Made by a program: the position numbers and the translations under genes. A model generated the notes under the pieces. It searched no databases, had not been told where the DNA came from, and saw only the letters and a list, made by a program, of their open reading frames with translations. This document shows, in pieces, positions 1 to 27,171 of a stretch of DNA of 27,171 nucleotides (the first letter of the stretch is position 1; each line of letters opens with the position of its first letter). Origin of the DNA: a virus; the IMG/VR virus record IMGVR_UViG_3300044633_000984, positions 1 through 27,171 of that record. One strand, given 5' to 3'.

Positions 1-883
1 GCTTGTTGGACAACCATTCAACGAAATTGCACAACAGCTGCTCGTTTAGTCCAACGATAGAGCCGTTTTTAAACAAGTATTTTGCCCAGAGCATTTCCTG
101 TACAACTGCAGACTCATACATTGAAATACATTCCTTAGAAGATTCCTTTTGGATCTTCGCAAAATCCTTATCTTCCTGTGGTAGTACCTTTAACAGCTGC
201 TGTGATGCTGCTAGATGGATATTTTCATCACGACAGATGAACTTGATAATCTTGGCATTACCTTCCATCTGCTTCACTTCGGCGAATGCCCAAGAACATG
301 CAAACGAAACATAGAACCTAATTCCCTCTAGGATATTAACCGACATTAGAGCAAGCCAAAGCTTCTTCTTATGTTCATACGAACCATACTCACCCTTGAA
401 ATTAATCAAGGCATCATACGACTCAGAAATATCCACAGCACAATCAACAATGTCTTTGATTTCCATAATAGTATCAAAGACAGCAGACGGATCTGGATAT
501 ACGTTACGAATCAAATGGGTGTACGATCTAGAATGGATCGTTTCAAAGAATGCCCATGTAATGATCCAGTTTTCTAGTTCTGGCAACGAACAAATAGGCC
601 CGAATGCCGCGGTCGGTGCTCTACCTTGAACCGAGTCCAGAAGAATCTGTCTCTTAAGGTTAGACGTAAAGATATGTTGTTCGTGTGGCTCTAGTGCCTT
701 GAAGTCCTTTGCATCTCTGTAAATATCGATTTCTTCTGGGCGCCAAAAGAACGACAGTTGTTTATCAGTTAGCTTCTCAAGGAAGGCGTACTTTTGCTTG
801 TCATATCTGGCAATTGCCAGTTCTGGCCCAAAAAACGCAGTGGACTTTGTCGCGTCGGTGTTAGTCAGATTAAATACGGTCAT
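1..883 (-). CDS. nrdB: Ribonucleotide reductase class Ia, small (beta) subunit, partial
   Basis: The reading frame starts at an ATG at 883 (MTVFNLTNTDATK...) and runs off the left edge without a stop, giving about 294 residues. The small subunit carries the di-iron/tyrosyl radical cofactor that the large subunit needs to make deoxynucleotides. Residues QLSFFWRPEEI, LLDSVQGRAP, ETIHSRSYTHLIRN and FICRDENIHLA match T4 NrdB-type proteins; the last two hold the expected E/H iron ligands. It follows nrdA with a 2-base gap (TAA TC ATG), so it is very likely translated from the same message. No clear Shine-Dalgarno sequence precedes it, which fits coupling to nrdA. The C-terminus lies outside the window. 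Confidence 0.95.
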   Translation of the reverse strand, partial: MTVFNLTNTDATKSTAFFGPELAIARYDKQKYAFLEKLTDKQLSFFWRPEEIDIYRDAKDFKALEPHEQHIFTSNLKRQILLDSVQGRAPTAAFGPICSLPELENWIITWAFFETIHSRSYTHLIRNVYPDPSAVFDTIMEIKDIVDCAVDISESYDALINFKGEYGSYEHKKKLWLALMSVNILEGIRFYVSFACSWAFAEVKQMEGNAKIIKFICRDENIHLAASQQLLKVLPQEDKDFAKIQKESSKECISMYESAVVQEMLWAKYLFKNGSIVGLNEQLLCNFVEWLSNK

Positions 884-885
884 GA

Positions 886-3174
886 TTAAATTGTGCAGGA
901 GTCGCACGTTTCAGCATCCTCGATAGCAGCCATTTCAACTGGCTTGAATTCGATTTCACCCGCCTGATCGGCTGTGTTGCAATAGTACAAATTCTTACCG
1001 CCATACTTGTAGAACATAACCATGTGCTTCATTAGCTCTGACATTGGTACCTGATCGTTTTCATAAAACTTAGGGTTATATGTGGTGTTGACAGAAATAG
1101 CCTGGTCGATGAACTTCTGTAGTACTGCCATGATCTTCAAATAACCTTCCGGGTTTTTCTGATCCCATAGCAAGTCATACTTGTTCTTAAGTGTTCTAAT
1201 ACGAGGAACAACCTGCTTAAGCACTCCGTCCTTAGACTGCTTAACTGAAATCAACGAACGAGGCGGCTCAATTCCGTTGGTTGAGTTCGATACCTGAGCA
1301 GACGTTTCTGCTGGCATCAAGGCCATCAATGTAGAATTACGGATGCCAGTTTCTTTGAGCTGCTTACGTAGCGAATTCCAATCCATGTTGTACTTTGGAG
1401 CTGCTAGTTCGTCAACTTCTTTCTTGTACGTATCGATTGGTAGAATACCGTCTGAGTACTTTGTTTCATTGCTCTTAGATGGTGCACCGAATTCAACAGC
1501 AAGATCGGCTGATGCCTTGATTAAGTAGTATGACCATGCTTCAGCGTATTCATGGATCTTAGCTAGACCCACTGCATCAATGTTAGAATATGATAGGTCG
1601 TTCCTAGCAAGCCAGTAAGCAAAATTAATGATACCAATACCCAAGGGGCGTCTAGCCATAGTTCCGGAACGAGCTGCAACAACAGGGTAGTTCTGATAGT
1701 CCAGAAGAGAGTCAAGAGCACGAACAGCGAGAGCACAAACAGACTGAAAATCATCGACATGCTTAATTTCTCCCCAATTGATAGCCGACAGCGTGCACAA
1801 TGCAATCTCGCCGTTCTCGTCATCAATGTTGTTAATTGGCTTGGTTGGAAGTGTAATTTCTGTACATAGGTTAGAAAGTCTAACAGGTGCAACCTCTTCC
1901 TTGAACGAAGAATGAGTATTGCAATGGTCAACATTCATCAAATAGATACGACCAGTGTCCTTACGCTCCTGTAGGAACGATGTAAACAGTTCAATCGCCG
2001 GGAGTGTCTTCTTACGAATTTTAGTTGAACGTTCTGCCTTTTCGTACAGCTCACGGAATTTGTCAGTGTCGTTGAAAAATGCTTCGTACATCTCAGGAAC
2101 ATCTGACGGAGAAAATAAAATAATATTACCACCCGAAAGAAGACGCTCGTACATCACCTTATTGAACTGCACACCGTAATCGATATGGCGTAGACGATTG
2201 AATTCTGTGCCCTTGTTATTCTTAAGAACTAGAAGGTCTTCGACTTCCAAATGCCAGATAGGGTAGTATAGAGTTGCCGCCCCGTTTCGAATAGAGCCCT
2301 GAGAACACGAACGCACTGCACTTTCAAAATGACGATAGAACGGTATAACACCAGTATGAGAAGTATCACCATTCCTAATAGGTGAATTAATAGCACGTAT
2401 GCGACCACCACCGATTCCAATACCAGCTCTTTGAGAGACATATTTACCGATGGCTGTAGCTGAGGCAAATATCGAGTCAAGAGAATCATCAGACTCAATA
2501 ACCACGCATGAAGAAAATTGACGCATGCCAGTACGGACACCTGCCATAACTGGCGTAGGTAGAGAAATTTTGAATGTAGAAATTGCATCATAGTAGTCCT
2601 TTACCCATTGCAATCTTGTGGTTTGCGGGTATTTTGCAAACAAGACCATGGCAATTAGGATATATGCCATCTGTGGAGTTTCGTAAATTTTTCCGGTTAC
2701 GCGATTCCTAACCAGATATTTACCTCTAAACTGCTCCATTCCTACGTACGCAATATCAAAATCTCTGTCGTGGTCTACGAACTTATCGATTTGATTGATT
2801 TCTTCTGGCGTATACTGATCTAGAATTTCCTTGTCATAATAATTCTCTGCCACAACGTAGCGAATATGATCGATCAAGCTTACAGGCGTAGGACCATTGT
2901 ACACTTCCTTACGAAGCTGGTAATTAACAAGACGCCCGGCAACATACTGATAACCAGGAACATCTTCTGAAATAAGATCAGCAGCTGACTTAATCAGAGT
3001 TTCTTGGATATCAGAAGTCTTGATGCCATTGTAAAACTGAATTCGGCTTTTGATTTGGATTTCAGATGGTGACGTACCGTTTAGGCCTTCACAAGCCCAC
3101 ATTGTAACCTTGTGAAACTTATCTAAATCTAATGGTTCTTTATTACCTGAGCGCTTAGTTACCACCAGTGACAT
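886..3174 (-). CDS. nrdA: Ribonucleotide reductase class Ia, large (alpha) subunit
   Basis: A 762-residue protein, about the length of E. coli NrdA. It reduces ribonucleoside diphosphates to deoxy forms together with NrdB. The N-terminus (VTKRSGNKEPLDLDKFHK) looks like an ATP-cone. The active-site cysteines are visible in QFSSCVVIES, NLCTEI (Cys with the partner Glu two residues on) and ALCTLSAINWG. The loop MALMPAETSAQVSNSTNGIEP is typical. The tail ends CDSCTI, the redox pair that is re-reduced by thioredoxin or glutaredoxin. The start at 3174 has AAGGA upstream. A perfect TATAAATA late-promoter match (3213-3220) sits 39 bases before the start, between thyX and nrdA; whether it is used is unknown, since nrd genes are normally early/middle. 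Confidence 0.97.
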   Translation of the reverse strand: MSLVVTKRSGNKEPLDLDKFHKVTMWACEGLNGTSPSEIQIKSRIQFYNGIKTSDIQETLIKSAADLISEDVPGYQYVAGRLVNYQLRKEVYNGPTPVSLIDHIRYVVAENYYDKEILDQYTPEEINQIDKFVDHDRDFDIAYVGMEQFRGKYLVRNRVTGKIYETPQMAYILIAMVLFAKYPQTTRLQWVKDYYDAISTFKISLPTPVMAGVRTGMRQFSSCVVIESDDSLDSIFASATAIGKYVSQRAGIGIGGGRIRAINSPIRNGDTSHTGVIPFYRHFESAVRSCSQGSIRNGAATLYYPIWHLEVEDLLVLKNNKGTEFNRLRHIDYGVQFNKVMYERLLSGGNIILFSPSDVPEMYEAFFNDTDKFRELYEKAERSTKIRKKTLPAIELFTSFLQERKDTGRIYLMNVDHCNTHSSFKEEVAPVRLSNLCTEITLPTKPINNIDDENGEIALCTLSAINWGEIKHVDDFQSVCALAVRALDSLLDYQNYPVVAARSGTMARRPLGIGIINFAYWLARNDLSYSNIDAVGLAKIHEYAEAWSYYLIKASADLAVEFGAPSKSNETKYSDGILPIDTYKKEVDELAAPKYNMDWNSLRKQLKETGIRNSTLMALMPAETSAQVSNSTNGIEPPRSLISVKQSKDGVLKQVVPRIRTLKNKYDLLWDQKNPEGYLKIMAVLQKFIDQAISVNTTYNPKFYENDQVPMSELMKHMVMFYKYGGKNLYYCNTADQAGEIEFKPVEMAAIEDAETCDSCTI

Positions 3175-3212
3175 AAATTATTCCTTATTATACGCTTATT
3201 GAATTGGTCGGA

Positions 3213-3220
3213 TATTTATA
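3213..3220 (-). promoter_or_regulatory. T4-type late promoter match TATAAATA before nrdA
   Basis: Exact TATAAATA on the minus strand in the thyX-nrdA gap. The motif is the T4 late -10 box, read by the gp55 sigma factor. It is odd before a nucleotide-metabolism gene and could be chance, because the leader is AT-rich. Confidence 0.45.
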
Positions 3221-3224
3221 GGCT

Positions 3225-3878
3225 CTACTTAATCGAACTGAAATAATGAATTAGCTCTTTCCAAGCAGACTCAGCAACCCAACGATGTTCCTTCTGTGTG
3301 CCATTACCACGTCGTAGATCACAATAATGAATCCATGAGCGTAGACTTCCGGCCATATATAGTTTCGAAACAGTCAACCCTTCAGGTAGAAATGCACGAG
3401 CCTGTTCTTTGGCAATACCCATATTGATAGCTTCAACATACATAGATGAAGCCTTATCAATCATTTCATCTTGCATAGCTTCAAATCTAGCGATTGCATT
3501 ATTGTCTTCTGTATCCAAAGAATTTTGTCTATTCTTTGTATCTTGCAAACGTGTCTCTTTAAACGTAAATCCTAGATCATTAGTAGGATCAGCATATCGC
3601 TGAGAAAATTCCTGGAAAGAGAATGATCTGTGACGAAGAATCTGGCGAGCAATATCACGCGTAGTGGTAATTTCCATTACTACATGGACCATTTCCATCG
3701 GGCTCCAATGATTATTACGCTTCAGATAACCAATGAGCTTGTCAGCTGTTTCCTTATTATTCTGATTTGATGGATTTGAAACTCTAGCTACATAAGCTAC
3801 GAATTCATCAGCAGTTTGTGGGGCGTCAGAACCAGGAATTACAGGCTTAGTTACTGCTACGATATTTGCTATATGCAT
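3225..3878 (-). CDS. thyX: Flavin-dependent thymidylate synthase ThyX
   Basis: 217 residues. The ThyX signature RHRxxSxxxxSxRY is present as RHRSFSFQEFSQRY (residues 82-95), which binds FAD and dUMP. LRSWIHYCDLR near the C-terminus is also typical. The enzyme makes dTMP from dUMP with methylenetetrahydrofolate and NAD(P)H, independent of ThyA. T4 itself uses a ThyA-type enzyme, so this is a non-orthologous replacement. It lies between primase and nrdA; its start overlaps the end of the primase gene by 32 bases. GAGGAAAT precedes the ATG at 3878. With dCMP deaminase (25933-26418) and NrdAB it completes a dTTP supply route. Confidence 0.97.
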   Translation of the reverse strand: MHIANIVAVTKPVIPGSDAPQTADEFVAYVARVSNPSNQNNKETADKLIGYLKRNNHWSPMEMVHVVMEITTTRDIARQILRHRSFSFQEFSQRYADPTNDLGFTFKETRLQDTKNRQNSLDTEDNNAIARFEAMQDEMIDKASSMYVEAINMGIAKEQARAFLPEGLTVSKLYMAGSLRSWIHYCDLRRGNGTQKEHRWVAESAWKELIHYFSSIK

Positions 3879-4935
3879 TATTTCCTCTATATGAATAATT
3901 AGTATGTGTCTTGATACGCTTCCAGGAATTAAATTCCATGTTAGCTCTTAATCCTGAAAATGTATTTTCATCTATCAGGGCTTTGAGGTAGTCAGGTTTC
4001 ATACCGGCCAACACCATATCATTGATGTCTTTTTGAATAATATTCTCTGGCCAGATACAAACCTTAAATCCGCTGTCAATTGCGGATTCAATTTTCTTTA
4101 CAGTGTGAATAGATCTACGTTCGTTGTCGTACACAACCACCATGTTTTCGGTGTTGAGACCTTTAACTCCCAACACCAAGTCAGAACCAGCGGTTGCGAT
4201 AGAATTAGGAATAAACATAGCGTCAATAGGTCCTTCAAAAACGTAAGTAGGTTCTCTAAGATCTACTGTGTCAAGTCCATATAACTTACGCTTGCTCTCA
4301 TCAAGCATAATAGTGATGTATTTCGTGCTATTACCACCTAATACACGACCTTGAAATCCAAATAGCTTTTTGTTTTCGTCAAAGAAAGGTATTACCAATC
4401 TTGCTTCGTCATGCTTGAGTGCACTCTCATTGAATTTATCTGGAATGAACTCGTTGACGAACGCATAGAATTCCTTCACGTAAAACAACCTAAAGTGTTG
4501 TGCGAAAGGAATGTGTCTCTTAACAATATATATTTTAACTGGATGATCTTCTGGCAAAGAAGAGATTTTTGTGGCCTTCTTGAACGCTGTATCAGCCACA
4601 AAATCAGGAGTCTTTAGTTTAGACGTGAATGATTCAATGTCTTCAAATTTAGCAGTCTTAATTCCTGATTCTTTAAAGCGTTCGAACTTATATTCAGAGT
4701 ACAGCGAATCATCTAGGGTTTTAATGAAATTCCCTAGTGACATAGCTGCATTGCAATTATGGCAGAAGAATTTAGCCTTGTTGTCCTTTACGTAAATCCA
4801 TCCACGAGATTTTGTCTTAGACTTCTGTGAATCACCACATATAGGACATCTAAAGTTAAACGAACCATTTCTATTAGTGAATCGTTGTAGTCGAACTGAT
4901 ATTAAACTAATGTATTTTTGATCAATCCAGTTCAT
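3847..4935 (-). CDS. DNA primase, T4 gp61-like
   Basis: 362 residues. An N-terminal zinc ribbon has C30, C33, C58 and C61 (CPICGDS...FFCHNCN). A Toprim-type core follows, with VFEGPIDAMFIPNSIATAGS (T4 gp61 has VLEGPIDSLFIENG) and VVYDNERR. The regions ARLVIPFFDENKKLFGFQGR and KYITIMLDESKRKLYGL also parallel gp61. It synthesises short RNA primers at the fork together with the helicase at 12514-13920. No good Shine-Dalgarno sequence is visible before ATG 4935. A sigma70-like promoter at 4970-4998 lies directly upstream, so primase probably heads the primase-thyX-nrdA-nrdB transcript. Confidence 0.95.
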   Translation of the reverse strand: MNWIDQKYISLISVRLQRFTNRNGSFNFRCPICGDSQKSKTKSRGWIYVKDNKAKFFCHNCNAAMSLGNFIKTLDDSLYSEYKFERFKESGIKTAKFEDIESFTSKLKTPDFVADTAFKKATKISSLPEDHPVKIYIVKRHIPFAQHFRLFYVKEFYAFVNEFIPDKFNESALKHDEARLVIPFFDENKKLFGFQGRVLGGNSTKYITIMLDESKRKLYGLDTVDLREPTYVFEGPIDAMFIPNSIATAGSDLVLGVKGLNTENMVVVYDNERRSIHTVKKIESAIDSGFKVCIWPENIIQKDINDMVLAGMKPDYLKALIDENTFSGLRANMEFNSWKRIKTHTNYSYRGNNAYSKYRSSN

Positions 4936-4969
4936 TACAAACTATACCATTGTTTTTACTGATACCAGT

Positions 4970-4998
4970 ATTATACAGCTGTTATTATAGTTTGTACA
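4970..4998 (-). promoter_or_regulatory. Sigma70-like promoter (TGTACA-N17-TATAAT) before primase
   Basis: On the minus strand TGTACA, a 17-base spacer and TATAAT, with TG directly before TATAAT. The same layout recurs before the DNA polymerase gene and at 19322-19350 and 25921-25949, so it is probably an early promoter class of this phage. Confidence 0.75.
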
Positions 4999-5006
4999 TA
5001 CTTATT

Positions 5007-5423
5007 TTAGAAAGCCTTGGAAATAGCTAGTGACACAGCCCACGAGGCAACCGTAATTGCGCCGATGGCCATCCAAACGTACTTTTCAAAAGTCGAAATT
5101 CTGTTCGTTAGCTTGACGATTTCAACATTATGGTAATCATCAACTGCTTTGATTTTTTCTAACACTTCGGTGTGACGAACTTTAGTATCTGCTTCTAGTC
5201 TAGCTAGTGATGTATCAATATCTTTGTTAATTCTATCAATAGCGGCTAACAGTTCGTCTCTACGCTTTTCAATAGAAAATTCTAATGTGTCTTGTTTCTT
5301 TTCATGTTGACCTAGACGTTGTTCATGCACAGCTAGCATCTTGCTTAGATCTGAAGAGATTTCTGTTAATCGCTGAATAGCTACTTTTACAGACGTAACA
5401 TCTGGTGTTGCTCTAGATGCCAT
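5007..5423 (-). CDS. Small coiled-coil protein with a C-terminal membrane anchor
   Basis: 138 residues; function not recognised. Residues about 10-110 are charged and heptad-like (ISSDLSKMLAVHEQRLGQHEKKQDTLE, then INKDIDTSLARLEADTKVRHTEVLEKIKAV), suggesting a coiled coil. Residues about 114-134 (VWMAIGAITVASWAVSLAI) form one hydrophobic segment. This layout resembles XhlA/holin-associated and tail-anchored phage proteins, but no family motif settles it. GGAG lies 6 bases before ATG 5423. The start overlaps the end of the upstream gene by 11 bases, and a GATAAATA late box (5460-5467) lies inside that upstream gene. Confidence 0.75.
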   Translation of the reverse strand: MASRATPDVTSVKVAIQRLTEISSDLSKMLAVHEQRLGQHEKKQDTLEFSIEKRRDELLAAIDRINKDIDTSLARLEADTKVRHTEVLEKIKAVDDYHNVEIVKLTNRISTFEKYVWMAIGAITVASWAVSLAISKAF

Positions 5424-5727
5424 TTTTATCTCCGACTTTATTTCCGTTTTTTTTCTTTTTATTTATCGCCGAAAATCTTTTAAGGGGAGTTTTTGACAAC
5501 GGAGGATCGATAGTAGCAATATGGCCGTCTGATGAAGATGAATTACCCATAGCATTAGCAGGCACTTCATTTTCTACAATTTTAGCTTGGTATGTAGTAG
5601 AAGTAAAGGTTCTATTACCACCTAGAGAACCGCTTGTTGGACAATATAAAGTTCCGGCCTTGTGGACTAATCTTGATTTGCCACAGTGTATGCATGGGGC
5701 AGTTGTAGTTTTGTTTGTAACTTGCAT
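5413..5727 (-). CDS. Hypothetical protein with a CxxC zinc-ribbon-like N-terminus
   Basis: 104 residues. The N-terminus CIHCGKSRLVHKAGTLYC could bind zinc with three Cys and possibly a His. The middle is Ser/Thr-rich and the C-terminus is basic (AINKKKKNGNKVGDKNG). No function is recognised. GGAAC precedes ATG 5727. It starts 1 base from the stop of the DUF7207-like gene (5727 shared) and overlaps the next gene by 11 bases, so the run 6113 to 5007 looks like one transcription unit. The basic tail is coded by an A-rich tract that also holds a late-promoter match. Confidence 0.7.
   Translation of the reverse strand: MQVTNKTTTAPCIHCGKSRLVHKAGTLYCPTSGSLGGNRTFTSTTYQAKIVENEVPANAMGNSSSSDGHIATIDPPLSKTPLKRFSAINKKKKNGNKVGDKNGI
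5460..5467 (-). promoter_or_regulatory. Late promoter match GATAAATA
   Basis: GATAAATA on the minus strand, 37 bases before the ATG of the coiled-coil protein at 5423, inside the upstream coding region. Confidence 0.45.
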
Positions 5728-6113
5728 TAGATGTTCCTAAGTCTTTCGACTATTACCATATCCATTAAAATCGTATCTAGATATATTGTAGATTCATTTT
5801 CAATGTTATATAAAGTCTCTGGCATTATATTTAGTAGCACCAGGAAAGGCATAAGACAATCATAGTATTGCTTCATCTTCAAATAAAGAATTCGGCACAG
5901 TGGGACCGGGCCGAATACGTTATTCAATACTATCAAGTGATTAAGGATAAGCCTATCCTTTAATTCGCCAGATGTTTTGTATCGTGTAAGCAACTTTTTA
6001 ATATACTTTAGTCTGTTAAGATCCTCAAAAAATTCTTCATTCGAATAACACTGTGGGTTATCATAGTGTTTAGCTGCATATAATAGATAATTATCACTTG
6101 ATAGTTTATCCAT
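5727..6113 (-). CDS. Conserved T4-like phage protein (DUF7207-like), function unknown
   Basis: 128 residues. The sequence LLYAAKHYDNPQCYSNEEFFEDLNR...LKYIKKLLTRYKTSGELKDRLILNHLIVLNNVFGP closely follows the pattern I know from a small protein conserved in T4-like phages of cyanobacteria and marine alphaproteobacteria. It is all-helical by appearance and has no catalytic motif. The gene sits in a run of late, virion-type genes, which hints at a structural or assembly role, but this is inference. ATG 6113 has only a weak GG upstream; it follows the 90-residue gene's stop by 4 bases. Confidence 0.85.
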   Translation of the reverse strand: MDKLSSDNYLLYAAKHYDNPQCYSNEEFFEDLNRLKYIKKLLTRYKTSGELKDRLILNHLIVLNNVFGPVPLCRILYLKMKQYYDCLMPFLVLLNIMPETLYNIENESTIYLDTILMDMVIVERLRNI

Positions 6114-6117
6114 TATA

Positions 6118-6390
6118 TTACCAGGTTTCTAGTAGTGATCTTTTCCATGTATTGTTGGCAACACAAACATAGATATAATTAGAATCACGTGCAATAACAC
6201 CAGCTGTACCATTCGAGCTAGCAGTAGCCGGAACAGTGTTAGATAATGTCATGCTTCCAGTTAAATTAGAAATGGATACAGTCTTTGCTTTAGGAATGCC
6301 TGTAGTATTGGCAACAAGAACGACTCTATCTGAAGCTGCCACAGAATTAGCTTGTGGCAGCTCGCTTAGTTTATACTGTTCATCAGCCAT
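6118..6390 (-). CDS. Small virion-associated protein, fibre/base-plate type (tentative)
   Basis: 90 residues. It opens with LSELPQANSVAASDRVVLVANTTGIPKAKTVSISNL, a pattern seen at the start of phage tail-fibre or neck-fibre proteins. It ends with GVIARDSNYIYVCVANNTWKRSLLETW, a short beta module (D-x-x-YIYVC-x-x-NTWKR) that recurs at the end of such small structural proteins. AGGTA precedes ATG 6390. It follows the 300-residue virion protein after 16 bases. Structural role inferred from sequence style and position. Confidence 0.7.
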   Translation of the reverse strand: MADEQYKLSELPQANSVAASDRVVLVANTTGIPKAKTVSISNLTGSMTLSNTVPATASSNGTAGVIARDSNYIYVCVANNTWKRSLLETW

Positions 6391-6406
6391 AATGTATTAC
6401 CTAATT

Positions 6407-7309
6407 TTAAGCGTCAGGTAGAAGTGTGTCGTCTGATCCATCCGAAGAGATCGAACCAGCAACTAGAGTCTCCCAATGAACTCGACCTGCTCTACCACCA
6501 AGTGTTAGTGTAACAGAACCGTTCTGAGAATTCTGTAGGGTACCAGATAGTGTGGCGCCTGAACCAGCAGACACTGCGCCGTTAGCAGCCAAAATGGCGA
6601 ATACCAAGTTTCCTGCAACCTGAGACTGAGCAAACTTACCTTCACTAACCACAGTCGTGTTACCTGAAGCAAAACCACCTGTTGAGTTAGTTACTAGCGT
6701 TCCGGTTGCTTCAACCGTACCATTTGAAACCAAGATGGAGTCAGTGTTACTGTAACCAGTAGGCGTACCAGATACCACGAATGCAATCAATCGCTTCTCA
6801 CGATTAAACGTTACGCTCATTGAAGATGTGTTATTGAACCCTGCTCCTGGATTCGTAACAGTCACACCGGTCAAAGCGCCAGAGCTGTTAGCAATGAATG
6901 ATAGTGCAGCGTTAACCGATCCGGTAGGACCAGTTACTACAGCAGTTTCACCCGTACGGAAGTTTGTTCCTGTATTAGAGATGGCTGCCGAAACAAGAGG
7001 CCCGGTGCCCTGTCTACGTAGATTCCAACCAGTATGAGTAACACCGCTGGCTGCAGCATTTACCATTTCACCGGATGAAACACCGAATACGCCAACTGCC
7101 TGTCGAGGGACAAACGCGTTAGGCGTAACATTTCCGTATAGGTTGACGTCAGCTGCTGCTCTAGTTCCGGATGTGTTTCCGAAATGAGCATTAGCGCCAC
7201 CGCCACCCTTTACCTGACTGTGAACGCCGATTGGCGCACCAGCCGTAGTAACTGTAGTAGTCGAGCTGTTTGCTGTAACAGCCTGATCAGTTGAACCCCA
7301 TTGTGCCAT
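6407..7309 (-). CDS. Virion structural protein of T4-like phages
   Basis: 300 residues, rich in Gly, Ser, Thr, Ala and Asn with many short beta-strand-like segments. The start MAQWGSTDQAVTANSST and the end GGRAGRVHWETLVAGSISSDGSDDTLLPDA match a structural protein found in T4-like cyanophages and related marine phages; its exact place in the particle is not known to me. The middle (ISNTGTNFRTGETAVVTGPTG, VTNPGAGFNNTSS) looks like repeated beta-helix or decoration turns and appears as an insertion relative to shorter family members. AAAGGAG lies before ATG 7309 and an AATAAATA late box 22 bases upstream. Confidence 0.85.
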   Translation of the reverse strand: MAQWGSTDQAVTANSSTTTVTTAGAPIGVHSQVKGGGGANAHFGNTSGTRAAADVNLYGNVTPNAFVPRQAVGVFGVSSGEMVNAAASGVTHTGWNLRRQGTGPLVSAAISNTGTNFRTGETAVVTGPTGSVNAALSFIANSSGALTGVTVTNPGAGFNNTSSMSVTFNREKRLIAFVVSGTPTGYSNTDSILVSNGTVEATGTLVTNSTGGFASGNTTVVSEGKFAQSQVAGNLVFAILAANGAVSAGSGATLSGTLQNSQNGSVTLTLGGRAGRVHWETLVAGSISSDGSDDTLLPDA

Positions 7310-7330
7310 TTTTATGACTCCTTTTTCTTC

Positions 7331-8698
7331 TTATTTATTTGTTACGGCACGAACCAAGTGATCATGCGACTTAGCAATCTGCTTAGTGAATTCATCCTTT
7401 TCAGGAGCGCGCTTGAATGATGCGTGCATGTCTAGGGCCTTATGCACATGAGCTGCATCTACCTTGACCTTTTTGCCATTGTTGAATTCAATGTGCTTAT
7501 TTCCTGAACCTAGAGACTTAGCCTTACGAAGCTGCATGATGATATGCTCAGGACCCTTGTCCTTAGTTGAATCGTACTTGTGATCATCAGGCTCGTCACC
7601 CTTGTCAAACTGCTTTGACTCAGACATTGACTTCATAGCGTCAGCTTGAGTAGTGTGATGCAACATTCTTTTCTTGTGATACTGCTTTGCATCTCCAGAA
7701 CTATCTTCATAATTCTCTCTATGCCAATTAGCTGCTTCCTTGTGTGCCTTTAGGCTAGGTTGATCCATAGCTGGTAATGATGCATGGCTCTTCTTATCCC
7801 ACTTCATTGCTTCGTCTAATTCAACTTCTTCTTTGGTAGTGGCATTGGTCTTTGCGATATTAGATTTAATCTTCTTAATAGCTAATTCACCGCCCTGAGC
7901 ACGCTTCTGTGCAGTCTTTCCATGGGCTCCTACTGCTGCACCTTTAGCATACTCAGTTGGGCGTTCCCAAGCCGGCTTGATATCCATAAGATGTCTATCA
8001 GATTTTACAGCATAACTACGTAAAGTTTTATTTGAAAGTTCCATGATGGCTTCGATACGGCCGATTTCTTTATCAGTAAAAGTTACTTCTTCTTTATTCA
8101 GCTTCTTAATAGCTTTCACTTCACCAGCATAACGCTTAGTTGAAGTCTTAGTATCCTTCTTGCCGGCGGCTGTGCGATGATAAGACGGATCAGAATCATG
8201 CTTGTCCTGGATGTCGTCCTGCTGAGCACGAGACTTGCCTAGGTATGACTTTAGGGCCTTAGAACTAATTTCATTAATGATTGATCGTGCATTTTCCTTA
8301 ATGCTCAGCTTAGGCTTCAAGTCAACCTTAGTCTTCTTGCCGTCCTTGCCAATCATTTCTTCATCGTCGTCGTCAGACTTCTTCTTGCCGAAAGCAGGCT
8401 TCTTGCCGTCACCTTCGTCGGAATCTTCATCACCGTCAGCCTTCTTGTTACCAAAGGCAGGCTTCTTGTCGTCTTCGTCGCCGTCATCATCTTTCTTACC
8501 GAAAGCCGGCTTCTTATCAGAATCACCCTTGTCATCCGACTTCTTTTTGCCGAAAGCAGGCTTCTTATCGTCCTTCTTATCACCGTCGGCTGAATCAGCC
8601 TTCTTACCGAATGGAGGAGCCTTTTCAGCAAGAACAGCTGCAACGCTATCGATTAGCGACTTAGGTAGACCGAAATTATTTTCTGATGGCTTAAACAT
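7331..8698 (-). CDS. Repeat-rich, highly charged late protein, function unknown
   Basis: 455 residues in three parts. Residues about 25-120 carry five copies of a (K)P-A/P-FGKK/NK unit separated by Asp/Lys linkers, low-complexity and probably disordered. Residues about 130-290 hold two diverged copies of a helical unit: ISSKALKSYLGKSRAQ...AIKKL and LSNKTLRSYAVKSDRH...AIKKI. The rest is His/Lys-rich with HVHKALDMHASFK and SHDHLVRA. No enzyme motif is seen. GAGGAG precedes ATG 8698. Its place between likely packaged enzymes and a virion protein suggests a prohead or internal role. The N-terminal SLIDSVAAVLAE could hold an L-x-E site of the gp21-type protease, but this is weak. Confidence 0.8.
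   Translation of the reverse strand: MFKPSENNFGLPKSLIDSVAAVLAEKAPPFGKKADSADGDKKDDKKPAFGKKKSDDKGDSDKKPAFGKKDDDGDEDDKKPAFGNKKADGDEDSDEGDGKKPAFGKKKSDDDDEEMIGKDGKKTKVDLKPKLSIKENARSIINEISSKALKSYLGKSRAQQDDIQDKHDSDPSYHRTAAGKKDTKTSTKRYAGEVKAIKKLNKEEVTFTDKEIGRIEAIMELSNKTLRSYAVKSDRHLMDIKPAWERPTEYAKGAAVGAHGKTAQKRAQGGELAIKKIKSNIAKTNATTKEEVELDEAMKWDKKSHASLPAMDQPSLKAHKEAANWHRENYEDSSGDAKQYHKKRMLHHTTQADAMKSMSESKQFDKGDEPDDHKYDSTKDKGPEHIIMQLRKAKSLGSGNKHIEFNNGKKVKVDAAHVHKALDMHASFKRAPEKDEFTKQIAKSHDHLVRAVTNK
7332..7339 (-). promoter_or_regulatory. Late promoter match AATAAATA
   Basis: AATAAATA on the minus strand 22 bases before the structural protein start at 7309. It overlaps the stop codon of the upstream 455-residue gene. 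Confidence 0.55.
8377..8625 (-). repeat. In-frame degenerate repeats coding P-A-F-G-K-K units
   Basis: Five related units (APPFGKK, KPAFGKK twice, KPAFGNK, KPAFGKK) are coded by near-identical stretches such as gaaagcaggcttcttgcc on the plus strand. Such repeats can expand or contract by slippage, so length may differ between isolates. Confidence 0.8.
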
Positions 8699-8887
8699 TG
8701 TTGTTAGACTCCTCGTCGATTTTTATTTGAACTTTACTAGACGATACATGAAAATACCGCATTCCAGACAGTTCTTTGACATTTATTCATTCGAATTCTA
8801 TGTTATTTATGTTTTTAATTTTTTAGTCTCTTTTGATTTGGCACGACCTTGAGAATTTTGGCTACCAATTTTGTCCTAACCAAAGCG
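8699..8887. other. AT-rich intergenic leader with a late promoter match
   Basis: 189 bases without a convincing gene; the longest minus-strand ATG frame is under 20 codons. A CATAAATA late box on the minus strand lies at 8804-8811, leaving an unusually long leader (about 100 bases) before the ATG at 8698. No clear terminator is visible after the nucleotidyltransferase gene. Confidence 0.6.
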
Positions 8888-9538
8888 TTATTTTTTGCTT
8901 TTTTTGACATTTTCTTTGGCCTTCATACTGTTACGGACATCATCGAACATCTCCCGGGCGTGGTCCGGATGGACGTGGTCGGGGATTCCCTTTTTAAACT
9001 CATCAAAAGAGTTAGAAGCTGCATGGGCTCTCATTTTGGAGGCTGACATACCTTCAGATCCTTCGGCATCCGGGTCTCTGGCACCGGCCGATACTACATG
9101 GATCTTCTTATAGCTGTACGGAATTTCGCCAGATTGGTTAGCCTTACCATTATACTTGTGGAGGAGGTCGTGGTATTCCTTAACCCGGTCCTGGCCAGCA
9201 ACCACGATCAGGTGGTCATGGCCTTCCTTGTTTAGCTTAGAAGCATGATGCAACAAGGTAGGATGATCTTTATCGGCAATAGAAATGTTAGAATGAGGGA
9301 AAAACCGCTTGGCGTGCTTGAGCTTCTGCTCATTATTCAGTGGGTTTTTCTTTGGATCTACGCTTCTGGATAGTACTACATGATGGGCAGCATTGTGCTT
9401 TTTAGCCAAATCGTGTACCTTATCAACCAACACCTTGTGGCCAGTAGTAGGTGGATTCATTCTGCCGAACGCAAAAACAACCGGTTTCTTAGGTCTATCT
9501 TCACCTTCTTCGGTGATAAAGCGACTATACTTTTTCAT
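8888..9538 (-). CDS. Cytidylyltransferase-like nucleotidyltransferase (NMNAT-like) with a capsid-targeting-like N-terminus
   Basis: 216 residues. A Rossmann-type nucleotidyltransferase: PVVFAFGRMNPPTTGH (residues 19-34) is the (H/T)xGH-type nucleotide-binding motif, and EGMSASKMR (162-170) corresponds to the ISSTxxR motif. NMN adenylyltransferases and related enzymes transfer a nucleotide and release pyrophosphate; the substrate here cannot be told from sequence. The N-terminus MKKYSRFITEEGE resembles T4 capsid-targeting sequences (T4 IPIII begins MKTYQEFIAEA) and contains I-T-E, an I/L-x-E cleavage site of the prohead protease. The C-terminus is Lys-rich. The gene overlaps the upstream ligase-like gene by 14 bases. 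Enzyme fold confident; packaging is inference. Confidence 0.85.
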   Translation of the reverse strand: MKKYSRFITEEGEDRPKKPVVFAFGRMNPPTTGHKVLVDKVHDLAKKHNAAHHVVLSRSVDPKKNPLNNEQKLKHAKRFFPHSNISIADKDHPTLLHHASKLNKEGHDHLIVVAGQDRVKEYHDLLHKYNGKANQSGEIPYSYKKIHVVSAGARDPDAEGSEGMSASKMRAHAASNSFDEFKKGIPDHVHPDHAREMFDDVRNSMKAKENVKKSKK

Positions 9539-10736
9539 TGTTCTCAGCCTTTGCCATTTTCATTTTTGATGCTAAGAAATTTTGTCTAGAGAACTCTGCT
9601 CTGTCGACAAACTTTGCCATATGACCACCACGAACAGCAACAGCGCCTTCAGGAGAACTTTTGGCACCACCGATATGATGATCGAACTCAGCATTTTTAG
9701 CCATGGCTCTGGTTAGAACGTCCTTGGCTCTCTGAAAATGATGGTGCAATTCTAGTGCATCATCAATATGCTTTTTGCTCTGGGTTACAGACTTGATCTT
9801 AGAAGAAAACGCTGCATGCTTACGATCCACAGCTGCTGCTGACTTAAGTTTTGATACTTCCTTAGAGTGCTTGTCAGTCAGATGCTTGATGAATCCATCA
9901 GCTGATGGCTTGCCGTTCTTTTTAACTTCGTCATTAATATGGGTTTCCAAGTGAACCGAATGCTCTTTAACTGCATCCAGTGCCTCTGGCTTCATAGACG
10001 AATACTTTTTACGAGCATTTTCAATATGCTCATGATACTTATTTTGATCAGCAGATGAATAATGTTGTGAATGAGTCTTTAATTCTGGATCGATATTGTG
10101 CACATCCGGATGATGCTTAAAATTATGCCTATCAACATTGGGTGTTGCACCCATGTTATCTAGGTCTTTTCCTTCATACTTGGTGTGTACAACCACACCC
10201 ATTTTAGCATGCTTGATAGCCGCACCGTGGTGCGAGTCTTCTGGGGTTGAATATGTAATGGTATTTGGTGTGAAATGGTACTTGCCGTTCTTGTGCTGAA
10301 TGTCATTTTTAGTGTACATCATATCGCCCTGATACACACCTTTATGCGGTGCAACCTTAGGAAGGTGCTTCAAGGCGTGCTTTAGTTTTTCGACAAGTCC
10401 AGGTGCATGGCCATGGTTGGCTTCTACGTCCTGATCTGTGTAATTCAGCTTAGGGGTTTTATTGAATGCAGATTTGGAGGCAACGAAAAAACGGCCATTG
10501 GAAGGATGATGGCCGAAGACGATTGAAGGGGCGCCGTCATATTTGACTGATACTTTAGTCTTATTGTCCTTACCAAGAAGCCTTTTATGCACATCATCCA
10601 TGATATTAGCAGCGTGTTTGACGCCATCGTTGCCATGGTGAATAACGAAATCCTCTAGGTGGGTCAGGTGCTTGAGCTTCTGACCTTCTGGTTCTGGATT
10701 AGCTTCTTCTAGGAGGAATCGAGTAAATGTTTTCAT
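9525..10736 (-). CDS. Ligase-like nucleotidyltransferase family protein (DUF6267-like), possibly packaged
   Basis: 403 residues. KVSVKYDGAPSIVFG (residues 61-75) has the K-x-D-G motif I of ATP-dependent DNA/RNA ligases and capping enzymes, with K65 as the likely AMP-accepting lysine. GVYQGDMMYT (133-142) sits where motif III (GE/GD) is expected and MGVVVHTKYEG (179-189) where motif IV is. EGAVAVRGGHMAKFVDRAEFSRQNF near the C-terminus may supply motif V. The overall pattern fits DUF6267 of T4-like phages, whose activity I do not know to have been shown. The N-terminus MKTFTRFLLEEA resembles T4 MKTYQEFIAEA and has L-L-E, a prohead-protease site. It is very His/Lys-rich. ATGA overlaps the stop of the HAD gene; a late box is at 10771-10778. 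Confidence 0.8.
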   Translation of the reverse strand: MKTFTRFLLEEANPEPEGQKLKHLTHLEDFVIHHGNDGVKHAANIMDDVHKRLLGKDNKTKVSVKYDGAPSIVFGHHPSNGRFFVASKSAFNKTPKLNYTDQDVEANHGHAPGLVEKLKHALKHLPKVAPHKGVYQGDMMYTKNDIQHKNGKYHFTPNTITYSTPEDSHHGAAIKHAKMGVVVHTKYEGKDLDNMGATPNVDRHNFKHHPDVHNIDPELKTHSQHYSSADQNKYHEHIENARKKYSSMKPEALDAVKEHSVHLETHINDEVKKNGKPSADGFIKHLTDKHSKEVSKLKSAAAVDRKHAAFSSKIKSVTQSKKHIDDALELHHHFQRAKDVLTRAMAKNAEFDHHIGGAKSSPEGAVAVRGGHMAKFVDRAEFSRQNFLASKMKMAKAENNEKV

Positions 10737-11311
10737 GTATCATCCGCGCCATCGTATTTGACTGATATCTTATTTATTACCATAGAATCTAGCTGATGAT
10801 GGATATGGCTAGCATTGAACTCTATATGAGGAAATACTTCTGATAATTCTAAGAAATCATCAATATTGTTTTCAGAATCATCGTACATATGGACTGATTT
10901 AAAGATGTTGTCAAGAATCATCTCTTTAATTAATTTTGCTTTCTTATAACCAGCGCCACGACCCATGGTGTGGCCGAGCATGTGCACCTTACAGGTTATG
11001 CCGAACACTCCCAAAAAAGCATGGAAAAGAGGCATGTTATTCATTTTAGCACGTGCAGTCAATATGATTGAGTTAGGTGATTCAACCAGAGCGTCAATCA
11101 TTTGCCATACTGGTCTAGCGTGTTTAATAAATGAATCTGTATCAGAAAACTCTGAGAAATCATATACGCAATCTGGATTCAGGTTATGGTGTTCGATATA
11201 TTCAAGGCCAGAAAGAGACAGCGGTGGATCTAAATTAGCATAGATTTTTGCCGGGGATGTAGGATATGTGAACAGAGTTTCATCCATATCGAAAATATGT
11301 AATTCATTCAT
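10733..11311 (-). CDS. HAD-superfamily phosphatase
   Basis: 192 residues. HAD motifs are complete: motif I IFDMDETLF (D8, D10), motif II SIILTAR, motif III lysine in GYKKAKLIKE, motif IV HMYDDSENN. Such enzymes remove phosphate groups; related domains (for example in polynucleotide kinase-phosphatases and the RNA-repair 'Swiss army knife' proteins) act on nucleic acid ends, but the substrate here is unknown. The last residues, KISVKYDGADDT, copy the motif I sequence of the next gene. The stop TGA overlaps the next start as ATGA, so the two proteins are translationally coupled. No clear Shine-Dalgarno sequence precedes ATG 11311. Confidence 0.85.
   Translation of the reverse strand: MNELHIFDMDETLFTYPTSPAKIYANLDPPLSLSGLEYIEHHNLNPDCVYDFSEFSDTDSFIKHARPVWQMIDALVESPNSIILTARAKMNNMPLFHAFLGVFGITCKVHMLGHTMGRGAGYKKAKLIKEMILDNIFKSVHMYDDSENNIDDFLELSEVFPHIEFNASHIHHQLDSMVINKISVKYDGADDT
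10771..10778 (-). promoter_or_regulatory. Late promoter match AATAAATA
   Basis: AATAAATA on the minus strand inside the end of the HAD gene, 34 bases before the ligase-like gene start at 10736. This would allow late transcription of the ligase-like and nucleotidyltransferase genes without the HAD gene. Confidence 0.5.
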
Positions 11312-11323
11312 GTTGTTATACCT

Positions 11324-12235
11324 TTACCAAGGATCGCCGGACAATTTAAGAGATGAAGCCATTTTTTCTGATTCAAACTTAAAACGTATTTTCATAATTC
11401 GTTTGTCGCCAGCTTTTACACCTATAGTTTCATTACCAATTTTTTCAAGTTTAATTTTTGATTTATTTAATGCATTTAATTTTTCATTATCAGTAGGATC
11501 CATTGCAACAGCTGTATATGGTTCTGAATTTCCTTGTCCAGTTACTTTAATATATGGAGGAAAAATTTGTTTAGCGTCCATCCAATCTTCAAGAAGATAG
11601 TTTACTAAATCAGAATTGTTAAAAGATGATAGTTTTTTTATAAGTTTATCTCGCATTGAACTCATCATTTTATTTGCGATATCTTCAGTTATCTTCTTTA
11701 TTCCTGAATTGTCTCTAATGTATTTTTTGCGCTGATCAGTGTTTTCTGGCAAATCAAGGGTTGAAATTGTTTTATTCAATATCGTTTTATATTCTGCAGC
11801 AAAATTAGTGTTTAAATTTTTATCTAAAGTTCCTACACCGGGATTTTTAAACCCAATATCGCCTTTAGTTTTTGTTGCCTTAGCCGATAATCCAAGAAAT
11901 CCATCATGCGGCCCTGATGAAAATTTAACTAAAATATCAGTGGGATTTTTTCTTTGATCAACATCTTTACCTACAGCAGCTGACATAGACCCTGGTCTTG
12001 CAGTCCACCATACTTTTTGTATTTGACCTGAATAACCGCTAGCTTTTGCCCATTTTAGAAATTCTGCGGCCATTACTTTAGCTTTTCCTATGGCTCCTTC
12101 AATTTCTTCTGGTTTTGCTTGTTTAACACGATCATCAAATTGCTTTTTAGCTTGAGCATCATACCAAACCTGGCCTGCTAAAAAGAAACCAGTTTGAATT
12201 TCATTAATATCTGATAAAATTGTATTTTGCGACAT
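11324..12235 (-). CDS. AT-rich phage protein with a PD-(D/E)xK-nuclease-like core (tentative)
   Basis: 303 residues. The stretch VWWTARPGSMSAAVGKDVDQRKNPTD-ILVKF-(about 10)-FLGLSAKA has the shape of a PD-(D/E)xK nuclease core: D100, then a strand ending S-x-K (K119), with E12 in a first helix (NEIQTG). The Glu of the usual ExK is replaced by Ser, so catalysis is uncertain. It begins as a predicted soluble protein and has no capsid-targeting-like start. The gene is clearly more AT-rich than its neighbours: two sampled 60-base rows (11401 and 11461) have 18 and 16 G/C. A perfect TATAAATA late box lies 18 bases before ATG 12235. Function unproven. Confidence 0.6.
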   Translation of the reverse strand: MSQNTILSDINEIQTGFFLAGQVWYDAQAKKQFDDRVKQAKPEEIEGAIGKAKVMAAEFLKWAKASGYSGQIQKVWWTARPGSMSAAVGKDVDQRKNPTDILVKFSSGPHDGFLGLSAKATKTKGDIGFKNPGVGTLDKNLNTNFAAEYKTILNKTISTLDLPENTDQRKKYIRDNSGIKKITEDIANKMMSSMRDKLIKKLSSFNNSDLVNYLLEDWMDAKQIFPPYIKVTGQGNSEPYTAVAMDPTDNEKLNALNKSKIKLEKIGNETIGVKAGDKRIMKIRFKFESEKMASSLKLSGDPW

Positions 12236-12253
12236 GTCTGGCCTATTTTTTAT

Positions 12254-12261
12254 TATTTATA
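12254..12261 (-). promoter_or_regulatory. Late promoter TATAAATA
   Basis: Perfect T4 late consensus on the minus strand, 18 bases before ATG 12235 and directly after the terminator at 12268-12293, so the gene at 11324-12235 forms its own late unit. Confidence 0.75.
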
Positions 12262-12267
12262 AAATAG

Positions 12268-12293
12268 AAAAAGGGCTCCGAAGAGCCCTTTTC
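12268..12293 (-). terminator. Rho-independent terminator, works on both strands
   Basis: On the minus strand AAGGGCTC-TTCG-GAGCCCTT followed by TTTC: an 8-bp GC-rich stem closed by a C(UUCG)G tetraloop with flanking A and U runs. It ends transcripts coming from the helicase side and the candidate RNA at 12304-12399. The plus strand also has a U run. Confidence 0.9.
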
Positions 12294-12399
12294 ATAAAAT
12301 ACTAGACTGGGTCGGGTGGAACCCCACCATGATTCCCGACTATTCCCGTGCTTGTTATAGCTCTGTGCCGCTGGAGATGCATCTCCAACCAGTCTTCAG
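12294..12399 (-). ncRNA. Candidate structured non-coding RNA with own late promoter
   Basis: Between the CATAAATA box (12406-12413) and the UUCG terminator lies a compact fold on the minus strand. AGACTGG (12395-12389) pairs perfectly with CCAGTCT (12310-12304), and ACT/AGT extends this stem past a small bulge. Inside are a hairpin TGGAGA-TGCA-TCTCCA (12387-12372) and a second domain, GTCGGG...CCCGAC (12340-12311), with the alternative GGTGG-GGTT-CCACC. No open frame of note is present. It has a 7-bp closing stem like a tRNA but no T-loop or anticodon arm, so it is not a tRNA. A discrete RNA of about 130 bases would result. Class unknown; it could instead be only a processed 3' end of the helicase message. 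Confidence 0.55.
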
Positions 12400-12404
12400 T
12401 GGAT

Positions 12405-12503
12405 CTATTTATGCTTAATGATAATTCTAGAAAGGAAAAAAGTAGGTACCCACGATCCAAAACCAGTACCCTTCTTAACTTTAGCTTGTTTAACCTTAGC
12501 CAT
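12405..12503 (-). CDS. Small basic peptide, 32 residues, function unknown
   Basis: Frame ATG 12503 to TAG 12405 gives a peptide starting MAKVKQAKVKKGTGFGSW and ending FFLSRIIIKHK: a Lys-rich N-terminus and a hydrophobic C-terminal half. A strong AAGGAG lies 7 bases before the ATG. That site overlaps the helicase stop (TAAGGAG), so translation is probably coupled to the helicase. Too short for family assignment; the strong ribosome binding site is the main support. Confidence 0.6.
   Translation of the reverse strand: MAKVKQAKVKKGTGFGSWVPTFFLSRIIIKHK
12406..12413 (-). promoter_or_regulatory. Late promoter match CATAAATA before the candidate RNA
   Basis: CATAAATA on the minus strand, overlapping the stop of the 32-residue gene. 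A T4-like start site some 5-8 bases downstream would fall at about 12398, just before the first stem of the RNA. Confidence 0.55.
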
Positions 12504-12513
12504 TTTGTACTCC

Positions 12514-13920
12514 TTATGCAAAACCGCGGAATTTTCCCTTATCAAACTTACCACTCTTCTTTCGTTCACGATCTTCTGTTCCGAATTGTGTATTCTCCAT
12601 TACAGGCGGTGAGTCATCCATAAGACCATCTTGAGCATTTTCCTCGCAATCGTACATCTTCATCCTCGAACGATCAATCCCAACAACAAACCTACGGTAA
12701 ACGTCAAGAGGGCCGTAGCGGTTTTTGAGTTGCTTAACCAGAATTTGATGTCGTGCTTCCAACTCTTCGGTCGAGATGAGTGCAAACATAAGATCAACTG
12801 TGGCTGGGAGTCCAAAGGATTCTGATGTATTTTCCATTCCAGGGTCGCTGCTCGTAAATCCTTCTCGATTTGTTTGAGTCGCAGAGACGATAGGTACATC
12901 GTACTCCACGGCAAGTCCTCGAATTTCTTCTGCAATGTTTTTGATATAGGTATAAGAATTGACGTTGGCTCCATACTTAACCCTCGAGGATGCACAGATA
13001 TTCAAGTAATCGATGTAGATGATATCAGGGACAAACTTCTTTTTAACCCTGAGTTCTTCAAGCAGATGTCTGAAGTTATTGACGTTAGCAGTTGATGTAG
13101 GATATTCCTTAATAATCAACTTGCCAGCGGTTTTGCCTTTGGCTCTTCCGATCTTGGTAGTAAAGGCATCCTTAGAAAGCTCATGCAGTTCGTCAATAGT
13201 AACATCTAGGATGTTAGCATCGATACGTTCTGCAATTCGCTCTTCGGCCATTTCGTTCGTGATGTACAGGACGTTCTTTCCTGTCATCAGGTTATGTGCC
13301 GCCATGTGACACATAACCATGGTTTTACCAACACCTGTACCGGCCAGGATTACCGTAAGCGTCTTTCTAGAAATACCACCTTTGGTAATCTTGTTAAAGA
13401 GGTCGATATCGAACTCTAACTTCGATTCCTTCATATGATAGTATTCATAGCGCTCGGCAAAGTTCTCCATGAAATCATGGCCAACCCGAGTATCGAATGT
13501 CACAGCCAACGCTTGTTGAAGCAGGGCTGGGATCATTCCCTTGCCTAGCTTGGTATCCTTGTCGTCTAGGATATCAACCGACTTTCTCAAAGCAATCTGA
13601 ATTGCACGCTCCTGACAGAACTTCTCAGAACTGTCAATCAGCCACTTTTCATCAGTGCTTGAGTCAACTTCGAACCCACCGACCGTAGCCATACATTCAT
13701 CGAATGTCTGCTGCGGCAGATTGTCCTTATTTGACAACTCAATAGCAATAGCCTCCTTAGAAGGAAAAGAGGTATACTTTTGAATGTAGTCGTATATGAC
13801 GTTGAAGATTGCCTTATCTGCTTGTTCTTTAAAGTATTCTTCTTTGAGAAACGGAATAACCTTCCTAGCGAATCCGTCATTAAGAGTCAGATTCGACAAC
13901 AAAAGCTTTTCAAATGACAT
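12514..13920 (-). CDS. Replicative DNA helicase, T4 gp41/DnaB-like
   Basis: 468 residues. An N-terminal DnaB-type helical domain is followed by a RecA-like ATPase: Walker A ILAGTGVGKTMVMCHMA (about 191-207), Walker B DIIYIDYLNICAS, and the H4-like segment PIVSATQTNREGF. QILVKQLKNRYGP matches the later DnaB motif. The C-terminus ends in a short basic tail (RERKKSGKFDKGKFRGFA), where gp41-type helicases contact partners. It unwinds the lagging strand template and works with the primase at 3847-4935. It follows uvsX after 38 bases, with only a weak ribosome site at ATG 13920. Confidence 0.95.
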   Translation of the reverse strand: MSFEKLLLSNLTLNDGFARKVIPFLKEEYFKEQADKAIFNVIYDYIQKYTSFPSKEAIAIELSNKDNLPQQTFDECMATVGGFEVDSSTDEKWLIDSSEKFCQERAIQIALRKSVDILDDKDTKLGKGMIPALLQQALAVTFDTRVGHDFMENFAERYEYYHMKESKLEFDIDLFNKITKGGISRKTLTVILAGTGVGKTMVMCHMAAHNLMTGKNVLYITNEMAEERIAERIDANILDVTIDELHELSKDAFTTKIGRAKGKTAGKLIIKEYPTSTANVNNFRHLLEELRVKKKFVPDIIYIDYLNICASSRVKYGANVNSYTYIKNIAEEIRGLAVEYDVPIVSATQTNREGFTSSDPGMENTSESFGLPATVDLMFALISTEELEARHQILVKQLKNRYGPLDVYRRFVVGIDRSRMKMYDCEENAQDGLMDDSPPVMENTQFGTEDRERKKSGKFDKGKFRGFA

Positions 13921-13958
13921 TAGGTACTTTCTATTTTAACGAAACACTTAGAACGATA

Positions 13959-15026
13959 TTAGTCGGCTTCCTTCATAATAGCGCCGTGTGCAAGGGTGTA
14001 CTTGTTCTTAACCCATGACTTAAAGTCTGTTTCTTCCATGATCGCATTCCAAAAATCAGAGTCAATTTCTAGCTCAGATTCCTTGCACTCCTTACCGACA
14101 ACTTCACCGTCAGAGTTGATACGAGCGTAATAACCCTTCTTAGTAGAACCGATAAATCCTCCTTCTACAGCCATATCAAAGAGACCTGACCATTTGTTGA
14201 TACCGTTCTCATACGTAACGTTGATCGGAATCTTACTCTTTTCCTTTACGTACCGTGACTTTTCGATATTGATTACGAAGTTGTAACCATTGATTTCCTT
14301 TGAACCGGAGTCCTTGTCCTGCTGACGACCGACGATCCAGATGTTATCTGCACCATAGTAAGCACCGGTACCACCCGATACGATATCACGTGGGAACAAA
14401 GACATTTCCTTGTATGTATGGTTAACCACGAACATAGGAATATTCTTCATTGTAAGCTTCGGCACAACAATTCTGAACAACGACTTCAGAGTCTTAGCGC
14501 GTGTGAAGTCAGCCTTAGACGATCCTTCAAGCGCATCATCGATTTCCTTACGTGAAGCCAGGTTACCAATAGAGTCAACGATGATCATGACTTGATCAGT
14601 ACGTTCGATGCCTTCTAGCTGAACTGACAAGTCATGGCGTAGTTCCTCAACATCAGTGATAGGAGTATGGACAACTGACTCGCCTGGAATTCCGAACGAG
14701 TTGAAGTACGACTCAGGTGTTCCGAACTCAGAGTCATAGAACAAAATGGTTCCGTTCGGATACTTCTTCAGGAATGCTGAACACGCAACCAGCGAAAATC
14801 CAGTCTTAAAATGCTTTGAAGGCCCTGCAACCATGGTTAGACCGGTAGAGATACCACCATCTACATCGCCTGAAAGTGCGATGTTAATACCAGGGATTGA
14901 GGTTGGGATAAATTCCTTGTCCTTAAAGAACATGGAATCTGAAAGTACTGACGTCTGTGCAATCGTGCTATTCTTAAGCAACTTGTCACGTAGACTCGAC
15001 TTAACTACTGTGGTCGACTTAGCCAT
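13959..15026 (-). CDS. uvsX: UvsX-type RecA-like recombinase
   Basis: 355 residues, against 391 for T4 UvsX. Walker A is AGPSKHFKTGFS (67-78), the UvsX form (T4: GPSKSFKS). Walker B is VMIIVDSIGNLASRKE. FVVNHTYKE and VSGGTGAYYGADNIWIVGRQQ match the strand-exchange core, and EKSRYVKEKSKIPINVTY is typical. It forms filaments on single-stranded DNA for recombination-dependent replication and repair. GGAGA lies before ATG 15026. It sits between the polymerase and the helicase as one replication operon. Confidence 0.95.
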   Translation of the reverse strand: MAKSTTVVKSSLRDKLLKNSTIAQTSVLSDSMFFKDKEFIPTSIPGINIALSGDVDGGISTGLTMVAGPSKHFKTGFSLVACSAFLKKYPNGTILFYDSEFGTPESYFNSFGIPGESVVHTPITDVEELRHDLSVQLEGIERTDQVMIIVDSIGNLASRKEIDDALEGSSKADFTRAKTLKSLFRIVVPKLTMKNIPMFVVNHTYKEMSLFPRDIVSGGTGAYYGADNIWIVGRQQDKDSGSKEINGYNFVINIEKSRYVKEKSKIPINVTYENGINKWSGLFDMAVEGGFIGSTKKGYYARINSDGEVVGKECKESELEIDSDFWNAIMEETDFKSWVKNKYTLAHGAIMKEAD

Positions 15027-15067
15027 TGTATTCTCCGTATATTATTGTATGATTTGTATAATCTGTA

Positions 15068-17557
15068 TTAACTAAAAAATGACTCTAATGATGCTTTATT
15101 ATCCATTGACCATCCGATTGTCGATACGATATTCTTGATAGGATCAAGGAACGTACGTTCAAACTGAAGGTCTCTGTCGATATATTTATCGAGGTCAAAT
15201 TCAGCTGGCAGAAATTCTGGAACAGAAATTACTGTTTCACGTAGTGGGTTTGGCAACTTAAGATAAGCGTACTTGATCTTATCACCATCTTGAATGGGTT
15301 TTACATTGCTCATGCCATGATCTTGAATTAGCTTATTGAAGATCAATGCACCCTTAACGTGGATAGGAGCTCCCTTCTTATACAAAGTGGTTTTATCCGA
15401 GTACTTCTTAAGATTGTTCATTCCTCGAGGTGAGGCGATTTCATCAAATCTAAGCGTGTCAAACTTTTCTCTAAATGTATCGACGAAATCCAACAACTTA
15501 GACTTATCATTATCAAGAACAATCTTAAGTGCATCCTTGATGGTTTCTCTACACACATAAGGAGTAGACGACCGAACCGCTTCGATACCTTGAACCTTTA
15601 GAAGCGGCTTCTCGTATTCAACACCCTCAACGTCCAGCGCGTTAAGAATGTACATTTTCTTAGCTTTCCAGATACCGTTCGAAGCAATTGTTTCACGCTT
15701 CATACGCATCTTCTGCTTGTAGCAAGACATGTAGTCTGCTAGTTCCTGATAAGCCTCGGCCATGAACGGTGTAATGTGCTCATTGCTGAACTTATCAATC
15801 TCACGCTTGATTTCGATCTTGCTCATTCCAGCAAACCGTTGAGCATTTAAGTCAACGAATGCTTTCATGTTTACGTACAATGAGTCAGTATCAGAAGCAA
15901 TCACATAATCAACATCTACCGTATTGAACTTCTCATTTAGGAACACATTCATTTTGTATTCGATCCAACGAATAGCTAGCTGGCCAGAAACCGTGATTGC
16001 TTCAGCAAGAAGGAATGCGAACCAACGATAATAGACGTTAGCTAAAGCGCCGTAAGCTGCATTGAGCTGAATCTTCTTAGCTTTCTGCAGATTGTTATGC
16101 TTAGAATATAGATTGAGATCTACATCTAACTTAGAAATCTCATAACGCTTTTTATCTTCAATCGATAGAGCCTTATACTTAGAACGGTCGGCGTACATGC
16201 GTTCCATTAGCCTAGGGAGAAATCCCTGGTATTCCTTTGAGAATAGAACGCCGTTAGCTGCTACAGTGTATCCTTCTGGAATATCCAGCGGAATTCCATT
16301 CTTCATATTCTCCAACAGTTTATCAACTGAAGGGAAGTTAGGCAACTGTTGACCGATAGTATCAGGTGAAATGTTGTACTGAATTTCTAGATGCGGATAA
16401 AGGCTATCCAGGTCATATGATACAACCCACTCGTGCATACCGATCTGAGGATCTTTAACGTGGCCACCGGCCAACGTTTCGGTCATGTAGTTTTCCTTTA
16501 CAGGAGGAACTACTACCTTATCAGCCATAAGCTCGTTATGAATGATCGTATCCCAGCTTCTAACTGTAGTTAGAGTATCTGTGTAGTTGATTTTTGCGTC
16601 ATAGGCCAGGGCCAAAACCTGGTCAATCAAACCAAGTTTCTGGTCTAGACGCGAAACCAACACACAGTCATGAATGTTATACTCAATAAACTTCTGGAAG
16701 TTCTGCTTGTACAGATTATGGAGCGAACCATATTCTTCATAGCTGATTTTCTTTTCACCAAGCTCTACGAAAGCGATGTAATCGAGCTTATAACTCTCAT
16801 GATTAGTGAACGAAAACTTCTTATGTAGCGCCATGTAATCTAGGATAGCGATGCCATACAGATTATATACAACTCCACCGAAGTTGAGCTCACGTGCTTC
16901 AACCATCTTCCATGGGGAAAGTCTCTTGACGTGATCAGAGCCCATTAACCGGTTAATACGGTTGAATAGATACGGTATGTCGAAATGCTCGATATACCAT
17001 CCGGTAACAATGTCCGGCGACCACTGAGGGGACGACCACGTCTGCAGAAACTTCTCTATAAGATCGGCTTCGTCTTTACACTTAATGTAAAACGTGTTAG
17101 GATCATCGGTTACGAAATCACCATAACTGAACACAGCATTACGATTCTTCTTACGAAGAGTAATGGCCGTGATCATCTTATCTGCTTTCACTGGGTCAGG
17201 GAATCCGTCGTCGGATTCAACCTCGATATCTAGAGTGATTACATTGATCTTCGACCGGTCATGATCTAGTTGACCTGGATAATTATCGTTGATGTAATTG
17301 TAACCAAAATTAGTAGAACCGTACACAGGAAAATTGTGCACATCCTTATATCGTTCTACGAAATCTCTTGCATCACGAACAGAGTCAAAATCTATACGAC
17401 CTACTGGTTGGCCTTTGATAGTCTTGTATTCGCCTTCCTTATCAGGGACAAACAAATACGGCTTATACTTGACGATATCTTGAACACGTTGGCCGTGTTT
17501 GTCGATGCCGCGAAGATAAACCTTAGACCCTCTTAAGAAGAAGTTGGTGTAAAACAA
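15068..17557 (-). CDS. Family B DNA polymerase, T4 gp43-like
   Basis: 829 residues, somewhat shorter than T4 gp43 (898). The 3'-5' exonuclease has Exo I NVITLDIEVES, Exo II TGWYIEHFDIPYLFNR and Exo III YNIHDCVLVSRLD. Polymerase motif A is VSYDLDSLYPHLE, motif B KKIQLNAAYGALANVYYR and motif C IASDTDSLYVNM, with the two catalytic Asp pairs intact. The last residues (SMDNKASLESFFS) resemble the clamp-binding tail of gp43 (ending in a hydrophobic S-L-x-x-F-F type peptide). It heads the pol-uvsX-helicase run, with a sigma70-like promoter at 17593-17621. Confidence 0.97.
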   Translation of the reverse strand: MFYTNFFLRGSKVYLRGIDKHGQRVQDIVKYKPYLFVPDKEGEYKTIKGQPVGRIDFDSVRDARDFVERYKDVHNFPVYGSTNFGYNYINDNYPGQLDHDRSKINVITLDIEVESDDGFPDPVKADKMITAITLRKKNRNAVFSYGDFVTDDPNTFYIKCKDEADLIEKFLQTWSSPQWSPDIVTGWYIEHFDIPYLFNRINRLMGSDHVKRLSPWKMVEARELNFGGVVYNLYGIAILDYMALHKKFSFTNHESYKLDYIAFVELGEKKISYEEYGSLHNLYKQNFQKFIEYNIHDCVLVSRLDQKLGLIDQVLALAYDAKINYTDTLTTVRSWDTIIHNELMADKVVVPPVKENYMTETLAGGHVKDPQIGMHEWVVSYDLDSLYPHLEIQYNISPDTIGQQLPNFPSVDKLLENMKNGIPLDIPEGYTVAANGVLFSKEYQGFLPRLMERMYADRSKYKALSIEDKKRYEISKLDVDLNLYSKHNNLQKAKKIQLNAAYGALANVYYRWFAFLLAEAITVSGQLAIRWIEYKMNVFLNEKFNTVDVDYVIASDTDSLYVNMKAFVDLNAQRFAGMSKIEIKREIDKFSNEHITPFMAEAYQELADYMSCYKQKMRMKRETIASNGIWKAKKMYILNALDVEGVEYEKPLLKVQGIEAVRSSTPYVCRETIKDALKIVLDNDKSKLLDFVDTFREKFDTLRFDEIASPRGMNNLKKYSDKTTLYKKGAPIHVKGALIFNKLIQDHGMSNVKPIQDGDKIKYAYLKLPNPLRETVISVPEFLPAEFDLDKYIDRDLQFERTFLDPIKNIVSTIGWSMDNKASLESFFS

Positions 17558-17592
17558 ATTGGGTACCCACTCGCATTAAATTCTGAACATGT

Positions 17593-17621
17593 ATTATACA
17601 GCAGTTGACTTATAAAGTACA
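17593..17621 (-). promoter_or_regulatory. Sigma70-like promoter (TGTACT-N17-TATAAT) before DNA polymerase
   Basis: TGTACT, 17 bases, TATAAT on the minus strand, 36 bases before ATG 17557, with TG directly before TATAAT as in the other copies. Confidence 0.75.
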
Positions 17622-17626
17622 ACCTT

Positions 17627-17839
17627 TTAATGCAGCTTTTTACCGAATGTTTCCTTGGTGATGACATAAAACATTTGTTCAATTGGATCAAGAATAATAA
17701 CAGGAGTCATTTCAGCTTTCTTGTAGATTTCAACTTTTTCTAGGACCTGATTAAAGTAATTGTCTTCATCAGGTGGCATCAAAGCAGACATTTCTTTAAT
17801 CGTAGATTCAGCAACAACGATACAAGATTGCGGATTCAT
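17627..17839 (-). CDS. Hypothetical small protein
   Basis: 70 residues from ATG 17839 (MNPQSCIVVAESTIKEMSALMPPDE...). An in-frame ATG at 17851 would add MDIN, but 17839 is preferred because GGA lies 9 bases upstream and the start then follows the previous stop as TAA AC ATG. Contains VLEKVEIYKKAEMTPVIILDPIEQMFYVIT; mixed alpha/beta, no motif recognised. Last gene of a two-gene unit with 17842-18258. Confidence 0.65.
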   Translation of the reverse strand: MNPQSCIVVAESTIKEMSALMPPDEDNYFNQVLEKVEIYKKAEMTPVIILDPIEQMFYVITKETFGKKLH

Positions 17840-17841
17840 GT

Positions 17842-18258
17842 TTATGTCCATAGATGTTGATAATATTTAGCAAATAGTCTAAGCCCATTTGTTACTCTGT
17901 CATCATATTTATCCTTGCTGGCGACACCAACTGTGTTTGGGTATTCTGCCCTAGCAAAAGCAAAATACATTTCTTTAAGAATATAATCCCACCTATCGAA
18001 GAAATAAATGTCAATTTTCCAGAATCTGTCATATTCTGACAAGGCTTGCCATGCTGGATCACAAGAAGGCCACAATTCAGCTGGCACATCTTCGATTTCT
18101 ACATTAGGTCCACCGTGGTTAGACTCAATAAAAGCAGCAATCGCCGGGGCAATGATCAAATTTAGCGTGCTATCAAGATTCCATATGTCGTGTGATTCAA
18201 TCACAACCTTGGATTTACGCTCACCATTTTTAGGATATTTTCCAATATTGACTTTCAT
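17842..18258 (-). CDS. Conserved T4-like phage protein ending LRLFAKYYQHLW, function unknown
   Basis: 138 residues. MKVNIGKYPKN at the start, HDIWNLDSTLNLIIAPAIAAF in the middle and NGLRLFAKYYQHLW at the end match a protein family widespread in T4-like and other marine phages. In longer members an insertion separates the acidic middle (DRWDYILKEMYFAF) from the C-terminus; here this is short. No enzymatic motif is known to me. The start is divergent from, and only 27 bases from, the spanin gene on plus, so their promoters share the same short gap. Confidence 0.8.
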   Translation of the reverse strand: MKVNIGKYPKNGERKSKVVIESHDIWNLDSTLNLIIAPAIAAFIESNHGGPNVEIEDVPAELWPSCDPAWQALSEYDRFWKIDIYFFDRWDYILKEMYFAFARAEYPNTVGVASKDKYDDRVTNGLRLFAKYYQHLWT

Positions 18259-18266
18259 GATAAATA
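18259..18266 (+). promoter_or_regulatory. Late promoter match GATAAATA (plus strand) for the spanins
   Basis: GATAAATA on the plus strand, 19 bases before ATG 18285. It is the only plus-strand late box I found directly upstream of a gene, and it serves the only plus-strand genes. Confidence 0.6.
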
Positions 18267-18284
18267 CTTCATATGAGGTTAAAC

Positions 18285-18665
18285 ATGCTTGGACTAATTA
18301 CTAAAGCTATTTCTTTTATTGGCATAGAACCATATAAACTTGCATTGGGCGCAATGGCCATTTTAATGCTTACAGGACTATATTTTTCTTGGAAATCTTC
18401 TGTTAAACGCGAAGCTCTGTATGAATTTAATACTAAGCAAATGGAACAAGTGCTAGAAGATCGTGCTGATTTAAAGCGGAAGCTAGATGAAATAGTTGAT
18501 GATCAGAGAAAGATTATCGCTGGACAGACCGAGTTCAAGGATAATATTGATCGCAAAATCACGAATCTACAGGTATTCCTTAAGTCTGATGCTGCCAAAA
18601 AGTTAGACAGACCGTCATCTGAAATCTTAAAGAGAACAATCCAAGATCTTAAGGAATCCAGATAA
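18285..18665 (+). CDS. Inner-membrane spanin (Rz-like)
   Basis: 126 residues from ATG 18285; GAGG seven bases upstream favours this start over the in-frame ATG at 18273. One N-terminal transmembrane segment (about residues 15-33, KLALGAMAILMLTGLYFSW) is followed by a charged coiled coil (KQMEQVLEDRADLKRKLDEIVDDQRK). This is the layout of i-spanins, which span the periplasm and link to an outer-membrane partner. The next gene, a lipoprotein, starts within TAATG at its stop, the classic i-/o-spanin arrangement. It shows that the host is Gram-negative. Identification rests on topology and gene pairing. Confidence 0.8.
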   Translation: MLGLITKAISFIGIEPYKLALGAMAILMLTGLYFSWKSSVKREALYEFNTKQMEQVLEDRADLKRKLDEIVDDQRKIIAGQTEFKDNIDRKITNLQVFLKSDAAKKLDRPSSEILKRTIQDLKESR

Positions 18666-18949
18666 TGAAAATCATTAGTGGTTTATTACTAGCCTTAACT
18701 CTATCGGCTTGCGGTGGACCCGGCTCAGTATACATTGTCAAGGAAGTTCCAGTTGTAATTACACCGGATGCAGAAATGTATTCATTCTGCAAAGGCATCG
18801 ATCAACTTCCCGATCCATCAACGCTAACAGATTTAGAAGTAGCAAATACAATCGTTATGCTTGACACAAAGCTTCGGCTTTGCGTTAATACCGTCCAGCA
18901 AATCAGAGATTTCCTAGATAAGGCTAAGCGCAAAGCCGAAGCGAAATAG
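18665..18949 (+). CDS. Outer-membrane spanin lipoprotein (Rz1-like)
   Basis: 94 residues with a lipoprotein signal: MKIISGLLLALTLSAC, lipobox LSAC, so the mature protein would begin at Cys16 followed by GGPGS (no inner-membrane retention Asp at +2). The mature part is 79 residues with two further Cys and a C-terminal helix (VQQIRDFLDKAKRKAEAK). Overlaps the i-spanin stop by one base (TAATG). Its TAG stop at 18947-18949 abuts the 3' end of a tRNA on the opposite strand with no gap. Together the two spanins fuse inner and outer membranes in the last lysis step. Confidence 0.82.
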   Translation: MKIISGLLLALTLSACGGPGSVYIVKEVPVVITPDAEMYSFCKGIDQLPDPSTLTDLEVANTIVMLDTKLRLCVNTVQQIRDFLDKAKRKAEAK

Positions 18950-19023
18950 TGGCACCGGTGCCAGGAATCGAACCCGGACAGTCTGACTCAAAACCAGAAG
19001 TTCTACCATTAAACTAAACCGGC
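18950..19023 (-). tRNA. tRNA-Gln(UUG)
   Basis: 74 bases including an encoded CCA. Anticodon loop TTTTGAG gives anticodon TTG. D-arm, T-loop TTCGATT and discriminator G are present; the acceptor stem has six pairs including G-U, plus one mismatch. Confidence 0.9.
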
Positions 19024-19028
19024 AAAAT

Positions 19029-19104
19029 TGGCTGGGGAGGCAGGGATCGAACCCGCAACCTTAGGATTCAGAATCCTCTGCTCTACCAATTGAGCTACTC
19101 CCCA
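19029..19104 (-). tRNA. tRNA-Gln(CUG)
   Basis: 76 bases with encoded CCA. Perfect acceptor TGGGGAG/CTCCCCA; anticodon loop TTCTGAA gives CTG; T-loop TTCGATC. Five bases from the other Gln tRNA; the two read both Gln codons. Confidence 0.92.
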
Positions 19105-19110
19105 AAAATA

Positions 19111-19296
19111 TTAACCTTGGATAATGGGCTTCCCAAATACAATCCGGCCTTCAAGATTAGGATTAATCTTCACGCGTGAAATAAAGCGGAACACATCTGT
19201 CATATTGGAAAAGCTCTTAACGTGCTGAACCGGGTACGAGTTCGCCTGATCCGCGTCAAAATCCTTGGTCATGTAACTTACCTTGATGCTAGCCAT
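19111..19296 (-). CDS. Hypothetical small protein
   Basis: 61 residues (MASIKVSYMTKDFDADQANS...RIVFGKPIIQG). ATG 19296 is chosen over the in-frame ATG at 19308 because GGAG lies 6 bases before it, inside the longer frame. Predicted alpha/beta, no motif recognised. It lies directly upstream of the two Gln tRNAs, and a sigma70-like promoter at 19322-19350 drives it and probably the tRNAs. Confidence 0.65.
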   Translation of the reverse strand: MASIKVSYMTKDFDADQANSYPVQHVKSFSNMTDVFRFISRVKINPNLEGRIVFGKPIIQG

Positions 19297-19321
19297 TTTC
19301 CACTCCATTGGTACATTACTA

Positions 19322-19350
19322 ATTATACACCAATGGTTAACAAATGTACA
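19322..19350 (-). promoter_or_regulatory. Sigma70-like promoter (TGTACA-N17-TATAAT) before the small gene and Gln tRNAs
   Basis: TGTACA, 17 bases, TATAAT on the minus strand, 25 bases before ATG 19296; TG directly precedes TATAAT. It separates this small unit from the lysis/GNAT genes upstream. Confidence 0.75.
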
Positions 19351-19355
19351 CTAAT

Positions 19356-19790
19356 TTAAACTATTTTTTGCATCCGCAAGGCATCTTTATGATCACCATA
19401 ATAGTCTTCGTATATGCCAAACACTTCATATCCTAGCTTTTGATATAGAAATATGGCTGACTTGTTTAGTGAATCAACTTCTAGATATAACTCCGTGGCT
19501 TCGGTATTGCACTCTGCGATTTCCATTAATCGCTTTGCAATACCATGACCTCTATATCTTTCTCTTACCGCTAATGAATAGATTCGCTGCCGGCCAGATT
19601 TAGATACCGGTGATACACAAAGATACCCGGCAATTCCATTGAATTCATCAATGGCTACGAATATTCTTTTGTGTTTAATGTAGTAATTGATAGACGACTT
19701 AGAAAATGCATTTTCTTTGAAACACTCTGTTTCTACATGCATGATCTCGTAAGTGTCTGTTTTAACAGCACGGCGTATTTCAAATATCAT
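19356..19790 (-). CDS. GNAT-family N-acetyltransferase, RimI-like
   Basis: 144 residues. The acetyl-CoA site is clear: IYSLAVRERYRGHGIAKRLM holds the R/Q-x-x-G-x-G/A motif (RYRGHGIA). LYLEVDSLNKSAIFLYQKLGYEVFGI is the usual RimI-like C-terminal half, where the Asn and Tyr of NKSAIFLY complete the fold. Substrate is unknown; RimI-type enzymes acetylate protein N-termini. It starts 2 bases after the holin stop (TAA TC ATG), so it is expressed as the tail of the endolysin-holin unit. An acetyltransferase in a lysis unit is not standard. Confidence 0.9.
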   Translation of the reverse strand: MIFEIRRAVKTDTYEIMHVETECFKENAFSKSSINYYIKHKRIFVAIDEFNGIAGYLCVSPVSKSGRQRIYSLAVRERYRGHGIAKRLMEIAECNTEATELYLEVDSLNKSAIFLYQKLGYEVFGIYEDYYGDHKDALRMQKIV

Positions 19791-19792
19791 GA

Positions 19793-20365
19793 TTATTGAT
19801 GATTATTTCTGCTGTTATCGTCATCATGTATTTTCTGCATTTGCGCCATCATTCTATTCTTTTGTGTTGAACCAATCGAAGAACCGAAATAATAAGAAAT
19901 TACAGAAGTAGCAATACCACCGATCCAACCGATAGCTAGATTGACGAACTCCATATTAGGTGGTACCGTAAATGGATAAAATGAAACAAGACCAATATAA
20001 ATGAAAAATGCGAGCACTGTTGTAACTGCAATGAACTTCGGAATCCAATCCTCAGCTACCATTTTTCTTCTGCGGGCGTTTTCGGAATCAGCTGCTTCGA
20101 TCATCTTAAGATCGACGTCTAGTTGTTTAAGCTGAACCATAATATCAGCTTCAATTACCTTGAGCTTCTGAAGTTTAACAGCAGTAGCATGCTTGATAGC
20201 ATGGTTTAATTCATCAATTGTACCGTTTTCACGACCCAGCATCGCTGAACACAAACTAGGTATAGCCAACATGTACAATGCAGAATTAAGCGTTAACAGT
20301 AACTGAGGTGCTACTGTTGCAACAATGGATTCGGCTTCTTTGTCAAGAATCCATTGATTAGCCAT
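19793..20365 (-). CDS. Holin, 3-TM gene-transfer-agent type (tentative)
   Basis: 190 residues. Hydrophobic segments lie at about 15-40 (VATVAPQLLLTLNSALYMLAIPSL), 110-130 (FIAVTTVLAFFIYIGLVSF) and 140-160 (LAIGWIGGIATSVISYYFG), separated by a helical, coiled-coil-like stretch. ENARRRKMVAEDWIPK before the second segment and SYYFGSSIGSTQKN after the last match the GTA 3-TM holin family. The gene directly follows the endolysin with an 8-base overlap, which supports a lysis role: it would release the endolysin to the cell wall. Confidence 0.8.
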   Translation of the reverse strand: MANQWILDKEAESIVATVAPQLLLTLNSALYMLAIPSLCSAMLGRENGTIDELNHAIKHATAVKLQKLKVIEADIMVQLKQLDVDLKMIEAADSENARRRKMVAEDWIPKFIAVTTVLAFFIYIGLVSFYPFTVPPNMEFVNLAIGWIGGIATSVISYYFGSSIGSTQKNRMMAQMQKIHDDDNSRNNHQ

Positions 20366-21092
20366 AAATTAATTCCATGGTCTTAGAATCAACAATGCCA
20401 GTCATTGGCAAGAATTTAGCCGCCTGGAATCTCTTTACAACAGACTCAGTTCCAGGGCCAAAGTCACCGTCAGTACCTAGAAGATAACCAATAGTCTTAA
20501 GTCTCTTCTGAAGTTCCATTACTTCATCGCCTTTATCACCCCACGCCATGGCAGCCGGTTCTAGAATAAGAACCTTCATTCTAGCGTATAGTTCTTTACG
20601 ATGTGGATATCCGTTTAGGCCGCCATTGATACGCTTAGTAATAGTTTCAATATCATCTCGATCAGCCCATTTATTCAGATCACGATTTTTCCAGTACTCC
20701 AGGGCAGTCTGTACTGAAATCTTAGGATCTTCAGCCATTTCTGGATTATTGACTAGATCAACACCAATCAGGTTACCGAAAGTGATATAATTGCTACGGC
20801 CGGTAAGCTGGAATATTCCACGACCCTTATAACGTACACCGTCGCCTTGATACACGTTTCCAAGATCTGATCTGCCCTCATACCCAGAGCCAGAAGCATA
20901 TTCTTCTAATGTTTGAAAATTATCTGTTTCATGGCCAGCCTGAGCCATGAAATGGCATACACGCAAATCAGAAATAACACCATACTTTGGCGCATAATCA
21001 ACGAAGTAATCAGCAACATCTTTAATGATAGATGTTTTTGACTGCGGGCAAAGTTTTCTTAGGATTGTTTGTGTAATCATTTTGGGCACCAT
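20358..21092 (-). CDS. Endolysin: GH19-type catalytic domain plus peptidoglycan-binding domain
   Basis: 244 residues. The N-terminal GH19 chitinase-like lysozyme domain shows CHFMAQAGHETDNFQTLEEYASG, with E55 a likely catalytic acid, and GVRYKGRGIFQLTGRSNY, the typical substrate-cleft motif. Residues about 180-244 (WGDKGDEVMELQKRLKTIGYLLGTDGDFGPGTESVVKRFQ) form a PG_binding_1 domain. It has no signal peptide, so export depends on the holin. ATG 21092 follows a perfect TATAAATA box by 16 bases; an in-frame ATG at 21080 is an alternative start, and neither has a strong ribosome site. Confidence 0.93.
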   Translation of the reverse strand: MVPKMITQTILRKLCPQSKTSIIKDVADYFVDYAPKYGVISDLRVCHFMAQAGHETDNFQTLEEYASGSGYEGRSDLGNVYQGDGVRYKGRGIFQLTGRSNYITFGNLIGVDLVNNPEMAEDPKISVQTALEYWKNRDLNKWADRDDIETITKRINGGLNGYPHRKELYARMKVLILEPAAMAWGDKGDEVMELQKRLKTIGYLLGTDGDFGPGTESVVKRFQAAKFLPMTGIVDSKTMELIYG

Positions 21093-21108
21093 TTCTATAA
21101 ATCTTTTT

Positions 21109-21116
21109 TATTTATA
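21109..21116 (-). promoter_or_regulatory. Late promoter TATAAATA before the lysis genes
   Basis: Perfect T4 late consensus, 16 bases before ATG 21092 and 3 bases from the 3' end of the Trp tRNA. It times endolysin, holin and GNAT as late genes. Confidence 0.8.
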
Positions 21117-21119
21117 GGA

Positions 21120-21195
21120 TGGCAGGCTCGCCAGGAATCGAACCCGGATCTTACAGTTTTGGAGACCGACGCACTAGCCATTGTGCTACGAACCT
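21120..21195 (-). tRNA. tRNA-Trp(CCA)
   Basis: 76 bases with encoded CCA. Acceptor AGGTTCG/CGAGCCT (one G-U), anticodon loop CTCCAAA gives CCA, T-loop TTCGATT, discriminator G as in bacterial tRNA-Trp. Its 5' end overlaps the stop codon of the gene at 21194-21556 by two bases. Confidence 0.9.
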
Positions 21196-21556
21196 ATCGA
21201 GGTGACGCTTGGCTTTGAATTGTGGGGTTGTATACCACCGGCGGAAGTCGTGCCAGTGAAGGAAGCGGACTATTAATGATTTTATTTATAGCAGCTTCCA
21301 AGAACTGAGGGGTATACGAAAACTCTAAATCTTGTAAATCACTGTTTGTTTGAGGAAGCAGCTTGAAAAAATCATTATATGCTTCTAGATTATCAGACCA
21401 TTCCAAAGATGCCGTTAGCCACCGGTCGCTATCCGGGATAGATGGTGGTGCAGCCATCTGCAGCGGCAAAGCCGCCTGGAGCGGCCCAGATGGCTGCAGG
21501 GGTGCAGCTGTCTGAAGAGGGCTTAAGTCAACAAATTCAACTGCTTGGTTTAACAC
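21194..21556 (-). CDS. Pro/Leu/Gln-rich exported protein, frame broken at a T7 run (unknown)
   Basis: The continuous frame gives 120 residues from a GTG at 21556. It opens with PLQ-type repeats (SPLQTAAPLQPSGPLQAALPLQMAAP), low-complexity and proline-rich, then a helical part (DNLEAYNDFFKLLPQTNSDLQDLEF). No family is recognised. Upstream, the same frame codes VTLIILCTVVLNQA, a signal-peptide core, while the only sensible ATG (21608, MKKYILFF) is in another frame; the two join if one T of the seven at 21584-21590 is skipped. The intact product would have 137 residues with a normal Sec signal. Slippage, mutation or a base error are all possible. The stop overlaps the Trp tRNA. Confidence 0.55.
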   Translation of the reverse strand: MLNQAVEFVDLSPLQTAAPLQPSGPLQAALPLQMAAPPSIPDSDRWLTASLEWSDNLEAYNDFFKLLPQTNSDLQDLEFSYTPQFLEAAINKIINSPLPSLARLPPVVYNPTIQSQASPR

Positions 21557-21625
21557 AACCGTGCAAAGAATTATTAACGTAACAAAAAAATAATATGTAT
21601 TTCTTCATGATACTATCTATATAGA

Positions 21626-21651
21626 AAGGGGTCCACTTATTGTGGACCCCT
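21626..21651 (-). terminator. Perfect 10-bp hairpin, likely terminator
   Basis: AGGGGTCCAC-AATAA-GTGGACCCCT on the minus strand, followed by TTTCTAT. It lies just after tRNA-Pro and before the signal-peptide gene. The U run is short, so it may partly act in tRNA 3' processing or pause only. Confidence 0.65.
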
Positions 21652-21655
21652 AATG

Positions 21656-21728
21656 TCAGGACGGTGGGACTCGAACTCACAACCTCCAGCTTCCAAAGCC
21701 GGCACTCCACCAGTTGAGCTACGCCCTG
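21656..21728 (-). tRNA. tRNA-Pro(UGG)
   Basis: 73 bases, no encoded CCA. Acceptor CAGGGCG/CGTCCTG, anticodon arm CCGGC-TTTGGAA-GCTGG giving TGG, T-loop TTCGAGT. Unlike most neighbours it needs CCA addition. Confidence 0.92.
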
Positions 21729-21736
21729 TAACTTTT

Positions 21737-22453
21737 TTACACCATGGTTAGTAGTGTATTATCCACAAACACATTATCCTTCGTGGCCTTAGACTTCTTC
21801 ATCGGCATACACGCGAATGAAGTCATAACATTTCCCATATCAGGTTCGATAAAGTGCACGGTCTGCACTCCACGGGCCTCTAGAAAATTCTTCTTAGCCT
21901 CTAGCGCACCACCATCCGGAACCCCGAAAACAGTGAAATGAAGCTTCTTAGCATCGTACTCCGTAGCAGCCACTGCCTGACCAAGAACCATCGTACAGTG
22001 CGCGGTCTGAACCAACTGCTGCTCTCTAGACATATCCTGCTTAGTAAAGATATAAGCATAAACTGTATTAGCCTTAGGATCACGATATACCGGCTCAGCT
22101 GAGCCGAAATGGTTACGTAGTTCTTGAGCCATATCGTCAAGGACATTAACCATTTGCCTTTCTTCATCAGAAGGTTTAGCGTTTAGATTCCAACGACGCA
22201 GCTGGAATAAAACCATATTCAAAGCGCGCAGAACACCGTCGTGTGGCTTTGCACCGTTGGCCAACTCAGTCTTAGACGAAATCGGCGTAAAGGCCGATGT
22301 AAGAAAAATCTTGGCTAGATCAATCTTATAGTTAGACTTGGCGTGATAAGCACGCCGGATATGGTACATTGCCATATCACCAGATGTAAGAGTCTTAGCC
22401 GCAGCCTTTTCCTTGTGCTGCTTAATGAAGTCGTCAAAATTAATACAAAACAT
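21737..22453 (-). CDS. Protein with a C-terminal PTH2-like domain (tentative)
   Basis: 238 residues. Residues about 1-115 are helical and unassigned. The C-terminal half, YAYIFTKQDMSREQQLVQTAHCTMVLGQAVAA then KLHFTVFGVPDGGALEAKKNFLEARGVQTVHFIEPDMGNVMTSFACMP, resembles the peptidyl-tRNA hydrolase 2 fold: an N-terminal strand, a Q/H-containing helix and a final strand region ending (F/Y)-x-E-P-D-x-x-x-x-x-T-S-x-A. PTH2 frees tRNA from stalled peptides; here catalysis is not certain. GGGGAG lies before ATG 22453. The position next to tRNA genes fits an RNA-related role. Confidence 0.6.
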   Translation of the reverse strand: MFCINFDDFIKQHKEKAAAKTLTSGDMAMYHIRRAYHAKSNYKIDLAKIFLTSAFTPISSKTELANGAKPHDGVLRALNMVLFQLRRWNLNAKPSDEERQMVNVLDDMAQELRNHFGSAEPVYRDPKANTVYAYIFTKQDMSREQQLVQTAHCTMVLGQAVAATEYDAKKLHFTVFGVPDGGALEAKKNFLEARGVQTVHFIEPDMGNVMTSFACMPMKKSKATKDNVFVDNTLLTMV

Positions 22454-22562
22454 TTAATATCTCCCCGTTATAAATCACAGTTGTTGAAATTAGCACGCCA
22501 AAGTCAACAAGGAGGGGCACGAATACATCAAAGCATTGTTAGATTTCCTAGGTTAAGTAATT

Positions 22563-22637
22563 TGGTTCCTGTGCGAGGGCTCGAACCCCGATCGTCAGTT
22601 TTGAAGACTGCGCTCTAACCAGTTGAGCTACACAAGA
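22563..22637 (-). tRNA. tRNA with anticodon UCA (UGA-reading, suppressor or Sec type)
   Basis: 75 bases with encoded CCA. Acceptor TCTTGTG/CACAGGA pairs at all seven positions (one G-U). D-arm GCTC/GAGC, T-arm CGGGG-TTCGAGC-CCTCG. The anticodon stem that pairs is CAGT/ACTG with the loop CTTCAAA, so anticodon TCA. Taking the loop one base later gives CAA but leaves no stem pairs. The loop is the same as in E. coli tRNA-Sec, but the rest (7-bp acceptor, short variable loop, discriminator A) is not selC-like. It is one base shorter than usual between D-stem and anticodon loop. Confidence 0.75.
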
Positions 22638-22638
22638 T

Positions 22639-22646
22639 TATTTATC
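22639..22646 (-). promoter_or_regulatory. Late promoter match GATAAATA
   Basis: GATAAATA on the minus strand immediately 5' of the UCA tRNA (its first base is 22637). A start at the usual distance would fall inside the tRNA, so its use for the tRNA is doubtful; it could serve 21737-22453. Confidence 0.35.
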
Positions 22647-22658
22647 TACAAACATTCA

Positions 22659-22770
22659 ACGAGCTCGGAAATCATACGGTAGCTTAACTGGATAAAGCCG
22701 TTACAACGAGATATCAGTTCGAGTCTGATACGTAGTGAAGGTGTACAACTTCCAAGATTTCCGAGCTCGT
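22659..22770 (+). other. tRNA-like element without a normal anticodon arm, inside a 15-bp inverted repeat
   Basis: Perfect 15-bp arms (ACGAGCTCGGAAATC at 22659-22673; its complement at 22756-22770) enclose 82 bases. On plus these contain a tRNA-type D-arm (TA-GCTT-AACTGGATA-AAGC, 22680-22698) and T-arm (TATCAG-TTCGAGT-CTGATA, 22712-22730) flanked by TACG/CGTA. Where the anticodon arm should be is only CGTTACAACG. A further hairpin GAAG...CTTC follows the T-arm. It is the only plus-strand tRNA-like sequence in a minus-strand tRNA region. It cannot decode as a normal tRNA. Confidence 0.7.
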
Positions 22771-22775
22771 CAAAA

Positions 22776-22851
22776 TGGTACCAGTAGGAGGGCTCGAACC
22801 TCCGACCTAGCGGTTATCGACCGCTTGCTCTCCCAGCTGAGCTATACTGGC
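22776..22851 (-). tRNA. tRNA-Ile(GAU), with C at position 33
   Basis: 76 bases with encoded CCA. Acceptor GCCAGTA/TACTGGT, anticodon arm AGCGG-TCGATAA-CCGCT, T-loop TTCGAGC, discriminator A. The anticodon is GAT, but the nearly universal U33 is replaced by C. Confidence 0.82.
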
Positions 22852-22865
22852 TTAATTCATTAAGT

Positions 22866-22900
22866 GTATTGTACACTGGTTTTGGGCCAGTGTACAATAC
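22866..22900. repeat. Perfect 14-bp inverted repeat that also forms a symmetrical promoter-like pair
   Basis: GTATTGTACACTGG-TTTTGGG-CCAGTGTACAATAC. As RNA it makes a 14-bp hairpin after the RNA ligase gene and before the Ile tRNA. On both strands it also reads TGTACA-17 bases-TACAAT, one base off the early-type promoter of this phage. It could be terminator, operator or promoter. Confidence 0.7.
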
Positions 22901-22903
22901 TAT

Positions 22904-23980
22904 TTAGTCATTATTTAGCAAATACTTGTTAGAAATTGCCTTGAAAGAAGGTCCATCACGCTCGACATGCTTAAAAACAATGCCTTCACGTTCCTTAGCA
23001 TTATTGAGAATAGAACGACCTTCGGCCATTGACACAATTCCATCAGCCGTAGCATTGACTGGAAGATTGTACAGTCCTAGAACCGGCACATGATCTAGAC
23101 CACATCTCGTAACAACAAACCTACGTGTTTCAGGTGATACGTAAGAACCACCATCAATATCATAGATATTATAAATGTAGAACTTAAGTTCACTCAAGCC
23201 GTAGTAGTTGCCCTGTACTCCAGGACCAACTAGCTCGCCCTGCAGTGCGATGTTCATGTCAATATTAGAAATGATTCTTTCTAGGTTTAAGCTACGCGCA
23301 GCCTTCCAAAATGCATTAGTTTCATCTTCGACGAGCTCAAGATTACGCGAGCAAACGCCGAACTGGCCGTTATTCCAGTATACAGTCATTGACGAACCTT
23401 CAAGCTTCTCGGTAACTTCCCAAAGCATATCAGGAACTTCTCGGGGAGAGCCGTCCCAATGGTTCATATCAGAAGTCCACTTGGCCAATTCCTTGGTCAT
23501 GTTCTGAACACGTTCCTCGTCAGTCTTAGGAATGAATGACGGGAAATTACCCTTTACAATACCAGCAAGCTTAGCATTAATAGGCTTCTCCCACTTCTTA
23601 ATGCCTAGAATAGCAGTGAGATCATATCCTTCAACGAACTCATTTTCATCAGCTGGAACCGGCATATACACAAGAATATCCTTGATCGGCAGGATCAAGC
23701 CCTGAGAAATCTGGCCGCGAAGCTTGATTGTACGAAGACGAGCACCGACAACACCTTCATATGTCTTCGGGTTCTTATCGAGGAACGCAGCGATGCTGCA
23801 AGGAATCCACGAATCAATCTCAAAGTACACAACCAAATCACCAACGTTAAAACGGTTGACCTTGGCAGTTACAAGCTTCCACCCGTCTACTGTGGCACAC
23901 TCGATACGGTCTGCTCCTTCAATAGGCTCTAGAGCAGAAATTCTACGGATAGACGCTAGCTTTCTTGTAGTATCAGTCAT
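22904..23980 (-). CDS. RNA ligase, Rnl5/DraRnl-like, with N-terminal OB domain
   Basis: 358 residues from ATG 23980 (AGAGG 6-7 bases upstream); an in-frame ATG at 24004 lies inside the upstream gene and is rejected. Residues 1-100 (RRISALEPIEGADRIECATVDGWKLVTAKVNRFNVGDLVVYFEIDS) are the OB-like domain of the DRB0094-type RNA ligases. Motif I is TEKLEGSS with K192 as the adenylated lysine; ALQGELVGPG is motif III-like, REGIVFKHV motif IV and SFKAISNKYL motif V. Such enzymes seal 3'-OH/5'-phosphate nicks in RNA. The start overlaps the nucleotidyltransferase stop by 8 bases (ATGACTGA), so the two are made together. Confidence 0.9.
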   Translation of the reverse strand: MTDTTRKLASIRRISALEPIEGADRIECATVDGWKLVTAKVNRFNVGDLVVYFEIDSWIPCSIAAFLDKNPKTYEGVVGARLRTIKLRGQISQGLILPIKDILVYMPVPADENEFVEGYDLTAILGIKKWEKPINAKLAGIVKGNFPSFIPKTDEERVQNMTKELAKWTSDMNHWDGSPREVPDMLWEVTEKLEGSSMTVYWNNGQFGVCSRNLELVEDETNAFWKAARSLNLERIISNIDMNIALQGELVGPGVQGNYYGLSELKFYIYNIYDIDGGSYVSPETRRFVVTRCGLDHVPVLGLYNLPVNATADGIVSMAEGRSILNNAKEREGIVFKHVERDGPSFKAISNKYLLNND

Positions 23981-24836
23981 TTTCGCCTCTAAACACCAGA
24001 TCAATCAGGTCCATAATATATGCACGATCCCAGATATTATTCTCTTCCTTATTTTGTTCCATCTTTCGAATAAGGTCGAGAAAATACATGTAATCTACGC
24101 CGATAAGCTGTTCCTTCAGAACATCGACGTTCTTTAGGTCTAGCTCATTAATATCCCAAGCAATCTTTAGCATATCACCGGCAGTGATAGTCCAACCACG
24201 CTCGATAAACTTCTTAATCCTAAACATAGAACACAACGGATACTTAGATCCGGTATATACTAGTTCTTTCGCTAGTGTTGCAGCTAGAGCCGCACCATTA
24301 AACACTACACCGTTTGCATTTGTCCAATAATTCTTGGTATGAACAAAATCATAGTTCTCATGAATAACGTCCGGATCACCGACAAACCTGAAGATCAACT
24401 GGATCTTATCGGAGAGGGTAATAGCATTTGCAGAGATAAAGAGCGGCTCATACTTCTCAGTATCAACCGAAGTCATAACGTTAAAATTGAAAGTAGAATC
24501 AGCAGTAATAAAGTTCTTATGCTTTACTTCAAGACAAACGCCTGAGTTATCACCACGGGGAGTAATAACAAACGTTTCAAGGTTAGTCATCTTTGCTGCA
24601 TAATACTGAGCTAGATCAGTAGCAAGAGTAATGTCAGAAAAGTACACGTCGAAATCGTTAGGTATCTCACCTAGAAGCATCGAAGTGATCGCACCGCCAG
24701 TGACGATAACCGCAGGACGAATTCTAATTCGGAGCTGCTCATTATCAACAGTTTTGATCCACTTATCAATCTTCTTAGAGATAATATCGTTAATCGTGCG
24801 CTTCTTCATGCCGCGCGGAACATTCACTTCAGACAT
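23973..24836 (-). CDS. Pol beta-type nucleotidyltransferase (CCA-adding/poly(A) polymerase-like head)
   Basis: 287 residues. AVIVTGGAITSMLLGEIPNDFDVYF (about residues 43-67) has the GG-x(n)-G and D-x-D catalytic pattern of tRNA nucleotidyltransferases and poly(A) polymerases. TFNFNVMTS and LSDKIQLIFRFVGDP follow as the palm and start of the helical part. No full CCA-enzyme neck/body domain is evident, so the added nucleotide and target are unknown. It stops with TGA inside the RNA ligase start (ATGACTGA). Placed among tRNA genes with an RNA ligase, an RNA 3'-end role is likely but inferred. Upstream gene overlaps its start by 8 bases. Confidence 0.82.
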   Translation of the reverse strand: MSEVNVPRGMKKRTINDIISKKIDKWIKTVDNEQLRIRIRPAVIVTGGAITSMLLGEIPNDFDVYFSDITLATDLAQYYAAKMTNLETFVITPRGDNSGVCLEVKHKNFITADSTFNFNVMTSVDTEKYEPLFISANAITLSDKIQLIFRFVGDPDVIHENYDFVHTKNYWTNANGVVFNGAALAATLAKELVYTGSKYPLCSMFRIKKFIERGWTITAGDMLKIAWDINELDLKNVDVLKEQLIGVDYMYFLDLIRKMEQNKEENNIWDRAYIMDLIDLVFRGEND

Positions 24837-25005
24837 AATAAACTTTGTTTAGACGTTCAGTAATTTCACCTTGTTCTGCTTGATCCAATTTTTTCCAAGC
24901 ATTAGCATATTCATCATGCATAATTTGGAAAATATTAGGATCAAAACTTTTACCAGAACAATACTCTATTAAAAATAAAAACCGATCAACAAACATTTTT
25001 GTCAT
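24829..25005 (-). CDS. Hypothetical small protein
   Basis: 58 residues from ATG 25005 (MTKMFVDRFLFLIEYCSGKSF...). A longer frame would enter the His tRNA and is rejected. The C-terminal half (HDEYANAWKKLDQAEQGEITERLNKVYYV) is helical and acidic. GGTG lies about 8 bases upstream. It overlaps the nucleotidyltransferase start by 8 bases, so it is the first gene of that unit. No function recognised. Confidence 0.7.
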   Translation of the reverse strand: MTKMFVDRFLFLIEYCSGKSFDPNIFQIMHDEYANAWKKLDQAEQGEITERLNKVYYV

Positions 25006-25019
25006 AATACACCAAATGG

Positions 25020-25095
25020 GGTGATGGGTGGGACTCGAACCCACAAGATCCGGAGTCACAAACCGGTGCGTCTACCAATATTCCGCCACCAACAC
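25020..25095 (-). tRNA. tRNA-His(GUG), irregular
   Basis: Anticodon region CCGG-(T)TTGTGAC(T)-CCGG gives GTG, and T-arm GTGGG-TTCGAGT-CCCAC is perfect. The discriminator is C, a His identity base. The base before the 5' end is T, not the G-1 usual for tRNA-His, and the acceptor stem has one T-T mismatch. D-arm is only 3 bp. Confidence 0.75.
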
Positions 25096-25109
25096 AAACT
25101 ACTTCAAAA

Positions 25110-25186
25110 TGGTGCCCCAGTCAGGAATCGAACCTGCTTCCCGGGTTTACAAAACCCGACCTCATCCGGTTAAAGGCTTCAGGGGC
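25110..25186 (-). tRNA. tRNA-Thr(UGU)
   Basis: 77 bases with encoded CCA. Acceptor GCCCCTG/CTGGGGC (one mismatch), anticodon arm CGGGT-TTTGTAA-ACCCG giving TGT, T-loop TTCGATT, discriminator A. Confidence 0.9.
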
Positions 25187-25265
25187 ATAAAATACTGGAC
25201 GGGTCTCACGTTTTCGACCAACCCTTACCGACATTGCGACCTTCCACAGGTATTCGGCTAACATA
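25187..25265 (-). other. tRNA-sized gap with a repeated motif, unassigned
   Basis: 79 bases between tRNA-Thr and tRNA-Asn with no tRNA signature. On minus it contains GGGTTGGTCGAAAACGTGAGAC, closed by GGGT/ACCC. A similar stretch is in the gap 25342-25419. It may be a processing element or decayed tRNA. Confidence 0.4.
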
Positions 25266-25341
25266 TGGCTCCCAGGGCAGGGCTCGAACCTGCGACCACC
25301 GAGTTAACAGCTCGGCGCTCTACCAACTGAGCTACCTAGGA
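25266..25341 (-). tRNA. tRNA-Asn(GUU)
   Basis: 76 bases with encoded CCA. Acceptor TCCTAGG/CCTGGGA, anticodon arm CCGAG-CTGTTAA-CTCGG giving GTT, T-loop TTCGAGC, discriminator G. Confidence 0.93.
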
Positions 25342-25354
25342 ATAATCTACAAAA

Positions 25355-25398
25355 AAAGAAAGGCACGTCTTACAGTTTCGTCAACCCGCGTGCTTAAG
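25355..25398 (-). terminator. Possible terminator 5' of tRNA-Asn
   Basis: On minus AAGCACG ... CGTGCCTT (7 bp with a bulged C, long loop holding GGGTTGACGAAACTGTAAGA) followed by TCTTTTTTT. The U run is good but the loop is long, so it could instead be a structured leader. Confidence 0.45.
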
Positions 25399-25405
25399 TG
25401 TTAAT

Positions 25406-25413
25406 TATTTATC
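25406..25413 (-). promoter_or_regulatory. Late promoter match GATAAATA
   Basis: GATAAATA on the minus strand between the HTH gene and tRNA-Asn; would transcribe the hairpin at 25355-25398 and the tRNAs beyond. Confidence 0.45.
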
Positions 25414-25419
25414 TTGCTT

Positions 25420-25689
25420 TTAGCCAGCAAGACCGGTCAAACGAGAACCGTACGTATTAACTACAGCAGCAACGACAGCCTTACGGGCAGAACCCATACG
25501 GTACTTGGTATACTTGCCGAAGTCACCATTCTTGCGATTCGAGTAGATCGAATAGCCATTACGACGAAGATACGCAATCGTAGCAGTCGGATTAGCAATT
25601 CCGAACTTCGAAGCAATCTGGGCTTCGGTATACTGAGCACCGTTAGTAAGCGAACGGGCGAGACGAGCAGAGTTAGAATTAGTGCGCAT
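25420..25689 (-). CDS. Small helix-turn-helix DNA-binding protein
   Basis: 89 residues. YTEAQIASKFGIANPTATIAYLRRNGYSIYSNRK (about 20-53) reads as a winged helix-turn-helix: helix 2 TEAQIASKFG, turn, recognition helix NPTATIAYLRRNG, then a wing (YSIYSNRKNGDFGKYTKYRMG). Proteins of this style are common small regulators in T4-like phages of alphaproteobacteria. AAGGA lies upstream with a long spacer before ATG 25689. It follows the 57-residue gene and shares its sigma70-like promoter. Confidence 0.75.
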   Translation of the reverse strand: MRTNSNSARLARSLTNGAQYTEAQIASKFGIANPTATIAYLRRNGYSIYSNRKNGDFGKYTKYRMGSARKAVVAAVVNTYGSRLTGLAG

Positions 25690-25707
25690 TATATATGTAT
25701 CCTTTTA

Positions 25708-25881
25708 TTACAACATATCAATTAGACGATCAGACTCATCGACAGCGCGAACCCTAAGATCCGGCTGCCGCTCCTTGGCCTGCTGCATTTCAATAAGTAC
25801 CCTTTGCATATCGTTCGCATCGGTTGAATTTACAGTCTGCCAATTTCCATTATTTTGAACTTGAATATAAATTCTATCCAT
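25708..25881 (-). CDS. Hypothetical small protein, 57 residues
   Basis: Starts MDRIYIQVQNNGNWQTVNST and ends DESDRLIDML. Two beta strands followed by a helix (DANDMQRVLIEMQQAKERQPD) suggest a small alpha/beta fold; no family recognised. AAAGGTG lies before ATG 25881 and a sigma70-like promoter is 40 bases upstream, so this is probably an early gene, upstream of the HTH gene. Confidence 0.75.
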   Translation of the reverse strand: MDRIYIQVQNNGNWQTVNSTDANDMQRVLIEMQQAKERQPDLRVRAVDESDRLIDML

Positions 25882-25920
25882 TTTGCACCTTTACATAATA
25901 ACCACCATTATTGTTTAATC

Positions 25921-25949
25921 ATTATACACTGATTAGAATGGTTTGTACA
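25921..25949 (-). promoter_or_regulatory. Sigma70-like promoter (TGTACA-N17-TATAAT)
   Basis: TGTACA, 17 bases, TATAAT on the minus strand; TG directly before TATAAT. It precedes the 57-residue gene and the HTH gene. Confidence 0.75.
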
Positions 25950-26418
25950 TAGTTATTTTTAGTTGTGAATCATACCGGTATTCTGAAATTGTACAACCAG
26001 CTTCATAAAGCATATTCTTAGACATTTCCCACGAAGAAATCCAAGGCTCATGAATCTTTTCAGGATAACAAACAATGACTTTGCTTATGCCAGCCTGAAT
26101 AATACCTTTAGCACATTCTGAACAAAGCGGAAGACCCCAGATATACATATGGGCATTCAACAATGACAAACCTAGAAGTGAAGCGTTATAGATACAATTC
26201 ATTTCGGCATGGATTGTATACTTGTACTTTGTAATTCTTTCTTCTAGACGCTCAGGCAAATCTTGTAGGGCTCTAGGGAATCCATTATATCCCTGAGTAA
26301 GAATTTGGCCATAATGTGGTTTAACTGTTACAGCACCAACCTGTGTCGAAGGATCTTTAGACCAAGTCGATACTTCTTTAGCTACCCTGAGATATCTCAG
26401 GTCCCACTTATCAGACAC
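25933..26418 (-). CDS. dCMP deaminase
   Basis: 161 residues with a GTG start at 26418 (VSDKWDLRYLRVAKEVSTWSKDP...), chosen because the frame further upstream lies within another gene and GGTG precedes this GTG. The zinc/catalytic motif is YTIHAEMNCIYNA (HAE), with the second part GLPLCSECAKGIIQAG (PxxxC-x-x-C). STQVGAVTV and YNGFPR are typical of T4-type dCMP deaminases. It makes dUMP for ThyX. The start overlaps the upstream stop (GTGTCTGA), indicating coupling. The promoter at 25921-25949 lies across its stop codon region. Confidence 0.93.
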   Translation of the reverse strand: MSDKWDLRYLRVAKEVSTWSKDPSTQVGAVTVKPHYGQILTQGYNGFPRALQDLPERLEERITKYKYTIHAEMNCIYNASLLGLSLLNAHMYIWGLPLCSECAKGIIQAGISKVIVCYPEKIHEPWISSWEMSKNMLYEAGCTISEYRYDSQLKITMYKPF

Positions 26419-26677
26419 GCTTTTCACCGTTTTGATACTTGGTAACGAATGTTGAGCTAACAAAATCGCTATTAGGCGTAACAATAGTCTCAAGAATCCA
26501 CTTGTTCTTTAGTTCTTTACATACGGTATCTAGACAGTAAACTTCATCTACCATAGTTTCAGGAGTAGTTTGAGTCTTGGCGCGCCAAGACCGGATGCCG
26601 TATACATGTGGACCACATCGCACGCCCTTAATCTTTGACTTAGATTTAGAGCACTTACACAATTCAATATTTGACAT
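26411..26677 (-). CDS. Hypothetical Cys-containing small protein
   Basis: 88 residues from ATG 26677 (MSNIELCKCSKSKSKIKGVRCG...); a longer frame runs into the Leu tRNA and is rejected. AGGA lies upstream. C7, C9 and C21 plus H24 near the N-terminus could bind a metal; two further Cys are in YCLDTVCKEL. The stop is TGA, directly followed by TAA (TGATAA), so it ends with tandem stops. No function recognised. Confidence 0.7.
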   Translation of the reverse strand: MSNIELCKCSKSKSKIKGVRCGPHVYGIRSWRAKTQTTPETMVDEVYCLDTVCKELKNKWILETIVTPNSDFVSSTFVTKYQNGEKRV

Positions 26678-26694
26678 AATATATCCTGCTAATT

Positions 26695-26779
26695 TGGTGC
26701 CCCCTGCCGGACTTGAACCAGCACGGCCTAAACCGGCGCATTTTAAGTGCGCTGTGTCTACCAATTCCACCAAGGGGGC
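26695..26779 (-). tRNA. tRNA-Leu(UAA)
   Basis: 85 bases with encoded CCA. Perfect acceptor GCCCCCT/AGGGGGC, Leu-type D-arm (GTGGAATTGGTAGACAC), anticodon arm GCGCA-CTTAAAA-TGCGC giving TAA, long variable arm, discriminator A. Confidence 0.94.
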
Positions 26780-26792
26780 ATATTCATAATTA

Positions 26793-26885
26793 TGGTACCC
26801 GTACCCGGAGTCGAACCGAGACTGTGCTCCTATCTAGAGCTAAACCGATCATAAGGCGGGTGTTCTACCATTAAACTATACGGGG
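26793..26885 (-). tRNA. Atypical class II tRNA, isotype unclear
   Basis: 93 bases with encoded CCA. Acceptor CCCCGTA/TACGGGT (six pairs) and T-arm CTCGG-TTCGACT-CCGGG are sound. A long variable arm GCTC-TAGATAG-GAGC is present. The anticodon arm is poor: with loop CTTATGA the anticodon would be TAT (Ile), but only three stem pairs form. The isotype is not secure. Confidence 0.6.
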
Positions 26886-26892
26886 CTAATTC

Positions 26893-26900
26893 TATTTATC
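26893..26900 (-). promoter_or_regulatory. Late promoter match GATAAATA
   Basis: GATAAATA on the minus strand between the two atypical tRNAs, 7 bases before the 5' end of the class II tRNA. Confidence 0.4.
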
Positions 26901-26905
26901 TAAAA

Positions 26906-26988
26906 TGGCCCAGGCGGAGGGACTCGAACCCCCATTTGCAGCTCCAATTACGATTAGAGAGGTAGAAACTCTCCTCGACTACGCCTAG
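26906..26988 (-). tRNA. tRNA-like gene, possibly Arg(UCU), with no normal D-arm
   Basis: 83 bases with encoded CCA. Acceptor CTAGGCG/CGCCTGG and T-arm GGGGG-TTCGAGT-CCCTC are good. A strong hairpin GAGAG-TTTCTAC-CTCTC would give anticodon TCT, but it begins only six bases after positions 8-9, leaving no D-arm. About 23 bases then separate it from the T-arm. Either a D-armless tRNA, a decayed one, or the hairpin replaces the D-arm. Confidence 0.55.
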
Positions 26989-26991
26989 TAA

Positions 26992-27171
26992 TTAAATGTC
27001 TCGCTTAGAACCGTACACAGCGACAGTAACAGGATGGAAAAGCTTACCATCGTTAGTTAGTCGAATGTAACGGACTGTCACATCACCGCCGATATACTTG
27101 TCCTTGTTCTCAAGCAGTTCCTTAGTAAATGCCTGAGTGCCACGGAGACCAGTCGACTGGGTAGTTCCATT
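26992..27171 (-). CDS. C-terminal end of a protein, possibly an ATP-dependent ligase OB domain (partial)
   Basis: The last 59 residues before TAA 26992, running off the right edge. The end, KYIGGDVTVRYIRLTNDGKLFHPVTVAVYGSKRDI, resembles the C-terminal OB strand of phage ATP-dependent DNA ligases (G-x-x-x-T-V-x-Y-x-x-x-T-x-D-G-x-x-x-x-P-V). The preceding STGLRGTQAFTKELLENKD fits as well. No catalytic motif is in view, so the call is tentative. Confidence 0.5.
   Translation of the reverse strand, partial: NGTTQSTGLRGTQAFTKELLENKDKYIGGDVTVRYIRLTNDGKLFHPVTVAVYGSKRDI

What the first reader, a model, noticed from the sequence alone, without database searches (positions are those of the whole stretch)
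8888..10736. Two nucleotidyl-transfer enzymes with capsid-targeting-like N-termini may be packaged and injected
Seen: the ligase-like protein begins MKTFTRFLLEEA and the NMNAT-like protein begins MKKYSRFITEEGE. Known: T4 internal protein III begins MKTYQEFIAEA, and T4 prohead protease gp21 cuts after I/L-x-E. Both phage proteins have the M-K-x-(F/Y)-x-x-F-(I/L) pattern followed by L-L-E or I-T-E. Both are Lys/His-rich as DNA-associated internal proteins often are, and a late box precedes them. Inference: they travel in the capsid and act on host or phage nucleic acid (or NAD) at the start of infection. Enzymes of this pair are not, to my knowledge, described as internal head proteins.
Basis: partly seen in the sequence, partly recalled or inferred. 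Interest (0 to 1): 0.82.

Follow-up and report, generated by a model that had tools for sequence, protein, structure and literature searches.

The report
Capsid-packaging tags on two phage enzymes
Two adjacent phage enzymes, an NAD-synthesis-type adenylyltransferase and a ligase-like protein of unknown function, both begin with the ten-residue tag that phage T4 uses to load proteins into its head, so they are probably carried in the particle and delivered into the host at the start of infection.

Summary
Window 9525-10736(-) (DUF6267, ligase-like) starts MKTFTRFLLEEA. Window 8888-9538(-) (cytidylyl/NMN-adenylyltransferase-like, "CT") starts MKKYSRFITEEGE. Both match T4 IpII/IpIII (MKTYQEFIAEA) at residues 4, 7, 8 and 10, the positions reported to control T4 capsid targeting (4, 7) and gp21 processing (8, 10).

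It is not chance. In 1.96 Mb of related phage DNA the pattern sits on 135 of 3077 N-terminal Mets against 5 of 9553 interior ones, on about 20 clusters of mostly unrelated proteins. In 35 DUF6267 sequences only residues 4, 7, 8 and 10 of the leader are fixed; a variable linker follows, and both models are disordered there.

Published proteomes bear on it. All four cyanophage CTs I could check that are reported in virions carry the tag. In S-CREM2 every strict-motif protein (SAM lyase, kinase, CT) is in the virion (3/3, p=0.013); S-SZBM1 alone gives no association. Untagged DUF6267 of both phages was not detected.

The packaging inference is therefore largely supported, but virion NMNAT-like proteins were already published. 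I found no paper linking them to a T4-type tag; DUF6267 as cargo appears new. Cleavage, injection and function remain untested.

The parts
10707..10736 (-). Capsid-targeting-like leader of the DUF6267 protein, MKTFTRFLLE (residues 1-10); predicted cut after LLE
   Evidence: F4, F/Y7, L/I8, E10 fixed in 34-35 of 35 homologues, followed by a variable linker; residues 1-21 disordered in the model
9525..10736 (-). DUF6267 protein, 403 aa; ligase/capping-type nucleotidyltransferase by motif order (KYDG 65-68, QGD 136-138, EGxV 363-366, K375)
   Evidence: Pfam PF19782, 316 bits; invariant motifs; Foldseek against PDB not significant
9509..9538 (-). Capsid-targeting-like leader of the CT protein, MKKYSRFITE (residues 1-10); predicted cut after ITE
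   Evidence: residues 1-15 disordered in the model
8888..9538 (-). Cytidylyl/NMN-adenylyltransferase-like protein, 216 aa (HIGH superfamily; FGRMNPPTTGH and SASKMR motifs)
   Evidence: phrog_3041 and phrog_395 cytidyltransferase; PF01467; Foldseek best hits NaMN adenylyltransferases, E 2e-5
10733..11311 (-). HAD phosphatase, polynucleotide kinase 3'-phosphatase-like; untagged here, but relatives in L013, L014 and L019 carry a tag-like leader
   Evidence: phrog_415; relatives MITFFELLIEQ, MLSLSELLLEQ, MLTFLQYLAEE
11324..12235 (-). Basic protein of unknown function, first gene of the presumed operon
   Evidence: no Pfam, PHROG or NCBIfam match
12254..12261 (-). T4-type late promoter box TATAAATA, 19 bp upstream of ORF 11324-12235
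   Evidence: weak statistically

Best explanation
Both proteins carry a T4-type capsid-targeting sequence. Made late, they are drawn into the prohead core through F/Y4 and F7 of the leader. The prohead protease (gp21) then cuts after L/I8-x9-E10. The basic mature enzymes stay with the packaged DNA and enter the host with it at the next infection, where they act before phage genes are expressed. Shown here: leader identity, conservation and modularity; a gp21-family protease in large relatives; the leader on the four virion-detected CTs checked. Inferred: packaging of these two proteins, cleavage, injection. My preferred function, at about 35%, is early nucleotide/NAD or nucleic-acid-end repair: the CT makes NAD or a related dinucleotide and DUF6267 transfers or joins a nucleotide, with a HAD end-phosphatase as an optional third member. 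The confidence given is for the packaging claim, not for the function.
For: Match to T4 IpII/IpIII at residues 4, 7, 8 and 10; published T4 mutagenesis assigns targeting to 4 and 7 and processing to 8 and 10 (PMC9026906). In 35 DUF6267 proteins F4 34/35, F/Y7 35/35, L/I8 35/35, E10 34/35, with variable residues between and after. Enrichment 135/3077 against 5/9553 Mets, on about 20 sequence clusters, mostly unrelated. Virion-detected CTs: S-SM1 MKKFSAFLNEA, S-SCSM1 MKSFLQFLKEA, S-SZBM1 MRFRQFIIEA, S-CREM2 MKNFSSFLTEA. S-CREM2: all three strict-motif proteins of 219 CDS are among its 52 virion proteins (SAM lyase, kinase, CT; p=0.013, motif fixed beforehand). Untagged DUF6267 (SSZBM1_141, S-CREM2 gp87) was not detected. 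gp21-family protease in five of nine related records; in the closest large one gp23 has LSE|A and the protease ISE|A. DUF6267-CT fusions in three loci, two of them with a clear leader at the N-terminus of the fused protein (L032, L052).
Against: In S-SZBM1 two small strict-motif proteins (191, 192) were not detected and the association is absent (p=1); pooled over both phages p=0.048. Virion lists may include carry-over, as the S-CREM2 authors say (PMC10665884). The window's own record is a 27-kb fragment, and neither it nor its 35.6-kb near-identical relative shows the protease gene. Some relatives' CTs have a degenerate leader (MKKFLQKIEED) or none. No tagged DUF6267 has been tested by mass spectrometry.
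Confidence: 0.77

Rival explanations
1. The leader targets the proteins to the prohead core mainly for assembly (scaffold or core helper, as suggested for T4 IpIII); delivery to the host is incidental.
For: T4 IpIII has a reported role in head morphogenesis (PMC9026906); some tagged proteins in relatives are small and basic with no enzyme domain.
Against: Tagged proteins include a SAM lyase, a kinase, CT and DUF6267, which have no obvious assembly role; CT and DUF6267 active-site motifs are invariant or nearly so.
Confidence: 0.12
2. The shared N-terminus is a docking peptide for another phage complex, or an inherited N-terminal extension unrelated to the capsid; virion detection is contamination by abundant late proteins.
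For: S-CREM2 authors note possible incomplete CsCl separation (PMC10665884); S-SZBM1 tagged small proteins were not detected.
Against: Only the T4-critical positions are fixed; the leader is on unrelated proteins; untagged DUF6267 next to tagged CT in S-SZBM1 was not detected.
Confidence: 0.09
3. The similarity is chance or a nucleotide-level feature of the translation start region.
For: Short motif; A/T-rich starts favour K and F codons.
Against: 84-fold positional enrichment, reversed-core control zero at starts, shuffled N-termini give 0.25 against 6 observed in S-CREM2, synonymous codon variation at all key positions.
Confidence: 0.02

Closest known systems
T4 internal head proteins IpI, IpII and IpIII with capsid-targeting sequence and gp21 processing
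   Same: Leader of the same length with the same kinds of residue at 4, 7, 8 and 10 (IpII, IpIII); basic proteins; (I/L)-x-E cut site at the same place
   Different: T4 Ips are small inhibitors of GmrSD restriction enzymes (PMC12373910); these are 216 and 403 aa proteins with enzyme motifs. T4 Alt shows that enzyme cargo exists (PMC9026906).
Virion-associated NMNAT/cytidylyltransferase of cyanophages (T4-GC190: S-SM1, S-SCSM1, S-SZBM1, S-CREM2)
   Same: Homologous enzyme, mostly the same gene neighbourhood, same leader on all four
   Different: Earlier papers reported presence in virions but, in the passages read and the searches made here, not the targeting leader or the cleavage site
DUF6267 (PF19782, T4-GC71)
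   Same: Full-length family member, usually upstream of or fused to CT
   Different: In the cyanophages S-SZBM1, S-CREM2, S-SM1 and P-SSM4 the protein lacks the leader; in the window and most IMG/VR relatives it has it. Not described as head cargo in anything I found
Phage NAD+ salvage and reconstitution enzymes (NadV/NadM, NARP1 Adps/Namat)
   Same: HIGH-superfamily adenylyltransferase that could rebuild NAD+
   Different: No NadV, Adps or Nudix partner identified in the window; substrate of the CT unknown; packaging is not part of the NARP description

Membership tests
T4-type capsid-targeting sequence (internal head protein) | N-terminal ~10-residue leader with aromatic 4 and 7 and (I/L)8-x-E10 | tested here: met
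T4-type capsid-targeting sequence (internal head protein) | Leader is modular: same leader on otherwise unrelated proteins | tested here: met
   about 20 clusters in related phages
T4-type capsid-targeting sequence (internal head protein) | Phage encodes a gp21-family prohead protease with (L/I)-x-E sites in its own head proteins | tested here: inconclusive
   Present in five of nine related records, including the closest large one; the window's own genome is incomplete
T4-type capsid-targeting sequence (internal head protein) | Protein found inside virions, leader removed | not testable with these tools
   Homologous CTs are in virions of four cyanophages (PMC3037559, PMC9602691, PMC9146016, PMC10665884); N-terminal cleavage not reported in the text read
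T4-type capsid-targeting sequence (internal head protein) | Injected into the host with the DNA | not testable with these tools
   Inferred from T4
HIGH-superfamily nucleotidylyltransferase (NMNAT/NaMNAT-like) | GxxxPPTxGH-type motif, C-terminal SxSxxR motif and Rossmann-like fold | tested here: met
   FGRMNPPTTGH and SASKMR nearly invariant; Foldseek hits to NaMN adenylyltransferases, E 2e-5. Substrate (NMN, NaMN or other) not tested
Covalent nucleotidyltransferase (ligase/capping) superfamily, for DUF6267 | Motifs I (KxDG), III, IV (EGxV) and V in order | tested here: met
   K65, D67, G68, Q136-G137-D138, E363, G364 and V366 invariant; K375 nearly invariant. Motif assignment is by eye
Covalent nucleotidyltransferase (ligase/capping) superfamily, for DUF6267 | Ligase fold by structure comparison | tested here: inconclusive
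   Model pLDDT 87.9; no significant PDB match (best E 0.41), though 10 of the top 25 weak hits are ligases or capping enzymes

The most novel reading that the evidence does not exclude
T4-like phages of the cyanophage kind and their relatives use the T4 head-targeting leader as a general delivery address for early-acting enzymes. The cargo is readable from sequence: an NMNAT-like enzyme, the ligase-like DUF6267, HAD end-phosphatases, SAM lyases and kinases. In the window's phage a two-enzyme module is carried in the head and acts on NAD or nucleic-acid ends before any phage gene is expressed.
Probability: 0.55. Interest if true: 0.8.

Novelty: new variant of a known kind. Interest (0 to 1): 0.64.

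Why it matters
It offers a mechanism for a recurrent, unexplained result in cyanophage proteomics: metabolic and regulatory enzymes found in purified particles. The tag lets injected cargo be predicted from genome sequence, including cargo of uncultured phages, and names candidates to test for early counter-defence or NAD and nucleic-acid repair. It also gives the DUF6267 family, which so far has no known function, a place and time of action to test.

Tried and rejected
Chance or nucleotide-level origin: rejected by positional enrichment, shuffles and codon variation. A tag-marks-virion rule in every phage: not general at current proteome depth, since S-SZBM1 shows no association. The 'medium' motif (5/6, p=0.003) was widened after seeing S-CREM2 proteins, so I rely on the motifs fixed. 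S-CREM2 gp12 (Cas9-like) has an internal RFASFMAEA after 17 residues; re-starting there would need a CTG codon, so it is not counted. DUF6267 as a clear ligase by structure: Foldseek not significant; profile search of the PDB found no ligase. Literature searches for DUF6267 and for 'cytitidyltransferase' with 'virion' gave nothing; 'capsid targeting' with 'cyanophage' found only a T4 review. Supplementary tables (S-SM1 Table S8, S-SCSM1 list) could not be opened.

Full report
Context. The window is a 27,171-base IMG/VR fragment of a T4-like phage with gp41, UvsX and gp43 homologues. Genes run mostly on the minus strand. The finding concerns two adjacent ORFs: 9525-10736(-), a full-length DUF6267 protein (316 bits), and 8888-9538(-), a cytidylyl/adenylyltransferase-like protein, here called CT. 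They follow ORF 11324-12235 and a HAD phosphatase (10733-11311) in a tight run. An exact late box TATAAATA lies 19 bp before the first of the four genes, not directly before the pair.

The observation. The N-termini are MKTFTRFLLEEA and MKKYSRFITEEGE. T4 IpII and IpIII, read from AF158101, are MKTYQEFIAEA. Alignment is without gaps: aromatic at 4, F at 7, I/L at 8, E at 10. A T4 review states that the first ten residues of IpIII suffice for packaging, that targeting depends mainly on residues 4 and 7, and processing on 8 and 10 (PMC9026906). These are exactly the conserved positions here.

More than chance. In 89 sources (1.96 Mb of related phage DNA) the pattern occurs at 135 of 3077 Met within 30 residues of the ORF start and at 5 of 9553 interior Met; the reversed core gives 0 and 3. 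The tagged proteins fall into about 20 clusters, mostly unrelated; a few clusters are variants or fragments of the same family, so the number of independent families is smaller. In S-CREM2 a relaxed pattern matches 6 proteins against a mean of 0.25 after shuffling N-termini. Over 85 distinct leaders the codons at the key positions vary synonymously, so selection is on the peptide.

Family-wide behaviour. In 35 diverse DUF6267 proteins residue 4 is F in 34, residue 7 F/Y in 35, residue 8 L/I in 35 and residue 10 E in 34; residues 2, 3, 5, 6 and 9 vary, and a variable, gappy linker (11-20) precedes the conserved domain. CT relatives show the same pattern, although one clade has a degenerate form (MKKFLQKIEED) and some lack it. 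Predicted structures are confident for the domains (mean pLDDT 87.9 and 84.7) but below 50 for residues 1-21 of DUF6267 and 1-15 of CT, as expected for a detachable leader.

Independent evidence from virion proteomics. NMNAT/cytidylyltransferase-like proteins were reported in purified virions of S-SM1 (PMC3037559), S-SCSM1 (PMC9602691), S-SZBM1 (PMC9146016) and S-CREM2 (PMC10665884). I translated all four: MKKFSAFLNEA, MKSFLQFLKEA, MRFRQFIIEA (one residue shorter before F) and MKNFSSFLTEA. A fifth, from S-CBWM1, is cited in those papers but was not examined. In S-CREM2 the strict pattern, fixed earlier, is on three of 219 CDS: SAM lyase (PF23780), an APH-like kinase, and CT. All three are among the 52 virion proteins (Fisher p=0.013). 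In S-SZBM1 the strict pattern is on two small proteins that were not among the 30 detected, and the pooled p is 0.048; the rule is therefore supported but not proven. DUF6267 of S-SZBM1 (MAKNTHLEHLEDD) and S-CREM2 (gp87, MNKATKPLTHIEH) lacks the leader and was not detected, a natural control in the expected direction. S-CRM01, whose virion kinase is cited in PMC10665884, has MISFDQFLSEK on the kinase and MKLFNQFFKEA on CT.

The processing machinery. A gp21-family protease (PF03420) is in five of nine related records, including the closest large one, G001 (167 kb). There gp23 contains LSE|A and the protease itself ISE|A near the N-terminus. These are sites of the same (L/I)-x-E form as LLE|E and ITE|E in the window proteins. 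The window's own fragment is too short to show the head genes.

What the enzymes are. CT has nearly invariant FGRMNPPTxGH and SASKMR motifs and its best structural matches are NaMN adenylyltransferases (E 2e-5), followed by TmcAL and FAD synthetases; the substrate is undetermined. DUF6267 has K65-x-D-G, QGD, EGxV and K375 in the order of the ligase/capping superfamily. Its fold search is not significant (best E 0.41), although ten of the first 25 weak hits are ligases or capping enzymes. The two genes are usually neighbours (within 400 bases in 50 loci) and are fused in L032, L052 and L076, which suggests joint action; in L032 and L052 the fused protein starts with a clear leader. A HAD phosphatase related to polynucleotide kinase phosphatases lies just upstream here without a leader, while homologues in L013, L014 and L019 begin MITFFELLIEQ, MLSLSELLLEQ and MLTFLQYLAEE.

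How it most likely works. Late expression, capture in the prohead core by the leader, cleavage by gp21, retention with the DNA, and delivery at the next infection. Only the sequence-level steps are shown. Function is inferred: early repair or rebuilding of NAD or nucleic-acid ends is my first guess, at roughly one in three, because the module joins an NAD-type adenylyltransferase, a ligase-type nucleotidyltransferase and, in relatives, an end-phosphatase. T4 Ips, with the same leader, block GmrSD restriction enzymes (PMC12373910), so early counter-defence is a natural expectation.

Novelty. Capsid-targeting leaders are known in T-even phages, and virion NMNAT-like proteins are known in cyanophages. 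I found no paper joining the two, though the library is open-access only and older T4-superfamily work may have touched on it. New here, as far as I could check: the leader on all four virion-detected CTs examined, its spread over many enzyme families, and DUF6267 as predicted cargo.

Noticed in passing
window 10733-10780 and 10530-10570: The HAD ORF ends ...NKISVKYDGADDT, nearly repeating the DUF6267 ligase motif I (KVSVKYDGAPS) at DNA level; the HAD protein is also shorter than its relatives and lacks their tag-like leader, which suggests a recombined or decaying gene.
   Followed up: partly
window 22563-22637: A 75-nt tRNA with anticodon UCA (called SeC by ARAGORN), possibly a UGA-reading suppressor tRNA, within a set of about 12 tRNA genes.
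   Followed up: no
L134 (S-CREM2) 3837-13331 and L143 (S-CRM01) 1710-8655: Blocks rich in tagged genes: SAM lyase, Cas9-like nuclease (internal tag-like sequence), kinase and small proteins in S-CREM2; CT, kinase and others in S-CRM01. They look like cargo islands for injected proteins.
   Followed up: partly
L131 (S-CREM2) gp160 and gp145 (gp23): The virion-detected hypothetical protein gp160 contains GFTGAAAPEGPVAGYDPLMG, closely resembling GFTGAAAPGGPNAGFDPVM near the N-terminus of the major capsid protein; possible mimicry of the shell N-terminus.
   Followed up: no
window 7331-8698: Basic repeat protein (KKPAFGKK repeats, KEEVELDEAMK and SKALKSYLGKS elements) next to the pair; looks like another head-associated protein but has no tag.
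   Followed up: no
L129 (S-PM2) 3773-5552: In S-PM2 the DUF6267 C-terminal region reads in frame into CT while the annotated DUF6267 ends early in another frame, suggesting a frameshift or a fused gene.
   Followed up: no
window 11324-12235: Basic 303-aa protein of unknown function behind an exact TATAAATA box; only weak relatives in the loci fetched (L046, L026, L034).
   Followed up: partly

Follow-up and report, generated by a model that had tools for sequence, protein, structure and literature searches.

Stop-reading tRNAs are known in phages that keep the standard genetic code, but they are without explanation. The Agrobacterium phage Atu_ph07 has a published UCA tRNA alongside 267 UGA stops, for which targets have been no more than suggested (PMC6102473), and the Xanthomonas phage XacN1 carries two CUA suppressor tRNAs, for which the authors identified no readthrough targets (PMC5852040). 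Phage recoding concentrated in structural or lysis genes has been described (PMC10746230), and altered anticodon loops of phage tRNAs have been proposed to serve nuclease evasion (PMC10264068). As far as the tRNA body is concerned, a 2026 study reports that tRNAs with an unpinned top anticodon-stem pair give better stop readthrough, a G27-A43 tRNA-Thr converted to an amber suppressor being among the better ones, and that a tRNA-Trp(CCA) with a 4-bp anticodon stem (defined by a stem unpinned at the top, a 7-nt loop, no A9C and no G24A) lifts UGA readthrough by a factor of about 2.5 in E. coli (PMC13092985). According to the same study, a UCA tRNA accompanies the 4-bp tRNA-Trp in 65 of the 70 reassigned bacteria having the latter, and E. 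coli tRNA-Thr2, with G27-A43, is cited as functional.

The phage described here is represented by a 27,171-base IMG/VR virus record, analyzed in full and hereafter called the window, which has the genes of a T4-like replication set, among them those for ribonucleotide reductase, DNA polymerase, RNA ligase, dCMP deaminase and endolysin. The 35.6-kb contig IMGVR_UViG_3300034066_001370 shows 3 mismatches to the window across the shared 27 kb and carries the same UCA tRNA; with the further overlapping contig IMGVR_UViG_3300034071_000996, it brings 38.5 kb of the phage into view, contig extension having added 3 kb on one side only. ARAGORN finds 12 tRNAs in the window, all on the minus strand between 18.9 and 27.0 kb, the UCA tRNA being one of them (Table 1). 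Judging from sequence features, we hold it somewhat probable (roughly 0.55) that this gene is a genuine, weak opal-suppressor-type tRNA in the array of a standard-code T4-like phage. The interpretation given in the initial annotation survives with regard to the UCA anticodon, the distinction from tRNA-Sec, the standard code and the use of UGA as a stop, but not with regard to an adaptive role of backup stops or to the novelty that it implied, given Atu_ph07, XacN1 and several standard-code IMG/VR contigs with UCA tRNAs. The gene is a further example of a kind already known in ordinary-code phages, and what sets it apart is mainly the rarity of UGA among the stop codons of the phage itself.

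Table 1. Features of the window discussed in the text
Feature	Position	Strand	Details
tRNA, anticodon UCA	22563..22637	-	ARAGORN; Rfam RF00005; stem analysis
tRNA-Ile(GAU), array neighbor	22776..22851	-	ARAGORN, Rfam
tRNA-Pro(UGG), array neighbor	21655..21728	-	ARAGORN, Rfam
tRNA-Trp(CCA)	21120..21195	-	G73, A1-U72; U27.U43 mismatch, giving a 4-bp anticodon stem
RNA ligase (PF09414 with PHA02142 OB-fold)	22904..23980	-	tRNA-repair context
Nucleotidyltransferase-like protein (phrog_4400, putative)	23973..24836	-	motif read by eye
UGA stop of HAD-like gene	10733..10735	-	4-nt ATGA overlap with next gene; TAG 7 codons on
UGA stop of nucleotidyltransferase-like gene	23973..23975	-	8-nt ATGACTGA overlap with RNA ligase start; TAG 9 codons on
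UGA stop of 58-aa ORF	24829..24831	-	8-nt ATGTCTGA overlap; TAA 12 codons on
UGA stop of 88-aa gene	26411..26413	-	overlaps dCMP deaminase start (hand-inferred GTG); immediate TAA

The tRNA(UCA) of Atu_ph07, which we located and read in MF403008 near 430.7 kb, likewise comes from a large phage with a tRNA array and UGA stops in use, and it shares the length of 75 nt, the CTTCAAA loop, A73 and the encoded CCA. However, its body is unrelated beyond the tRNA consensus, its anticodon stem has a C.A at 31:39 whereas the mismatch here is at 27:43, and UGA is abundant in Atu_ph07 and rare here. XacN1 resembles our phage in that its suppressor tRNAs go with neither a known target nor a known change of code, the difference being amber there and opal here. 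The Trp-like anticodon arm is shared with the tRNA-Trp(UCA) of bacteria in which UGA is reassigned, and the co-occurrence of a UCA tRNA with a 4-bp-stem tRNA-Trp(CCA) in one genome is common to both; different from those bacteria (PMC13092985), the phage keeps UGA as a stop, and the acceptor end of its UCA tRNA is not Trp-like.

Structure and origin of the UCA tRNA

The check with a tRNA caller proposed in the initial annotation was affirmative: ARAGORN calls a 75-nt tRNA with anticodon tca, and Rfam concurs, RF00005 matching positions 22637-22566 with 49.7 bits (cut-off 29, E 5e-8), a score in the middle of the range of the 12 tRNAs of the array (24.7 to 69.9 bits). The acceptor stem has 7 bp (U1-A72, C2-G71, U3.G70 and four more pairs), followed by a GCUC/GAGC D arm, a 4-nt variable loop and a 5-bp T stem, and the 3' end presents A73 with CCA encoded in the gene. 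The anticodon stem has four clean pairs (CAGU/ACUG) below a G27.A43 mismatch, and it is one pair short, nt 26 or 27 being absent. Since this stem, with the loop CUUCAAA, is the sole clean one, the anticodon is UCA, in agreement with the single pairing recognized in the initial annotation. The gene combines a canonical tRNA fold with the UCA anticodon, as expected of a phage-encoded opal suppressor tRNA, tRNA-Sup(UCA), which by definition would also be charged and insert an amino acid at UGA. As read from the anticodon, the product can pair with UGA and by wobble also with UGG. Counting against the suppressor reading, besides the short anticodon stem, is a predicted fold of lower energy (-22.4 kcal/mol) than the cloverleaf (-18.3 kcal/mol). 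A promoter and terminator scan around the gene returned no more sites than shuffled sequences did.

The best phage database matches by bit score are Caulobacter phage tRNA-Trp genes (83% over 76% of the length), in which the D arm matches and the anticodon arm differs by C34 to U34 and by stem changes. The global identity to the RB23 tRNA-Trp is 73%, and that to the tRNA-Trp of the window itself is 68%; at such a distance, the UCA tRNA did not arise by recent duplication of the latter gene. Its anticodon arm is Trp-like (GUCUUCAAAAC compared with GUCUCCAAAAC in tRNA-Trp), the anticodon being one base from CCA, and the GTCTTCAAAAC arm is found again in many UCA tRNAs of other IMG/VR contigs. 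At the locus itself, IMG/VR has no orthologues except in contigs of the same species, and the copies of the gene found there are identical ones only. An origin from tRNA-Arg (UCU or UCG, one base off) had some BLAST matches, but the D loop lacks A20, and we consider it less likely than a Trp origin.

The acceptor identity of bacterial TrpRS consists of G73 and A1-U72. Both are present in the tRNA-Trp(CCA) of the window, whereas the UCA tRNA has A73 and U1-A72. Other phage UCA tRNAs have either A73, including those of recoding contigs, or G73, and some have A1-U72 (L201, L246).

A decaying gene seems unlikely to us, one for a formerly Trp-like tRNA whose anticodon stem and acceptor identity are damaged and which would be poorly charged and have no effect: the missing nt 26/27 and the short variable loop agree with it, as do clear relics in the array (22675-22734 (+), 20.3 bits; 26909-26988, 24.7 bits), but the remaining stems are all intact, the CCA is encoded, the Rfam score is 49.7 bits, and G27-A43 tRNAs work in E. 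coli, as the tRNA-Thr2 cited in PMC13092985 indicates.

The tRNA-Trp(CCA) of the window has U27.U43, a 7-nt loop, A9 and G24, in keeping with the definition of a Blastocrithidia-like 4-bp stem, so that both it and the UCA tRNA (G27.A43) have 4-bp anticodon stems; its U.U pair is not seen among the variants tested in the consulted parts of PMC13092985. The 4-bp stem is a feature that could help readthrough, and we do not read it as a sign of selection. In the phage tRNAs collected here, the 27:43 mismatch is not enriched in UCA tRNAs (6/32 versus 119/1063, P 0.25), and we rejected it as a suppressor signature. Similarly, a UCA tRNA is not linked with a 4-bp tRNA-Trp in the same locus (1/8 versus 5/30).

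The tRNA array and its repair-like genes

Besides the RNA ligase of the window, the phage encodes a T4 Rnl1-type ligase and a polynucleotide-kinase-like protein, found at positions 1069-2692 of locus L160 in contig IMGVR_UViG_3300034071_000996, whose overlap is 99.99% identical. The three proteins, as predicted from sequence, would be parts of a T4-style tRNA-repair route. Such a repair-like set fits a life with tRNA-cutting hosts, in which the array, UCA tRNA included, would be a backup for damaged tRNAs. It is possible to hypothesize that the UCA tRNA belongs mainly to a set replacing host tRNAs destroyed by anticodon nucleases, U34 making it a nuclease-resistant second Trp tRNA that decodes UGG and the reading of UGA being a side effect. 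The repair-like genes, the odd arms of several array tRNAs and the nuclease evasion proposed for altered anticodon loops (PMC10264068) speak for this hypothesis; nevertheless, its A73 and U1-A72 are unfavorable to charging with Trp, and a tRNA-Trp(CCA) is already encoded by the phage, which makes it improbable in our opinion.

Some further elements of the region deserve mention. Between the UCA and Ile tRNAs, the other strand carries a tRNA-like relic (22663-22772 (+)), with good D and T arms, an almost absent anticodon arm and an enclosing helix of 11 to 13 bp; Rfam matches it as tRNA at 22675-22734 (+) with 20.3 bits, below the cut-off, and its fold z-score is -2.9. A tRNA at about 26906-26988 (-) has an 8-nt loop and no clear anticodon (24.7 bits). 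At 26793-26885 (-), the tRNA called as Ile(UAU) is 93 nt long and contains an extra stem-loop. The 238-aa protein encoded at 21737-22453 (-) has no Pfam or PHROG match and no IMG/VR relative beyond its own species, and its C-terminal half is, by eye, reminiscent of peptidyl-tRNA hydrolase 2, for which it is a candidate.

UGA stops and the genetic code of the phage

In a list of 40 genes made by hand, in which a few starts are approximate and the stops are unaffected, the stop is UAA in 30 genes, UAG in 5 and UGA in 5. Each of the five UGA stops falls within a short overlap with the start of the following gene, compared with 8 overlapping genes among the other 35 (P 0.002); the overlaps are ATGA, GTGA, ATGTCTGA, ATGACTGA and a fifth, for which a GTG start was inferred. 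Overlap favors UGA generally, as 33% of UGA stops overlap, against 18% of UAA and 4% of UAG stops. When a single automatic gene caller was used for the phage and for its relatives, taken as contigs with related RNA ligases, UGA accounted for 1 of 35 non-overlapping stops here (the GTG case) and for 418 of 1248 (33%) in the relatives (Fisher P 2.6e-5).

The low use of UGA is nonetheless no evidence of suppression, because the tree of the RNA ligases, where the phage stands on a long branch, contains elsewhere a separate UGA-poor clade with no UCA tRNA within the stretches examined, and because other contigs that have a UCA tRNA and look standard-coded (G004, G007-G010) have ordinary rates of UGA stops. 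These findings do not support the idea that the UCA tRNA causes the avoidance of UGA.

The three UGA stops listed in the initial annotation and the in-frame stops following them (10733, 23973 and 26411 in Table 1) were all correct, and the fifth UGA stop, on an overlapping contig, is followed by TAG after 1 codon. A UAA or UAG within 12 codons thus follows 5 of 5 UGA stops; in the relatives, this holds for 56% of the overlapping and 49% of the non-overlapping ones, a rate from which the phage differs at a borderline level (about P 0.05). Because the relatives show the same tendency, the argument from backup stops carries little weight: it does not sustain the proposal that these stops are an adaptation limiting readthrough damage, and the excess of backup stops that had been suggested as a check is not specific.

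Under the preferred reading, that of a weak opal-suppressor-type tRNA, the gene would be transcribed together with the array, the A36-A37-A38 loop would be a substrate for the usual A37 modification, and a host synthetase would charge the product, which would then compete at UGA with release factor 2 of the host, cause readthrough at a low level and also decode some UGG by wobble. We propose that the phage would suffer only limited damage, since UGA terminates few of its genes and the extensions of those few are short.

Reading UGA as sense has no real effect on the ORF coverage of the window (0.87 to 0.89) or on the median length (218), and the overlapping contigs are standard-coded as well, as stated for the large genes in the initial annotation. 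For the 38.5 kb, a phage recoding UGA (code 4 or 25) was therefore rejected, with no recognizable gene having an in-frame UGA and no coding gain. The UCA tRNA might instead serve a reassignment of UGA in late genes beyond the 38.5 kb, which consist mostly of replication and metabolism genes, without structural genes; the scarcity of UGA stops and the known concentration of recoding in structural or lysis genes (PMC10746230) would be consistent with this. However, the endolysin and the two spanin-like genes in the window, all lysis genes, are standard-coded, and recoded-looking contigs show clear ORF lengthening in the sampled stretches while this phage shows none, so that we regard such a late reassignment as quite improbable. 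The spanin-like genes (18273-18949 (+)) overlap each other on the opposite strand; by eye, one looks like a spanin of the inner membrane and the other like an outer spanin that is a lipoprotein, with the lipobox LSACGG.

A long shot, in our estimate, is that the two UGA-prone tRNAs together raise UGA readthrough in the infected cell, the phage being cleared of non-overlapping UGA stops and UGA-ended host genes being hit harder; if true, reading by two tRNAs would be a mild, one-sided code change without reassignment. To the known cases, the phage adds a defined pattern, with UGA near-absent outside overlaps, two UGA-prone tRNAs and a tRNA-repair-like set nearby, from which concrete predictions for readthrough and charging assays follow. 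A selenocysteine tRNA has practically no chance of being correct, since ARAGORN prints its label "SeC" from the UCA anticodon, ordinary tRNA is the best Rfam family, no recognizable gene has an in-frame UGA, and in place of about 90 nt or more with a long variable arm and a lengthened acceptor/T helix we found 75 nt, a 4-nt variable loop, a 7-bp acceptor and a 5-bp T stem, which, with A73 and the encoded CCA, bears out the distinction made in the initial annotation.

Outside this species, Lactococcus phage PLgW-1 has an unannotated ARAGORN UCA call, and scanning IMG/VR yielded at least about 30 UCA tRNAs, of which many come from contigs that gain nothing when UGA is read. Two contigs that fit the pattern of UGA-to-Trp recoding phages (code 4; L101/G005 and L103/G006) share UCA, the CUUCAAA loop and A73 with our tRNA, but their ORF length rises when UGA is read, whereas here it is unchanged. 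In a 172-kb phage with a UCA tRNA (G002, IMGVR_UViG_3300005288_000001), two sampled 20-kb stretches (L133, L134) differ, one gaining ORF length with UGA read and the other having 17 of 17 genes ending in TAA and no UGA; possibly, UGA recoding is region-wise in that phage.
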